In this document: positions 1 to 64,000 of the stretch, one piece after another
How the letters are laid out: each line of letters opens with the position of its first letter
Position numbering within the stretch: the stretch's first letter is position 1
Assembly (NCBI GenBank): GCA_003241965.1
Contig: QBMB01000001.1
Span: 105,448 to 169,447, forward strand
Length of the DNA stretch: 64,000 bases
Direction of reading: 5' to 3'
Origin: Burkholderiales bacterium
Lineage (GTDB): Bacteria; Pseudomonadota; Gammaproteobacteria; Burkholderiales; Burkholderiaceae_C
Made by a program: the position numbers and the translations under genes
Notes under the pieces: model-generated
The model's database searches: none
Told to the model about the DNA's origin: nothing
What the model saw: only the letters and a program-made list of their open reading frames with translations

Positions 1-2
1 CC

Positions 3-1649
3 AGCGAGGACAGTCCGCAGTGGATGTTCACCGACCTGGCCACGCAAGCCATCGGCGGTGTCGTGGTGGGCATCTACCCCACCAACCCGTGGCCGGAACT
101 GCAGTACATCGTGCACCACTCGAACAGCAAGTTCGTGGTCTGCGGCGATCAGGAACAGGTCGACAAGGTGCTCGACGCCATGGCCAAGCACGACACCGGC
201 CTGCCCGACCTGGTGAAGATCATCTGCGTCGACATGAAGGGGATGCGCGGCTACAAACACGACAAGCTGATGTCGTTCGAGGACGTGCTTGAGCTAGGAG
301 ACCAAAACGCCGCGGCATCGCCCCAGCACGCGAGCGCCTTTGATCGTGCCATCGAGGACACCCAGCCCGATGACACCTGCATGCTGGTCTACACCTCGGG
401 CACCACCGGGCCGCCCAAGGGCGCGATGCTGTCGCACCGCAACCTGATCGTCACCGTTGACAAGCTCAAAACCCATTTCAAGCTCGACCGGCACAACTAC
501 GAAGTGGTCTGCTACCTGCCGTTGTGCCACGTGGCCGAGCGTGCCTTCTCGACGGTCATGCACCTGCTCACCGGTGGCGTGGTCAATTACGCCGAATCGA
601 TCGACACGGTAGCCGTCAATCTGCGCGAGATCGCACCCACGGTGTTTTTGGGCGTGCCGCGCATCTGGGAGAAGCTGCAGCAAGGCATTTTGATCCGCAT
701 GCAGGACGCCTCGCGCTTTCAGCGCTGGGCTTTCCAGCGCTGCTTCGATGCCGGGCGCCGTCTGTTCGAAAAGGTCGAGGCGCAAGGGGGCCAGCGCAGT
801 CTGTCGGATCGCCTGCACTTCTTCGTTCTGTGGTTGCTGATGTTTCGCAATCTGCAGAAATTCGTCGGCCTGGACCGCATGCAGTGCGGCTTCTGTGGCG
901 GCGCCAGCGTCTCGCCCGAGGTACTGAAGTTCTTCCGCATCCTCGGCATTCCGGTGTACCAGGTCTACGGCATGACCGAGTCCGGCGGGGTGATCTTCTT
1001 CCAGCATGAAAAAGCGATCAAACTGGGCGCCACCGGCCTGCCCATCGACGGCCTGAACTGGAAGATCGCGGAGGACGGCGAGCTCGTCGTCAAGCACCCC
1101 GCCGTGTTCAAGGGCTACATCCACGACGAAGGCGCCACCGCCAAGACCGTGGTGGACGGCTGGCTGCACACGGGCGACATCGTGGCGCTGGCTGACAACG
1201 GCGAGCTGATGATCGTTGACCGCAAGAAGGCCATCATCATCACCAGCGGCGGCAAGAACATCGCGCCCTCGGAGATCGAAAACGCGCTCAAGGACAGCCT
1301 GTATGTGCGCGAGGCGATCATCCTGGGCGACGGACGCCACTATTTGGCGGCGCTGATCCAGGTCGACTACGAAACGGTCGGCAAGTGGGCACAAGAACGC
1401 AAACTGGCCTACACCACCTACAAGAGCCTGGCCGCGCTGCCCGAGGTGCGCGAACTGATCGACGAGGACGTCAAGCGTGTGAACAAGCTGTTTGCCCGGG
1501 TCGAGAACATCCGCAAGTTCCTGATCCTGGAAAAAGAACTCGACCACGACGACGGCGAACTCACCGCCACCCAGAAGGTGCGCCGCAACGTCATCGAAAA
1601 AACCTTCGCGAAAGAGATCGCGATCATCTACGGCGCAGGAGCGGGCTGA
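3..1649 (+). CDS. AMP-dependent acyl-CoA synthetase (long-chain fatty acid--CoA ligase type), 5' end truncated by window edge
   Basis: Frame open from position 3 (SEDSPQWMFTDLATQA...). A3 motif YTSGTTGPPKGAMLSH, YGMTESGG, GWLHTGDIVAL, DRKKAIIITSGGKNIAPSEIE. Confidence 0.95.
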   Translation, partial: SEDSPQWMFTDLATQAIGGVVVGIYPTNPWPELQYIVHHSNSKFVVCGDQEQVDKVLDAMAKHDTGLPDLVKIICVDMKGMRGYKHDKLMSFEDVLELGDQNAAASPQHASAFDRAIEDTQPDDTCMLVYTSGTTGPPKGAMLSHRNLIVTVDKLKTHFKLDRHNYEVVCYLPLCHVAERAFSTVMHLLTGGVVNYAESIDTVAVNLREIAPTVFLGVPRIWEKLQQGILIRMQDASRFQRWAFQRCFDAGRRLFEKVEAQGGQRSLSDRLHFFVLWLLMFRNLQKFVGLDRMQCGFCGGASVSPEVLKFFRILGIPVYQVYGMTESGGVIFFQHEKAIKLGATGLPIDGLNWKIAEDGELVVKHPAVFKGYIHDEGATAKTVVDGWLHTGDIVALADNGELMIVDRKKAIIITSGGKNIAPSEIENALKDSLYVREAIILGDGRHYLAALIQVDYETVGKWAQERKLAYTTYKSLAALPEVRELIDEDVKRVNKLFARVENIRKFLILEKELDHDDGELTATQKVRRNVIEKTFAKEIAIIYGAGAG

Positions 1650-2521
1650 TGGACTATTTTCTGCAACTGGTCATTTCCGGCATCGCCGTGGGCCTGCTCT
1701 ACGGCTTCATCGGCATGGGCTTTGCGATGATTTACCGCGCCACCGGCGTGGTGAACTTCGCCCAGGGCGAGCTGATGATGCTGGTGTCCTACATCGCCTT
1801 CACCCTGGCCGGCACCTTCCAATTTGGCTTCTGGCTCATGCTGGCAGCAACTGTCGCGGCCTCGGTGCTGATTGGCCTTCTGATCGAGGTCTTGCTGATC
1901 CGTCCGATGCTTGGTCAGCCGGTGTTTTCCACGGTGATGGTGACCATTGGCCTGGCCGTGATCCTGCGCTCGGTGGTGGTGCTGATCTGGGGCGCAGACC
2001 CCATGCCGCTCAATGCCGGCCTGCCAACGGAGGTCATCAAGATCGGCCCGGCCGGCCTGTACCCGGCGCAGCTGTATTCCGTTGGGCTGATGGCGGCCGT
2101 ACTGCTCGGCCTGTGGACCTTCTTTCGCTATTCGCGGGTCGGTATCGCCATGCGTGCCACCGCCAACGTGCAAACTGCAGCCCTGCTGATGGGCATCAAT
2201 GTCAAGCGCATTTTCGCCTTGTCCTGGGCCCTGTCGGCGGGGCTCGCCGCCATTGCGGGCGTGTTGATCGGCGTGATCTACGACGTGAATCCCGGCATGT
2301 GGACGACAGGTCTGCGCAGCTTTCCCGCGGTCATCTTGGGCGGGCTGGACTCGGTGTTCGGCGCCGCACTCGGCGGCATCCTGATCGGGGTGGTCGAGAA
2401 TCTGTCGGAAGGCTATATCGGCCGCGGCATGAAGGAGATCGCCGGTTTTGTTTTGATCCTCGTCGTCCTTATGGTCAGACCCTATGGCCTGTTCGGCAAA
2501 CCTGAAATCGAGCGTGTCTGA
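1649..2521 (+). CDS. livH: Branched-chain amino acid-type ABC transporter permease (LivH family)
   Basis: ATG overlaps the ligase stop (TGATG). MDYFLQLVISGIAVGLLYGFIGMGFAMIYRATGVVNFAQGEL is typical LivH; hydrophobic throughout. Confidence 0.93.
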   Translation: MDYFLQLVISGIAVGLLYGFIGMGFAMIYRATGVVNFAQGELMMLVSYIAFTLAGTFQFGFWLMLAATVAASVLIGLLIEVLLIRPMLGQPVFSTVMVTIGLAVILRSVVVLIWGADPMPLNAGLPTEVIKIGPAGLYPAQLYSVGLMAAVLLGLWTFFRYSRVGIAMRATANVQTAALLMGINVKRIFALSWALSAGLAAIAGVLIGVIYDVNPGMWTTGLRSFPAVILGGLDSVFGAALGGILIGVVENLSEGYIGRGMKEIAGFVLILVVLMVRPYGLFGKPEIERV

Positions 2522-3567
2522 TGCGTAGCGGAAACTTCAAACAAAACTATCGTCAGCTGCTGGCACTGACCGACTCGGTTCCTGTCATCGTCTGGTCGTG
2601 TCTGCTGGTGGCGCTGCTGGCGGCCGCGCCACTGCTGCTGGCCAAGTACTATGTCTCCGTCATTCTGCTGCTGCTGATCACAGCGGTGGGGGTGTTGGGC
2701 CTGAACCTGCTGACCGGGACCACCGGGCTGATCTCGCTCGGGCACTCGGGGTTTCTGGCGGTCGGCGCCTACACGGCCGGCATCGTGGCCAGCAAACTTG
2801 GCTGGCCAATGCTGGCGTCCATCTTTGCCGGTGGCGTGAGCGCGGCCATCGCCGGGATCATCGTGGGCATACCCTCGCTGCGTCTCAAAGGGCTGTACCT
2901 GGCCATCACGACGATGGCATTTGCCGTGATCATCAACCACCTGATCCTCAACGGTGGCGACCTGACCGGAGGCTCGGAAGGCTTGACGGTGCCGCAACCC
3001 TCGCTGTTCGGTCAGGCGCTGGGGGCAGAACGTGGCTACTACTACGTGGTGCTGTGCTTTGTGGTGGTGTTCACCTTCATCACCCTGAACATCCTGCGCA
3101 GCCGCATTGGCCGGGCGTTCCAGGCGATTCGGGAGCACGACATCGCAGCCAAGGCCATGGGCGTCAACCTGGTGCGCTACAAGTTGCTGGCGTTCATGGT
3201 CAGCGCCTTCTACACCGGCATCGCCGGGGGCTTGCTGGCCTACTACACACGCTACCTGAATGTCGACAGCTTCAGCCTGCTGATATCGATCGAGGCGCTC
3301 TCCATGCTCATCGTCGGCGGCCTGGGTTCTGTAGCCGGCGCCTTGCTCGGAACGGCTTTCATCGTCCTGCTCAACGAAAGCCTGGGCTTCGTGTTCGGCA
3401 TGATCGGCGCCAGCTTCGGCGGGTCGGGCTCCACTGCCGCCTATGAGATCAAAGGCGTCATTTATGGACTCGCGATTGTGTTGTTCCTGCGTTTTGAGCC
3501 CGATGGCCTGATGGGGCGATGGCGCGACATCAAGCATTACTGGACCCATTGGCCCTTCCGATTCTGA
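2521..3567 (+). CDS. livM: Branched-chain amino acid-type ABC transporter permease (LivM family)
   Basis: 348 aa, hydrophobic, GLISLGHSGFLAVGAYTAGI signature; start overlaps livH stop. Confidence 0.93.
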   Translation: MRSGNFKQNYRQLLALTDSVPVIVWSCLLVALLAAAPLLLAKYYVSVILLLLITAVGVLGLNLLTGTTGLISLGHSGFLAVGAYTAGIVASKLGWPMLASIFAGGVSAAIAGIIVGIPSLRLKGLYLAITTMAFAVIINHLILNGGDLTGGSEGLTVPQPSLFGQALGAERGYYYVVLCFVVVFTFITLNILRSRIGRAFQAIREHDIAAKAMGVNLVRYKLLAFMVSAFYTGIAGGLLAYYTRYLNVDSFSLLISIEALSMLIVGGLGSVAGALLGTAFIVLLNESLGFVFGMIGASFGGSGSTAAYEIKGVIYGLAIVLFLRFEPDGLMGRWRDIKHYWTHWPFRF

Positions 3568-3608
3568 CCCCGCAGCACACGCGCTGCTTATTCCATAGGA
3601 GACCTGCG

Positions 3609-4811
3609 ATGCGAACACTACCGAAGCTGACCCAGCGCTTTTGCCTCGGCGCCCTCGCCGCACTGACCTTCGGCAGCGCACTGGCGGCAGATCCCGGGGT
3701 CACGAACGAGAAACTCGTGCTTGGCGCGGTCATCCCGCTGAGCGGCCCGCCCAGCATCATTGGCAAGGCCATTGCCACGACCCTGAAAGTTTGGGAGCAG
3801 GACGTCAATTCGCGCGGCGGCATCGGCGGACGCAAAGTCGACATTCGCATTGAGGACGACGGCTATGTGCCGCAGCGCGCTGTCCAGGGTCTGAAAAAAC
3901 TGATTGATGTCGAACAGATCTTTGCATTGATCGGCACCTCCGGCTCGTCGCAGTTGCTGGCCATGCTGCCCATCATCGACGAGCAGAAAATTCCCGCCAT
4001 CAACCATATCGCCGTCAACAGCGCCCACTTCAACCCACCGCACAAGACGCTGTTCAATATCGGGGCAACTTACTGCCAGGAGGTCTCTGCCAGCATGAAG
4101 CATCTGGTCACATCCCAGAAGCTGCAGGGATCGAAGTTCGGCCTGATCTTCCAGGAAGACGATTACGGCACCGACGTCAAATGCGGCTACGAACAGGCCC
4201 TGAAAGAGCTCGGCTTGAAAAGCAGCATCGAAGTTGCCTACAAACGCGGGGCGAAGGATTTTTCCGCCGAGGTGTTGAGCGTGCAGCGCGCCGGCGCCAC
4301 CTTCGTGCTGACCGGCGGCATCATCACCGAAACCGCCGCCATGCTCAAAGAGATCGCGAAGAACCAGATGCAAGCCGTGCGCCTGGCCGCTCACCCTTCG
4401 CATCTGCCTGCGGTACTGGCCCTGGCCGGCCCGGCAGCAGACGGCGTGTACGTCGCCGAGTATGTGCCTCCAGTGACCGACATACAAACACAGGGCATTG
4501 GCAAACTCACCGCACTGACCTACAAATATTTTTCAGCCAATGAGGTCAAGGACATGAACCGGTATTCATTGACCGCCTATGTAGGTGTCCAGTTGCTCGA
4601 ATCAGCGCTCAACGCATGTGCCAAAAACCTCACACGTGCCTGCGTGGTCGAAAAGCTCGAGCAGACCAAAAATTTCACCAGCGACGGCATCATGGCCCCA
4701 TTGACCTTCGGGCCCAATATTCGACAGTCGGGGACCCGCCCCATTTTGCTCAAGGCGAATGCCAGCGCCGGGAAATTCGAGCGAGCCTCTGAATTTCTGA
4801 GTTCCAAGTAA
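3609..4811 (+). CDS. ABC transporter substrate-binding protein (LivK-like, periplasmic binding type 1)
   Basis: Signal peptide MRTLPKLTQRFCLGALAALTFGSALAADPGVT; GAVIPLSGPPSIIGKA and DDGYVPQRAVQGLKKLIDVEQIFALIGTSGS. Confidence 0.92.
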   Translation: MRTLPKLTQRFCLGALAALTFGSALAADPGVTNEKLVLGAVIPLSGPPSIIGKAIATTLKVWEQDVNSRGGIGGRKVDIRIEDDGYVPQRAVQGLKKLIDVEQIFALIGTSGSSQLLAMLPIIDEQKIPAINHIAVNSAHFNPPHKTLFNIGATYCQEVSASMKHLVTSQKLQGSKFGLIFQEDDYGTDVKCGYEQALKELGLKSSIEVAYKRGAKDFSAEVLSVQRAGATFVLTGGIITETAAMLKEIAKNQMQAVRLAAHPSHLPAVLALAGPAADGVYVAEYVPPVTDIQTQGIGKLTALTYKYFSANEVKDMNRYSLTAYVGVQLLESALNACAKNLTRACVVEKLEQTKNFTSDGIMAPLTFGPNIRQSGTRPILLKANASAGKFERASEFLSSK

Positions 4812-4866
4812 TCAAGACGACGTGCCACCAGCCCCTCCCCCATTACTCAACCAGGAGTGCCTTTTC

Positions 4867-6075
4867 ATGACACGCAAATACTTTCGATATGCCGCCACCA
4901 GTCTGCTCAGCATGGTTATCAGCCTGACGGCCACGACCGCCGCTGCTGCCGACCCCGGTGTGACCGACGCCAAAATCGTCCTCGGCTCGGTGACGCCCGT
5001 CAGCGGCCCCCCTAGCCTGCTGGGCAAAGCCCACATGCTTGCCTTGCGGGTATGGGAGCAGGATGTCAACGCCCGTGGTGGCATCAACGGCCGCAAGGTG
5101 GAAATTCGCCAGGAAGATGACGGCTATGTGCCTCAGCGTGCTGTGCAAGGCGTCAAGCGACTGGTCGACGTGGAAGGCATCTTCGGCCTCATCGGCACCT
5201 CGGGCTCAGCGATGCTGCAAGCCATGCTGCCCTACATCAACGAGCAAGGCTTGCCAACTATCAACGCGATGGCCGTGGCAGCAGCGCACTTCACTCCACC
5301 GAACAAAACGGTATTTGTGATCGGGCCAACCTATTGTCAGGAGTTGAGCTCCGCCATGAAAAACATGGTCGCTAGCAAGAAGTTGCAAAAGGAGAAGTTT
5401 GCGCTGGTCTATCAGGATGACGAGTTTGGCAGCGACGTGCGTTGCGGCTACCAGAAGGCGATCAAGGATCTGGGGCTTAACAGCGTGTCCGAGATCTCCT
5501 TCAAGCGTGGCACCAAGGACTTCTCGGCTGAGATGCTGAGTCTGAAGCAGGTGGGAGCGACCTTTCTCGCGTCGGGCGGCGTGGTAGCCGAGCATTCGAT
5601 GCTGATGAAGGAATCCGCTAAAAACCAGATGTCGCTGACCTTCCTTGCCGTGCATTCGGCCCACCTGACCCCTGTTCAGGCGCTCGCCGGTGCCGCGGGC
5701 GACGGCTACTTCGTCGCAGACTATGTCCCGCCTCTGACCGACCTGTCGGTGCCAGGCATGGCCAAGTTCATGGGGTTGGCACAGAAATATCTGTCAGCCG
5801 ACGAGTTGAAGTCGCTCAACCGCTATTCGATCACAGCCTACGTCGGTGCGCTGCTAATGGAAGACGCGATCCGCCGCTGTGGCAAGGCGCTGACCCGCGC
5901 CTGTGTCGTCGAGAAGCTGGAGACAACCAAGAACTTCAGCACCGATGGGCTGGCTTCTCCCATCAGTTTCGGCCCCAATGACCGGCACTCGCCGAGCAGC
6001 GTGCTCGTGTTGCGCTCGGACGCCAAAAACTCCCGCTTCGAGCGCGTGTCCGAACCCATCCCCGTGCTCGATTGA
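4867..6075 (+). CDS. ABC transporter substrate-binding protein, paralogue of the preceding gene
   Basis: Signal peptide MTRKYFRYAATSLLSMVISLTATTAAAADPGVTDAK; collinear with 3609..4811 (DDGYVPQRAVQGVKRLVDVEGIFGLIGTSGS). Confidence 0.92.
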   Translation: MTRKYFRYAATSLLSMVISLTATTAAAADPGVTDAKIVLGSVTPVSGPPSLLGKAHMLALRVWEQDVNARGGINGRKVEIRQEDDGYVPQRAVQGVKRLVDVEGIFGLIGTSGSAMLQAMLPYINEQGLPTINAMAVAAAHFTPPNKTVFVIGPTYCQELSSAMKNMVASKKLQKEKFALVYQDDEFGSDVRCGYQKAIKDLGLNSVSEISFKRGTKDFSAEMLSLKQVGATFLASGGVVAEHSMLMKESAKNQMSLTFLAVHSAHLTPVQALAGAAGDGYFVADYVPPLTDLSVPGMAKFMGLAQKYLSADELKSLNRYSITAYVGALLMEDAIRRCGKALTRACVVEKLETTKNFSTDGLASPISFGPNDRHSPSSVLVLRSDAKNSRFERVSEPIPVLD

Positions 6076-6118
6076 CACCAGACGCCGTTCGTCACCCGCC
6101 GTACAACTGGTTCCGCCC

Positions 6119-7588
6119 GTGTTTCAAAAAGTTCTGATCGCCAACCGTGGCGAGATCGCGCTGCGGATCCTGCACACACTCAAGGGCATGGGGCTCGCCA
6201 CCGTGGTGGCCCACCACGCGGTGGACGCCGATAGCCCGGCCGTGCTGGAGGCTGACGAGTCGGTCGAATTGCACGGCTTGACGCCCGTGGCGGCCTACCT
6301 CGATATCGCGCAGTTGGTTGAAGCGTGTCGGCGCATTGGGGCACAGGCGCTGCATCCCGGTTACGGCTTCCTGTCTGAAAACGCGGCGTTTGCGCGTGCG
6401 CTGGAAGCTGCTGGCATCGTCTTCATTGGCCCGCGTCCGGACAGCATCGAACTGATGGGCGACAAGGTGCGCGCGCGCAGCTTCGTCGCCCAACGCGGCT
6501 TTCCGGTGGCACCGAGCGCCATCGAGGACGATGACCCGGCCAGCTTCGTCGAGCGCGCCAGGGCGCTCGGCGCGCCGCTGCTGATCAAGCCTTCAGCCGG
6601 CGGTGGCGGCAAGGGCATGCGCATCGTGCGTGACCTCGCCGTGTTGGATCGCGAGATCGAGACCGCACGGCGCGAAGGTGAGCGCTATTTTGGCGACGGT
6701 CGGCTGTTTGTCGAGCGCTATGTGGAGCGCCCGCGGCACATCGAGGTGCAGGTGATGGGCGACGCGCATGGCCAGTTGGTGCATTTCTGGGAGCGTGAAT
6801 GTTCAGTGCAGCGACGCTTCCAGAAAATCATTGAAGAAACCCCCTCCCCGGCCCTTTCACCGGTGCAGCGCCACGATATTTGCGAAGCCGCAGCCGGCAT
6901 TGCCCGCGCCGCCAACTATCGCGGCGCCGGCACCGTGGAGTTCATCTACGGCGCCGGTGGCGAGTTTTACTTTCTTGAGATGAACACGCGTCTGCAGGTC
7001 GAACACCCGGTCACCGAAATGGTGACGGGCTTTGACCTCGTTCGCGAACAGGTACGCGTCGCCCAGGGTGAGCCGCTCGGCTACACCCAGGCGGACATCG
7101 TGCAGCTTGGTCACGCCATCGAATGCAGGCTTTACGCCGAAGACGCCGAGCATGATTTTCGCCCCTCCACCGGTGACATCCTGTGCTGGCGACCACCCTC
7201 TGGTTCCGGCGTGCGGGTTGATGCCGGCGTGCGCGAAGGACAGGCGGTAACTGCCGCATTTGACCCCATGATCGCCAAAATTATTTGCCATGGAAACACG
7301 CGTGCACAGGCTATCGAACGCTCCATCCTGGCGCTTGAGCAATCGGTGCTGTTGGGTCTGACCACCAACGCACGCTACCTCACGCGGGTACTGCGCCATG
7401 CCGAGTTCCGTGCTGGGCAGGCCGACACCGGCATGCTGGCACGCTGCGCCGACGAGCTGCGCGAGTCTCTCACCCCCGATGACATCGACCTGGTACTGGC
7501 ATCGGCGGTGCTCGCCGACCGCGAACTGTTGCGCGCCGTTCACTCCATTCCCGCGATGCACGCCGCCATGGGACCCTGGAGGAATTGA
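6119..7588 (+). CDS. Acyl-CoA carboxylase, biotin carboxylase subunit (stand-alone)
   Basis: GTG start, VFQKVLIANRGEIALRIL; KPSAGGGGKGMRIV, EMNTRLQVEHPVTEMVTG. Confidence 0.93.
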   Translation: MFQKVLIANRGEIALRILHTLKGMGLATVVAHHAVDADSPAVLEADESVELHGLTPVAAYLDIAQLVEACRRIGAQALHPGYGFLSENAAFARALEAAGIVFIGPRPDSIELMGDKVRARSFVAQRGFPVAPSAIEDDDPASFVERARALGAPLLIKPSAGGGGKGMRIVRDLAVLDREIETARREGERYFGDGRLFVERYVERPRHIEVQVMGDAHGQLVHFWERECSVQRRFQKIIEETPSPALSPVQRHDICEAAAGIARAANYRGAGTVEFIYGAGGEFYFLEMNTRLQVEHPVTEMVTGFDLVREQVRVAQGEPLGYTQADIVQLGHAIECRLYAEDAEHDFRPSTGDILCWRPPSGSGVRVDAGVREGQAVTAAFDPMIAKIICHGNTRAQAIERSILALEQSVLLGLTTNARYLTRVLRHAEFRAGQADTGMLARCADELRESLTPDDIDLVLASAVLADRELLRAVHSIPAMHAAMGPWRN

Positions 7589-7590
7589 CG

Positions 7591-8091
7591 ATGCGCCGCC
7601 GCTATGTCATCAATGGCAAGGTCCATGACCTCGTGGTAACACGTGGAGCGAATGGCGTGTTCCACGTCAGCCATGGCGAACGCAAATTCGAGATGCAGGG
7701 GAAGACGCTGCCTGATGGCCGTTGGCGGGTCACCGTGGATCAGCGCCCGCAAGCCGTCTGGATCGCCGCGCAAGGCGACAGTCGATTCGTGCACAGTGCG
7801 GCCACCGGTGCCCTTGAAGTCGAGGTGATCGATCTCAGCGCAGCCTCCGGCGGCGACCGGGCCGGTGCCGCTTCCGACTTGCTGCAGGCGCCAATGCCCG
7901 GCACGGTGATCGCGGTTCATGTGGCAGCCGGCGATGCCGTGCACACGGGCCAACCGCTCATCGTGATCGAAAGCATGAAGCTGGAAACCACGCTGACGGC
8001 ACCGCGCGACGCCCGGGTCAAGACTGTGTACTTTGCCGTTGGCAACACCTTCGCTCTCAAGTCCACCCTCGTGACGCTGCAAGACCCCTGA
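7591..8091 (+). CDS. Biotin carboxyl carrier protein subunit of acyl-CoA carboxylase
   Basis: C-terminal biotinyl domain APMPGTVIAVHVAAGDAVHTGQPLIVIESMKLET. Confidence 0.88.
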   Translation: MRRRYVINGKVHDLVVTRGANGVFHVSHGERKFEMQGKTLPDGRWRVTVDQRPQAVWIAAQGDSRFVHSAATGALEVEVIDLSAASGGDRAGAASDLLQAPMPGTVIAVHVAAGDAVHTGQPLIVIESMKLETTLTAPRDARVKTVYFAVGNTFALKSTLVTLQDP

Positions 8092-8101
8092 GAACCGATT
8101 G

Positions 8102-9700
8102 ATGAAACGCATCGACTCCCGCATCGACACCGCATCCGAAGCGTTCCGGCGAAACCATCAAGCCATGAGCTCCATCGTCGCGAATTTTCGCGAGCGCATG
8201 GAAATCACGCGCCACCAACGTCCGCCGCATGAGATCAAGCGCGTGCGCGCGCAGGGCAAATTACTGGTACGTGAACGGCTGGACCTGCTACTAGATCCCG
8301 GTACGCCCTTTCTTGAGTTCTCGGCGCTGGCTGCCTGCGAGGACTACAACGGCGAGGTCCCGGGTGCCAACGTGGTCACTGGCCTGGGCGTGGTCAGTGG
8401 CCGCGAGGTGCTGATCCACGCCGACGATTCCAGCGTCAAGGGCGGTGTCTGGTACACGCTCACGCCACGCAAGCTGGCACGACTGCTGGACATCGCGCTG
8501 GAGAACCAGTTGCCGGTCCTGCATTTGTGCGACAGCGGCGGCGCCTTCCTTGAAGAACTGTCAGGCGTGTACATCGAGGGTGGCCGGGTGTTCCGCAACC
8601 AATGCCTGCTGTCCAAGGCCGGCGTGCCGCAGGTCGCGATGGTGTTCGGCAACTGCACCGCCGGCGGTGCCTACATCCCGGCGCTGTGCGATTACAGCAT
8701 CATCGTGCGTGGCACCGGCGGCGTGTTCCTCGGCGGGCCACCGCTCGTGAAGGCCGCCACCGGTGAGGAGCACACCGCCGACGAGATCGGAGGCTGTGAT
8801 TTACACACCCAGGTATCCGGCACGGTCGACTACCCGGCTGACAATGAGGCCCACGCCATCGCGATTTGCCGCGAGATCGTTGCGCAGTTCAAGCCCGCGA
8901 CGAAAAGCTACCTGCCAGAACGCGATGCCGAGCCACCCTACTACGACCCCGACGAAATGCTGGGCATCGTCTCGCCCGACCACCGGGTGCAGTTTGACCA
9001 GCGCGAACTCATTGCCCGCATCGTCGACGGCAGCCGCTTCCACGAATACCAACCCGCTTATGGCACCACGCTGATCTGCGGCTACGCCTACATCTGGGGG
9101 TACCGCGTGGGCATCCTCGCCAACAACGGCGTGTTGTTCAGCGACAGTTCCAAGAAAGCGGCGCACTTCATCTCGCTGTGCAATCAGAACCGTACACCGC
9201 TCGTGTTTCTTCAAAACACCACCGGCTACATGATCGGCCGCAACTACGAAATGGAAGGCATCACCAAGGACGGCGCCAAGATGTTGATGGCGCAGGCTGG
9301 CAGCGAGGTGCCCAAGTTCACCGTCATCACCAGCGCAGCTTTCGGTGCGGGCTATTACGGCATGTGCGGACGGGCGTGGGATCCACGGATGATCTGGGCC
9401 TGGCCGAACGTGCACATGGGGGTGATGGGCCCCGATCAGGCCGCCAACACCCTCGCCGACGTGAAAATCGCCCAGTTGCGCCGCAAGGGCCACACGCCCG
9501 ATGAGGCCGAGATGGCGCAATTGCGCCAGCGCGTGTACGAAAAGGCCGAACGCGAATCCAACGCCTACTTTGCCACCTCGCGCTTGTGGGACGACGGTCT
9601 GCTGGCGCCCACTGACACCCGCAACGCACTGGGCATGGCACTCTCAGCCGCCGCACACGCCCCGATCGCCGACCCGCACTACGGAATTTTCCGATTCTGA
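8102..9700 (+). CDS. Acyl-CoA carboxylase carboxyltransferase subunit (propionyl/methylcrotonyl/geranyl-CoA carboxylase beta family)
   Basis: About 532 aa; GNCTAGGAYIPALCDYSIIV, GVLFSDSSKKAAHFISLC, QNTTGYMIG, FGAGYYGMCGRAWDPRMIWAWPNVHMGVMGPDQAA. Confidence 0.94.
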   Translation: MKRIDSRIDTASEAFRRNHQAMSSIVANFRERMEITRHQRPPHEIKRVRAQGKLLVRERLDLLLDPGTPFLEFSALAACEDYNGEVPGANVVTGLGVVSGREVLIHADDSSVKGGVWYTLTPRKLARLLDIALENQLPVLHLCDSGGAFLEELSGVYIEGGRVFRNQCLLSKAGVPQVAMVFGNCTAGGAYIPALCDYSIIVRGTGGVFLGGPPLVKAATGEEHTADEIGGCDLHTQVSGTVDYPADNEAHAIAICREIVAQFKPATKSYLPERDAEPPYYDPDEMLGIVSPDHRVQFDQRELIARIVDGSRFHEYQPAYGTTLICGYAYIWGYRVGILANNGVLFSDSSKKAAHFISLCNQNRTPLVFLQNTTGYMIGRNYEMEGITKDGAKMLMAQAGSEVPKFTVITSAAFGAGYYGMCGRAWDPRMIWAWPNVHMGVMGPDQAANTLADVKIAQLRRKGHTPDEAEMAQLRQRVYEKAERESNAYFATSRLWDDGLLAPTDTRNALGMALSAAAHAPIADPHYGIFRF

Positions 9701-9709
9701 AGGGACAAC

Positions 9710-10573
9710 ATGACAGAAGACACCACCTTCGGCTTCGACGATGAAGCCCTCGCAACCCGCCCCACCGTCTACCAGAGCGGACTCTTCGAAGGCCAGGTGG
9801 TGATGGTCAGCGGCGCCGGCAGCGGCATCGGCAAAGCCATCGCCTTCCTGTACGCGCGCCTGGGCGCCAAGCTGGTCATCTGCGGGCGCGACCCAGCCAA
9901 GCTAGAGAGCTGCGCCGAATGGCTGCGCCGGCTCGGCAGCCCTGATGTGCTGGTGCACCCCATGACGATCCGTGATCCCGAGCAGGTGGAACAGTTGATC
10001 GACGTGGCCTGGCTGCACTTCGGACGCATCGACGTGCTCGTCAACAACGCCGGCGGGCAATTCCCGCAGCGGGCGCTGGACTACAGCGTCAAGGGCTGGA
10101 AGGCGGTGATCGACACCAACCTGAACGGAACCTGGTACATGATGCATGCGATGGCGCGCCGCTGGCAGGGCACCGGCACGCGGGGCAACATCGTCAACAT
10201 CGTCGCCACCTTCCAGCGGGGCATGCCGGGCGTGGCGCACACCTGCGCTGCGCGCGCCGCGGTGACTCACCTGTCTAAAACTGTTGCAGTGGAGTGGGCG
10301 CAGCATGGCATCCGCGTCAATTGCATAGCGCCTGGAGCGATCGCCAGCACCGGCTTTCGTCAGTACTCCCCCGAGGCGGTGAAGGCCTTCGCCGGAGCCA
10401 ACCCGATGAAACATGTCGGTGACGTGCAGGACGTGGCCGAGGCCGCGGTCTACCTCAGCGCGCCCAGCGGCAAGTTCGTCACCGGCGAACTGCTCACGGT
10501 GGATGGCGGCGGCGTGCTCTGGGGCGAAGTCTGGACCATCGCCAAACCCGATTACTTCAAGGTGAACACATGA
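9710..10573 (+). CDS. SDR family protein, trans-2-enoyl-CoA reductase (PECR)-like
   Basis: SGAGSGIGKAIAFLYARLGA Rossmann motif; NNAGGQF...KGWKAVIDTNLNGTWYM; HTCAARAAV in place of the YxxxK region. Confidence 0.85.
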   Translation: MTEDTTFGFDDEALATRPTVYQSGLFEGQVVMVSGAGSGIGKAIAFLYARLGAKLVICGRDPAKLESCAEWLRRLGSPDVLVHPMTIRDPEQVEQLIDVAWLHFGRIDVLVNNAGGQFPQRALDYSVKGWKAVIDTNLNGTWYMMHAMARRWQGTGTRGNIVNIVATFQRGMPGVAHTCAARAAVTHLSKTVAVEWAQHGIRVNCIAPGAIASTGFRQYSPEAVKAFAGANPMKHVGDVQDVAEAAVYLSAPSGKFVTGELLTVDGGGVLWGEVWTIAKPDYFKVNT

Positions 10574-11448
10574 ATTCGGCTGACTCGCAACACCCCAAGT
10601 TCGGCCCGGGCGACGAGGCCCTGGCCGCACTCCCGACGGTCTATCGCGACGACCTTTTCGCCGGCAAAGTGGTGCTGGTGTCGGGCGCCGGCAGTGGCAT
10701 CGGCAAGGCGATTGCCTTCCTGTTCGCGCGGCTGGGTGCCACGCTCGCCATCTGCGGGCGCAAGGCCGACAAACTCGAGGACTGCGCCGAAAAACTGCGC
10801 GCGCTGTCGGGCCGTGAGGTAATCACCTACCCGATGACCATCCGCGACCCCGAGCAGGTGGACGCCATGCTCAGTGCCGTGTGGGAACGTTTGGGCGGCG
10901 TCGACGTGCTGGTCAACAACGCTGGCGGCCAGTTTGCCGCCCATGCGATGGACTTCAACGTCAAGGGCTGGAACGCGGTGATCGACACCAACCTCAATGG
11001 CAGCTGGTACATGATGCAGGGCGCGGCCAGGCGCTGGGTGGAGCAAGGCCGGCCCGGCAACATCGTCAACATCACCGCCGCCATCGACCGCGGCCTCACG
11101 GGCATGGCGCACACCACCGCCTCGCGCGCGGGCGTCATTGCGCTGTCCCGCACGCTGGCCATCGAGTGGGCAGAGCACGGCATCCGCCTGAACTGCATTG
11201 GCGCCGGCGCCATCGAGAGCAACGGTTTCAACAACTACCGCGAGGAAAACGTTTCCACTTTCTACTCGTGCAATCCGATGAAACGGGCCGGCGACGTGCA
11301 GGACATCGCGGAGGCGGTGGTCTACCTCGCCGCACCCTCGGGCAAGTTCATCACCGGCGAGGTGCTCAACGTCGAAGGCGGGATGCTGCTGTGGGGCGAG
11401 TTCTGGCCAGCCGGAAAGCCCGACTACTTCAAGGTCGATCAAGAGTGA
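10570..11448 (+). CDS. SDR family protein, trans-2-enoyl-CoA reductase (PECR)-like, tandem paralogue
   Basis: SGAGSGIGKAIAFLFARLGA; NNAGGQF...KGWNAVIDTNLNGSWYMM; HTTASRAGV. Start overlaps preceding stop (ATGA). Confidence 0.85.
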   Translation: MNSADSQHPKFGPGDEALAALPTVYRDDLFAGKVVLVSGAGSGIGKAIAFLFARLGATLAICGRKADKLEDCAEKLRALSGREVITYPMTIRDPEQVDAMLSAVWERLGGVDVLVNNAGGQFAAHAMDFNVKGWNAVIDTNLNGSWYMMQGAARRWVEQGRPGNIVNITAAIDRGLTGMAHTTASRAGVIALSRTLAIEWAEHGIRLNCIGAGAIESNGFNNYREENVSTFYSCNPMKRAGDVQDIAEAVVYLAAPSGKFITGEVLNVEGGMLLWGEFWPAGKPDYFKVDQE

Positions 11449-11888
11449 CCTCGCAGCCTCCTCTTCCGTCGGCAACGTACTCCCACGGGCCTTTTCAGCA
11501 GCTCGTCGGGTACGACATCCTGCACAACGAGCGCGGCCTGTATTTCCGGCTGCCGATCCGGCGCGACCACCTCAACCCCCACGGCGTGCTCCACGGCGGC
11601 GTGCCCCTGACCTTGCTCGATGCGGTCGGGGGCAGAACCCTGATCGACCGGCCGATCCCGGGCAGCGGCCAGCTCATCCAGTCGTCGGTAACGGTCACGC
11701 TCACTGTGGATTTCATGCGTGCGGTCGGCACAGGAATCCTGTTTGCATCGGCAACGCCTGACCACATCGGCAAGACGGTGGCCTATGTGTCGGTGAAGGT
11801 CACGCTCGACGCACTCGACGGAGACATCGTGTCGCGCGGCATCGGCACCTACCGCATCTACACCAAGTCACTGGTCAAAGCGGTCTGA
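11445..11888 (+). CDS. PaaI-type hotdog thioesterase
   Basis: GTG start overlapping the upstream TGA; LNPHGVLHGGVPLTLLDAVGG hotdog motif. Confidence 0.82.
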   Translation: MTSQPPLPSATYSHGPFQQLVGYDILHNERGLYFRLPIRRDHLNPHGVLHGGVPLTLLDAVGGRTLIDRPIPGSGQLIQSSVTVTLTVDFMRAVGTGILFASATPDHIGKTVAYVSVKVTLDALDGDIVSRGIGTYRIYTKSLVKAV

Positions 11889-12052
11889 TCGGTGCTCGGC
11901 GGAGACCGCCCGGCAAAGCACTGCGGCTCAATGCAAATGATCATCGGGCGGCGGAAGGATTTTCAGCTCGCGGTTGATGCGTTCGATTTGGTCGGGCTGA
12001 AACTGCGTCGAATGCCTGTGGTCCATTTTCCCCAGCCCCCACCATTCTTCGA

Positions 12053-13153
12053 CTACAAGAGTTCGTCGTCGTGTTCGCCAATGAACGGCGCGGGGCTTGG
12101 GCGATCAGTCACCGTCCGGCTGAACCTCGGTGCCGGTGAAGGTTGGAGCACGCCGTCTCGCTCAAAGAAAGTGCCGCGCGCACTGTTGTGTGGATGATGT
12201 GCAGCCTCTTCCAGAGTCAGCACCGGTGCAAAGCACACGTCGGTCCCTTCCAGCAACGCACACCAGTGCGCTCTCGGCTGGATGCGGAAGATGTCGGCGA
12301 TCTGGCGTTTGAGCGTCGGCCAGACGGCCGGATCGCGTTGCCGTTGAAACTCGGGATCGTTGATGCCTAGCTTCTCCAGCAGCAACACATAGAATTGGGG
12401 TTCCAGTGATGCGATCGAGATCCATTTCCCGTCAGCGCACTCATAGGTGTCGTAGAAATGCGATCCGCCATCCAACAGATTGGCCTGCCGTTCATTCTTC
12501 CACATTCCCAGCGCTTTGAGGTCGCAGACGATGGAGGTCAGCAGCGCCGCGCCGTCGGTGATCGCAGCATCGACCACCTGACCACGGCCAGAGGTGCGCG
12601 CTTCAAGCAAAGCGCAAACGATGCCAAAGGCAAGCATCATGCCGCCGCCGCCCAGGTCGCCGACCATCGCCGGCGGCGCTACTGGCCCGCCGTCCGAGCG
12701 GCCAATCATGCTGAGCGCGCCCGACAGCGCGATGTAGTTGATGTCATGACCGGCGGCCTGCGCGAGCGGGCCGTCCTGGCCCCAGCCGGTCATGCGCCCG
12801 TAGACGAGTCGTGGGTGGCGTGCCAGCAGCACGTCTGGGCCCAAACCCAGCCGCTCCATCACGCCCGGGCGAAAACCTTCAATGATCGCGTCGGCCCCGT
12901 CGACAAGTGCCAGCACCCGCTGCACGTCTGCGGGCGACTTCAGGTCGACCGCCACCGAACGGCGACCGCGGTGCAACACGCTGCGCCGCCCACTGGCAAG
13001 GAAGGTGCCATCTCCGCGGTCTTTTCCCTTGTCGGCCTTGCGATCCAGGCGGATCACGTCGGCGCCCATGTCGGACAGCAACATTGCGCAGAACGGTCCG
13101 GGGCCAATGCCGCCGAACTCGATCACTTTCAAACCTTGCAAGGGACCACTCAT
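12053..13153 (-). CDS. CaiB/BaiF (family III) CoA-transferase
   Basis: [38 protein letters not shown] and GYDIN-like [13 protein letters not shown] motifs. Confidence 0.93.
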
Positions 13154-13200
13154 TTGTTGTTGCTCCTCAAACCGAACTAAAACCACCAGCCAACCGACTG

Positions 13201-14061
13201 CTACCCCAACCAGCGCTTGCGTCGCTTGTAGTGCTTTACCTCGCGAAAGCTCTTGCGCACCCCCTCGCGGTCCAGGCCGAGATAAAACTCGCGCACATCC
13301 TCGTTGTCGCGGAGTTCCTGGGCCTGCCCCTCCAGCACGATGCGACCGCTCTCCATGACATAACCATAGTCGGCGATCTCCAGGGCGACGCGTGTGTTTT
13401 GCTCGACGATGAGCAGCGACAGCCCCTGCTCACGCAGGTGGCGCAGCACGCTGAAGACTTCCTCGACCATGCGCGGCGCCAGCCCGAGTGACGGCTCGTC
13501 GATCAGCATGAGTTTGGGCTCGGCCATGATTGCGCGCCCGATCACCAGCATCTGCTGCTCGCCGCCCGACAGATAGCCGGCCGTGCGTTTTCGCAGTTCG
13601 GCCAGGCGCGGAATCGCTTCGTACACGCTGTCCATCGCCTGGCGCATCGCCTGCGCCGATGGAAACATGTGGCCGCCGATGATGAGGTTTTGCTCGACCG
13701 TCATGTGCTGCAGCACGCGCCGCCCTTCCATCACATGAACCAGACCACCGCGCACCACGGTCGCCGGATCGTGCCCCTGAATCGGTCGGCCGTCGAAGGT
13801 GATCGACCCGCCCGAGACGCGGCCATCTTCCGAGTCAATGACGCCGGAGATGGCTTTCAGGGTGGTGCTCTTACCTGCGCCGTTGGCGCCCAGCAGCGCC
13901 ACGCACCCGCCTTCGGGGACCTTCATCGACACGCCCTTGAGCGCCAGGATCACCTCGGCATACAACACCTCAACGTTGGATAGAGTCAGCACCGCCGGAT
14001 CGGCAGCCGCATGGGGCGTGGTCCGTTGATCCGGTGCTGCAGCAATGGCTGAATTCACCAT
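13201..14061 (-). CDS. livF: ABC transporter ATP-binding protein (LivF family)
   Basis: Walker [17 protein letters not shown], signature [33 protein letters not shown]. Confidence 0.94.
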
Positions 14062-15284
14062 TTAGGCACCACTGGCACGTTCACATCGGCTGCAGCCCGA
14101 ACGACCTTGCCGTCCTTCATGGTCGCGATGTTGACCTTGGCGGTGCCGGTGGGAAAGGGGGTGTCGTTGCTGAAGTCCACGCCTGGCAGTATGCCCATCA
14201 GGTCGTTGCTGGTGAACTGGCTGTTCATCAAGGTCTCGCGCACCGCTTCGCCAGTGACTTTGCCGGCACCCTTGGCCTTGATGGTGGCCTCAATCGCGCG
14301 CACTGCCACGACGCTTTGGCCCAGGCCCATGATGGTCATGGCATTCCAGCCCGATTTCAGGCCATGCTTTTCCTGCAACATGCTGTAGAACTTGCGTGCG
14401 GTCGTGTCGTCTTCGCTGGCATCGGCGATGGCGCCCACTTCGAAATCACCGGCAAAGCCATTCGGGTCGCCCAGTGCCTTAGATGATCCCACCACGCCGT
14501 TGTGCAGCGAGAGCATGATCGGGACGTTTTTGCCCAGCGCCTGCAGCGCACGTTTGGTGGCCACGGCCTGGGCGGTGTTGGTCTGGATCACGATCACATC
14601 GGTGCCAGCATTGACCAGGCGACGCACCGCCAGGGTCAGGTCGGCCGGTTGCACTTCGGTCCAGATCGCCTCGACGAAGGTGGCTTTGTCCGGGTTGGCC
14701 TTGGTGTAGCTTTGCAGGCCCTTGGCCATGTCGGCATAAGCGGGGGTGGCTTCGGAGGTGATGATCGCCACCTTGACAGGGCGCTTGCCATCGAGTTTGG
14801 TGGTGCGGAACCATTCCAGGAATCCGCCCGCCTCGTGGGCGTAGGTGGGGCGCAGGTTCAGGGCCCATTGGTTGGGTTTCCAGCCGAAGCCGTAGGTGGC
14901 GGTGGCCATGACCATGGGAATCTTGTCTTCCGGCAAGCGCTGCTGCAACGCGGCGGCATCCGGGCCACCGAGGCCGAGCAGGATCGCGGGTTTGACTTCG
15001 GCCTTGATGCCGGGCCACAGGCTGGCGGTTTGCGCCACGTCGTAGCGGGTGTCGAAGGTTTTGACGACGATCTGCACGTTGAGTTTGCTGCCGACTTCCT
15101 TGTTCCACCACTCGATCACTGCGAGTCGCCCGCCCTGCATCTGGGACATGACGTTGGCGTAGGGGCCGGCGAAGTCGGCAAAGGCGGCCACGTTGATCGT
15201 CGTCGATTGCGCATGGGCGGGCGCATTCAGCAGCAGACCAGAGGCCAGGGCGGCCGTGAGTTTGAGAAAGGTATTGCGTTGCAT
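14055..15284 (-). CDS. ABC transporter substrate-binding protein (LivK-like)
   Basis: Signal peptide MQRNTFLKLTAALASGLLLNAPAHAQ; periplasmic binding type 1 fold sequence. Confidence 0.9.
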   Translation of the reverse strand: MQRNTFLKLTAALASGLLLNAPAHAQSTTINVAAFADFAGPYANVMSQMQGGRLAVIEWWNKEVGSKLNVQIVVKTFDTRYDVAQTASLWPGIKAEVKPAILLGLGGPDAAALQQRLPEDKIPMVMATATYGFGWKPNQWALNLRPTYAHEAGGFLEWFRTTKLDGKRPVKVAIITSEATPAYADMAKGLQSYTKANPDKATFVEAIWTEVQPADLTLAVRRLVNAGTDVIVIQTNTAQAVATKRALQALGKNVPIMLSLHNGVVGSSKALGDPNGFAGDFEVGAIADASEDDTTARKFYSMLQEKHGLKSGWNAMTIMGLGQSVVAVRAIEATIKAKGAGKVTGEAVRETLMNSQFTSNDLMGILPGVDFSNDTPFPTGTAKVNIATMKDGKVVRAAADVNVPVVPKW

Positions 15285-15353
15285 GCTTGTCTCCAATTGT
15301 GGTGGTGGTGAGGAAAAGGGGCGGGGGATTGCGACTCGCTGTGCCGGGCGGGC

Positions 15354-16406
15354 TCAGTGGTGAAACGGCCAGAGCCGGTAGTTGGTTTTCAGGATGTTCC
15401 AGCGGTGCATCAGGCCTTTCGGTTCAAGCAGCAGGAACAGCGTGATGATGAGGCCGAGAAACACATTCATGCTGGCGAAGATCAGGTCGCTGCTCAGGCT
15501 GGGGATGCGCTCGACCAGGTCGGGCCCGAGGCTGGTGATGGTTTCCTGCACACCACGGATGAGCACGGTGCCTATCAGTGCCCCGACGATCGAGCCGAGC
15601 CCGCCGACGATCATCATGGCAATGAACCAGATCGAGTTGAACAGCGTGAACTGATCGACCGAGACGAAGCGCACCTGGTAGGCCCACAGGGCACCACCGA
15701 TGCCAGCGTAAAAAGCGCCGAGCACGAAGGCGCGCGACTTGGCGCCGGCCACGTCAACGCCCATCATGCCGGCGGCCACATCGTCGTCGCGCACGGCGAC
15801 AAAGGCGCGCCCGTGGCGGCTGCGCAGGATACCGAAAGCGCCGATGACCATCACCATGGTGACGACAAGAAACAGGTAGTACAGCGAGCGGTCGGTGTTG
15901 AACAAAAATGTGCCCATCCGCGCCGGCTCCAGGCTGAAGCCATTCACGCCGCCGAGCCAGGCTGAAGGCAGATTCAGCACAATGAAGTGAAAGATGAACT
16001 GGGCCGCGATGGTGGTCAGCGCGAGGTAAAAGCCCTTGATGCGCGCCGCCGTCATGCCAAACAACCAGCCGGCCAGCGCCGCTACCAGGCCCGCCACCGG
16101 CACCGCCACCCAGAACGGCAGCCCGGCCTTGACCTCGACCACGCTGGCGGCGTAGGCGCCGACGCCCATGAAGGCGGCCTGGCCCAGGTTGATTTGCCCG
16201 GCGTAGCCGGTGGTGATCTGCAGCCCGACCACCACGATGGACGTGACCAGCATCAGGTTGGCTACGGCTACCAGACGCGCCGAGGCGAACCAGGGGAGGA
16301 ACAGGAGAATTGCGATGAACAGTCCCAGGGTGACCCATTGGGCGCGCGTACGGATCAGCGCGCGGTCGCGCGCATAACTGGTGGAAAAAATGCCGGAGGG
16401 ATCCAT
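15354..16406 (-). CDS. livM: ABC transporter permease (LivM family)
   Basis: GYAGQINLGQAAFMGVGAYAASVV; hydrophobic, 350 aa. Confidence 0.93.
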   Translation of the reverse strand: MDPSGIFSTSYARDRALIRTRAQWVTLGLFIAILLFLPWFASARLVAVANLMLVTSIVVVGLQITTGYAGQINLGQAAFMGVGAYAASVVEVKAGLPFWVAVPVAGLVAALAGWLFGMTAARIKGFYLALTTIAAQFIFHFIVLNLPSAWLGGVNGFSLEPARMGTFLFNTDRSLYYLFLVVTMVMVIGAFGILRSRHGRAFVAVRDDDVAAGMMGVDVAGAKSRAFVLGAFYAGIGGALWAYQVRFVSVDQFTLFNSIWFIAMMIVGGLGSIVGALIGTVLIRGVQETITSLGPDLVERIPSLSSDLIFASMNVFLGLIITLFLLLEPKGLMHRWNILKTNYRLWPFHH

Positions 16407-16409
16407 GGG

Positions 16410-17297
16410 TCAGACTCTTTCAATGCGTTTCCAGCCGAACATGCCGGTCGGACGAACCACCAGCACCACCAGCATGAAGATATAGGGGACGACGGCGGCG
16501 GCATTGCCGCCGATCAGCGGGTCGATGTAGGCGGCGGTCAGTCCCTGCACGACCCCGACGATAATGCCCGCCAGCAGCAGACCGCCGATGGACTCGAGCC
16601 CGGCCAGCAGGGCCACCGGCAGGGCGGCGAAGCCGATTTCAGAGGACAGGAAGGTCAGCGACTTGCCGCTCAGGTAGACCATCGAAGTGATGACCGACAG
16701 AACGCCGCCAAGCGCCCAAGCGAAGGCGATGGAGCGGCGCACGCTGATGCCCATGGCCAGAGCGATCTGGTGGTCTTCGGCCACCGCCGACATCGCCAGC
16801 CCGCTGCGACTGCGGTTGAAGAACCAGTGCAGCGCCACGGCCGCCAGCACCGCGATGAGGCCACCAATGGCGAGCGAGCGCGGGATGATCATCTCGCCCA
16901 AGATGATTGGCGTGAGGGGAAAGATGGCGGGGAACTGACGCTCCTGCGGACCCCAGATCGCCAGCACCAGTCCACGCATCAGGATCAGTAGCCCGATGGT
17001 GACCATGATCATAGAGAACACCGACTCGCCAATCAGGCGCCTGAACAGCAGGCGTTCAATCACTAGCCCGATCAGCACCGAAATGCACAGTGCAACAGCG
17101 ATGCCCAGCACCGGATGCATGCCGCGCGACTGGATGGCCCACCACAGCAGAAAGGCGCCCAGCACGATCATCTCGCCAATTGCCATATTGAAGACCTTGC
17201 TGGCGCGGTAGATGACGACAAAGCCCATGGCCACCAGCGAATACAGCAGGCCAAGCAGCGCGCCGTTGATGGTGTAGTTGATGAATTCGATGATCAT
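16410..17297 (-). CDS. livH: ABC transporter permease (LivH family)
   Basis: GALLGLLYSLVAMGFVVIYRASKVFNMAIGEMIVLGAF. Confidence 0.93.
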   Translation of the reverse strand: MIIEFINYTINGALLGLLYSLVAMGFVVIYRASKVFNMAIGEMIVLGAFLLWWAIQSRGMHPVLGIAVALCISVLIGLVIERLLFRRLIGESVFSMIMVTIGLLILMRGLVLAIWGPQERQFPAIFPLTPIILGEMIIPRSLAIGGLIAVLAAVALHWFFNRSRSGLAMSAVAEDHQIALAMGISVRRSIAFAWALGGVLSVITSMVYLSGKSLTFLSSEIGFAALPVALLAGLESIGGLLLAGIIVGVVQGLTAAYIDPLIGGNAAAVVPYIFMLVVLVVRPTGMFGWKRIERV

Positions 17298-19246
17298 GGT
17301 GTGTGTGTCTGGTCGATGTCGGTGGCCACCACGGTTGCGCGCAACACGCCCTGGCGGCCGTCCTGGTAGGTCACGGCTATTTCGCAGGCAATGTCGGCGG
17401 CACCTGCATACAGTCCGTCAATCAGCGCCCCGTAGCGCACCTCGAGAAACTCTCGACGCAGCTTGCGCGTGCGCGTCAGTTCGCCTTCGTCGGGATCAAG
17501 CTCCTTCGGAAAATTGGCAAAACGCACCACCCGCGAGCCTTCGGGCAGCAGTTTGTTGATGCGGCGGATTTCGCCCTGCACCAGTTGCCGCACCTCGGGC
17601 CGCTGCGATAGGTCGGTGAAGGTGGAGAATGCGATGCGCCGCTCCTCGGCCCAGCGGCTGGTCACAGCCATGTCGATGTTGATCAGCGCGCCAACCCAGG
17701 GCCGGGTGGCGTCGCCCAGCACCATCACGTCCTTGATAAAGGGCGAAAAGCGCAACCGGGTCTCGATGAACTGCGGGGGATACGGGTGACCGCTGGCGAG
17801 TTTGACCAAGTGTTCCACCCGGTCGAGGTAGACAAGTTCTCCGCGCTCGGTCTTGCGCACTGCGTCACCGCTGACGTACCAGCCGTCGCGCTGGATGGTG
17901 GCGGTCTTCTCGGGCTTGCCCCAGTAGCCGAGAAAGCCGGTACCTCCGCGCAGCAACAGTTCGCCATTGTCCTCAATGCGCGATTCCAGCGGCGCGCCGA
18001 AGGCAGGGTCCACATCCAGTAGCGGGCCCACGGTTTCGAGGTCGCAGCGCTCGCCGCGGTGGCCAGCAATCAGACCAAACTCCGAGCAGCCATAAATATT
18101 GCGCAAGTGGACGCCCATGGCGTGAAATAAGCGAAACACGTCGGGTGCCATGGCGGTGCCGCCTGAAACCGCGACATCGCTGCGAATAAAGCCGAACTGA
18201 TCGCGCACCGGGCGCAGGGCCAGCGCCTCGGCCACAGGCAGCAGCAGGCGCGACAGCCACGGTGCCGCGCGCCCTTCGAGTCGCGCCACATGCACGTCAT
18301 GGCCGATGCGGATGCCCCAGCGGTAGATGCCGCGTGCCATCCAACTCGCGGCGAGCATGCGCGCCTCGATGGTGGCGGCGATGTTCTCCCATTGGCGCGG
18401 GCCAAACAGCACGATGTGCGGCGCAAGTTCGCGCACGTTGGGCAAGACCTGGTCGGGGCCTTCCGGGAAGTTGACCACCAGCGGCGTGATCAGCCCGAGG
18501 GTCACGCCCAGCAACTGCTCGGTGATCCAGGCCAGCGGCGTGTAAGACAAATATTCCATGCCGGCTTCCAGCGGCAACGCGCTCCTCATCCGAACCGCGT
18601 TGTCCATCAGCCAGCGGTGGCTGATCATCACGCCCTTGGGCTTGCTGGTGGTGCCGGAGGTGTAGGTCAGTAGTGCCAAATCGTCCGCTTGGCCGGCGTT
18701 GACTTCACGTTCGAAGCGCTGCGGGTGCCTCTCGTGCTGGCGCCGACCTTCAGCGGTCAGGTCATCAAAGGATTGCAGCAGCGTATGCCGGTACGACCAC
18801 ATGCCCGAGTTGTCCCAGTAGGCGATGCCCCGGATGTCGGGCAGCCGCTCCAGCAGCGCAAGCGCCTTGTCAACCTGCTCCTGATCCTGCGCGAAGATGA
18901 AGCGGGCCTTTGAATCCTCGCACAGGTAGTGCAACTCGTCGACGGTGGCGTCAGGGTAGACCGATACGATTTTGACGCCCAGTGACTGGGCCGCAAACAG
19001 CGCCCAGTAGTGCTCTGGTTCGTTCTCGCCGATCACAATCGCGGTTTCGCCACGCTGCAGGCCCTGCGCCGCCGCGCCAAGCGCAATGCTGCGCGTTCGA
19101 TCAAACACGTCGGCCCATGTATGGCAGCGCCACATACCTTTGCGCTTGACGCGCTGCGCCAGCAACTGTGGATGTTCCCGGGCGTGGGCGAACAACTTCT
19201 GCGGCAGGGTCATGACGACTTCTGGGGCGGGGTCGGTCGCACTCAT
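17294..19246 (-). CDS. AMP-dependent acyl-CoA synthetase (long-chain type), located between livG and livH
   Basis: A3-like motif YTSGTTSKPKGVMISHRWL, IYGCSEFG, GWYVSGDAV; 650 aa. Confidence 0.93.
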   Translation of the reverse strand: MSATDPAPEVVMTLPQKLFAHAREHPQLLAQRVKRKGMWRCHTWADVFDRTRSIALGAAAQGLQRGETAIVIGENEPEHYWALFAAQSLGVKIVSVYPDATVDELHYLCEDSKARFIFAQDQEQVDKALALLERLPDIRGIAYWDNSGMWSYRHTLLQSFDDLTAEGRRQHERHPQRFEREVNAGQADDLALLTYTSGTTSKPKGVMISHRWLMDNAVRMRSALPLEAGMEYLSYTPLAWITEQLLGVTLGLITPLVVNFPEGPDQVLPNVRELAPHIVLFGPRQWENIAATIEARMLAASWMARGIYRWGIRIGHDVHVARLEGRAAPWLSRLLLPVAEALALRPVRDQFGFIRSDVAVSGGTAMAPDVFRLFHAMGVHLRNIYGCSEFGLIAGHRGERCDLETVGPLLDVDPAFGAPLESRIEDNGELLLRGGTGFLGYWGKPEKTATIQRDGWYVSGDAVRKTERGELVYLDRVEHLVKLASGHPYPPQFIETRLRFSPFIKDVMVLGDATRPWVGALINIDMAVTSRWAEERRIAFSTFTDLSQRPEVRQLVQGEIRRINKLLPEGSRVVRFANFPKELDPDEGELTRTRKLRREFLEVRYGALIDGLYAGAADIACEIAVTYQDGRQGVLRATVVATDIDQTHTP

Positions 19247-20043
19247 GCCGCTGCTCCCAAGTAGGCCTGGATCACGGCCGGGTCGGCCTGCACTTGTGCA
19301 GGCGTGCCGTCGGCGATCTTGCGGCCAAAGTCGAGCACCGCCACGCGGTCTGCCAGATCCATGACCACCCCCATGTCGTGCTCCACTAGCACAACCGGGA
19401 TGCGCTTGGCCTCGCGCACGTCTATGATGAAACGGGCCAGATCTTCTTTTTCTTCGGTGTTCATGCCGGCCATGGGTTCATCCATTAACAGAACCTTGGG
19501 TTCCATCGCCAACGCACGGCCCAGGTCAACGCGCTTGCGAAGACCGTAGCCGAGCGCGCCTACCGGCTGGTGGCGGATATTCTCAATTTCAAGGAAGTCG
19601 ATGATTTCCTCGACTGCTTCCCGGTGCAGCGTTTCTTCACGCTGGGTCCAGGGAAAGTAGAGAAATGCCTGCGCCAGATTTGATCGCATCTTGCTGTAGC
19701 GGCCGACCAGGATGTTGTCGATCACGCTCATGTTGGAGAACAAATGGGTGCCCTGAAAAGTGCGCACCACGCCTTCGCGCGCGATCTGGTGCACCGCGCG
19801 GCCTTTGATGTCTTGACCACGGTAGTGAACGCTGCCTTGTTGCGGCAGATAGAAGCCGCTGAGCACGTTCATCAAAGAGCTCTTGCCCGCGCCGTTGGGC
19901 CCAATGATGGCCAGCAGCTCGTTGTCACGCACATCGATGGCGACCTCGGCCAGCGCGGTGACACCGCCAAAGCGCAAGGTGATGTCCCGCGCCTGCAGCA
20001 CCGAAGCCTCGCTGGATGGGCTAATCGAGGAGTTAGAGGTCAT
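19243..20043 (-). CDS. livG: ABC transporter ATP-binding protein (LivG family)
   Basis: IGPNGAGKSSLMNVLSG Walker A; GMNTEEKEDLARFI and LVEHDMGVVMDLADRVAVLDFG. Confidence 0.94.
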   Translation of the reverse strand: MTSNSSISPSSEASVLQARDITLRFGGVTALAEVAIDVRDNELLAIIGPNGAGKSSLMNVLSGFYLPQQGSVHYRGQDIKGRAVHQIAREGVVRTFQGTHLFSNMSVIDNILVGRYSKMRSNLAQAFLYFPWTQREETLHREAVEEIIDFLEIENIRHQPVGALGYGLRKRVDLGRALAMEPKVLLMDEPMAGMNTEEKEDLARFIIDVREAKRIPVVLVEHDMGVVMDLADRVAVLDFGRKIADGTPAQVQADPAVIQAYLGAAA

Positions 20044-20046
20044 GGG

Positions 20047-21207
20047 TTAGGAGAAGGCGTTGATGCCGGTCAGGGCGCGGCCAATGATGAGTTTCTGGAT
20101 TTCGGTGGTGCCGTCGGGAATCGGCATCATGCGTGCGTTTCTGAACAACAATTCAACGCCGAAGTCTTTGGTTATGCCGTTGCCGCCGTGAATCTGCACT
20201 GCTTTCGACGTGACATTGACCGCCATCTCGGTCGCGTACCATTTGGCCATGGCGCTTTGCACCTCGCTGCGCACGCCGTGGTCGATCAGGTTGAAGGCGC
20301 GGTAGACCAGCAGACGCGCGGCGTCGAGTTCGGTCGCGGCTTCGGCAAGCATGCCCTGGATCAATTGATGGCCGCCGATGGGCTTGCCATGCTGGCGGCG
20401 TTCCTTCGAATAGGCCACCGCCTTGTCGAGCGCCGCCTGTGCGATGCCCACCGAGGTAAGACCGACCATAGGACGCGCTTTCTCGAACAGCACCATGGTG
20501 TTCTTCAGGCCGGTGCCGGGGGCTATCATCATGTTGGCGGCCGGCACGCGCGCGCCATCGAAGAACAGCTGAGCGGTCGAGGTGCTGTTGAGCCCGAGCT
20601 TGTCGATGTTGCGGCTTTCGTAGCCGTGTTCGGCGCGGTCCACCAAGATCATCGAGATGGCGCCAGAACCTTCTTGTGAGGTACGCACGATGACCATGCA
20701 AAAGTCGGAGTAGTGGCCGTTGGATATCCAGGTTTTCTCCCCGGTGACAATGTAGTGGTCGCCATCGCGCTGGGCACGGCAGGTGACTTCAGCCACGTTG
20801 GAGCCGACCCCGGGCTCGCTGATGCCGCTGCAGGCAATGATTTCGGCGCGTACCATGCGTGGCAAATATTTCTCACGCATGGCCACGTTCGTGCAGACCT
20901 CCAGCGAATAGGCGCCGAGCTGCTGAATCAACAGCGAGATTGCCACGTCGCCGGAGATGCGAGCGAGTTGCTCATACATCAGTGCATAGGTGAGCCAGGG
21001 CATGCCCAGACCACCATGTTCCTCGGCAATGATGCCGTTGCCGCCCATGCCGTAGGGCAGCATCTTCTGGAAGATCTCCAGCATCACCTCTTTTTCAATT
21101 AGCTTGTCGGGCTGGTAGCGTTCGACAATCGGACGCAGTTCGGTCTCCAGGAAGCGAGTGAAGCCTTCCACGGCCATGCGCTGTTCTTCGGTGGGGAGGA
21201 AATTCAT
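20047..21207 (-). CDS. Acyl-CoA dehydrogenase
   Basis: GISEPGVGSNVAEVTCRA, GEKTWISNG, HGGNGITKDFGVELLFRNARMMPIPDGTTEIQKLIIGR. Confidence 0.94.
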   Translation of the reverse strand: MNFLPTEEQRMAVEGFTRFLETELRPIVERYQPDKLIEKEVMLEIFQKMLPYGMGGNGIIAEEHGGLGMPWLTYALMYEQLARISGDVAISLLIQQLGAYSLEVCTNVAMREKYLPRMVRAEIIACSGISEPGVGSNVAEVTCRAQRDGDHYIVTGEKTWISNGHYSDFCMVIVRTSQEGSGAISMILVDRAEHGYESRNIDKLGLNSTSTAQLFFDGARVPAANMMIAPGTGLKNTMVLFEKARPMVGLTSVGIAQAALDKAVAYSKERRQHGKPIGGHQLIQGMLAEAATELDAARLLVYRAFNLIDHGVRSEVQSAMAKWYATEMAVNVTSKAVQIHGGNGITKDFGVELLFRNARMMPIPDGTTEIQKLIIGRALTGINAFS

Positions 21208-21238
21208 GGTGCTGGTCTCGGTGTGTTGTCGGTCTCGT

Positions 21239-22006
21239 TCAGCGAGTGCTCATGCGTGCACCGGCATCAATGTGCAAACAGGTCGCATTGATATAGGGGT
21301 TCTCGACGATGGAGCGCACCAGGTGGGCCAGCTCGCTGGCTTGACCCATGCGGCGCGGGAACAGAATCATGCGGTCAACGATGGCCAGTGCGACCTTCTT
21401 TGGCAGGCCCGCGACCATCGGCGTTTCGAACAAGCCCGGCGCAACCGCTACGCAGCGGATGCCCAGATCGGCCAGGTCCCGTGCCACCGGCAGCGTGAGG
21501 CCGATCACCCCGGCCTTGCTGGCGGCGTAGGCCGCCTGTCCCATCTGGCCGTCCTGTGCGGCACCGGACGACAGGTTGATGATGACGCCGCGCTCATCAC
21601 CCTCAGGCTCATTGCGCGCCATCGCCACGGCTGCCAGGCGCAGCACGTTGAACGTGCCGGTCAGGTTGACGGCAATCACCTTGTCCCACAGTGCCAGGGG
21701 AAAGGGTTTTCCATCGGACAAGGTCTTGGCTGCGTCGGGCACGCCAGCGCAGTTGATGCAAATGTGAATGGCGCCAAAACGGGCCAGGGTTGCGTCGATG
21801 CCCGCCTGCACCTGTGACTCACTGGTGACATCCACCTGCTCGAACATGGCGGCAGAACCCAGTTCGTTGGCTGCCTGTACACCACGCTCGCTGTCGCGGT
21901 CGAACAATGACAACCGCGCGCCGCCTTCGGCGAGCGCATCAGCCACCGCGCGTCCCAGGCCTGAAGCACCACCTGTGATAATGGCCACCTTGTCGTGAAC
22001 AATCAT
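21239..22006 (-). CDS. SDR family oxidoreductase (3-hydroxyacyl-CoA dehydrogenase, HSD10-like)
   Basis: ITGGASGLGRAVADALAEGGARL; intact YAASK; typical type II HSD10 layout. Confidence 0.88.
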   Translation of the reverse strand: MIVHDKVAIITGGASGLGRAVADALAEGGARLSLFDRDSERGVQAANELGSAAMFEQVDVTSESQVQAGIDATLARFGAIHICINCAGVPDAAKTLSDGKPFPLALWDKVIAVNLTGTFNVLRLAAVAMARNEPEGDERGVIINLSSGAAQDGQMGQAAYAASKAGVIGLTLPVARDLADLGIRCVAVAPGLFETPMVAGLPKKVALAIVDRMILFPRRMGQASELAHLVRSIVENPYINATCLHIDAGARMSTR

Positions 22007-22015
22007 TTTTGCCCT

Positions 22016-23263
22016 TCAGCGACCGAGAATGGTGATGGCGGCCACGGCTTCTTCAATTCCGAACAGGCCCCCACCGTTTTCTGCAATGGCAAGGCGGGCC
22101 CCTTGCACCTGGCGGGCCCCCGCTTCGCCGCGCAACTGCACGACCAGTTCGTGCAACTGACCCAGCCCGGTGGCGCCGATCGGGTGCCCCTTGGACTCCA
22201 GTCCGCCCGAGGTGTTGATCGGGATGCGTCCGCCAATCGTGGTGTCGCCGCGCTCGGCGAGCGGCCCGCCTTCGCCGAACGCACAGAAGCCAAGGTTTTC
22301 ACTCTGCACGATTTCGCCGATGGCGGTGGCATCGTGGACCTCGGCCAGCGAAATGTCTTGCGGGCCAACGCCTGCGAGTTCGTAGGCTTGTTTGGCAGCC
22401 TTGACGGTGATGTGTTGATCCAGGTCTTCAGGGCGGCGGGTGCTGCCGGTGGCAATGACCGATGCCAACACCTTGATGGCGCGCCCACGCTTTGCCAGGC
22501 GCGCCAGTGCTGCTTCGGAACACACGACGACTGCGGCAGCCCCGTCGCTGATGGGTGCGCACATCGGCAGCGTCAATGGGTAGGCGATGGGGGGCGCGGC
22601 CAGTACCTCGTCAATGGTGTATGCATTGCGGTATTGCGCCAGCGGGTTGTGCACCGAATGGCCATGATTCTTGGCCGACACGGCGGCAATTTGTCGCTGC
22701 GTGGTGCCGAACTCGCGCATGTGAAAGCGACCAAAGGCGGCGTAAATGTCCATGAACAGGCTGTAGGGCGCCTTGGACATGGACCCTTCAGGCGGCTCAA
22801 TACCGTGCCCCATTTGCAGCAGCCTGCGTTTGTTCTCCTCGACCGTGGCCACGTCCCAGGCGCCGTCGAAGACGCTGAACATTTTGGCTTTGTCGGCGCA
22901 AAACATTTTCTCGGCACCAATGGCCAGCGCGATCTCGCCTGCCCCCGAGCGCACGTACTGCACCGCCAGGTTGAAAGCCGAGCTGGCACTGGCGCAGGCG
23001 TTCTCAATGTTGAAGATCGGGATGGACTCGAAGCCCATCAAACGCAACACAATCTGGCCACGGATCATGGTCTGGCCTTCGAGCGCGCCCTGGGTTGCGT
23101 TAGAAAAGTATGCCGACTGGATGTCGCTGATGGACAGTCCGGCATCGGCCAGCGCGGCATTCACAGCAGCGGCGGTCAGTTGCTTGATATCGCGGTCAAT
23201 AAACTTGCCGGTCGGCGTCATGCCGACGCCGACTACGTAGACGGCGGCTTGCGGGCTGGTCAT
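22016..23263 (-). CDS. Thiolase family protein (SCP-x/nonspecific lipid-transfer type)
   Basis: NIENACASASSAF (nucleophilic Cys), NTSGGLESKGHPIGATGLGQ. Confidence 0.9.
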   Translation of the reverse strand: MTSPQAAVYVVGVGMTPTGKFIDRDIKQLTAAAVNAALADAGLSISDIQSAYFSNATQGALEGQTMIRGQIVLRLMGFESIPIFNIENACASASSAFNLAVQYVRSGAGEIALAIGAEKMFCADKAKMFSVFDGAWDVATVEENKRRLLQMGHGIEPPEGSMSKAPYSLFMDIYAAFGRFHMREFGTTQRQIAAVSAKNHGHSVHNPLAQYRNAYTIDEVLAAPPIAYPLTLPMCAPISDGAAAVVVCSEAALARLAKRGRAIKVLASVIATGSTRRPEDLDQHITVKAAKQAYELAGVGPQDISLAEVHDATAIGEIVQSENLGFCAFGEGGPLAERGDTTIGGRIPINTSGGLESKGHPIGATGLGQLHELVVQLRGEAGARQVQGARLAIAENGGGLFGIEEAVAAITILGR

Positions 23264-23296
23264 GGAAATGCGTCCTTTCAGAACAAGTGGGTGAAA

Positions 23297-24141
23297 TCAG
23301 TAGCCCTTGAAATCGGGCGTGCGCTTGTCGACGAAAGCCGCGAGGCCCTATTGTATGTCGTGCGAATGGCGGTGCGCGTCGAGCACCAGTCGCTCCAGCC
23401 GCAGCGCCGAAGCCTGTGGCTGCTCCAGCCCGTCGGCCACGGCCTGTTTCATGCGGCGCAGCACCAGCGGGCTTTTACTGGCGATGCGCAAGGCGAATTT
23501 TTCGACCTCGGACACCAGCTCGGCATCCGGCACAACACGGTTCACCAGGCCCAGCGGAACCAGTTCGCGTGCGGGCATGGTGTCGCCGGTGAACAGCAGG
23601 TATTTGGCGGCGGTGGCGCCGATGCGCCGTGGCAGGATCGCCGCGCCGCCCGCGCCCGGAAACACGCCGAAGTTGGCATGTGCGTCGCCGATGCGGGCAC
23701 TTTCGGCGGCGATGATGAGGTCGCAGGCCATGGCCAGCTCCAGTCCGCCAGCCATCGTCAGACCGTTCAGCGCGGCGATGGTGGGTTGGGGCACATGCGC
23801 AGCCGATCCATCATGCCGCCGACGAGATCGAGAAACTCGCCCATCGGGTCGCTCGGGCCGGGGCCGCCAGCGCTGCTCTCGAACACGCCTTTGAGGTCGG
23901 CGCCGGCGCAGAAGGCACGGCCCGCACCGGTCAGCACGATGACGCGGATGGTCGGGTCACGCTCGCAATGCGCGGTCGCATCGCGCAATTCGGCGCACAT
24001 TGTCTCCGACAGCGCATTCATCGCATCGGGCCGATTCAGCGTGATCCACGCCACGGCACCACGTTGCTCAAAGCGGATGGTCAACGAGGGTTGCATCTTC
24101 AAGGCCTGCTTGTTTGTGTGGTGGTCAGCTGCGCTTGCCAT
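23297..24141 (-). pseudogene. Enoyl-CoA hydratase/isomerase pseudogene (frameshift plus nonsense)
   Basis: N-terminal half ORF 23767..24141 (…GRAFCAGADLKGVFE…DRLRMCPNPPSPR); C-terminal half in another frame (PQPTIAALNGLTMAGGLELAMACDL…HSHDIQ), in-frame TAG at 23348..23350, then GLAAFVDKRTPDFKGY* after the stop. Confidence 0.85.
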
Positions 24142-24154
24142 GCGGGTCTGGGAA

Positions 24155-25333
24155 TCAACCGCGCAGCAGCTCTTCGGCGATGATCATCTTGCGCACCTCG
24201 GATGTGCCTGCACCGATCTCGAGGATCTTGATGCAACGGAACAGCCGGTTGATTTCGGACTCCCAGATGTAGCCGCTACCGCCATGCACTTGCACGGCCT
24301 TGTTGAGCACCCGGTTGCAGGCTTCGCCAGCGTAGAGGATGGACGCTGCGGTGAGCTTGTGCACATCGCCGCGGCCTCCGCCGCCCACCTCCAGATCATT
24401 GACCTCGGCCAGGGTGCGCCAGACCAGGGTTTTCATGGCTTCGATCTCGGTGTACATCTCGGCCAGCATGGCCTGCACCATCTGGAAGCTGCCGATGGGC
24501 TTGCCGAACTGCACGCGCGTCCTGGCGTACTCGACGCTCAATTCGAGTGCACGTTCGCAGATGCCCACGCATAAGCCAGCCACCAGCGCGCGCTCCAGAT
24601 CGAGCCCGCTCATGACGATTTTGACGCCTTCGTTTTCCTTGCCCACCAGGTTGGCTGCCGGCACGCGGCAGTTGTCGAACACCAGCTCGCCAGTCTGGCT
24701 GCCGCGAAAACCCATCTTGATGAGTTTTTGAGCCACCTTGAAGCCGGGGAAATTCTTCTCGACGATGAAGGCTGAAATGCCCTTGGCACCTAACTCTGGC
24801 GCGGTCTTGGCGTAAACCAACAGCACATCGGCCACCGGGCCGTTGGTGATGTAGATCTTGGTGCCGTTGAGGATGTAATGATCGCCCTCGCGGCGCGCGC
24901 TGGTGCGCATGGCGCCCAGCGCATCCGAGCCGGCGCCGGGTTCGGTCAGGCCGAGCGCGCCGATTTTTGTGCCGTTGCACAGATCGGGCAGGTATTGGCG
25001 GCGCTGCGCCTCGTTGGCGTTGCGGAAGATGTTGTTAACGCACAGGTTGTCGTGCGCCGCCCAGGACAAGGCGATGGCGGGGTTCCAGCGTGCAAAGGCT
25101 TGGCAGATCAGGCCCGAGCTGAACAGGTCCATACCCGCGCCGCCATGCTCGGCATGCACGGTGGCCCCCATGAAGCCAGCCGCGCCAATTTTCTGGAAGA
25201 TATCCGACGGCCACCACTCCTCGTCGTCCATGCGGCGGGCGAGTGGTACGAATTCCTTGCGCGCGAACTTGTCGGCGGCTTCGAGTACGGCGCGGTCGTC
25301 GGCGGAGAGAGCAAAACTGCGAGTGGCGGCCAT
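24155..25333 (-). CDS. Acyl-CoA dehydrogenase (isovaleryl-CoA dehydrogenase-like)
   Basis: LGLTEPGAGSDALGAMRTSA, NGTKIYITNGPVADVLLVYAKT, HGGSGYIWESEINRLFRCIKILEIGAGTSEVRKMIIAEELL. Confidence 0.93.
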   Translation of the reverse strand: MAATRSFALSADDRAVLEAADKFARKEFVPLARRMDDEEWWPSDIFQKIGAAGFMGATVHAEHGGAGMDLFSSGLICQAFARWNPAIALSWAAHDNLCVNNIFRNANEAQRRQYLPDLCNGTKIGALGLTEPGAGSDALGAMRTSARREGDHYILNGTKIYITNGPVADVLLVYAKTAPELGAKGISAFIVEKNFPGFKVAQKLIKMGFRGSQTGELVFDNCRVPAANLVGKENEGVKIVMSGLDLERALVAGLCVGICERALELSVEYARTRVQFGKPIGSFQMVQAMLAEMYTEIEAMKTLVWRTLAEVNDLEVGGGGRGDVHKLTAASILYAGEACNRVLNKAVQVHGGSGYIWESEINRLFRCIKILEIGAGTSEVRKMIIAEELLRG

Positions 25334-25645
25334 ATAGGGATGCCTATCAATGCGTGGGTTGGGTCAACGGGCCGCGGCGCGCACCAAAGCTGCGCGGACA
25401 AGATCTCTTTGGGCTTACCCAACTTAATTGGGCATTGCAAAACTGTCAAGCGTTAGATAGGATTCATCGCTGACATTCATTTGTTGTGCCAGAACTGGAG
25501 GCGGCGTAAGCGGAGGACGGAATTGGTGCGTATTCATTGACGGTAGCCGTCCGTGACGCATTCACCCGTGAGACCTATCGGGTCGTGCCGCTCGCGGCGA
25601 GACCATTCATCAGCGTCAAACGAGCTTCAACCTAACGAGACAGCC

Positions 25646-26489
25646 TTGACCCATGTACTCGAGATGAACCTGCTGCGCCGCCAGAACGTGAGCGACAACC
25701 TTCGCCGCGCGGCGAAGGCCGCTGGCCCCAACTTCGGCGCGTCGGATCTTCGCTGCGCGACCAAGCTGGGCACTTGGGCCTCGACGATCCCCAAGTCAAT
25801 GATCGATGGATGGAAGCAGGCGGCGCCGTCGTCGCGCTTCTTTTCGGTGCAGGGGTTCAGCGAATTGACAGCCTCTTTGTTGACCGGTGGCTGCGTGGAC
25901 GGTTGGGAGCAGATGCCCGACCAGGACGGCCGCTGGGTGGGCTGCGTCGCCTCGGTGGCCGCCGACGTGCGTCTGGTCAACGATGAAGGCAAGGACGTAG
26001 CCGACGGTGAATCGGGCGAGCAGATCGTGCGCGGCCCGGTCATCATGAATGGCTACTACAAGAACGACGAGGCCAACCGCCGTGTGTGCCGCGACGGCTG
26101 GTTCCATACCGGCGACATCCTGTTCCGCGACGCGGCCGGCAACTACTTCTTCGCCGACCGCAAGAAGGACATGGATCAAGACCGGCAGAGAGAACGTTTA
26201 TTGCCGGGAGGTCGAAAGCGTCCTGGGCGCCCACGCAGGCGCGATGCCGTGCGCCGAGTTCGGGCTGCCCAACGAGCACTGGGGCGAGGCCGTGACGGCC
26301 ACCGTCATCGCCAGGCCAGGAACCATGGTGACCGAGGCCGAACTGATCGAGTTCTGTCGTGGCCGCCTGCCCGGCTTCAAGGCGCCGAAGCGGATCCACT
26401 TTCGCAGCTCGCTGCCGATCAGCGTGGCCAACAAGATCCTCAAGCGGGGTCTCAAGACCGAGTACGCCGATGAGGCCAAGGGCGGTTGA
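25646..26489 (+). pseudogene. AMP-dependent acyl-CoA ligase pseudogene, N-terminally truncated and frameshifted
   Basis: Frame 1 carries FFSVQGFSELTAS…GWFHTGDILFRDAAGNYFFADRKKDM; homology continues in frame 26049..26489 (IKTGRENVYCREVESVLGAHAGAMPCAEFG…KILKRGLKTEY). No A3 P-loop (SGTTG) upstream. Confidence 0.85.
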
Positions 26490-26546
26490 GGCCGATGGCC
26501 TCTCAGTGTCGGCGTCCGAAATATTTCAACCCAAGGAGTTAGTGCG

Positions 26547-27731
26547 ATGAACCAGAAAGTCGTTGTTGCCGGTGTCGGGATGGTCCCGTTCACCAAACCG
26601 GGCGCCAGTGAACCCTATCACGTGATGGGAGAGAGGGCAGTGCGCCAGGCCCTTGCCGATGCGCGCGTTGAGTACGCCATGATCCAGCAAGCCTATGTCG
26701 GCTATGTGTATGGCGATTCCACCTGCGGCCAGCGGGCGCTCTACCCCGTGGGCATGAGCGGCATCCCCATCGTCAACGTCAACAACAACTGCTCCACCGG
26801 TTCGACGGCTCTGTTTCTGGCGCGCCAGGCAGTCGAAAGTGGTGCCGTCGAGTGTGTTCTGGCCCTGGGCTTCGAGCAGATGGCCGCAGGTGCCATCAAG
26901 GCCCAGTTCGAGGACAGGCCGACGCCGTTCGAGGAGTTTGACCGGGCCACCGCCGAACTCGTCGGGCGCCCGGAAATTCCGTTGGCTATCCGTTACTTCG
27001 GCGGTGCCGGCAAGGCGCACATGGACAAGTACGGCACCAAACTGGAGACCTTTGCCAGCATTCGCGCCAAGGCCAGCCGTCATGCTGCGAACAACCCTCT
27101 GGCGCTGTTGCGCAAGGAGATCTCGGTCGACGACGTGATGAACGCACCTGTGCTGTGGGAGGGCGTGATGACCCGCCTGATGGCTTGCCCACCGACCTGC
27201 GGCGCCGCTGCTGCGGTGATCTGCTCCGAAGCCTTCGCCAAGAAGCACGGGCTCGACACTCGCGTTTCCATTGTCGCCCAGGCGATGGCAACCGATCTTC
27301 CCAGTACCTTCGAGTCGCACGACATGATGCGCGTGGTCGGCTTCGATATGGCGCGCGATGCGGCGCAAAAGGTCTATCAGCAAGCCGGCATCGGCCCGCA
27401 GGACGTGAACGTGGTTGAGCTGCACGACTGCTTTGCACAGAACGAGTTGATCACCTATGAGGCGCTGGGCCTGTGCCCGCCCGGCGGTGCGGAAAAGTTT
27501 GTGCTGGACGGCGACAACACCTATGGCGGCAAGGTTGTGACCAACCCGTCGGGCGGCCTGTTGTCGAAAGGGCACCCTCTGGGCGCCACCGGCCTGGCGC
27601 AATGTTATGAGCTGACTCACCAACTGCGCGGCACGGCGGACAAACGCCAAGTTCAAGGCGCACGTGTGGCCTTGCAGCACAACCTCGGGCTGGGCGGCGC
27701 TTGTGTTGTCACGCTTTACCAGGCCGCCTGA
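26547..27731 (+). CDS. Thiolase family protein (SCP-x type)
   Basis: NVNNNCSTGSTALFLA nucleophile motif; NPSGGLLSKGHPLGATGLAQCYEL. Confidence 0.92.
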   Translation: MNQKVVVAGVGMVPFTKPGASEPYHVMGERAVRQALADARVEYAMIQQAYVGYVYGDSTCGQRALYPVGMSGIPIVNVNNNCSTGSTALFLARQAVESGAVECVLALGFEQMAAGAIKAQFEDRPTPFEEFDRATAELVGRPEIPLAIRYFGGAGKAHMDKYGTKLETFASIRAKASRHAANNPLALLRKEISVDDVMNAPVLWEGVMTRLMACPPTCGAAAAVICSEAFAKKHGLDTRVSIVAQAMATDLPSTFESHDMMRVVGFDMARDAAQKVYQQAGIGPQDVNVVELHDCFAQNELITYEALGLCPPGGAEKFVLDGDNTYGGKVVTNPSGGLLSKGHPLGATGLAQCYELTHQLRGTADKRQVQGARVALQHNLGLGGACVVTLYQAA

Positions 27732-27764
27732 GCACAGGCGCAGAAGACCAGGATCTGGAGTCCC

Positions 27765-28208
27765 ATGATTGACAAGCAATTCATCGGCTACGAGGTGCCG
27801 CCCACGCTGTGGGATGTGGAGAAGGGCCGCATCCGCTTTTTCGCCCAGGTGATCGGTGCCACCGACCCGATCTACTTCGACACGACTGCCGCCAAGGCCG
27901 CTGGCTACCGCGACGTCGTGGCGCCACCGACTTTCATCTTTGGCGCCGAGAGCGATTCGGGGGTGTTGATGACGTTGCTCGACACGCTCAAGATCGATCT
28001 GCGGGAGGTCTTGCACGGTGAGCAGCGCTTCGACTACCACGCCCCGGTGTGCGCTGGCGACACGCTGCGTTTTCAGACCCGGGTCGCCGACATCTACGAC
28101 AAGAAGGGCGGCGCGCTCGAGTTTGTCGTCAACGACACGAAGGTCACCAATCAACTTGGCGAGCATGTCTCCGACATGCACTCAGTGATCGTCGTGCGCC
28201 ACGCCTGA
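27765..28208 (+). CDS. MaoC-like hydratase, N-terminal (FAS1_DH-like) subunit
   Basis: 147 aa hotdog: VEKGRIRFFAQVIGATDPIYFDTTAAKAAGYRDVVAPPTFIFG. Confidence 0.85.
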   Translation: MIDKQFIGYEVPPTLWDVEKGRIRFFAQVIGATDPIYFDTTAAKAAGYRDVVAPPTFIFGAESDSGVLMTLLDTLKIDLREVLHGEQRFDYHAPVCAGDTLRFQTRVADIYDKKGGALEFVVNDTKVTNQLGEHVSDMHSVIVVRHA

Positions 28209-28218
28209 AGGAATATTC

Positions 28219-28635
28219 ATGAACGCTCAAGTAAAAATCATGGATGTCGGTGCCGACATGCCCGTGCTGGAATTGCCGCCGATCAGCCGCACCACCCTGG
28301 CACTGTTCGCCGGTGCGTCGGGCGACCACAACCCGATCCACATCGACATCGACTTCGCCCACGGTGCGGGGATGAAGGATGTGTTCGCGCACGGCATGCT
28401 GTCGATGGCCTACCTCGGGCGCGCGCTCACCGAATGGGTGCCGCAGCGCCAGATCCTCAGCTATGGCGTGCGCTTCGCGGCCCTGACCCATCTCGGCGAC
28501 CGCGTGCGCTGCACCGGCAAGGTGCTTGAACAGATTGAGCATGCAGGCCGACCCTGCGTGCGCGTTCAAATCAGCGCTACGAAAGCGACAGGCGAAATCA
28601 CGCTGTCCGGCGAGGCGCTGGTTGCCCTGAACTGA
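28219..28635 (+). CDS. MaoC-type (R)-specific enoyl-CoA hydratase subunit
   Basis: FAGASGDHNPIHIDIDFAHGAGMKDVFAHGMLSMAYLG: hydratase 2 motif with D-H-N-P. Confidence 0.9.
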   Translation: MNAQVKIMDVGADMPVLELPPISRTTLALFAGASGDHNPIHIDIDFAHGAGMKDVFAHGMLSMAYLGRALTEWVPQRQILSYGVRFAALTHLGDRVRCTGKVLEQIEHAGRPCVRVQISATKATGEITLSGEALVALN

Positions 28636-28718
28636 GAGGCTGAGACCGCCGTTTGGCAGCCCGGCTCCTTATTCTTTTCCCTTTCATTTCCTTTTCATCA
28701 AAAACAAGGACACACATC

Positions 28719-29546
28719 ATGAAAAAACTCGAAGGCAAAGTGGCCATCGTTTCAGGTTCGGGCCGCGGCATCGGCCGTGCGATCGCCATGAAGTTGGCCA
28801 TCGAAGGCGCCAAGATCGTGGTCAACGACCTCGACGCAGCTCCAGCAGAGCAGACCGTGGCCGACATCAAGAAGGCAGGCGGCATGGCCGTGGCCTGCGT
28901 GGGCAGCGTCACTGCCGGCGATTTTGCTGATCGCTTCGTCAAGACCGCGATTGACAGCTTCGGCGGCCTGGACATCATCATCAACAACGCCGGCTACACC
29001 TGGGACAACGTGGTTCAGAAGATGACGGACGAGCAATGGAACGCGATCATCGACGTGCATCTGACCGCGCCGTTCAAAATTTTGCGCGCTGCCGCAGAGT
29101 TCATTCGCGTCGCCTCGCGCAAGGAAGCCGAAGCCGGGCAGGAGGTGTTCCGCAAGGTGGTCAACATCTCGTCTATCGCCGGCACCGGCGGCAACGCCGG
29201 CCAGGCTAACTACTCAGCGGGCAAGGCCGGCATCATTGGCCTGACCAAGGCGCTCTCCAAGGAGTGGGGGCGTTACAAGGTGAACGTCAACGCCGTCGCT
29301 TTTGGCATGATCAAAACGCGGCTGACCGAAGCTTCGGCCAGCGGCGACGCATCCATTGACATCCAGGGCCAAAAGATCAAGGTCGGCGTCAACCCTGATC
29401 TGCTGGAAATGATGGAGCGCACCATTCCGCTGGGTCGCGGCGGCACGCCCGAGGAAGCGGCCGGATCGGTCTACCTGCTGTGTATTCCCGAGTCGAACTA
29501 CGTAAGCGGCCAGACGCTGATCTGCGGCGGCGGCATCTCGATCTAA
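28719..29546 (+). CDS. SDR family 3-hydroxyacyl-CoA dehydrogenase (FabG-like)
   Basis: VSGSGRGIGRAIAMKLA; NNAGYTWDN; NYSAGKAGIIGL intact YxxxK. Confidence 0.9.
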   Translation: MKKLEGKVAIVSGSGRGIGRAIAMKLAIEGAKIVVNDLDAAPAEQTVADIKKAGGMAVACVGSVTAGDFADRFVKTAIDSFGGLDIIINNAGYTWDNVVQKMTDEQWNAIIDVHLTAPFKILRAAAEFIRVASRKEAEAGQEVFRKVVNISSIAGTGGNAGQANYSAGKAGIIGLTKALSKEWGRYKVNVNAVAFGMIKTRLTEASASGDASIDIQGQKIKVGVNPDLLEMMERTIPLGRGGTPEEAAGSVYLLCIPESNYVSGQTLICGGGISI

Positions 29547-29575
29547 AGCGCAAGCCGAACGCATAAAGGCCCACG

Positions 29576-30757
29576 ATGGACATCGATTTCAGCCCGGAAG
29601 ACATGGCGTTCCAGCAAGAGGTTCGCACTTGGTTCAAAGGCCACACACCGTCCGATCTCAAGCGCAAGACCGTCACCGGGGAAATGCTGCAGAAGAACGA
29701 CATCGTTCATTGGCAGCGCCGACTCGATGGCCAGGGCTGGCTGGTCACCGGCTGGCCCAAGGAGCATGGGGGGCCGGGCTGGACGCCGACGCAGCGCTAT
29801 ATTTTCGACCTTGAGCGCGCGGCGGCCAGTGCGCCGGTGGGGCTGTCGATGGGCGTCATCATGCTCGGGCCGGTGCTGATTGCCTTCGGCACGCCAGAGC
29901 AAAAGGCGCAGTACCTGCCGCGCATCCGTCGCTGCGAGGACTGGTGGTGCCAAGGCTATTCCGAGCCGGGTGCAGGCTCCGACTTGGCCAGCCTGAAGAC
30001 CACGGCCGTGGCCGATGGCAGCGATTACATCATCAACGGCTCCAAGATCTGGACCACTTATGCGCATTGGGCCACGCACATGTTCTGCCTGGTGCGTACC
30101 GCCAACACCGGCAAGAAGCAGGAAGGCATCTCCTTCCTGCTGATCGAGATGGACCGCTCCGGCATCGATGTCAAACCCATTGTCTCGATCGACGGCGAAC
30201 ACCACCTGAACCAGGTGTTTCTCACCGACGTTCGGGTGCCCAGAAAAAACCTGGTCGGTCGCGAAGGCCAGGGTTGGGACATTGCCAAGTACCTGCTCAC
30301 ACACGAGCGCACCAGCATCGCCGGCGTGGCCGACTGCAAGGCGCATTTAGCCAACTTGTATGCCGCGGCAGGTGAGCGCCGCTCGGGTGGCCAACCGCTG
30401 ATGGAGGACGCGGCGATGCGGCTCAAGCTGGCGCGCGCCGAGATCGAACTGATGGCGCTCGAACACACCAACTTTCGCGTGCTGGCCGCCACCGCCTCGG
30501 GCAAGGCGCCGGGGCCGGAATCCTCGCTGCTCAAGACCATGGGCACGGCGGTGCAACAGACCTTGGCCGAGCTGGGCGTCGAGATCGCCGCCGAGCAAGC
30601 CTGGCCCTGGCATGACGGCGGCGAGTTTGGAAGCGGACGCCATGCCCATGCGATGCCGCACTACTGTTTTTCGCGCGCCGCCACGATTTACGGCGGCAGC
30701 GACGAGGTGCAAAAGAATGTATTGGCCAAGATGCTGCTGGCCGGCGGCACGCGGTAA
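29576..30757 (+). CDS. Acyl-CoA dehydrogenase, large-subunit type (PimC/FadE29-like)
   Basis: GYSEPGAGSDLASLKTTA, NGSKIWTTYAHWATHMFCLVRT, TIYGGSDEVQKNVLAKMLL; adjacent small-subunit type ACAD. Confidence 0.9.
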   Translation: MDIDFSPEDMAFQQEVRTWFKGHTPSDLKRKTVTGEMLQKNDIVHWQRRLDGQGWLVTGWPKEHGGPGWTPTQRYIFDLERAAASAPVGLSMGVIMLGPVLIAFGTPEQKAQYLPRIRRCEDWWCQGYSEPGAGSDLASLKTTAVADGSDYIINGSKIWTTYAHWATHMFCLVRTANTGKKQEGISFLLIEMDRSGIDVKPIVSIDGEHHLNQVFLTDVRVPRKNLVGREGQGWDIAKYLLTHERTSIAGVADCKAHLANLYAAAGERRSGGQPLMEDAAMRLKLARAEIELMALEHTNFRVLAATASGKAPGPESSLLKTMGTAVQQTLAELGVEIAAEQAWPWHDGGEFGSGRHAHAMPHYCFSRAATIYGGSDEVQKNVLAKMLLAGGTR

Positions 30758-30765
30758 GGATCGTC

Positions 30766-31908
30766 ATGAACTTTGATCTCTCCGAAGAACAAAAGATGCT
30801 GCGCGACGCGGCACAGAAATTTCTGCGCGCCGAATACCGCTTCGATGCGCGCAACCAGATCGTCGCGTCGGCGTCCGGCATGAGCCACAAGCACTGGCAG
30901 CGATTCGGGGAATTCGGCTGGCTTGGGCTCGGACTGCCCGAGGCCGATGGCGGTTTTGGCGGCGGCATGCTCGAGACGATCCAGGTCGCCGAGGCCCTGG
31001 GCGCCGCGCTGGTGGTCGAACCCTACCTCGTCAGCGCCGTGCTCGGCGCGCAGGCGGTGGCACGCGCGGGCACCGCGGCGCAGCGCGCGACCTGGCTGCC
31101 CGGGCTCGTCTCGGGCCAGCGCATTGTCAGCCTAGCGCACACCGAGGCCGATGCGCGCCACGACCTCGCCCATGTTCACACCAGCGCCATGGCCAAGGGC
31201 GGCCGCTGGGTGCTGTCGGGCCGCAAAAGCGGTGTGCTGGGCGCGCCCTGGGCCGACGGCTTTGTTGTGGCCGCCAGAACCTCGGGCGCCGTCAGTGAAC
31301 GCCGGGGAATCAGCTTGTTTCTGGTCGAAGCCCACACGCCGGGGGTGCAGGTGGCGGGCTACAAGGTCTACGACGGCAGTCGGGCTGGTGATCTGCAGCT
31401 TGATGCTGTCGTGCTGGGCCCGGACGCATTGCTGGGCATGGAAGGCGAAAGCCTGGGACTGCTCGAGCACCTGGTTGATCTTGGCATTGTTGCCGCCTGT
31501 GCCGACGCCCTGGGTGCCATGGGCGCGCTGTTGAGGAAAACCGGCGAGTACGTCGGCACGCGCAAACAATTTGACGTGCCGATTGCCAGTTTCCAGGTCA
31601 TCCAGCACCGGCTGGTCGACATGTTCGCCGCGGTCGAGGCCAGCCGCTCCCTGGTGTTGATGGCGGCCCTGCATGCCGAGCATCCCGACGCAGTCACCCG
31701 TTCGCGCGCCGTCTCGGCCGCCAAGGCCGCCATTGGTGAGCGAGCCCGCTTCGTGGCGCAGCAAGCGGTGCAGCTGCACGGCGGCGTGGGCATGACCGAG
31801 GAGCTTGACATCGGCCATTACTTTCGCCGCCTGACGCTCTTTTGCAACCTGTTGGGCAGCACCGACCACCACCTGCAGCGCTTTGCGACGCTGCGTGTGG
31901 TGGCCTGA
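30766..31908 (+). CDS. Acyl-CoA dehydrogenase, small-subunit type (PimD/FadE28-like)
   Basis: MNFDLSEEQKMLRDAAQKFL…QAVQLHGGVGMTEELDIGHYFRRLTLF; degenerate middle domain; 8 bp after the partner gene. Confidence 0.9.
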   Translation: MNFDLSEEQKMLRDAAQKFLRAEYRFDARNQIVASASGMSHKHWQRFGEFGWLGLGLPEADGGFGGGMLETIQVAEALGAALVVEPYLVSAVLGAQAVARAGTAAQRATWLPGLVSGQRIVSLAHTEADARHDLAHVHTSAMAKGGRWVLSGRKSGVLGAPWADGFVVAARTSGAVSERRGISLFLVEAHTPGVQVAGYKVYDGSRAGDLQLDAVVLGPDALLGMEGESLGLLEHLVDLGIVAACADALGAMGALLRKTGEYVGTRKQFDVPIASFQVIQHRLVDMFAAVEASRSLVLMAALHAEHPDAVTRSRAVSAAKAAIGERARFVAQQAVQLHGGVGMTEELDIGHYFRRLTLFCNLLGSTDHHLQRFATLRVVA

Positions 31909-31954
31909 TTGCCTGATGACCGACCCATACCGAGTCACTGGAAGGGCTGCCTAA

Positions 31955-33562
31955 ATGAGTTTGATGACATCCACCGCCACGCCGAACTCGCCCGAATTTC
32001 AGCGCAACCGCGAAGCCTATGAGCTGCGCATTGACGACTTGCATGAACGCCGCGAACGTGCCCTGATCGGCGGCCCCGAAAAGGCGCGCCTGCTGCACAA
32101 GAAGCGCAAGCAGTTGCTGCCGCGCGAGCGCCTGGCTGCCGTGCTCGACCCCGGCTCGCCCTTCCTCGAGTTCGGGCAGCTTGCCGGCGACGGCCTGTAC
32201 GAGGGCGTGCCGCCGGGCGGCAGCATCATCACCGGGGTGGGGCTGGTGTGCGGGCGCGCATGCATGCTGATGATCCACGATGCCACGGTCAAGGGCGGCA
32301 CCTACTACGGCATCACCGCAAAAAAACATGTGCGGGCCCAGATGTTCGCCTGGCAGCACCGGCTGCCGTGCATCACCATGGTCCAGTCGGGCGGCGCCAA
32401 CCTGCCGGAGCAGGCGCATATTTTCCCCGACGACGGCCAGTTCGGCTCCATTTTTTACAACCAGATCCGCATGTCGGCCGAGGGCATCACCCAGATCGCG
32501 ACCGTGCATGGGCCCTCAACCGCTGGCGGCGCCTATCTCCCGGCGCTGTGCGACGAGGCGGTGATCGTGCGCAACCAGGGTGCGATGTTCCTCGCCGGGC
32601 CCGAACTGGTGTATGCCGCCACCAAGGAAGAGGTTGACATTGAAACCCTGGGCGGCGGCGAGATGCACAGCCGCATCAGCGGCGTCACTGACCATCTGGC
32701 CGAGAACGATGGCCATGCCATCTCCATCGTGCGCGGCATCGTGGCCAACCTAGGTACCGTGGCCAAGCAACGCTGGGACGTGGTTCCGCCGCTGCCGCCC
32801 CGCCATGACCCGCGCGAGATTTACGGCATCGTCAGCGCCGACAACCGGCATCCGACCGACAACCGCGAAGTGCTGCTGCGGCTGATCGACGACAGCGAAC
32901 TACAGGAGTTCAAACCCCTGTACGGCGACACCATGATCTGCGGCTTCGCCCGCATCAAGGGTTTCCAGATCGGCATTCTGGCCAACAACGGCGTGATCTT
33001 CTCCGAGAGCGCGCTCAAGGGCGCGCACTTCATCGAGTTGTGCTGCCAGCGCGACATTCCGCTGCTGTTCATGGCCGATGTGTCGGGCTTCATGGTCGGC
33101 AAAGCGGTGGAGCAGCAGGGCATTGCCAAGCACGGCGCCAAGTTCATGACGGCCATGGCCTCGGCCAACGTGCCGCGCTACACGCTGATCACCGGAGGCT
33201 CGTACGCAGCGGCCTACCTGGCGATGTGCGGGCGCCCGTTCAAGCCCAACGTGATGATGATGTGGCCTACCGGCCGCGCCGCGCTGATGGGCCCCGAGCA
33301 GGCCGCCACCACGCTGGGCCTGGTGCGCGAGAACATCCACCGGCGCGAGGGCACAAGCTGGAGCGACGAAGAACGCGAGCAATTCAAGCAACCGATACGC
33401 GAGCAGTTCGAGAGCTTTTCCAGTCCCTACAACTACGCCTCCAATCTGTGGTGCGACATGGTGATTGACCCGCTGGAAACGCGCGACACCATGGCTTTGC
33501 TGCTGGAGCTGGCGGGCCGTGTGCCGGCGCGCGACACGCACTTCGGCGTGTTCCGCATGTGA
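31955..33562 (+). CDS. Acyl-CoA carboxylase carboxyltransferase subunit
   Basis: GPSTAGGAYLPALCDEAVIV, GVIFSESALKGAHFIELCCQRDIPLLFMADVSGFMVG, GSYAAAYLAMCGRPFKPNVMMMWPTGRAALMGPEQAA. Confidence 0.94.
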   Translation: MSLMTSTATPNSPEFQRNREAYELRIDDLHERRERALIGGPEKARLLHKKRKQLLPRERLAAVLDPGSPFLEFGQLAGDGLYEGVPPGGSIITGVGLVCGRACMLMIHDATVKGGTYYGITAKKHVRAQMFAWQHRLPCITMVQSGGANLPEQAHIFPDDGQFGSIFYNQIRMSAEGITQIATVHGPSTAGGAYLPALCDEAVIVRNQGAMFLAGPELVYAATKEEVDIETLGGGEMHSRISGVTDHLAENDGHAISIVRGIVANLGTVAKQRWDVVPPLPPRHDPREIYGIVSADNRHPTDNREVLLRLIDDSELQEFKPLYGDTMICGFARIKGFQIGILANNGVIFSESALKGAHFIELCCQRDIPLLFMADVSGFMVGKAVEQQGIAKHGAKFMTAMASANVPRYTLITGGSYAAAYLAMCGRPFKPNVMMMWPTGRAALMGPEQAATTLGLVRENIHRREGTSWSDEEREQFKQPIREQFESFSSPYNYASNLWCDMVIDPLETRDTMALLLELAGRVPARDTHFGVFRM

Positions 33563-33585
33563 TCTTTTAGTCCACAGTATTGAAC

Positions 33586-34779
33586 ATGCTCGAAGCCATT
33601 CTCTCCGGCTGCCGCGTGCTCGGCCTGACGCAGAACGTGGCCGGCCCGTTCTGCACCCATATCCTCGGCGACCTCGGCGCCGAGGTCATCAAGATCGAAC
33701 GCCCGGGCAGCGGCGACGATGCGCGCCAGTGGAAGCCGCCCGAAGTGGCCGGCGTCTCGACCGGCTTCGCGGCGCTGAACCGCAGCAAGAAGAGCGTCTG
33801 CATTGACCTCGACAGCGCGATTGGTCAGCAGCTGGTCGCGCGCCTGGCGGCCGGTGCCGACGTGCTGGTGCATTCGCTCAAACCCGGCAGCGCCGAAGCG
33901 CGCGGCCTCGGCGACGGACACCTGCTGCCGACCAATCCGCGCCTCGTGTATTGCGCGATCAGCGCCTTCGGCGAGGTCGGCCCGATGCGCGCGCTGCCCG
34001 GCTACGACCCGCTGATGCAGGCCTTCGCCGGCATCATGAGCGTCAGCGGCCACGAAGGTGACGAGCCGGCGCGCGTCGGCGTGTCGCTGATCGACATGGG
34101 CACCGGCATGTGGGCCACGATGGCGATCCTGGCCGCGCTGCTGCGCCGCGCCACCACGGGCGAAGGCATGCGCGTGCACGCCAGCCTGCTCGAGACCGGG
34201 CTGTCGTGGATGATGGTGCCAGTCGCGAACTATCTGGCCACCCAGCGCCTACCGCGCAAGATGGGTTCGGCGATGGCGATGATGGCGCCCTACGAGCTCT
34301 TCGAAAGCGCCGACGGCAAGGTCTTCATCGCTGCGGCCAACGACCGGCTGTTTGGCCGCATCTGCAGCGCGCTGGCTTGTCCAGAGCTGGCGCAGGATCC
34401 GCGCTTCATCGACATGTCGGCGCGCATCGGCCACCGCAAGGCGCTGCACGCCGAGCTCGAGGCGCGCACCCGGCAGCGCAGCACCGCAGACTGCGCGGCG
34501 GCGCTGCGAGCGGCCGGTGCGCCCTGCAGCGAGATGCACGACGTGGCCCAGATGCTGGCGCACGAACAGGTGCAAGCGGTCGGCATGCTGGGCGCGCTGC
34601 CGCTGCCGGGCGCACCGCAACACCAGACGATGGGCCTGCCCATCAGTTCGCAGGGCCGTCGCGGGCGCAGCGGCCCGCCGCCGCCAGTGCTGGGCGGGAA
34701 CACCGACGAGGTGTTGACGGCGCTGGGCCTGCATGCCGATGAACTGGCGGCGCTGCGACAGCAACGCGTCGTCGATTGA
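33586..34779 (+). CDS. CaiB/BaiF (family III) CoA-transferase
   Basis: LGLTQNVAGPFCTHILGDLGAEVIKIERPGSGDDAR, GYDPLMQAFAGIMSVSG. Confidence 0.94.
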   Translation: MLEAILSGCRVLGLTQNVAGPFCTHILGDLGAEVIKIERPGSGDDARQWKPPEVAGVSTGFAALNRSKKSVCIDLDSAIGQQLVARLAAGADVLVHSLKPGSAEARGLGDGHLLPTNPRLVYCAISAFGEVGPMRALPGYDPLMQAFAGIMSVSGHEGDEPARVGVSLIDMGTGMWATMAILAALLRRATTGEGMRVHASLLETGLSWMMVPVANYLATQRLPRKMGSAMAMMAPYELFESADGKVFIAAANDRLFGRICSALACPELAQDPRFIDMSARIGHRKALHAELEARTRQRSTADCAAALRAAGAPCSEMHDVAQMLAHEQVQAVGMLGALPLPGAPQHQTMGLPISSQGRRGRSGPPPPVLGGNTDEVLTALGLHADELAALRQQRVVD

Positions 34780-34801
34780 CAGAGACAAGGCCGAGATCCC
34801 C

Positions 34802-35962
34802 ATGAACTTCGACTACACCGAGACCCAGGGTCAGATCCGCGCCGCCGTCAAGGAGCTGTGCAAGGGCTTCGGCCCCGAGTACTGGCGCCAGTGCGCCCAG
34901 GACGGCGCCTATCCGGAAGCCTTCGTCGACGCGATGGCCAAGGCCGGCTGGCTGGCCGCGCTGATTCCGGAGGAATACGGCGGCGCCGGGCTGCCCCTGC
35001 TCGACGCCTGCCTGATCCTGCAGGAGATCAACCAGAACGGCGGTAGCGCGGTGCACTGCCATGCGCAGATGTACACGATGGCGTCGATCCTGCGCCATGG
35101 CAGCGAAGCGCAGAAGCGCGCGACGCTCCCGCGCATCGCCGACGGTAGCCTGCGGCTGCAGGCCTTCGGCGTGACCGAGCCCGACGCGGGCTCCAACACG
35201 CTGGCGATCAAGACATTCGCGCGCAAGGTGCCAAGTGGCTACGTCGTCACCGGCCAGAAGATCTGGACTTCGCGCTACAGCCACTCGCACATGTACCTTT
35301 TGATCGCGCGCACCACGCCGACCGACGCGGTGAAGAAGAAGACCGATGGCCTTAGCCTGTTCCTGATCGACATAGCGAAGGCCGGCGCGTCGCTGAAGGC
35401 CACGCCGATTCGCACGATGATCAATCACCACACCTTCCAGGTCTTCATCGACAACCTGGAGCTCACCGACGACGACCGCATCGGCGAGGAAGGCAAGGGC
35501 TTCCACTACCTGCTGGATTCGCTGCATTCCGAGCGTCTGCTGGTGGCCAGCGAGGCCATCGGCGACGGCCACTGGTTCGTCGGCAAGGCCGCGCGCTACG
35601 GCAGCGAGCGTGTCGTCTTCGACCGCCCGATCGGCGCCAACCAGGGCGTGCAGTTCCCGATCGCGCGCGCCCACATGAACATCGAGGCTGCCGAACTGAT
35701 GCGCAACAAGGCAGCGACGCTGTTCGACGCCAGCCTGCCCTGCGGGCGCGAGGCGACGATGGTCAAGTACCTGGCCAGCGAGGCTGCTTGGGAAGCCGCC
35801 GAGGCGGCCATGACCACCTTCGGCGGCTACGGCGTGGCCTGCGAATACGACATCGAGCGCAAATGGAAGGAGAGCCGGCTGTTCCGCACCGCGCCGATCT
35901 CCAACAACCTGGTGCTGGCGCAGGTGGCCGAGCACCTGCTGGGCATGCCCCGCTCTTACTGA
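34802..35962 (+). CDS. Acyl-CoA dehydrogenase
   Basis: FGVTEPDAGSNTLAIKTFA, GQKIWTSRYSHSHMYLLIART, TFGGYGVACEYDIERKWKESRLFRTAPISNNLVLAQVAEHLLG. Confidence 0.93.
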   Translation: MNFDYTETQGQIRAAVKELCKGFGPEYWRQCAQDGAYPEAFVDAMAKAGWLAALIPEEYGGAGLPLLDACLILQEINQNGGSAVHCHAQMYTMASILRHGSEAQKRATLPRIADGSLRLQAFGVTEPDAGSNTLAIKTFARKVPSGYVVTGQKIWTSRYSHSHMYLLIARTTPTDAVKKKTDGLSLFLIDIAKAGASLKATPIRTMINHHTFQVFIDNLELTDDDRIGEEGKGFHYLLDSLHSERLLVASEAIGDGHWFVGKAARYGSERVVFDRPIGANQGVQFPIARAHMNIEAAELMRNKAATLFDASLPCGREATMVKYLASEAAWEAAEAAMTTFGGYGVACEYDIERKWKESRLFRTAPISNNLVLAQVAEHLLGMPRSY

Positions 35963-35968
35963 AGCACC

Positions 35969-36769
35969 ATGGACTACACGACACTACGCGTTGAAGCCGC
36001 GCCTGGCACCGAGCTCGCTGATGGCATCCGCACCCTGGTGCTCAACCGCCCCGAGGTGATGAACGCGATGAACACGCAGATGTTCATCGACCTGCGCAAC
36101 GCCCTGCACGAACTGGCCTTCGACGACGGCCTGCGTGTGCTGATCATCACCGGCGCCGGTGAGCGTGCATTCTCGGCCGGCGGAGACCTCAAGCAGCGCG
36201 ACGGTATGACCGACGGTCAATGGCGGCGCCAACACCAGCTCGCCGAAGAGGTGTTGCTGGCTGTCAAGGATTTCCCGCAACCGGTGATCGCCGCCGTCGA
36301 AGGCCACGCGCATGGCGGCGGCTGCGAACTGGCGTTGATGTGTGACTACATCGTCGCTTCGCGCGCTGCGGTATTTTCGCTGCCCGAGCTGCGGCGCGGC
36401 ATCATGCCCGGCGGCGGCGGTATCCAGAACCTCGTGCGCGCCGTCGGCGCGCGGCGCGCCAAGAAGCTGCTGTTCACCGCGCGCCGCTTCTCGGCCGAAG
36501 AAGCCACCGAATGGGGCATGGTCACAGACCTGGCCGAGCCGGGTACGGCGCTGGCCGCCGCAGTCGCCGACGCGCGCGACATCGTACTGGCCGCACCGAT
36601 GGCCACCCACTACGCCAAACTCGCCGCATCGCGCGGCGGCGAGATTGACTTCCACAGCGGCTACATGCTCGACGTCGCCGCCTACAACGTGCTGGTGTCC
36701 TCGGCCGACAGGCTGGAGGGCGTGAAGGCCTTCAATGAAAAGCGCCCACCGCGCTGGAGCGGACTCTGA
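35969..36769 (+). CDS. Enoyl-CoA hydratase/isomerase family protein
   Basis: VLNRPEVMNAMNTQM, ITGAGERAFSAGGDLKQRDG, AVEGHAHGGGCELALMCDYI. Confidence 0.92.
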   Translation: MDYTTLRVEAAPGTELADGIRTLVLNRPEVMNAMNTQMFIDLRNALHELAFDDGLRVLIITGAGERAFSAGGDLKQRDGMTDGQWRRQHQLAEEVLLAVKDFPQPVIAAVEGHAHGGGCELALMCDYIVASRAAVFSLPELRRGIMPGGGGIQNLVRAVGARRAKKLLFTARRFSAEEATEWGMVTDLAEPGTALAAAVADARDIVLAAPMATHYAKLAASRGGEIDFHSGYMLDVAAYNVLVSSADRLEGVKAFNEKRPPRWSGL

Positions 36770-36770
36770 C

Positions 36771-38774
36771 ATGTTCAAAAAAATCCTGATCGCCAACCGC
36801 GGCGAAATCGCCTGCCGCATCGCACGCACCTGCCGGCGCCTCGGTATTGCGGTGGCCGGTGTGCATTCGAGTGCTGATCGCGATGCGCTGCACGTTGACC
36901 TGATCGGCGAGTCGATCGAAATCGGTGGGGCAGCGCCGGCCGAGAGCTACCTGCGCATCGATGCGGTCATTGATGCGGCCCGGCGGACCGGGTCGCAGGC
37001 CATTCATCCTGGTTTTGGCTTTCTGGCCGAAAACGCGGTCTTCGCGCGCGCGGTCGAGGCAGCCGGCCTCGTCTTCGTCGGCCCGACGCCCGAGGTCATT
37101 GAGCGCCTGGGCGACAAGGCGTCGGCCAAGCGCGAGGCCCGCGCCGCTGGCGTGGCCGTGCTCGGCGGCAGCGAGCTGCCGAGCCGCGATGCGGCCGAAG
37201 TGGCAGCCACCGTGCGCGGACTACCGCTACCGGTGATTCTGAAGGCGGCCGCCGGTGGCGGCGGCAAGGGCATGCGGGTGGTGCAGCAGTTGGACGGGTT
37301 GATGGAGACCATCGAGGCGGCCATGCGCGAGGCCGGGAGTTCCTTTGGCGACACTGCGTTGATCGTCGAAGCCTTTGTCGAGCGCGGGCGCCACATCGAG
37401 GTGCAGATCGTCGGCGACGGCCATGGCGAAGTGATTCACTTGTTCGAGCGCGAATGCACGCTGCAGCGGCGCCATCAGAAAGTCATCGAAGAGGCTCCAG
37501 CGGTGAACCTCGCCCCGGCGCTGCGCGAGGCGATGCTCGGTGACGCGGTGCGCTTGGGACAGCGGCTGCGCTATCGCGGTGTCGGCACGGTGGAATTCAT
37601 CGTGCAGGGCGACAATCACCACTTTCTCGAAGTCAATCCACGGCTGCAAGTCGAGCATCCGGTGACCGAGGAGGTGACCGGGCTGGATGTGGTCGAGATC
37701 ATGCTGCGCATTGCCGCCGGCGAGGGCTTGCCCTTGCGCCAGAGCGAAGTGCAGGTGCGCGGCCACGCGATTGAGGCGCGGGTCTGCGCTGAAGATTCAG
37801 CACAAAATTTCCTGCCCTCCACCGGTGAACTGATCGCTGTTCGGTTCCCAACTTCTGTCGTGCGGGTTGAATCGGGTGTGCGCGCCGGCATGGCGGTCAC
37901 GCCGTACTACGACTCGATGCTGGCCAAGCTGATTGCGCATGCGCCCACGCGCGAGGCGGCGCTGGACCGTCTGAGTGGGGCGCTGGGCGAAACCCAGGTG
38001 CACGGCGTCGAAACCAACTGCGCCTTTCTGCAGCGCCTGCTGGCCCTGCCCGCCACGCGCGACGCCAGCTTCCACACCCGTCTGATTGACGAGGTGCTGG
38101 CCGAGGGGAGTCAGGGCGCGAGCAGTGCGCCGCTGGAGCGGCTGGCCGCTGCAGCGGCTTGGTGGTTGCTCGACGCGCGGTGCAACGGCAATCAATTCGG
38201 GGCCTGGTCGGCCCTGGACGTGACGGGTTGGCAGATGCACGCCGGCGACGATCGGCTCACGCCGGTTCCGGCGCTGTTGCTGCGCTCGGGCGGCACAACG
38301 CACGAGGCCCGGTTCGGCGCCGTCTCGCCCGAGTCCGAGGTGACGGTGCAAATCGGCACAGAACGAGTCCGCTTGGCACTGACCGCCATCGCCGGGGGCA
38401 ATTGGCGTTTGCGCATGGGGGATCGACATGAGGTGCTGACCATCGTGCGCAGCGTCGATACCGTGTTTGTGCAGAGCAGCGGCACTGCCCACGCCATCGG
38501 CGTGACCCCTTACCTCAACCAGGCCATCACCGGACGCCAGACCAGTGGCCAGTTGCGCACGCCGATGATGGGGATGATCCTGAAGATCCATGTGGCGGTT
38601 GGCGAGCGCGTACGTTCCGGCGACGTGGTGGCAACGATGGAGTCGATGAAGATGGAGCTGCGCATCAATGCCGACCACGATGGGGTGGTGCGCTCGCTGT
38701 CGGTGCAGAACGGACAAATGGTCGAGCGCGGCCTGGTGGTGGCCGTGGTTGAGTCCGAGGGCACTGCGGAATAA
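36771..38774 (+). CDS. Acyl-CoA carboxylase alpha subunit (fused biotin carboxylase plus BCCP domains)
   Basis: MFKKILIANRGEIACRIARTCRRLG, LKAAAGGGGKGMRVV, EVNPRLQVEHPVTEEVTG; C-terminal VVATMESMKMELRINADHDG. Confidence 0.94.
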   Translation: MFKKILIANRGEIACRIARTCRRLGIAVAGVHSSADRDALHVDLIGESIEIGGAAPAESYLRIDAVIDAARRTGSQAIHPGFGFLAENAVFARAVEAAGLVFVGPTPEVIERLGDKASAKREARAAGVAVLGGSELPSRDAAEVAATVRGLPLPVILKAAAGGGGKGMRVVQQLDGLMETIEAAMREAGSSFGDTALIVEAFVERGRHIEVQIVGDGHGEVIHLFERECTLQRRHQKVIEEAPAVNLAPALREAMLGDAVRLGQRLRYRGVGTVEFIVQGDNHHFLEVNPRLQVEHPVTEEVTGLDVVEIMLRIAAGEGLPLRQSEVQVRGHAIEARVCAEDSAQNFLPSTGELIAVRFPTSVVRVESGVRAGMAVTPYYDSMLAKLIAHAPTREAALDRLSGALGETQVHGVETNCAFLQRLLALPATRDASFHTRLIDEVLAEGSQGASSAPLERLAAAAAWWLLDARCNGNQFGAWSALDVTGWQMHAGDDRLTPVPALLLRSGGTTHEARFGAVSPESEVTVQIGTERVRLALTAIAGGNWRLRMGDRHEVLTIVRSVDTVFVQSSGTAHAIGVTPYLNQAITGRQTSGQLRTPMMGMILKIHVAVGERVRSGDVVATMESMKMELRINADHDGVVRSLSVQNGQMVERGLVVAVVESEGTAE

Positions 38775-38856
38775 GCGGCGGCAAACCCCGCATGCGCGCC
38801 CATCTTTACAAACCTGGTGTTATCCACCGTTAAAAATGACGTGTCCGAGACGGCCC

Positions 38857-39777
38857 ATGACCAGCATCCAACTTCCGAACGGTATTCAGGTTTTTGAGCG
38901 CGGTTGGCTGTCCTCCAACAACATTCTGTTCCTTGGATCGGCATCCAGCGCACTCGTTGACAGTGGCTACAGCACACACGCGGAACTAACGGCCGGGCTG
39001 GTCAGCGCCGCTTTGCAGCAGCGGCCGCTGGACTTGCTGCTCAATACCCATCTGCACAGCGACCACTGCGGCGGCAATGCCGCCCTCCAGGGCAATTACC
39101 CAGAACTTCAAACCCTCATTCCGCCAGGCCATGCATCACTTGTCTCGCCGTGGGACCCCGTCGCCCTGAACTATGTGCCATCCGGGCAACACTGCCCCCG
39201 GTTCAAGTTCGATGGCCTTCTGTCGCCGGGCACGGACATCCAGCTGGCCGATACCGCGTGGCAAATCCATGCGGCACCGGGCCATGATCCCCATTCAGTC
39301 ATTCTGTTTGAGCCGCAGTCCCGAACCCTGATTTCGGCCGATGCCTTGTGGGAAAAAGGCTTCGGCGTGGTGTTTCCGGAACTCGATGGTGAAACCGCGT
39401 TCGATGAAGTGGCCGCCACATTCGACCTGATCGAGCGGCTTGACCCGCGCTGGGTCATTCCCGGCCACGGCCCGGTATTCCGCTACCGTGCCGAGGTGCT
39501 GGCCTACGCGCGCGAGCGCCTCAACGCCTTTGTCAAGAACCCTGAGCGGCACGCGCATCACGCGGTCAAGGTGTTGCTGAAGTTCAGACTGCTGGAGCAG
39601 CAGCAACTGCCTTTTGCTGATTTTGTCGAGTGGGCCGCCAACACACGCTACTTGCGGCTCATTCACCAGAGGTTTGTTCCTTCGGTTCCCATCGACCAGT
39701 GGATGGAGCAGTTGACTCAGGAGCTGGTGCGTTCCACCGCTGCGCGCAGAGACGGCAACAGGGTCTACAACGCGTGA
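38857..39777 (+). CDS. MBL-fold metallohydrolase
   Basis: LLLNTHLHSDHCGGNAAL (HxHxDH), APGHDPHSVI, DADALWEK-like SADALWEK, VIPGHGPVF. Confidence 0.9.
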   Translation: MTSIQLPNGIQVFERGWLSSNNILFLGSASSALVDSGYSTHAELTAGLVSAALQQRPLDLLLNTHLHSDHCGGNAALQGNYPELQTLIPPGHASLVSPWDPVALNYVPSGQHCPRFKFDGLLSPGTDIQLADTAWQIHAAPGHDPHSVILFEPQSRTLISADALWEKGFGVVFPELDGETAFDEVAATFDLIERLDPRWVIPGHGPVFRYRAEVLAYARERLNAFVKNPERHAHHAVKVLLKFRLLEQQQLPFADFVEWAANTRYLRLIHQRFVPSVPIDQWMEQLTQELVRSTAARRDGNRVYNA

Positions 39778-39870
39778 AATGGACCCCGTCGTGAGCCACT
39801 GAACCAGGGCCCTGACAAAAACCAGCGGCCGCATGCGAAAGCCAAGCCATCTTTTAACCTGGAGATAAAC

Positions 39871-40659
39871 ATGAGTGAAGCAGAAACCGTTTTGTATCAC
39901 GTGCGCGATGGTATCGCCACCGTCAAGATCAACCGCCCCGAGATGCGTAACGCGCTGTCACCGGCCGCTGCCAATCGGCTGCACGATCTGTGGTGCGAAG
40001 TCGATGCCGATAAAAATGTGCACGTGGCCATCCTGACTTCTGCCGACTGCGGCACTTTCTGCGCCGGGCTCGACCTGCGCGAGGCTTCTCGTGTCAAGAA
40101 GGACGAGGGCGTGGACATCCTGACCAAGATGAGGGACCCGTTTCACGGTCGCCAGCGCCGTGTGGCCAAGCCCATCATCGCGGCCATGACCGGGCACCTG
40201 ATTGCCGGCGGCATGATGCTGAGCCTGAACTCGGATTTGCGCGTAGGCCTCAAGGGCACGCAGGTCGGCATCACAGAAACCCGTATCGCCGGGCGCGGCA
40301 GCCCCTGGGCCATTCCCCTCCTGTGGATGCTGCCGCAGCCGCTGCTGATGGAGATGGTGCTGACCGGCGACCTGTATCCGATCGAAACCTTCCATGGGCT
40401 GGGTTTCATCAATTACCTGGAAGACACGCCTGATGCGGTGCGCGCTCGGGCCACCGCGCTGGCCGAACGCATCCGCGACAACGCTCCGCTGTCGGTGATG
40501 GCGGGCAAGGAATCGATCATGACGGCGATGAGCGCCGGTTGTGAGGCCGGCATGGCGCTGGCGCACAACATTTATCGCACCGCCTACGCCAGCGAGGACG
40601 CGCAGGAGGGTCCGCGTGCCTTCGCCGAGAAGCGCAAGCCGGTTTGGAAGGGGTGCTGA
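39871..40659 (+). CDS. Enoyl-CoA hydratase/isomerase family protein
   Basis: INRPEMRNALSPAAANRL, FCAGLDLREASR, AAMTGHLIAGGMMLSLNSDLRVG. Confidence 0.9.
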   Translation: MSEAETVLYHVRDGIATVKINRPEMRNALSPAAANRLHDLWCEVDADKNVHVAILTSADCGTFCAGLDLREASRVKKDEGVDILTKMRDPFHGRQRRVAKPIIAAMTGHLIAGGMMLSLNSDLRVGLKGTQVGITETRIAGRGSPWAIPLLWMLPQPLLMEMVLTGDLYPIETFHGLGFINYLEDTPDAVRARATALAERIRDNAPLSVMAGKESIMTAMSAGCEAGMALAHNIYRTAYASEDAQEGPRAFAEKRKPVWKGC

Positions 40660-41339
40660 TGTCGCTGCGGGGAGATGCCATCTCCAGCCTGGCCCCTCTT
40701 TTGGAGAACAACCGTGCCTGGTCGGCGCGCTGCGCTGCGGAAGATCCGCAGTACTTCGAGCGACTGGCGCACCAGCAGATGCCGCGCTACCTGTGGATCG
40801 GCTGTTCCGACAGCCGGGTACCGGCCAACGAAATCCTGGGGCTGCGGCCTGGCGAGGTGTTCGTGCACCGCAACGTCGGCAACCTGGTAGTGCACTCCGA
40901 CCTGAACTGCCTGACGGTGCTGCAGTATGCGGTCGAGGTGTTGAAAGTCGAGCATGTTCTCGTGGTGGGTCACTACGGCTGCGGCGGCGTGCAGGCGGTG
41001 ATAGAACAGCGCCGCACCGGTCTGGCCGAGAACTGGCTGCGCCATCTGGAGGACGTGGCGCGGAAACACATTGATCGGCTCGACGGCATTTCCGGCGTTG
41101 ACGAGCGCGCGGCGCGGCTTTGCGAGATGAACGTGATTGAGCAGGTCAGCAACGTGTGTCGCACCACCACCCTGCGCCGCGCCTGGGAGCGCGGGCAGCA
41201 AGTCGAGGTGCACGGGCTGGTTTACGGCCTGCGTGACGGCTTGCTGCGGCCAGTCGGGGGCAGCGTCAATGGGGTCAGCGAGTTGCAAGAGCAGTACACC
41301 CTTTCATTGGCCATGCTGGACGCCGGCCCGGCCGTTTGA
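40659..41339 (+). CDS. Beta-class carbonic anhydrase
   Basis: YLWIGCSDSRVPANEILGLRPGEVFVHRNVGNLV; VVGHYGCGGVQA (Cys-Asp/His-Cys zinc ligands). Start overlaps preceding stop (TGATG). Confidence 0.95.
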   Translation: MSLRGDAISSLAPLLENNRAWSARCAAEDPQYFERLAHQQMPRYLWIGCSDSRVPANEILGLRPGEVFVHRNVGNLVVHSDLNCLTVLQYAVEVLKVEHVLVVGHYGCGGVQAVIEQRRTGLAENWLRHLEDVARKHIDRLDGISGVDERAARLCEMNVIEQVSNVCRTTTLRRAWERGQQVEVHGLVYGLRDGLLRPVGGSVNGVSELQEQYTLSLAMLDAGPAV

Positions 41340-41366
41340 TCGCATCAAGAAAGAAGGAAAATCCCT

Positions 41367-42791
41367 GTGCCAACCGACACGATAGACCCCGCGACCGACA
41401 ACATTGCCACCCAGTTGGCCGCCTTTGCACACGGTCTCAAGCCTGGCATGTTGCCCGCAGTCGTGGTGGAACAGGCCAAGCTGCTGATGCTCGACGCTCT
41501 GGGCATCGCCCTGGCCTCGTCTCAGCACGACTTCGCGCACTGCGCTTACCGCGGCTTGCGCGCCCTGGGTGGCGCGGGTGACAGCGCCGTCATGGGCGCC
41601 TTTGCACCCCTGCCGCTGCGCGATGCGGTGCTGATGAATGGCATCCTGGTCCACGGGCTGGACTTCGACGACACCCACCCCGGCGCGATCACACACCCCA
41701 GTGCCAGCGCCTTTCCGTTGGCGCTGGGTCTGGCAGCGCAACGGCATGCCACGGGGCCCGAGATGATCACGGCCTATGTGCTCGCGATTGAGGTTGCTGC
41801 CCGTCTGGGTGCGGCGGCCGGGGGCGGCTTCCACGACGTTGGCTTTCATCCGACCGGCCTGGTGGGAGCTTTTGGGTGCGCGCTGGCGGCCGGCAAGCTG
41901 ATGGGGCTGGATCAGGTGGGCTTGGAGCATGCGCAAGGCGTGGTGCTGTCGATGGCATCCGGTAGCATGGAATTTCTGAGCGACGGCGCCTGGACCAAGC
42001 GCATGCACCCGGGCTGGGCCGGTGTCAGCGGGCTGACCGCCACGGCGCTGGCCGGTGCCGGTTTTCGGGGGCCTTCACAGCCTTATGAAGGGCGCTTTGG
42101 TCTGTACGCCAGTCACTTGGCCGCGCGCGGCTTGTTGGCCGATTTGTCGTTGTGCACGCGCGGCTTGGGCGAGCGCTGGGAGCTGCTCGAAGTGGCGGTA
42201 AAGCTGTACCCAACCTGCCACTTCACGCACGCCAGCATCGATGCCGCGCTGGCGCTGCGGGCGACGGGGCTGCGTGCCGAGGAGGTGGCATCGGTGCAGG
42301 TGCTGCTGCCGCCAGGGGTGCACCCGGTGGTGTGCGAGCCGGTGGCGGCCAAGCGACGACCGGCCAACGTCTATGAATCGCAGTTCAGCATTCACCACCT
42401 GGTCGCGCTGGCCCTGCTGCGCGGCGAGCTGGGGCTGGCCGAACTGGATGCCGCCAACCTGAGCGACCCGCAGGTGCAGGCGCTGGCTGACCGCATCGAA
42501 CACGCGGCCGACCCCGATGCCGATTACCCCACCTTCTTTTCCGGCGAACTGCACGTGCGCACGAACGACGGGCGCGAGCTGCGCTGGCGCGAGTCAGCGC
42601 ACCGCGGCGCACCGGGCCGGCCGATCACGGCCGCTGACATCGAGGCCAAATTCATGGGCAATGCACTACTGGCATTGCCGCGCGATCAGGCGCTGCGCCT
42701 GCGCGATGCGCTGCTGTCGGCCGATCGCGCCGAAGACGCCGCCACTCTGGCGCATACCCTGACCCATTCCAACACCTCCGGATCCCTTTAA
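41367..42791 (+). CDS. MmgE/PrpD family protein
   Basis: LLMLDALGIALASSQHDF, NGILVHGLDFDDTHPGAITHPSASAFPLAL, YPTCHFTHASIDAALAL. Confidence 0.92.
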   Translation: MPTDTIDPATDNIATQLAAFAHGLKPGMLPAVVVEQAKLLMLDALGIALASSQHDFAHCAYRGLRALGGAGDSAVMGAFAPLPLRDAVLMNGILVHGLDFDDTHPGAITHPSASAFPLALGLAAQRHATGPEMITAYVLAIEVAARLGAAAGGGFHDVGFHPTGLVGAFGCALAAGKLMGLDQVGLEHAQGVVLSMASGSMEFLSDGAWTKRMHPGWAGVSGLTATALAGAGFRGPSQPYEGRFGLYASHLAARGLLADLSLCTRGLGERWELLEVAVKLYPTCHFTHASIDAALALRATGLRAEEVASVQVLLPPGVHPVVCEPVAAKRRPANVYESQFSIHHLVALALLRGELGLAELDAANLSDPQVQALADRIEHAADPDADYPTFFSGELHVRTNDGRELRWRESAHRGAPGRPITAADIEAKFMGNALLALPRDQALRLRDALLSADRAEDAATLAHTLTHSNTSGSL

Positions 42792-43960
42792 TGACTACCA
42801 GCCCGCCCATCGCCTTTGATGCGGAAAAAGAAACTCTGGTGCTCGACGCCGTCGAGCGCTTTGTCGACCGCGAGATCAAGCCGGTGGCGCAGCGGCTCGA
42901 GCACGCCGACGAATGGCCGGCCGACATTGTGGCCGGCATGCGCGAGATGGGCCTGTTCGGCTGCATCATCCGCGAGGAATATGGCGGCCTCGGCCTGTCG
43001 GCCAGCACCTATGCCAAGGTCGTGGAGCGCATCGCGCGGGTATGGATGTCGGTTTCGGGCATCATCAACTCGCACCTCATCATGGCCGCCTGCGTGCAGC
43101 GCAACGGCACCGAGGCGCAGCGCCAGCGTTTCCTGCCGCGCTTTGCCAGCGGCGAACTGCGCGGCGGGCTGGCGCTGACCGAGCCCGACTGCGGCACCGA
43201 CTTGCAGGCGGTGCGCACGGTGGCGCGCCGTGACGGCGACCACTACGTCATCAACGGCACCAAGACCTGGATCTCCAACGGCGTCCATGGCCAGGCCTTT
43301 GCCGTGCTGGTCAAGACCGACCCCGCAGCGCAACCGCGCCATCGCGGCATGAGCCTGTTCATCTGCGAAAAAGGCCCCGGCTTCACGTCCACTCGCAAGC
43401 TCGAAAAGCTCGGCTACAAAGGCATCGACAGCGCCGAGCTGGTGTTCGACAACTTTCGCGTGTCGGCCGCCAACTTGGTCGGTGGCGTGGAAGGACAGGG
43501 TTTCAAGCACGTGATGGGCGGACTGGAACTTGGGCGCATCAATGTGGCTGCGCGCGGCGTGGGTGTGGCGCGCGCCTGCCTGGAGGAGTCGGTAGCCTAT
43601 GCCCAACTGCGTCGCACCTTCGGCAAGCCGATCTGCGAACACCAGGCGATCCAGCTCAAGCTGGCCGACATGGCCACTCGGGCGGAGGCGGCGCGTCTGC
43701 TGGTTGAACAGGCCGCGCGGGCTTATGACGCTGGCCATCGTTGCGACATGGAAGCCGGCATGGCCAAGCTGTTCGCCAGCGAGGCGGCGGTCGAGAACTC
43801 GATGGAGGCCTTGCGCATCCACGGGGCTTATGGCTACTCGAAGGAAATGAACGTCGAGCGCTACTACCGAGACGCGCCTCTGCTGTGCATTGGCGAAGGC
43901 ACCAACGAATTGCAGCGCTTGATCATTTCCGCCCAGCTGGTGGAACGCAGCCCGATCTGA
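42791..43960 (+). CDS. Acyl-CoA dehydrogenase
   Basis: LALTEPDCGTDLQAVRTVA, NGTKTWISNGVHGQAFAVLVKT, HGAYGYSKEMNVERYYRDAPLLCIGEGTNELQRLII; start overlaps upstream TAA. Confidence 0.94.
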   Translation: MTTSPPIAFDAEKETLVLDAVERFVDREIKPVAQRLEHADEWPADIVAGMREMGLFGCIIREEYGGLGLSASTYAKVVERIARVWMSVSGIINSHLIMAACVQRNGTEAQRQRFLPRFASGELRGGLALTEPDCGTDLQAVRTVARRDGDHYVINGTKTWISNGVHGQAFAVLVKTDPAAQPRHRGMSLFICEKGPGFTSTRKLEKLGYKGIDSAELVFDNFRVSAANLVGGVEGQGFKHVMGGLELGRINVAARGVGVARACLEESVAYAQLRRTFGKPICEHQAIQLKLADMATRAEAARLLVEQAARAYDAGHRCDMEAGMAKLFASEAAVENSMEALRIHGAYGYSKEMNVERYYRDAPLLCIGEGTNELQRLIISAQLVERSPI

Positions 43961-43996
43961 TGTATCGCCTGGGGCGGCGCCTCAACTCGGCGGTGA

Positions 43997-45178
43997 ATGA
44001 ACCCCTCGGAGGAAAATTTCTTGAACAACCTGCTGTCCGCTTTCCGGTTCGCCGCCCTGCCCGCCGGGACGAATTCATTTCGCGCCGAGGTAAAGGCCTT
44101 TCTCCAATCCAGCTTTGAGCCAATGCCCGCCGACATCCGGGCCCGTTCATGGATGGGTTTCAATGCCGCTTTCAGCAAGAAGCTGGCCGCACGGGGCTGG
44201 GTCGGCGTGACCTTGCCAGCGCAATACGGTGGCGCCAGCCTGGACGCCTTCTCGCGCTTCGTGCTGGTGGAAGAACTGCTGGCCGCCGGTGCCCCGGTTT
44301 CCGCACACTGGATCGCCGACCGCCAGAGCGGGCCCCAGATCCTCAAGTTCGGAACCGAGGCGCAACGCCAGTTCTATCTGCCCAAAATTTGTGCCGCCGA
44401 GGCCTTCTTTTGTATCGGCATGAGCGAGCCCAATGCCGGCTCCGACCTCGCCAGCGTTGGCACACGGGCCAGCCGCTGCGAAGGTGGCTGGCGTTTGAAC
44501 GGCCACAAGATATGGACCACCAATGCGCAGCACTGCCACTACATGATCGCGCTGGTGCGCTCGTCGGGCGAGTCGCAGGATCGGCAAAAGGGCCTGTCGC
44601 AGTTCATTGTCGACTTGGCATTGCCCGGCGTGACGGTGCGCCCGATCCGGGATCTAACGGGGGACGCGCATTTCTCAGAAGTGTTTTTCGACAACGTGCT
44701 ACTGGCCGACGACGCGCTGATCGGCAATGAAGGCAGCGGCTGGGCGCAAGTCAATGCCGAACTGGCCTTCGAGCGCAGCGGCCCGGAGCGGGTGTACTCC
44801 AGCATCGTGCTGCTGGAGCACTGGATCACCTGCCTGCGCAGTACACCGGCGGTCTCGGCCCATGCCGCCACCATCGGGCGTTTCGCCACGCACCTGGCCA
44901 CGCTGCGCAACATGTCGATCGCCGTCACGGCCAAGCTCGTCAACGGGGAAAGCCCGTTGGTCGAAGCGGCCTTGGTAAAGGATATAGGCACCGAATTCGA
45001 GCAGAGCATTCCCGCCGTGATCGGAGCCGCCATCGCTATGGACCCGGACGCCCTGGTCGATGCCGAGTTGTACCGCGCCGTGGCTTATGTAAGCCAGATT
45101 GCGCCCACCTATTCCCTGCGCGGCGGCACGCGCGAGATCCTGCGCGGCATGATCGCGCGCGGTCTGGGCCTGCGTTGA
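43997..45178 (+). CDS. Acyl-CoA dehydrogenase, large-subunit type
   Basis: IGMSEPNAGSDLASVGTRA, NGHKIWTTNAQHCHYMIALVRSSG, YSLRGGTREILRGMIARGLGLR. Confidence 0.92.
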   Translation: MNPSEENFLNNLLSAFRFAALPAGTNSFRAEVKAFLQSSFEPMPADIRARSWMGFNAAFSKKLAARGWVGVTLPAQYGGASLDAFSRFVLVEELLAAGAPVSAHWIADRQSGPQILKFGTEAQRQFYLPKICAAEAFFCIGMSEPNAGSDLASVGTRASRCEGGWRLNGHKIWTTNAQHCHYMIALVRSSGESQDRQKGLSQFIVDLALPGVTVRPIRDLTGDAHFSEVFFDNVLLADDALIGNEGSGWAQVNAELAFERSGPERVYSSIVLLEHWITCLRSTPAVSAHAATIGRFATHLATLRNMSIAVTAKLVNGESPLVEAALVKDIGTEFEQSIPAVIGAAIAMDPDALVDAELYRAVAYVSQIAPTYSLRGGTREILRGMIARGLGLR

Positions 45179-45193
45179 AAACGAGAGCATTCC

Positions 45194-46171
45194 ATGTTTG
45201 CACAAGCGATTGAAGATATCCTCGAGGATCAGTGCACGCCCGCCGTGGTGCGCGCGATTGAGGCGGGCGGCTCGACCGCTGCGCTGTGGCAGGCGCTGCA
45301 AGGCGCCGGCTTCCTCGAACTGCTGGCGTCCGAGGACGCTGGCGGTGCCGGCCTCCCGCTGGCCGATCTGTTCCCGATACTGTGCAGCTTCGGCCGCTAC
45401 ACGGTGCCGGTGCCGGTGGCTCAGACGATTGTGGCGCGAGCGCTGCTGGGGTCGCAGTTTGCGATGCCCAACGGCATGATTACGCTGGGCGCTGCGTTGC
45501 GGCGCGAGGCCGATGGCGCCATCGTGTGCTCATTCACACCTTACGGCCGGGTGGCCGATTTCGTGCTGGCCCAAGATGGTGATGCCTTGTTGCTGCTGCC
45601 TTGCGCAGCGGCGCAGCGTGAAGCAAGCGGCGTGCATGGGAGCCTTGCCGCCAACCTGCGCTGGCCCGATGAGCGCATCGCGACGCACGTGCCCGGCGCT
45701 GGCCCACTGCTGCCGACATTCGCCGCGGCCTTGCACGCCGCCCTGCTCAGCGGGGCCATGACACGGGTCTTCGAAATGACACTCCAATTCTGCAATGACC
45801 GCATCCAGTTCGGCAAAACCCTGGGCAAGTTCCAGGCGGTGCAGCACCAGTTGAGCGTCATGGCCGAACATGTGGCTGCTGCCTCGATAGCCGCCGAAGC
45901 AGCGTTCCGTACCGACACGACCACGCCCTCCTTGCTCGCCGCTGCCATGGCCAAATCCCGCACCAGCGAGGCGGCGGTGCTGGTTGCCTCCATTGCCCAC
46001 GCGCTGCACGGTGCCATTGGCATTGCCGAAGAATACGATCTGCAATTGCTGACCCGGCGTTTGCATGAATGGCGCATTGCCCATGGCTCGGAAGCGCACT
46101 GGAACGCATTGATCGGCAATAGCGTGCTGGCTTCAGACGCGTCTATTGCCGATTTTGTACGGTCGGTTTAG
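45194..46171 (+). CDS. Short, divergent acyl-CoA dehydrogenase (small-subunit type)
   Basis: RIQFGKTLGKFQAVQHQLSVMAEHVAAASIAAEAAF, ALHGAIGIAEEYDLQLLTRRLHEWRIAHGSEAHW; 325 aa. Confidence 0.87.
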   Translation: MFAQAIEDILEDQCTPAVVRAIEAGGSTAALWQALQGAGFLELLASEDAGGAGLPLADLFPILCSFGRYTVPVPVAQTIVARALLGSQFAMPNGMITLGAALRREADGAIVCSFTPYGRVADFVLAQDGDALLLLPCAAAQREASGVHGSLAANLRWPDERIATHVPGAGPLLPTFAAALHAALLSGAMTRVFEMTLQFCNDRIQFGKTLGKFQAVQHQLSVMAEHVAAASIAAEAAFRTDTTTPSLLAAAMAKSRTSEAAVLVASIAHALHGAIGIAEEYDLQLLTRRLHEWRIAHGSEAHWNALIGNSVLASDASIADFVRSV

Positions 46172-46199
46172 CGGGCGAGCGGCCTCGCCAGCCCAGCCA

Positions 46200-48167
46200 C
46201 TACCCTGCCAGCTTGCCCTGCAGCTCGGTCACCGCCTCCGGGTTGACCAGCGAGGACAGGTCGCCCGGACCGTCGCCCCGGTACACGGCCCGCACGACGC
46301 GACGCATGATTTTCATGTTGCGTGTTTTGGGCAGGTCGCTGACCAGCAGCACCTGTCTGGGTCGGTAGGAGGCGCCCATGCCATGGACAACCGCTTGAGA
46401 CAGTTCAGCTTGCAGCGCCGCGTCCGCCGCCACGCCGGGCATGGGCACGCAGACGCAGACGATGGCCGAGCCCTTGATCTCGTCGGGCACGCCGATCACC
46501 GCCGCCTCTGACACCTTGCCGGTGCCGGTGAGCAGGGTTTCAATCTCCGACGGGCCGGTGCGCTTGCCTGAGACCTTGATCGTGTCGTCGCTGCGGCCGA
46601 GGATGTAGAACAAGCCGTCCGCATCGTGCATCGCAAAGTCGCCATGCACCCAGACGCCGGGCAGCGTGCGCCAGTAGCTGTCGAGGTAGCGCTCGTCGTC
46701 GCGCCACAGGCTCTTGGTGAAGCCGATGTTGGGGTTGCGCAGCACCAACTCGCCGACCTGGCCCGCGCCGACCGGCTGACCGTTGTCGTTCACGATGTCG
46801 ACCCCGGCGCCAAGCCCGCGCGCGCCGAACGAGCCTGGTCGCAAGGGGTGGTGCAGGGTGCCGGTGAAGTTGCAGCCGCCCACCTCGGTGCCGCCGACAA
46901 TGTTGAGGAACGGCAGACGCTCTTTGCAGATGTGCTTGAAGAACCAGCGCCAGGGCGCCTCGGTCCATGCCTCGCCACCGGAGCAGGTGATGCGCAATGC
47001 AGACAAGTCGTAGCTTTCGACCTCTGTGTCGCCGTAGCGCATCAGGCTGCGGATCAGCGTGGGCGCGACACCCAGATAGGTGACTTTGTGATCCTGCACC
47101 AGACGCCAGAAGCGTCCTGTGTCGGGGTAGTCGGGCGTGCCTTCGGCCACCAGCAGGCTGCCGCCGAAATAGCTCGGGATGCAGGCGCACATGGCACCCA
47201 CCATCCAGCCCATGTCGCTCATGAAGAAGAAGCGGTCGCTCTGCTTGAAATCGGCGCAGATGTGCATGTCGCGCGTGACCATCGAGCCCAGGAAACTCAC
47301 GTGGGTCCAGATGCAGCCCTTGGGCTTGCCGGTGGTGCCCGAGGTGTAGAGCAATACGGCGGGTGCCTCGGCGGCCATCTCGGCGGTCGGCATGTCACGG
47401 GGTTGGGCGGCGATCAGGCTGGCCCAGTCGTGGTCGCGTTCCGGCGTCATCGGGCATGGGGACGCTTCACCCAGGTGGCGCAGCACCACCACGTGCTGCA
47501 CGCTGGGTACCTCGCGCAGGGCTTCGTCCAGCACCGACTTCATGACGCCGGGGGTGCCGCGTCTCCAGGTGCCATCCACCGTCAGCACCGCCTTGGCTTG
47601 TCCGTCGTTCAAACGGGCGACAATGGGTTGCGGCCCGAAGCCCGAAAACAAGGGCATCAACACGGCGCCGATCTTCAGGACCGCAAAGAACGCGACAAAG
47701 GTCTCCGGCAGGTTGGGCATGTACAGGCCGACCCTGTCGCCCCGAGCAATGCCCAGCGACTGCAACGCTCCGGCCAGGCGGCAAACCTCGGCATCAAACT
47801 CGCGGTAACTCAAGGACTTGCGGTTTTTCGGGTCTTCGCCCTCCCACACCAGGAAAGGCTGGTCCCACACCGGCGTTCCGCGGTGCCGGTCCAGGCAGTT
47901 CAGCACGATGTTGGTGGTACCGCCGACACACCAGCGCGCCCACTCGATGCCGCGCGAGGTGTCAAGCATCTGCGTGTAAGGTTGATAGAAGCGCATGTCG
48001 CAAAACTCGAACACCTCTTGCATCAACCAGGCCGGATCGGCATCGGCGCGAGCGCTCAGGTTCTCGAAGCTCGATTCGCCCACTTTGTGCAAGAAGGCGG
48101 TCAGGTTGGACCGCGCCATCAGTTCAGGAGCGGGCCTCCATTCAAACGGTTGTTTGGTAGAATTCAT
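46200..48167 (-). CDS. AMP-dependent acyl-CoA synthetase (acetyl/acetoacetyl-CoA synthetase-like)
   Basis: LYTSGTTGKPKGCIWTHVSFLGSM, GGTEVGGCNFTG, GRSDDTIKVSGKRTGPSEIETLL. Confidence 0.92.
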   Translation of the reverse strand: MNSTKQPFEWRPAPELMARSNLTAFLHKVGESSFENLSARADADPAWLMQEVFEFCDMRFYQPYTQMLDTSRGIEWARWCVGGTTNIVLNCLDRHRGTPVWDQPFLVWEGEDPKNRKSLSYREFDAEVCRLAGALQSLGIARGDRVGLYMPNLPETFVAFFAVLKIGAVLMPLFSGFGPQPIVARLNDGQAKAVLTVDGTWRRGTPGVMKSVLDEALREVPSVQHVVVLRHLGEASPCPMTPERDHDWASLIAAQPRDMPTAEMAAEAPAVLLYTSGTTGKPKGCIWTHVSFLGSMVTRDMHICADFKQSDRFFFMSDMGWMVGAMCACIPSYFGGSLLVAEGTPDYPDTGRFWRLVQDHKVTYLGVAPTLIRSLMRYGDTEVESYDLSALRITCSGGEAWTEAPWRWFFKHICKERLPFLNIVGGTEVGGCNFTGTLHHPLRPGSFGARGLGAGVDIVNDNGQPVGAGQVGELVLRNPNIGFTKSLWRDDERYLDSYWRTLPGVWVHGDFAMHDADGLFYILGRSDDTIKVSGKRTGPSEIETLLTGTGKVSEAAVIGVPDEIKGSAIVCVCVPMPGVAADAALQAELSQAVVHGMGASYRPRQVLLVSDLPKTRNMKIMRRVVRAVYRGDGPGDLSSLVNPEAVTELQGKLAG

Positions 48168-48205
48168 GCTGCCATCCTATCCGAACGTAGTATGGGAGTC
48201 CAGCG

Positions 48206-48952
48206 GTGCTGGTCTCACCGCGTCGTTTCTTCTCCGTAGCTCTACGCAGTCAGAAAGGCAGTCCGTCCGTGCATGTTGATGAAGCGATTCGCAGTCGAAA
48301 ATCGGTCAGGCGGTTTCTACCCACGTCCGTTCCTTCCTCGGTTGTGCAGCACATTTTGAACGTGGCGGCGCGAGCCCCGAGTGGCAACAACGTGCAGCCG
48401 TGGAAGGTATATGCGGTGGCGGGCGAGTCCCGGCAGCGTCTGTGCGATGCCTTCATTGAGGCGGCCACGCACGAGCCAGACCGCCACCAGCCTGAATACG
48501 CCTACTACCCCACCACCTGGGTCGAGCCCTACCTGGATCGTCGGCGGCGCTGCGGCTTTGGCCTATATGCCAGCCTGGGCATCGCCCGCGACGATGCGGC
48601 GGCGCGCGCGCATCAGATGCTGCGCAACTACCTGTTCTTCGACGCGCCGGTGGGCCTGCTCGTCACGCTCGATCGCCGCCTGAACACCGGCAGCTTCATG
48701 GATCTGGGCATGTTCATCCAGAACATTCTGGTGGCCGCCCGCGCACAGGGCCTGCACACCTGTGCGCAGGCGGCGCTTGCTTGGTACCACAAAGTGGCGC
48801 GTGCCCAACTGCCTATCAGCGACCACGAAATCCTCGCTTGCGGCATCGCCCTGGGACACGAGGACCTGTCGGCCCCGGAGAACGCCTTCATCACCGAACG
48901 AACCGATGTGGAGACGTTTTCCAGCTTCCATGGTTTCGACGCGGCTCGCTGA
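48206..48952 (+). CDS. Nitroreductase family protein (start uncertain; GTG at 48269 also possible)
   Basis: AIRSRKSVRRFLPTSVP, AARAPSGNNVQPWKVYAV, LGMFIQNILVAARAQGLHTCAQAALA, GIALGHED. Confidence 0.9.
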   Translation: MLVSPRRFFSVALRSQKGSPSVHVDEAIRSRKSVRRFLPTSVPSSVVQHILNVAARAPSGNNVQPWKVYAVAGESRQRLCDAFIEAATHEPDRHQPEYAYYPTTWVEPYLDRRRRCGFGLYASLGIARDDAAARAHQMLRNYLFFDAPVGLLVTLDRRLNTGSFMDLGMFIQNILVAARAQGLHTCAQAALAWYHKVARAQLPISDHEILACGIALGHEDLSAPENAFITERTDVETFSSFHGFDAAR

Positions 48953-49015
48953 GCTCACGCGCCAGCGATTGAACCTTTGATTCATTCCGACAAGCACACC
49001 CAAAGGAGCCGAGCG

Positions 49016-50653
49016 ATGATTCTGCACACTGCTGAGACCTTGAAGCGTTACACCGAAAGCGGCCACTGGGGCCGGCGCACCCTGCTCGATTTGCTGCGCG
49101 AGACGGCGGCCAAGGCGCCGGAGCGGCCCGCCGTGGTCGACCCGGCTGATCGGCCTGATCTGACCGGAACAGCAGCACAGAACCTGAGCTATCGGGAGTT
49201 CGCCGCGGCCATCGACGCCATCGCGACCGGGCTGCTGGACATGGGTTTGCGCAAGGATGAAATCGTCGTCGTGCAACTGCCCAACGTATGGGAACTGGTT
49301 GCCATGTTTCTTGCGGTCAGCCGCGCCGGCGGCGTGCTCTCGCCGATGCCGATTCAGTGGCGCGACAACGAGTTCCAGAATGTCAAGAAACTCACCGAGG
49401 CGCGCTTCTTCTTCGGGATGCGCGATTTCAAGGGTGCCGATCAACTCGCCATCGCCGAGAAGACCGGATTTGTCGCGCTGCCGATCGAGCGTATTGCCGA
49501 GATGGCGCGTGGTGCGGCCGACGTGGCCAGGCTCGACGCCATCGGTGTCGACGCCAACGACATTTTCAGCCTATGCTGGTCGTCCGGCACCGAAGCCCTT
49601 TCCAAGGGCTGCCCGATGTCTCACAACAACTGGCTCTTTCAGATGAACCTGATCCCGCTGACGGCCGGGCTGCACGAAGGGGACCGGGTGCTGGCGACCG
49701 CGCCGGTGGTCAACATGACCGGTGTGGCAACCTGGCTGGCTTCGCTGGCCATCGGGGGCACGACGCTCTTGCATCACCCGCTGAACATGCCGCTGCTTCT
49801 CAAGCAGTTGATGCATGACCAGGTGCATTTCACCCTGCTGGTGCCTGCCCTGCTGAACATGATCCTCAAGTTGCCCAACGTCGATCAGCTTGACTTCTCC
49901 AGCGTGCGCTGCATCGCCTCGGGTTCGGCGCAACCCTCGCGCTGGAGCATGGAGGAGTTCAAGCGGCGCTGGAACATCGAAATCCTGCACGCCTGGGGAC
50001 AGACCGAAGGCACCGCGGTGTTTGCAGGGGCGCGAGACGTGCCCGATTTCGCCAAGCGGGCAGATCACTTTCCGTGGTGGGGTCGCCCGGGCGTCGAGTG
50101 GCCCTCGGACATCCAGGGTGTAGAGATGAAGCTGCTCGATGAGAGCGGTGCAGAATGCACGCAGCCCGGCCAGGTGGGCGAGCTGGTCTACCGCGGACCC
50201 AATGTGTTTGCTGGCTATTACCAGCGGCCGGACCTGGAGATAAGCACGTTCACCCCAGACGGCTTTTGCCGCACAGGTGACTTTTTCATCGTGCGGGACG
50301 TTCACCACATCGGTTTCTTTGACCGCAAGAAAGACATCATCATTCGCGGTGGCTTCAACGTTAGCGCAGCCGAGGTCGAGAACCTAGTTCTCACCCATCC
50401 CGGCGTGCAGGAGGTGGCGGCGGTGGCGGTGCCCGACGAGATCATGGGCGAGAAGACCTGTATCTTCGTCGTTCCGAAGGACAAGGCCCAGCCGCCGGCG
50501 CTGGAGGATATCGTCGGCCACCTGAAGCAGATCGGCGTGGCGGCTTACAAGCTGCCCGAGCGCATCGAGTACCTTGACGCCATCCCGCGCAACCCGGTAG
50601 GAAAAATCCTGAAGGCAGAACTGCGCAAGCACCTGCGCCCCGCGGCTGCCTGA
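49016..50653 (+). CDS. AMP-dependent CoA ligase/acyl-adenylate ligase
   Basis: P-loop variant WSSGTEALSKGCPMSHNNW, HAWGQTEGTAV, GFCRTGDFFIV, DRKKDIIIRGGFNVSAAEVENLVLTHPGV. Confidence 0.92.
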   Translation: MILHTAETLKRYTESGHWGRRTLLDLLRETAAKAPERPAVVDPADRPDLTGTAAQNLSYREFAAAIDAIATGLLDMGLRKDEIVVVQLPNVWELVAMFLAVSRAGGVLSPMPIQWRDNEFQNVKKLTEARFFFGMRDFKGADQLAIAEKTGFVALPIERIAEMARGAADVARLDAIGVDANDIFSLCWSSGTEALSKGCPMSHNNWLFQMNLIPLTAGLHEGDRVLATAPVVNMTGVATWLASLAIGGTTLLHHPLNMPLLLKQLMHDQVHFTLLVPALLNMILKLPNVDQLDFSSVRCIASGSAQPSRWSMEEFKRRWNIEILHAWGQTEGTAVFAGARDVPDFAKRADHFPWWGRPGVEWPSDIQGVEMKLLDESGAECTQPGQVGELVYRGPNVFAGYYQRPDLEISTFTPDGFCRTGDFFIVRDVHHIGFFDRKKDIIIRGGFNVSAAEVENLVLTHPGVQEVAAVAVPDEIMGEKTCIFVVPKDKAQPPALEDIVGHLKQIGVAAYKLPERIEYLDAIPRNPVGKILKAELRKHLRPAAA

Positions 50654-50679
50654 GCCCACTCCGACCCACGAACCCAGTT

Positions 50680-51882
50680 ATGGCAAACATCAAATCCGCA
50701 CCCTCGTCGCATACGCTTCGCGGTAAAACCGCGATCATCGGTGCGGGCATTTCCGCCGTCGGCCGCGTGCCGGGCAAGAGCGCGCTCGCGCTGGCCGCCG
50801 ACGCAGCGGGCAAGGCGCTGGCCGAGGCCGGCATCGGCAAGCACGAGGTCGATGGCGTGCTCTCAAGCTCCGCCTTTGCCTCGCCGTTCCACCGCTTCAG
50901 CGTGGCTTTCAGTGAATACCTGGGCATCCAGCCAACGTTTTCCAACACGCTGCAGGTCTCCGGCGCCACGGCGGCCACCATGTTCAACATCGCCGCCGCC
51001 GCCATTGCCGGCGGCCTGGCCGAGACGGTGCTGGTGGTGGGGGGCGACAGCCTGCTGACCGGTCTGTCCCCCGACCTTGCCCTGCGCTCGATGACCGAAA
51101 GCCGGGACCAGCAATACGAAATGCCCTTCGGCATTCCCGTGGCCAACACCTTCGCCATGACCGCGCATCGGCACATGAAAGAGTTCGGCACCACCTCCGA
51201 GCAGTTTGCCAAGGTGGCGGTGATCCACCGCGAACACGCACGCCGCACGCCGGGGGCGCAGATGACCGATCCGCTGAGCGTCGATGACGTGCTGAATTCC
51301 GGCTGGGTGACAACGCCTTACCACAAGCTCGACTGCTCTCTCATCTCCGACGGCGCAGCAGCCTTCATCGTCACGTCGGCCAAGCGCGCCAGGGCGCTGG
51401 GAATTGCCAAGCCCATTTACATCCTCGGCGGCGGCGAATGCTACACGCACGAGCACATCTTCCTGATGCCCTCGCTGACCACCACGGGCGCGGTGCAGTC
51501 GAGTGCCAGGGCCTACGACATGGCGGGCTGCAGGCCGAAGGACATCGACGTGGCCGGCGTCTATGACTGCTTCACCGGCACGGTGATCATGATGCTGGAG
51601 GACCTCGGTTTCTGCCCCAAGGGCGAGGGTGGGCGCTTCGTCGAGGACGGGCAGATCACCTACGGCGGAGCCATCCCCTGCAACACCCATGGCGGCCTGC
51701 TGTCGTTCGCGCACTCGGGCATGCCGGGCTCGCTGTTTCATTTCTACGAGGTAGTCAACCAGCTGCGCGGAAACTGCGGCGAGCGCCAGGTCGCGGACGC
51801 TGAACTCGGCCTGGTGCACAGCCTGGGTGCCGGTTTTGCGACCAACGCCACCACCATCCTGGGAACGGAGGCCACGCTGTGA
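50680..51882 (+). CDS. Thiolase-superfamily protein without nucleophilic Cys (lipid-transfer/Ltp2-like)
   Basis: Thiolase fold sequence with NTLQVSGATAATMF where the Cys motif is expected; followed directly by a DUF35 protein. Confidence 0.88.
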   Translation: MANIKSAPSSHTLRGKTAIIGAGISAVGRVPGKSALALAADAAGKALAEAGIGKHEVDGVLSSSAFASPFHRFSVAFSEYLGIQPTFSNTLQVSGATAATMFNIAAAAIAGGLAETVLVVGGDSLLTGLSPDLALRSMTESRDQQYEMPFGIPVANTFAMTAHRHMKEFGTTSEQFAKVAVIHREHARRTPGAQMTDPLSVDDVLNSGWVTTPYHKLDCSLISDGAAAFIVTSAKRARALGIAKPIYILGGGECYTHEHIFLMPSLTTTGAVQSSARAYDMAGCRPKDIDVAGVYDCFTGTVIMMLEDLGFCPKGEGGRFVEDGQITYGGAIPCNTHGGLLSFAHSGMPGSLFHFYEVVNQLRGNCGERQVADAELGLVHSLGAGFATNATTILGTEATL

Positions 51883-52310
51883 TCAACCAAAAAGACGCCC
51901 ACCTCAAGCCGCAGCCGATGCCGGATTCGGATTCGGAAATCTATTGGCGCGGCATTCAGGGGGGCAAGCTGCTGCTGCAGCACTGCACAGCGTGCGACCA
52001 CGTGCAGCTCTACCAACAGGCGATCTGCCGTGAGTGCGGTAGCGAGCGCCTTGAGCACCGCGCCTCCAGCGGTCGCGCCAAGGTGCATTCGTTCAGCGTG
52101 GTTCACCGGGCGCCCGGGCCGGCCTTCAAACAGGACACGCCCTATGCCGTGCTGCTGGTAGAACTCGAAGAAGGTCCGCGGATGATCAGCGCCTTCGTCG
52201 GTCCAGATCCTTCGGTGGTCACCTTCGACATGGCCGTCGAGCTGGTTTGCGAGCCCGTCGGTGGCGGTGTGACGCTGCCGCGATTCCGGGCGGCCGGACT
52301 TCAAGCGTGA
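51879..52310 (+). CDS. OB-fold/zinc-ribbon (DUF35) protein
   Basis: GTG start overlapping thiolase stop; CTACDHVQLYQQAICRECGSERLEHRASSGRAKVHSFSVVHR zinc ribbon plus OB fold. Confidence 0.92.
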   Translation: MINQKDAHLKPQPMPDSDSEIYWRGIQGGKLLLQHCTACDHVQLYQQAICRECGSERLEHRASSGRAKVHSFSVVHRAPGPAFKQDTPYAVLLVELEEGPRMISAFVGPDPSVVTFDMAVELVCEPVGGGVTLPRFRAAGLQA

Positions 52311-52435
52311 AACAGCGTCTTTGCGCGCCTTCTGAGCGTGTCTGAACAAATGATTCAACTCAATGCGAGATTTCGCTGACCCCATTTCGCTGCGTCGTCC
52401 TCCCAGACTGTAGTCGAGGGGGCTCTGACCTGACG

Positions 52436-52627
52436 ATGACCACGGTTGCGCGGCGGGCGATTGAGCCCTTGTCAATGCACGATTGGATCGTGGCAATCTT
52501 TGCACCGGTCGGCTACAGCAAGACGACATTGATGGGAGGATGGTTTCGCGCTTGCAAAGACGCCGACCCCGTGCGGGTGGGCCTCGACGCCTCCTGGCGC
52601 GACCAAGTGTTCTTTGCCCGTTTGTAG
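52436..52627 (+). pseudogene. Remnant of a MalT/LAL-type LuxR-family regulator (ATPase P-loop region only)
   Basis: DWIVAIFAPVGYSKTTLMGGWFRAC…PVRVGLDASWRDQVFFARL* resembles the APxGYGKTTLLxxW…WLSLDExDNDPxRFxxYL N-terminus of LAL regulators; ends by stop after 63 aa. Confidence 0.55.
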
Positions 52628-52666
52628 TCTTGGATCAGAGATCAGTGAAATTTAACAGCAATAGGC

Positions 52667-53863
52667 TCATTGTTGAACCGTTGCCTCAGACAACAACGCT
52701 CGGATGTGTTCGTCGGAATAGCCAAATTCGCGCAACAGTTCCACCGTGTTCTCCCCCAATTTGGGTGCATGGTGCCTCTTTTCCGGTACTGAATGCGACC
52801 ACTCGGTAGGGATGCTTACATCTAGCATTTCCCCTTCGCTTGGATGAGTGACCTGCTGGATGTATCCGGTTTCCGCAAGATGAGGGTCGGCCAGGATGTC
52901 GTCAATGCTGTACATGCGTGCTGCGGGAATATCTGCGTGCTCCAGCAGCGCAAGCCACTCCCCAGTGCTTCGTGTTCGAAAGATTTCGCCGAGAAAGCCG
53001 TAGACGTGGTCAATGTGCTCGAGGCGCTTGCCCTGGCTGCTGAAGCGCACGTCCTGCGCAAATACCTCGGACTTGCCAATGGCATCGAAGAAGCTACGCC
53101 AATGCTTGTCGTTGTACACCAGGACGCAGATATGGCCATCGCTTGTCTCGTAGGGTCGGCGATCACGTGCGAGACTACGTTGATATCCGGAAGGTCCCGT
53201 CGACGGTCTATAGAGGTGCCCGGCAAGGTGCTCACCAAGCACTATGGAAAGCATGCCTTCAAACATGGGCACATCAATCCGCTGTCCAATGCCGGAACGC
53301 TCGCGATAGAACAGTGCAGCGGTGATGGCGTTGCACAGTTGCAGACCGACCACGCGGTCGACCAATACCATGGGGGCATACCGGGGCGTCTCTCCAGTGG
53401 CCTGACCCGTAAGCCAAGGGATGCCGCACATGCCTTGGATGAGATCGTCGTAGGCGGGTTTTGCGGCGTAGGGGCCACGCTGACTGAATCCGTAGGCGCC
53501 AGCGTAGACGATCTTCGGAGACACCTTCTTCAGGTCTTCGTACCCGAGGCCCAGGCGAGCCATAGCCTGCGGCCGGATGTTGTAGAGCAGCACATCTGAG
53601 CTGGCTGCCATGTGCAGCAGCGCGTCGCGACCTGAAGGCTTCTTGAGGTCGAGAACGATGGAGCGCTTGTTGCGGTTGGTCGTCAGGTAGAAGTGGCCCA
53701 TGCCAGGATTTCGCATAGGGCCGGCTTGACGCATCACGTCCCCGCCAGGCGGTTCGACCTTGATCACATCGGCACCCAAGTCAGCCAACTGCTGGCTGGC
53801 ATATGGGCCCATGATCACACTCGTCAGATCGAGAACGCGAATGCCAGAAAGAGGTCCGCTCAT
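52667..53863 (-). CDS. CaiB/BaiF (family III) CoA-transferase
   Basis: MSGPLSGIRVLDLTSVIMGPYASQQLADLGADVIKVEPPGGD, YDDLIQGMCGIPWLTGQATG. Confidence 0.94.
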   Translation of the reverse strand: MSGPLSGIRVLDLTSVIMGPYASQQLADLGADVIKVEPPGGDVMRQAGPMRNPGMGHFYLTTNRNKRSIVLDLKKPSGRDALLHMAASSDVLLYNIRPQAMARLGLGYEDLKKVSPKIVYAGAYGFSQRGPYAAKPAYDDLIQGMCGIPWLTGQATGETPRYAPMVLVDRVVGLQLCNAITAALFYRERSGIGQRIDVPMFEGMLSIVLGEHLAGHLYRPSTGPSGYQRSLARDRRPYETSDGHICVLVYNDKHWRSFFDAIGKSEVFAQDVRFSSQGKRLEHIDHVYGFLGEIFRTRSTGEWLALLEHADIPAARMYSIDDILADPHLAETGYIQQVTHPSEGEMLDVSIPTEWSHSVPEKRHHAPKLGENTVELLREFGYSDEHIRALLSEATVQQ

Positions 53864-53865
53864 TT

Positions 53866-54852
53866 TCAATCGACTTTCGCGCCGGAGAGTTTGACGACCT
53901 TTCCCCACTTGTCATACTCGATGTTCATGAAGGACTTGAACTCGGTGGGGGGCAAGGTCCATGCCTCGTAGGCCATGCCACGAATGGCCTGCTGAAGTTC
54001 TGGGGTCTGCATCGCTTTGAGAGCGGCCTGATACAGCCGGTCGACGACGGGTTGAGGGAGTTTGGCAGGGGCCACCAGACCGAACCACAGGTCGCTACCC
54101 GCTTCGTCGAAGCCTGGCACACCGGACTCGCGCATGGTGGGCACGTCGGGCAGATAACTGCTGCGCTTGACACTGGTCACGGCAAGCGGCCTGACATGGC
54201 CGGCACGGATTTGAGGCAGCGAGGTGATGGGGATATCGAACATGGCCGAGACGCTGCCGCCCATGACGTCCACCAGGGCGGGTGCACTGCCCTTATAAGG
54301 AATGTGCTCGAGCTTCGCGCCTGTCAACGCTTTGAGCAGCTCTCCGGAGAGGTGGTTGGTTGCGCCGTTGCCGCCCGATGCGTAGTTGGCCGAAACACCA
54401 CTACGCTTGGTCCATGCAATGAACTCGGCCAGCGTGTTGGCTGGCACCTTGGGGTTGATGACCAGCACGTTGGTGTACGAAACGATGGGAGTGATCGGAG
54501 TCAGATCGGTGCGCGGATCGTAGGGGTGGCGTGGGTAGAGGTGTGGATTGATCGCGGTCGTGCCGGTGTGAGCCATTCCGATGGTGTAGCCGTCGGGTGC
54601 TGCCTTGGCCACCCCGTCGATGCCGATGCTGCCTCCGGCCCCTGGGCGGTTGTCCACGATGATGGGCTGGCCGAGCACTTCCCCCATGCTCTTGGCGAGG
54701 GACCGTGCCAGTACGTCGGTCGGCCCGCCTGCAGAGAATGGCACGATCATACGGATGGGCTTTGATGGGTAGTCCTGCGCAAAGCTCGCAAGAGGGACGG
54801 CGAGAAACAGGCCAGAAAGGGTGAGGCCCAGCACGGTTCGAATCGGGGTCAT
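53866..54852 (-). CDS. Bug/TctC-family tripartite tricarboxylate transporter substrate-binding protein
   Basis: Signal peptide MTPIRTVLGLTLSGLFLAVPLASFAQDYPSKPIRMIVPFSAGGPTDVLAR; DNRPGAGGSIG. Confidence 0.94.
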   Translation of the reverse strand: MTPIRTVLGLTLSGLFLAVPLASFAQDYPSKPIRMIVPFSAGGPTDVLARSLAKSMGEVLGQPIIVDNRPGAGGSIGIDGVAKAAPDGYTIGMAHTGTTAINPHLYPRHPYDPRTDLTPITPIVSYTNVLVINPKVPANTLAEFIAWTKRSGVSANYASGGNGATNHLSGELLKALTGAKLEHIPYKGSAPALVDVMGGSVSAMFDIPITSLPQIRAGHVRPLAVTSVKRSSYLPDVPTMRESGVPGFDEAGSDLWFGLVAPAKLPQPVVDRLYQAALKAMQTPELQQAIRGMAYEAWTLPPTEFKSFMNIEYDKWGKVVKLSGAKVD

Positions 54853-54955
54853 TGTCTTGTCTCCTAGGGTTATGGTCTTGTCGCGGCGAATCAAGGTTAT
54901 GGGCTTCTTTCATGTGCTCATGAATTCGCCCTCCTGTTGGTGTTGCGTGTGATCC

Positions 54956-56104
54956 TTAGGCGTGCTCGCGGAGCAGTTCGCGCGCGATGATGAGCTGCAT
55001 GATCTGGCTGCTTCCCTCGTAGATGCGAAGCAGGCGCGCGTCGCGGTAAAGGCGCTCGATGGCGTATTCCTTGATGTAGCCATTGCCTCCGTGCACCTGC
55101 AGCATGCGGTCGGCGATGCGGCCTGCCGCCTCGGTCGCGTAGTACTTGCAGCATGCGGCCTCCTTGGTGGTCTTCTTTCCAGCATCTTTCTCCCGCGAGG
55201 CCTTCTCGACCATGGCGCGCGCAGCGAACAGCTCGGTTTGACTCTCAGCCAGCATGGACTGGATCATCTGGAAATTGGCAATGGGCTGGCCGAACTGCTT
55301 GCGCTCCATCGCGTAGCGCGTTCCTTCGTCAAGAAGGCGCTCGCACAGTCCGGTGGCCACTGCGGCCATGTGCAGCCGTGCGTGGTCCAGCGACATCATC
55401 GCGTTGCGAAATCCCGTGCCTTCCGCGCCGAGCAAGGCGCTGGCAGGAACACGGCAGTTCTCGAAGATCACGTCGGACTCATGAGAGCCCGCGAACCCCA
55501 TCTTCTTGTACGGCTTGGCCACAGTGATGCCGGGTGTGTCACGATCGACCAGAAAAGCGGAGATACCCTTCGAACCGACCTCCTTCGGAGCCGTGCGCGC
55601 GAAGACGGTGAACACGCCGGCATGGATGGCGTTGGTGATGAAGCGCTTGGTGCCGTTGATGACGTAGTGATTGCCATCGCGCACAGCTTTGGTGATCAGA
55701 GCAGCGGAATCGGAGCCGGAGTCGGGTTCGGTGAGACAGAAGGACGCCATCATCTCGCCGGTCGCGAGTTTGGGCAGGTACTTTCGCTTCTGCTCTTCGG
55801 TACCATCGTTGACGATGCCCAACGTGCCCACGCCATTGGTGGTGCCGAAGTAGGAGCGGAAGGCGGGCTGCGCGTAGGCGATTTCGAAAACGAGGCTTGC
55901 CTCCTCGAACATGCTGAGGCCGAGGCCCCCGTATTCCTCGGGGATGGTCATGCCGAAGAGGCCGAGTTCCCGCAGGCCCTTCACCACGTGGGGGGGAATC
56001 TCCTGCGTCTCCTCCACCACCGTCTCGGCGGGTAGAAGCACCTCGCGCGTGAAGCGGCGGGCGGCATCGATGAGAAGCTCGAGTGTCTGTTCGCGTTCTG
56101 TCAT
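54956..56104 (-). CDS. Acyl-CoA dehydrogenase
   Basis: FCLTEPDSGSDSAALITKA, NGTKRFITNAIHAGVFTVFART, HGGNGYIKEYAIERLYRDARLLRIYEGSSQIMQLIIARELL. Confidence 0.95.
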   Translation of the reverse strand: MTEREQTLELLIDAARRFTREVLLPAETVVEETQEIPPHVVKGLRELGLFGMTIPEEYGGLGLSMFEEASLVFEIAYAQPAFRSYFGTTNGVGTLGIVNDGTEEQKRKYLPKLATGEMMASFCLTEPDSGSDSAALITKAVRDGNHYVINGTKRFITNAIHAGVFTVFARTAPKEVGSKGISAFLVDRDTPGITVAKPYKKMGFAGSHESDVIFENCRVPASALLGAEGTGFRNAMMSLDHARLHMAAVATGLCERLLDEGTRYAMERKQFGQPIANFQMIQSMLAESQTELFAARAMVEKASREKDAGKKTTKEAACCKYYATEAAGRIADRMLQVHGGNGYIKEYAIERLYRDARLLRIYEGSSQIMQLIIARELLREHA

Positions 56105-56148
56105 GGGTATTTCCGTGGAGTCGTTCGTAAAGAGAGAGGATGTAAATT

Positions 56149-57084
56149 TCAGACCACTTTGATCAACTCGGGCACGGCCACGAACAGATCGGCCTCCAGG
56201 CCGTAGTCGGCCACCGAGAAGATCGGGGCCTCGGGGTCCTTGTTGATCGCCACGATGACCTTGGAGTCCTTCATGCCGGCCAGGTGCTGGATCGCGCCCG
56301 AGATGCCCGCAGCAATGTAGAGCTGCGGGGCCACGATCTTGCCGGTCTGGCCCACCTGCCAGTCGTTCGGTGCGTAGCCCGCGTCCACCGCGGCGCGGCT
56401 CGCTCCGAGTGCTGCGCCCAGCTTGTCGGCCAGCGGCGTCATCACCTCGTTGAACTTCTCCGCGCTGCCGAGTGCCCGGCCACCGGAGACGATGATCTTG
56501 GCCGCCGTGAGCTCGGGGCGGTCGCTCTTGGCGATCTCGCTGCCCATGAATTTGGACTTACCGTCGTCGTCGGCTGCTGCTGCTGCCGTTTCCACCGTGG
56601 CGCTGCCACCGGTGGCCGCTGCGGGGTCGAATCCCGTGGTGCGCACGGTGATCACGTGCGTGGCGTCCAGGCCCTGCACCGTGGCAATGGCGTTGCCGGC
56701 GTAGATCGGGCGCTCGAAGGTGTCGGCTGCGATGACCTTGGTGATGTCGGAGAGCTGGGCCACATCGATTGCGGCGGCCACACGGGGCGCCACGTTCTTG
56801 CCGCTGGCGGTGGCGGGGAACAGGATGTGGCTGTAGTTCGCCGCGATGATCAGCACCTGGGCTGCCACGTTCTCGGCCAGGCCGTGTTCGAAGCCCGGGG
56901 CGTCGGCGTGGATCACCTTGGCCACGCCCGCGATCTGTGCGGCCGCGGCGGCTGCTGCAGCGGCGTTGTGGCCGGCAATGAGCACGTGCACCTCACCGCC
57001 ACATTGGGTGGCGGCAGCCACGGTGTTGAGCGTGGCGCCCTTGATGGAGGCGTTGTCGTGTTCGGCAATTACGAGTGCAGTCAT
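56149..57084 (-). CDS. etfA: Electron transfer flavoprotein alpha subunit
   Basis: [91 protein letters not shown]. Confidence 0.96.
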
Positions 57085-57094
57085 TTGTCGGTCC

Positions 57095-57844
57095 TCAGAT
57101 CACTTTGGCTTCATTTTTGAGTTTGTCCACCAGGGCAGCGACATCGGCCACCTTGATGCCCGCGCCGCGCTTGGGCGGCTCGCTGACCTTCAGGGTCTTG
57201 ATGCGCGGCGTCACGTCCACACCGAGGTCTTCGGGCTTGACGATGTCCAGCGTCTTCTTCTTGGCCTTCATGATGTTGGGCAGCGTCACGTAACGCGGCT
57301 CGTTCAAACGAAGGTCGGTGGTGATGACGGCGGGCAGCGTGATGGAGAGCGTCTCCAGGCCACCGTCGACTTCGCGCGTGACGGTGGCTCTACCGTCAGC
57401 GACTTCCACCTTGCTGGCGAAGGTGGCTTGTGGCAGGCCGGCGAGCGCGGCCAGCATCTGGCCGGTCTGGTTGCAGTCGTCGTCGATCGCCTGTTTGCCC
57501 AGGATGATGAGACCGGGTTGCTCCTTGTCCACCAGGGCCTTCAAGAGCTTGGCCACGGCCAGGGGCTGCAGCTCCAAGTTGGTCTCCACCAGGATGGCGC
57601 GGTCCGCACCAATGGCCATGGCGGTGCGCAGGGTTTCCTGGCACTGGGTGACACCGCAGGAGACGGCGATCACCTCGGTGACCACGCCTTTCTCTCTCAG
57701 GCGCACGGCTTCTTCCACCGCGATTTCGTCAAACGGGTTCATGCTCATCTTGACGTTGGCGATGTCCACGCCACTGCCGTCGCTCTTCACGCGCACCTTG
57801 ACGTTGTAATCCACCACGCGTTTGACGGGGACGATAACCTTCAT
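57095..57844 (-). CDS. etfB: Electron transfer flavoprotein beta subunit
   Basis: [79 protein letters not shown]. Confidence 0.96.
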
Positions 57845-57881
57845 GTTGGGTTGTCTCCTGTTGATATGGACTTCACTGTAC

Positions 57882-57895
57882 GAATCGATAGATTC
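57882..57895. promoter_or_regulatory. Candidate operator: inverted repeat GAATC-GATA-GATTC in the etfB/lysR divergent intergenic region
   Basis: Perfect 5-bp arms read from sequence; position between divergent LysR-family gene and etfB. Confidence 0.4.
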
Positions 57896-57938
57896 CACGT
57901 CCAATACCAAATGAGACGTCAGTGATATCCTTTTGATA

Positions 57939-58883
57939 ATGAACTTCCGGCAGATCACCCAGTTCCTGGCCGTGGTGGAAACGCAGAGCTTTCGCAAGGC
58001 GGCGGAACGGCTGCACATTGCGCAACCGCCCCTGTCAACGGGCATCCGGCGCTTGGAAGCAGACCTCGGCGCACCACTTTTCGAGCGCAGCAAGCGCGGC
58101 GTGCGTCTTACCGACGCAGGTCGTATCATTCTGGTGGATGCGCAGCAGATTGCCTTCCATGCTGAGCAGTTACGCAGCGCTGTCGTCGCTCTGCGTAACG
58201 GCGTTGGCGGGCGATTGCGCATTGGCTTTGTAGGCTCCGCCACCTATGCGATGCTGCCACGCGTACTGCCGCTTTTTCGCGAGCGCTACCCGAATGTGGT
58301 GCTCGACTTGCGCGAAGGCACGACCACACAGATACTTCGCGACCTGGAGGCTGGTGCGCTGGACCTAGGGCTCGTTCGATACCCCGTGGCAGAAACCACA
58401 CCGATCGAAATCAGACCGGTGGAATGGGACAGGCTGGTGGTCGCCTTGCCGATGCACCATCCGCTGACCCGGCGCAAACGCGTGGCGCTATCGGACTTGG
58501 CCAATGAAGCTTTCATCATGTACTCAGCGTCGAGCGCGGTAAACCTTAGAGCACAGGTGATGCTGGTCTGCCAGACCGCTGGCTTTACTCCCCGGGTCAC
58601 GCAGGAAGCCGTGCAGGTTCAGACGTTGGTCAGTCTTGTGGAAAGCGGCATCGGGGTGGCATTGGTCCCTGCAGCATGCAGCACAGGTTCCACCAGGCGA
58701 GTGGAGTTTCGCGATGTGTCGTCAGAAGCATCGCTCGCGGTAGCGCTCGGCGTGGCAATGCAGCCGAGCGCCGACGGTAGCGCTGCACAGCGTTTCCGGC
58801 AGATGTTGGAAGAGAACCCTCCTCAAAACGGTGACACTGTTCTTTTGCGTCGCCGAAAGCCAGTTCCGCGCGGATCACTTTGA
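57939..58883 (+). CDS. LysR-family transcriptional regulator
   Basis: [61 protein letters not shown] (LysR HTH). Confidence 0.95.
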
Positions 58884-58887
58884 CGCT

Positions 58888-59264
58888 CTCGGTGGCGCTG
58901 GCGCCGTCGCTCCCGTTGAAGGCGTGGCCCAGGCCAGTGAGCGCAGCCAGGCGCTCGGACAGTTCAACCGCCGGCCCGTGGGTGAAACCAGCCAGCATCA
59001 CGTGGTCGAGCGTGTGCAACTGATCGATCAGCGCGGTGCGGATGGCGGGGTGGTTGTGCCCGAACAGGTTGACCCACCAGGAGCTGATCGCATTCAGATG
59101 GCACCAGCCTCCGTGGTCGCGCAGCCACACTCCTGGGCCCGCGCCACGGGAATCAGCGGCAGCGCAGCACCCTCGGACGCGTGCAGCTTCATCTGGGTGC
59201 AGGGGTGCCAAACCCCAGCCGGGCTGCGCTAGCGCCAGGCGTCGTTGGCCGACACAGGTAGCAT
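58888..59264 (-). pseudogene. bioA: Decayed bioA (adenosylmethionine-8-amino-7-oxononanoate aminotransferase) N-terminal fragment
   Basis: ATG at 59264 gives [43 protein letters not shown], then a frameshift to GVWLRDHGGWCHLNAISSWWVNLFGHNHPAIRTALIDQLHTLDHVMLAGFTHGPAVELSERLAALTGLGHAFNGSDGASATE, after which homology stops. Confidence 0.82.
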
Positions 59265-59680
59265 CAAAGCTCGGCGCCTAGGGGCAGGATGACCGGATCG
59301 CCGGACTGCGGACCGGCGGGCTCGCTGCGGGTCTCGACGATGCGGTTGGCGGCGTCGGGGAACACCAGCTTCGGCACGGCCTCGTCGAGCTTGTCCTCGT
59401 GAACCATGCCAAAGGCCGCGATGATCACCAGGTCGCCCACACTGGCGCGCCGGGCGGCCGAGCCGTTGAGCGAAATGATGCCGCTGCCGCGCGGCGACTT
59501 GATGGCGTAGGTGATGAAACGTTCGCCGTTGTTGACTTTCCAGATGTGCACCTGTTCGTTGGGGCGGATGTTGCTCGCCTCAAGCAGGTCTTCGTCGATG
59601 CCGCAGGACCCTTCGTAGTGCAGCTCGCAGTGGGTGACGGTGGCGCGGTGGATTTTGGATTTCAGCAGGGTGCGAAACAT
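59264..59680 (-). CDS. panD: Aspartate 1-decarboxylase
   Basis: [66 protein letters not shown] self-cleavage site. Confidence 0.96.
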
Positions 59681-59691
59681 GGTCGTGGTCC

Positions 59692-60717
59692 TCAGGCGCC
59701 CAAAGTGTGGCGCGCATGCAGGCCCAGGCGCTGCATCAGCGCCCGGTCGCGTTCGATGTCGGGGTTGCCGGTGGTCAGCAGCTTCTCGCCATAAAAGATG
59801 GAGTTGGCGCCGGCCGCAAAACACAGGGCCTGCACCGCATCGCTCATCTGCTGGCGCCCGGCCGACAGGCGCACCCGGGCCCGCGGCATGGTGATGCGGG
59901 CGACCGCGATCATGCGCACGAACTCCAGCGGGTCCAGTTCGGCCTGATCGGCCAGCGGCGTGCCTTCGACCTTGACCAGGTTGTTGATCGGCACCGATTC
60001 GGGGTAATCGGGCGCCAGGTTGGCCAGCTGGGCGATCAGCGCCGCACGCTGCACCCGCGTCTCGCCCATGCCCACGATCCCGCCACTGCAGACCCGGACG
60101 CCCGCCCCGCGCACGCGTTGCAGGGTGTCGAGCCGGTCCTGGTAATCGCGCGTGGTGATGATGTCGCCGTAAAAGTCGGGGGCGCTGTCCAGGTTGTGGT
60201 TGTAGTAGTCGAGCCCGGCGTCGCGCAGGGTTTCGGCGTGGCCCTCGTTGAGCATGCCCAGGGTGGCGCAGGCCTCCAGGCCCACGTCCTTGACCGCGCG
60301 CACCAGCTCGGCCACGGCTTGCACGTCGCGGTCCTTGGGCGCGCGCCAGGCCGCGCCCATGCAGAAGCGTGTGGCGCCGGCCGCCTTGGCGCGCACGGCC
60401 GCGTCGCGCACCTCTTCCACCGCCATGAGCTTGCTGGCCGCTACGCCGGTGTCGTAGTGCACCGACTGCGGGCAGTAGCCACAGTCTTCCGGGCAGCCAC
60501 CGGTCTTGATCGACAGCAGCGTGGCAAGCTCGACCTCGGTCGGGTCGAAGTGCTCGCGGTGAACGGTCTGCGCGCGAAACAGAAGCTCGGTAAACGGCTG
60601 ATCGAACAGCGCCACTACGGCTTCGGTCGACCAGGCTCCCACGCTCGATGCCTCGGCAGTCTGCGAAGGTGATTGCACCCAGTGAATGGGTTCTTCTCTC
60701 AGGATCGTGTCATTCAT
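59692..60717 (-). CDS. bioB: Biotin synthase
   Basis: Radical [50 protein letters not shown]. Confidence 0.97.
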
Positions 60718-60802
60718 CGCGCAATACTCCAGTGGTGTCCAGCAAAATTCAATCGATAGATCGACGCGGGCGAATCGTGCCTGCAAGGCCAGCCACAGCG
60801 CT

Positions 60803-61591
60803 TCAGGCGCCTTGCGGCCTGATGTGCTGGGTGGCCTCGTCTTCGACCCGCTGCCAGATCTCGACCGCCATCGGGTTCTTGCTCTCTTCCAGGATGTGCC
60901 CTACCAGCCCGATGGCACGCGCCAGGACGCCGATGCCGCGCACGATTTTCCATGGCAGCCCGAGTTCGCAGCTGATGGCGCCGATGGCGCCGGTCGCGTT
61001 GACGGGAAGCGACTTGCCAGCGGCGCGTTCGGCCTCGTCGCAGATCAGTTGTTCCAGGCGGATGTAGTCGCCGGAAAAGCCGTTGTCTTTGGCGATCTGG
61101 AACAGGCGCGGGGCACGCGGATCGACCGGCTTGTGCAGCGGATGGCCGAGCCCCGGAATGATCTGGCCACGCTCTCGGTAGGCCGCCACGGTTTCGCGCG
61201 CAATGCGCTCCAGATCGGCGTCGCGTGTGCCCGGCGGCAGCGCCTCGTACAGCATTTTGGCGGTGCCTTCGGTGCTGCCGACGAACACGCTGCCCAGGCC
61301 GCACAATCCGGCCGCCACCGCCGCCTGCAGCGATTCGGGCGCACCGGCGTAAGTCAGTCGCGCGACCAGCGCACTCGGCGTGATGCCGTGTTCGACCAGC
61401 GTCACCGCGATCGCGTTGAATACGTTGGACTCCTGCGGCGTCGGCATGCGCCCGACGATCTGCAGGAAGGCCATATCACCCAGGTTGAGATGGCCAAGAA
61501 TTTCGTCGGGCAGGCTTTTGCCGTGCACCTCGATGCGGTCGGGGGTACTCCACGCAATGTCGGAGCGGATGGGTTTGTTCTTGCGGGTCAT
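60803..61591 (-). CDS. Citrate synthase-superfamily protein, citryl-CoA lyase-like (C-terminal-domain only size)
   Basis: 262 aa; [23 protein letters not shown] and [39 protein letters not shown], typical of the citryl-CoA lyase/ACL C-terminal fold. Confidence 0.87.
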
Positions 61592-61627
61592 GAGAAATTC
61601 CAGTCGGTTTGGGGTGGGCTTAAAAAA

Positions 61628-62473
61628 TCAGGCGCTCAGACCCGCGTCGCGCAGCACGGCTTGTGCACGCTGGTACACCGGCAGATCGACCATCTGGCTG
61701 TCAACCGCCACGGCGGAACCACCCGCCGTTTCAAATGCTTTGCAGACGCGGCGCGCCCAGTCAAGCCGTTCGGGGGTCGGCGTGAACACCGCCTGGACGA
61801 TGGCAAGCTGCTTCGGGTGGATGCACAGCTTGGCACCAAAGCCGAGTCGACGTGAGCGTTCAGTGTCCGCCTGCAAGCGTTGCAGGTCCTCGATCGCGGT
61901 GCTGACACCATCAACCGGCGCGGCCAGCCCGGCCAGCCGCGAGGCCAGCACCACTTGTGAGCGGAAAGCCAGCAGCTCTGACTCCGCGCCATCGGGCGCA
62001 CAGTCAATGCCCAGATCGAGCGCCAGATCGACGCTGCCAAAAGCCAGGCGGATCACGCCCGGCACGCTCGCAATGCTGTGGATTTCCCTAAGGCCGCGCG
62101 CCGACTCGATGATCGGCAACACGTCCTTATAGGTGATCTCGACCACGGTGCACACGGCATCGATACCCTCGGCCTTGGGCAGCATCACCGCCGCCACACC
62201 AGGATGGCGACACAGTTCGAGATCGTCTTCAAACCAGGGCGTGCCAGCGGCATTGATGCGCACAACCAGCGGTGCCGACGCATCAAGCGCCGTCGCCAGC
62301 GCGTCGCGTGCGCTCGCCTTCGCCTCGGGGGCAACCGCGTCTTCCAGATCAACAATCACCGCGTCGGCGCCGCTGGCGCGCGCCTTGGCAAAACGCTCAG
62401 GCCTGTCTGCGGGCACAAAAAGATAGGCACGCCGCAGGACATGGAGGCCGGGGGTGCTGGTCGCCATGCTCAT
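61628..62473 (-). CDS. HpcH/HpaI aldolase/citrate lyase beta (CitE-like) family CoA-ester lyase
   Basis: RRAYLFVPADRPERFAKARASGADAVIVDLEDAVAPEAKASARD; KLCIHPKQLAIVQAVFTPT. Confidence 0.93.
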   Translation of the reverse strand: MSMATSTPGLHVLRRAYLFVPADRPERFAKARASGADAVIVDLEDAVAPEAKASARDALATALDASAPLVVRINAAGTPWFEDDLELCRHPGVAAVMLPKAEGIDAVCTVVEITYKDVLPIIESARGLREIHSIASVPGVIRLAFGSVDLALDLGIDCAPDGAESELLAFRSQVVLASRLAGLAAPVDGVSTAIEDLQRLQADTERSRRLGFGAKLCIHPKQLAIVQAVFTPTPERLDWARRVCKAFETAGGSAVAVDSQMVDLPVYQRAQAVLRDAGLSA

Positions 62474-63834
62474 GCCGCCAACCAGCGCTCGATGTGCGGC
62501 GCCTCGGCGACCGCCCAGACGCGTGCGATCAGTGCCTCCACCTCTGCAGGCGTGGCCCCCTTGCCGTAGGCCGCCAGGCGCTGCGCCTTGTCTTCCAGCT
62601 CGGCACGTGTCAGGGTGTTGCCAGGGTCGCCTTTGGGCTCATCGACCCGCGCGCCAAAGGTGTGGCCATCGCGCGTGCTCACCGTTACCTTGCCGATCCA
62701 GCGCTGCGGGTAGGCCTTATCGACCTCGGCGTCGAGCTGCATCGTCACGCGGTCGCGCAAGGCGGCCACGCGCGGCGCGAGGTAATGCGCTTCAAATTCA
62801 TTCAGCCCGGCAAAGCCGTATTCGGCGGCCAGCGCCAGCACCGTGCCCATTGAGAATTTGGCCTGGTGCACGGTGGCGGGCACGGTGACGCGGCCCAGCA
62901 CGTCGATGGCGCCCTGGTGCACATGGGTGGTCACCGCGGCAATATCGTCGGCCTTGAGCCCATGCGTCTGCATCAGCGCCAGCAGCGCGTCGGCGCTGGG
63001 GTGGGTGTGGCGGCACGAGGCGTGGTATTTGAACGAGGTTTCCGCCGTGGCCCAGCGCTGGCCCAGGCGGTCGGTCAGGCGCGCCGGATCGGCGTCGTTC
63101 GACATGCCCGCAGCCATGCCTTGCGCGCCTTCCAGAATCTGGCGCGCGCCGGTCAGCCCCTCGCGCGCCAAGTAGGCGCAGGCCAAGCCGCTGGACGCCG
63201 CATGCGCGGTGTGCAGTTGCTTGGAGTCAGCGGCGTCGCGCAAAAACTCCCACAGCCCGGCGGCTTGTGTGCCGGCGCTGCCGAAGGCATGCAGCATGGT
63301 GGTCGCATCGAGCTTGAGCAGCCGTCCGGCCGCCGCAGCGGCGGCCAGCGTGCCGGCGGTGGCCGTGGTGTGAAAGATGCGGTAGTGCGAGCGGCCCAGG
63401 AACTCGCCCACCCGAATGCCGACTTCATAGCCCGCCACTACGGCGGCCAGGAACTCGCGGCCGCTGGCACCGATGTCCTGCGCGATGGCCAGCGCCGCCG
63501 GGAACACGACGGCTGCGGGATGAAACACCGAGCCGTTGTGGACGTCATCCTGCTCGGCGAAATGCGAGGCGGCCGCGTTGACCATCGCAGCGAAATGGGG
63601 CGAGGTGGTGCGGCGCGAGATCAGCACCTCGGCGCGGCCGGAGGCCGGCCCCATGGTGCGGGCATAGGCTTCGATGGCCTCGACCGGCCGGGCGCCCTTG
63701 CCCGCCAACGCGGAGGCGTACCAGTCGAGGAACAGGTCTTCGGTTCGGCGCAGCACCGGCGCCGGAATGGTGTCGAATGACAGATCGGCGGCAAAGGCAG
63801 CCAGCGTCGCGCTCGGGTTTGTATCTGGGGTCAT
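62470..63834 (-). CDS. MmgE/PrpD family protein
   Basis: FDTIPAPVLRRTEDLFLDWYASALAGKGARPVEAIEAYA; NAAASHFAEQDDVHNGSVFHPAAVVFPAALAIAQ; KYHASCRHTHPSADALLAL. Confidence 0.93.
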   Translation of the reverse strand: MTPDTNPSATLAAFAADLSFDTIPAPVLRRTEDLFLDWYASALAGKGARPVEAIEAYARTMGPASGRAEVLISRRTTSPHFAAMVNAAASHFAEQDDVHNGSVFHPAAVVFPAALAIAQDIGASGREFLAAVVAGYEVGIRVGEFLGRSHYRIFHTTATAGTLAAAAAAGRLLKLDATTMLHAFGSAGTQAAGLWEFLRDAADSKQLHTAHAASSGLACAYLAREGLTGARQILEGAQGMAAGMSNDADPARLTDRLGQRWATAETSFKYHASCRHTHPSADALLALMQTHGLKADDIAAVTTHVHQGAIDVLGRVTVPATVHQAKFSMGTVLALAAEYGFAGLNEFEAHYLAPRVAALRDRVTMQLDAEVDKAYPQRWIGKVTVSTRDGHTFGARVDEPKGDPGNTLTRAELEDKAQRLAAYGKGATPAEVEALIARVWAVAEAPHIERWLAA

Positions 63835-63850
63835 GGCATCGATCTCGCAG

Positions 63851-64000
63851 TCAGATGGCTTGGTCTGCACGCAGCCGGGCGATGTCAGTCTCGCCGTAGC
63901 CGAGCTCGGTCAGGATGGCTTCGGTGTGCTGACCCAGCGCAGGCACCGGCCCCATGGGCGGCGGCGGCTCGCTGCCCTGGACGTGGTGCGGCGGGGGTCA
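63851..64000 (-). CDS. CaiB/BaiF CoA-transferase, C-terminal part only (continues beyond the window)
   Basis: Reverse strand reads HHVQGSEPPPPMGPVPALGQHTEAILTELGYGETDIARLRADQAI*, typical CaiB C-terminus. Confidence 0.8.

What the first reader, a model, noticed from the sequence alone, without database searches (positions are those of the whole stretch)
50680..52310. Thiolase-fold protein lacking the catalytic Cys, translationally coupled to a DUF35 protein
The other two thiolases in the window have the nucleophile motif (NNCSTGSTAL at 26547..27731; ENACASASSAF at 22016..23263). Here the aligned stretch reads NTLQVSGATAATMF with no Cys, and the C-terminal GHPxGATG motif is altered to AHSGMPGS. 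The next gene (GTG overlapping the stop) is a zinc-ribbon/OB-fold DUF35 protein. Known precedent: Ltp2-DUF35 retro-aldolases of steroid side-chain degradation are Cys-less thiolase-fold enzymes. The inference is that this pair performs C-C cleavage or formation that is not thiolysis, on an unknown acyl-CoA.
Basis: partly seen in the sequence, partly recalled or inferred. Interest (0 to 1): 0.65.

Follow-up and report, generated by a model that had tools for sequence, protein, structure and literature searches.

The report
Thiolase-fold retro-aldolase beside a γ-carboxylase pathway
A bacterial enzyme that looks like a thiolase has lost the thiolase nucleophile but keeps the acid/base pair of a recently described bile-acid side-chain aldolase, and its gene travels with carboxylase and ring-opening genes, so it probably splits carbon chains in a still uncharted route for breaking down branched or ring-shaped acids.

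Summary
Window 50680-51882 encodes a 400-aa thiolase-fold protein, overlapping by 4 nt a 143-aa DUF35 protein (51879-52310). The nucleophile Cys is Gly95, and it is Gly in 80 of 80 orthologues. However, the protein is not Cys-less at the active site. All orthologues keep Tyr295-Asp-Cys297-Phe, the catalytic Tyr/Cys pair of the bile-acid aldolase CtSal, plus His345 (the thiolase 'GHP' His). This Gly/Tyr/Cys/His set differs from Ltp2, Sal, IpfD and SCP2 thiolases, and the orthologues form their own clade (100/99). I therefore file it as a Sal-like retro-aldolase by mechanism, but not as a Sal or an Ltp2. Context narrows the role. An orthologue of the window's MCC-type (γ-carboxylating) carboxylase sits beside the gene in 32 of 80 loci. 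Among 200 Burkholderiales genomes, exactly the same three carry both genes. No HMG-CoA lyase homologue lies in any of the 80 loci. A curated-cutoff BadI (2-ketocyclohexanecarboxyl-CoA hydrolase) occurs in one compact cluster and in the window's own contig. Best reading: it cleaves a tertiary 3-hydroxyacyl-CoA formed after γ-carboxylation and hydration, in place of HMG-CoA lyase, possibly in alicyclic (naphthenic-type) acid breakdown. Chemistry and substrate are inferred, not assayed.

The parts
50680..51882 (+). thiolase-fold protein (400 aa), proposed retro-aldolase subunit
   Evidence: Pfam Thiolase_N/Thiolase_C_1; AF2 pLDDT 88.8, Foldseek top hits 4u4e, CtSal 9myr, TbSLP, Ltp2
50962..50964 (+). 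Gly95, at the position of the thiolase nucleophile Cys
   Evidence: alignment; Gly in 80/80 orthologues
51562..51573 (+). Y295-D-C297-F motif, equivalent to CtSal Y302-D-C304-Y (proposed base and acid)
   Evidence: PMC12329534
51712..51714 (+). His345, equivalent to the GHP His of thiolases (Gln352 in CtSal, Tyr344 in TcLtp2)
   Evidence: 80/80 His; alignment
51867..51871 (+). GGAGG, likely ribosome-binding site of the DUF35 gene inside the end of the thiolase-like gene
   Evidence: sequence read
51879..52310 (+). DUF35 protein (zinc ribbon + OB fold, 143 aa), stand-alone, 4-nt overlap with the thiolase-like gene
   Evidence: Pfam PF12172, PF01796; within 300 bp downstream in 80/80 loci, 4-nt overlap in 56
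51984..52037 (+). zinc ribbon C36-x2-C39-x10-C50-x2-C53 (canonical Cys4 type, not the C3H1 type of CtShy)
   Evidence: Cys positions; compare PMC12329534
48977..50653 (+). AMP-dependent acyl-CoA ligase, next gene upstream; orthologue in 13/80 loci (Betaproteobacteria only)
48206..48952 (+). nitroreductase-family flavoprotein, first gene of the four-gene run; in 23/80 loci; role unknown
46200..48167 (-). divergent 655-aa ACS/acetoacetyl-CoA-synthetase-family ligase, the commonest accompanying gene after DUF35 (50/80 loci at 60% identity or more)
31955..33562 (+). MCC-type carboxyltransferase beta subunit; its orthologue adjoins the aldolase gene in 32/80 loci; distinct from the genome's own LiuB
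36735..38774 (+). biotin carboxylase/BCCP alpha subunit of the same carboxylase
39871..40659 (+). crotonase-family protein; 58-65% orthologues near the aldolase gene in several loci; candidate hydratase

Best explanation
The two genes encode a thiolase-fold retro-aldolase with its DUF35 partner (an alpha2beta2 assembly by analogy with Sal and Ltp2). It cannot do thiolysis through the usual acyl-enzyme because the nucleophile Cys is Gly95. Tyr295 takes the proton from the beta-hydroxyl of a 3-hydroxyacyl-CoA, the C2-C3 bond breaks, and Cys297, possibly tuned by His345, re-protonates the acetyl-CoA (or acyl-CoA) enolate, as proposed for CtSal. The DUF35 protein shapes the acyl pocket. The physiological substrate is most likely a tertiary 3-hydroxyacyl-CoA, which cannot be oxidised to a ketone and so cannot be thiolysed, made by an MCC-type γ-carboxylase followed by a hydratase. 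The pair thus does the job that HMG-CoA lyase does in leucine breakdown. The best specific version: cyclohexylidene-acetyl-CoA is carboxylated at ring C2 and hydrated, this pair releases acetyl-CoA and 2-oxocyclohexanecarboxylate, the ACS/AacS-like ligase re-activates the keto acid, and BadI opens the ring. Shown by sequence: nucleophile loss, dyad conservation, clade, gene association. Inferred: aldolase activity, residue roles, substrate. My confidences: retro-aldolase 0.8; works downstream of the γ-carboxylase 0.6; alicyclic substrate 0.35.
For: Gly95, Tyr295, Cys297 and His345 are each 80/80 in orthologues. CtSal Y302F is nearly inactive and C304A/S/H inactive (PMC12329534). Tree clade with Sal/Ltp2/IpfD 100/99, Cys-containing thiolases outside. 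Fold matches 4u4e, CtSal, TbSLP and Ltp2. DUF35 adjacent 80/80. The window CT31955 orthologue (62-74% identity; the same neighbours are only 50-55% to the genome's own LiuB) adjoins it in 32/80 loci; some MCC-type CT in 38/80. The window CT scores 560-602 bits to MCC-type beta subunits, 414 to GCC and 255 or less to the PCC lineage. Exact co-occurrence in the same 3 of 200 Burkholderiales genomes, chance about 8e-7, or 5e-5 without the own genome. In a phylum sample of 399 the one other carrier also has the CT, next door. No HMG-CoA lyase homologue in the window or any of the 80 loci. BadI above its curated cut-off in L118, in one cluster with CT, BC, ACAD, the 655-aa ligase, nitroreductase, aldolase and DUF35, and in the own contig about 6-7 kb before the window.
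Against: About half of the 80 loci have no carboxylase within reach, so the enzyme may serve other routes there. In the window the carboxylase genes lie 12-19 kb upstream, in a run separated from the aldolase run by the divergent ligase gene. BadI is about 57 kb away in the own contig and passes its cut-off by only 0.2 bits. Many loci come from one genus (Bradyrhizobium), so counts are not independent. The hydratase for the route is not pinned down, and none other than BadI lies near the L118 aldolase. The nitroreductase has no role in the scheme. No activity was measured.
Confidence: 0.6

Rival explanations
1. It is a retro-aldolase, but it acts directly on a beta-branched or alicyclic 3-hydroxyacyl-CoA without prior carboxylation, for example (1-hydroxycyclohexyl)acetyl-CoA to cyclohexanone plus acetyl-CoA (an activity described long ago in Arthrobacter, from memory); the carboxylase handles a later or parallel branch.
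For: About half of the loci lack a nearby carboxylase but keep the aldolase/DUF35 pair. Sal and Ltp2 need no carboxylation (PMC12329534).
Against: The strict co-occurrence with one carboxylase orthologue in distant genomes would be unexplained.
Confidence: 0.25
2. It is a steroid side-chain aldolase (a true Sal or Ltp2).
For: 34% and 33% structural-alignment identity to CtSal and TcLtp2; Tyr/Cys dyad as in CtSal.
Against: Separate 100/99 clade; His in place of Gln352; Cys4 instead of C3H1 zinc ribbon; DUF35 not fused to a MaoC hydratase; no steroid genes recognised in the conserved context.
Confidence: 0.05
3. It forms rather than breaks C-C bonds, or acylates a nucleophile, like PhlC or the archaeal thiolase/HMG-CoA synthase complexes that also carry DUF35 proteins.
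For: DUF35 partner and fold are shared.
Against: Acyl transfer in thiolases runs through the nucleophilic Cys, absent here; the context is catabolic (ligases, dehydrogenases, BadI).
Confidence: 0.06
4. It is a catalytically dead scaffold or a residual thiolase.
For: Loss of the nucleophile alone would allow this.
Against: 216 of 400 columns are conserved in at least 78 of 80 orthologues, and all four active-site positions are invariant, which a dead protein would not keep.
Confidence: 0.04

Closest known systems
Sal/Shy aldolase of Comamonas testosteroni (CtSal, PDB 9myr)
   Same: thiolase fold, Gly for nucleophile Cys, YDC motif Tyr and Cys, DUF35 partner
   Different: 34% structural-alignment identity; Gln352 is His345 here; DUF35 fused to MaoC and C3H1 zinc there; bile-acid context there; separate clade
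Ltp2-ChsH2(DUF35) aldolase (PDB 6ok1)
   Same: fold, Gly for nucleophile, catalytic Tyr of the YD motif, DUF35 partner
   Different: YDHF and Tyr344 there, YDCF and His345 here; DUF35 fused to MaoC there; separate clade
IpfD/IpfE of ibuprofen degradation (pIBU218)
   Same: thiolase-like plus stand-alone DUF35 plus acyl-CoA ligase gene arrangement; retro-aldolase proposed in the literature (PMC9195938); Tyr conserved
   Different: IpfD has YDAF and Tyr at the His345 position; acts on an aryl dihydrodiol-CoA
Sphaerobacter thermophilus putative thiolase (PDB 4u4e), function unknown
   Same: best sequence and fold match; Gly for nucleophile; Tyr and His kept
   Different: YDSF instead of YDCF; separate clade
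TbSLP, the trypanosomal SCP2-thiolase-like protein
   Same: YDCF motif, no nucleophile Cys; proposed to be an aldolase (PMC12329534)
   Different: no DUF35 partner; 26% identity by structure
HMG-CoA lyase (TIM-barrel, LiuE)
   Same: proposed reaction type: retro-aldol release of acetyl-CoA after MCC-type carboxylation and hydration
   Different: unrelated fold and mechanism (metal-dependent); analogue, not homologue

Membership tests
Thiolase superfamily fold | two-domain thiolase fold | tested here: met
   Pfam; AF2 and Foldseek TM 0.8-0.9 to thiolases
Functional thiolase (SCP2 type) | nucleophilic Cys in the N-terminal half | tested here: not met
   Gly95, 80/80 orthologues
Functional thiolase (SCP2 type) | HDCF motif with His | tested here: not met
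   Tyr295 replaces the His; the Cys is kept
Sal (bile-acid C5 side-chain aldolase) | Tyr/Cys dyad of YDC motif | tested here: met
   Y295/C297 align with Y302/C304
Sal (bile-acid C5 side-chain aldolase) | Gln352 near the catalytic Cys | tested here: not met
   His345
Sal (bile-acid C5 side-chain aldolase) | DUF35 partner with C3H1 zinc finger, fused to MaoC (Shy) | tested here: not met
   stand-alone 143-aa DUF35 with C-x2-C-x10-C-x2-C
Sal (bile-acid C5 side-chain aldolase) | same clade in a tree | tested here: not met
   query clade 100/99, CtSal outside it; only one Sal sequence was used
Ltp2 | YDHF His and second catalytic Tyr344 | tested here: not met
   Cys297 and His345 instead
Thiolase-fold retro-aldolase (by mechanism) | catalyses retro-aldol cleavage of 3-hydroxyacyl-CoA | not testable with these tools
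   needs an enzyme assay
DUF35 (ChsH2-type) partner | zinc ribbon plus OB fold, gene next to a thiolase-fold gene | tested here: met
   Pfam above cut-offs; 80/80 adjacent
HMG-CoA-lyase-like step (by role) | gene linked to a γ-carboxylase where HMG-CoA lyase is absent | tested here: inconclusive
   linkage in 32-38 of 80 loci and exact genome co-occurrence, no lyase nearby; but half of the loci lack a carboxylase and the reaction is unproven

The most novel reading that the evidence does not exclude
A thiolase-fold/DUF35 aldolase has replaced HMG-CoA lyase in a γ-carboxylation route for alicyclic or other beta-branched acids: ligase, acyl-CoA dehydrogenase, MCC-type carboxylase acting on a ring carbon, hydratase, this aldolase, keto-acid ligase, then BadI ring opening. 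This would be a new pathway linking cycloalkane-acetic (naphthenic-type) acids to pimeloyl-CoA, and a non-homologous counterpart of HMG-CoA lyase.
Probability: 0.3. Interest if true: 0.75.

Novelty: new variant of a known kind. Interest (0 to 1): 0.55.

Why it matters
Thiolase-fold aldolases are known from steroid side chains, and proposed for ibuprofen. This is a distinct, very conserved clade found in several proteobacterial classes and once in Actinomycetota (a Paraconexibacter), with its own active-site set and a consistent non-steroid context. A proteomics paper on naphthenic acids (PMC8289671, abstract) says that the proteins and mechanisms of their biodegradation are unknown. The clusters here name concrete, testable genes. 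Databases call relatives of this protein 'acetyl-CoA acetyltransferase' or 'thiolase', so many annotations of this family are probably wrong about the reaction.

Tried and rejected
HMG-CoA lyase or LiuB of the leucine operon as the explanation of the carboxylase: the genome has a separate Liu-type set on C101 with its own lyase and LiuB. Geranyl-CoA carboxylase identity: the CT is closer to MCC (560-602 bits) than to GCC (414). Using the Phe191/Gly162 selectivity residue (PMC4673880) to size the carboxylase pocket: dropped, since I could not match the residue numbering safely. Steroid aldolase: context and clade do not fit. Paper searches for a described DUF35/γ-carboxylase or cyclohexylacetate route found none in the held library; that library lacks most subscription papers. 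One family search failed because of wrong coordinates. No complex of the aldolase with DUF35 could be modelled with the tool.

Full report
OBSERVATION. Pfam assigns Thiolase_N and Thiolase_C_1 to the first, and the ChsH2 zinc ribbon and OB fold to the second. The other two thiolases of the window do carry the nucleophile Cys.

ACTIVE SITE. Aligned with SCP2 thiolase, CtSal, TcLtp2, IpfD and relatives, the nucleophile position is Gly95. The C-terminal motif is Y295-D-C297-F, where SCP2 thiolases have HDCF, CtSal YDCY, TcLtp2 YDHF, IpfD YDAF, and the 4u4e group YDSF or YDAF. The GHP His is kept as His345; CtSal has Gln there, TcLtp2 and IpfD Tyr. In 80 orthologues of 73-100% identity fetched from public genomes all four positions are invariant. 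In CtSal, Y302F is nearly inactive and C304A/S/H are inactive; Tyr302 is proposed as base and Cys304 as acid (PMC12329534). So the protein lacks only the nucleophile and keeps the Sal-type pair. The set Gly/Tyr/Cys/His is a hybrid of Sal and SCP2-thiolase features.

RELATIONSHIPS. A maximum-likelihood tree of 32 sequences puts query and orthologues in one clade (100/99), inside a larger clade (100/99) of proteins without the nucleophile, that holds Sal, Ltp2, IpfD, 4u4e and several paralogues of the same genome; Cys-containing thiolases lie outside. Only one Sal and one solved Ltp2 were included, and some branches are long. An AlphaFold2 model (pLDDT 88.8) matches 4u4e, CtSal, an archaeal thiolase, TbSLP and Ltp2 best. 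The DUF35 protein has a canonical Cys4 ribbon, unlike the C3H1 ribbon of CtShy, and is not fused to a hydratase.

CONTEXT. The window is from a Hydrogenophaga-like genome. The aldolase run is nitroreductase, acyl-CoA ligase, thiolase-like, DUF35, with a divergent 655-aa ACS/AacS-family ligase. Across the 80 loci, DUF35 follows the thiolase-like gene in all, 56 with the same 4-nt overlap; the 655-aa ligase is near in 50, the nitroreductase in 23, an orthologue of the window carboxylase CT (31955-33562) in 32, and some MCC-type CT in 38. The counts come from related genomes, 19 of them Bradyrhizobium, so they are not independent; but linkage to a carboxylase is seen in Alpha-, Beta- and Gammaproteobacteria, Hydrogenophilia and one Actinomycetota.

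CO-OCCURRENCE. As a test not tied to neighbourhood, 200 Burkholderiales genomes were searched with thresholds set from the earlier gap between orthologues and paralogues. Three have the thiolase-like orthologue and three the CT orthologue, the same three genomes in three families; the chance of this is about 8e-7, or 5e-5 leaving out the own genome. In 399 genomes of the phylum the only other carrier also has the CT, directly adjacent; one further genome has the CT alone. In the phylum search only 3-4 candidates per genome were scored.

WHICH CARBOXYLASE. The window CT belongs to the lineage that carboxylates the gamma carbon of alpha,beta-unsaturated acyl-CoA (MCC 560-602 bits, GCC 414; lineage as in PMC4673880). 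The genome has a separate leucine-type set with its own LiuB and HMG-CoA lyase on C101. No HMG-CoA lyase homologue lies in the window or any of the 80 loci; the contig has one at C89:69756, near two other carboxylases.

RING GENES. L118, a Burkholderiales cluster, holds within about 11 kb CT, biotin carboxylase, BadI (476.3 bits, cut-off 467.6), acyl-CoA dehydrogenase, the 655-aa ligase, nitroreductase, the thiolase-like gene and DUF35. BadH-like SDRs (below cut-off) lie downstream of the carboxylase in Bradyrhizobium and Afipia loci, with BadI-like proteins (below cut-off) in several; an AliA-like ligase (718 against 792.3) is in L068. The own contig has BadI (467.8, cut-off 467.6) and a BadH-like gene 80% identical to that of L068, about 6-8 kb before the window.

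MECHANISM AND ROLE. The simplest reading that uses all of this: a retro-aldolase for a tertiary 3-hydroxyacyl-CoA, after γ-carboxylation and hydration, replacing HMG-CoA lyase. With a ring substrate the product would be a 2-oxocycloalkane carboxylate, which the ACS/AacS-like ligase and BadI would take on. The residue roles come from CtSal; the order of steps and the substrate are inference. Loci without a carboxylase show that the enzyme may also serve other beta-branched substrates.

VERDICT. Real, conserved, and not an artefact; a new variant of thiolase-fold retro-aldolases, not a member of Sal or Ltp2. Enzyme assays are the missing step.

Noticed in passing
window 52338-52621: Remnants (72-85% identical pieces) of an 895-aa LuxR/MalT-like regulator that is intact directly downstream of DUF35 in several relatives (for example L049, L053, L054); in the window only fragments remain.
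   Followed up: partly
window 43997-45178 and 45194-46171: A split acyl-CoA dehydrogenase pair; the second resembles IpdE2 (103 bits, cut-off 450), the first lacks the C-terminal domain, like heteromeric steroid-type dehydrogenases.
   Followed up: no
own contig C89 (L134-L139 and window): A catabolic island with five MCC-like carboxyltransferases, an HMG-CoA lyase homologue, three thiolase-fold proteins without the nucleophile Cys, and several LIV-type transporters.
   Followed up: partly
L143:1939-3503 (pIBU218): A second thiolase-like/OB-fold pair with the full Ltp2 signature (YDHF, GEAYIHG) beside a CoA-transferase and an enoyl-CoA hydratase, about 12 kb from ipfD/ipfE.
   Followed up: no
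L012 (own genome C133:10064-11185): Another thiolase-fold paralogue with an unusual YENF motif and Ltp2-like Tyr, next to its own DUF35 gene.
   Followed up: no
L011 (own genome C133:1587-2603): Thiolase-fold paralogue near a DUF35 gene, without a recognisable YD or HD motif (YAPC) and with Gly/Met in the nucleophile stretch; long branch in the tree.
   Followed up: no
window 48206-48952: A nitroreductase-family flavoprotein conserved with the aldolase pair in 23 of 80 loci, with no obvious role in the proposed route.
   Followed up: partly
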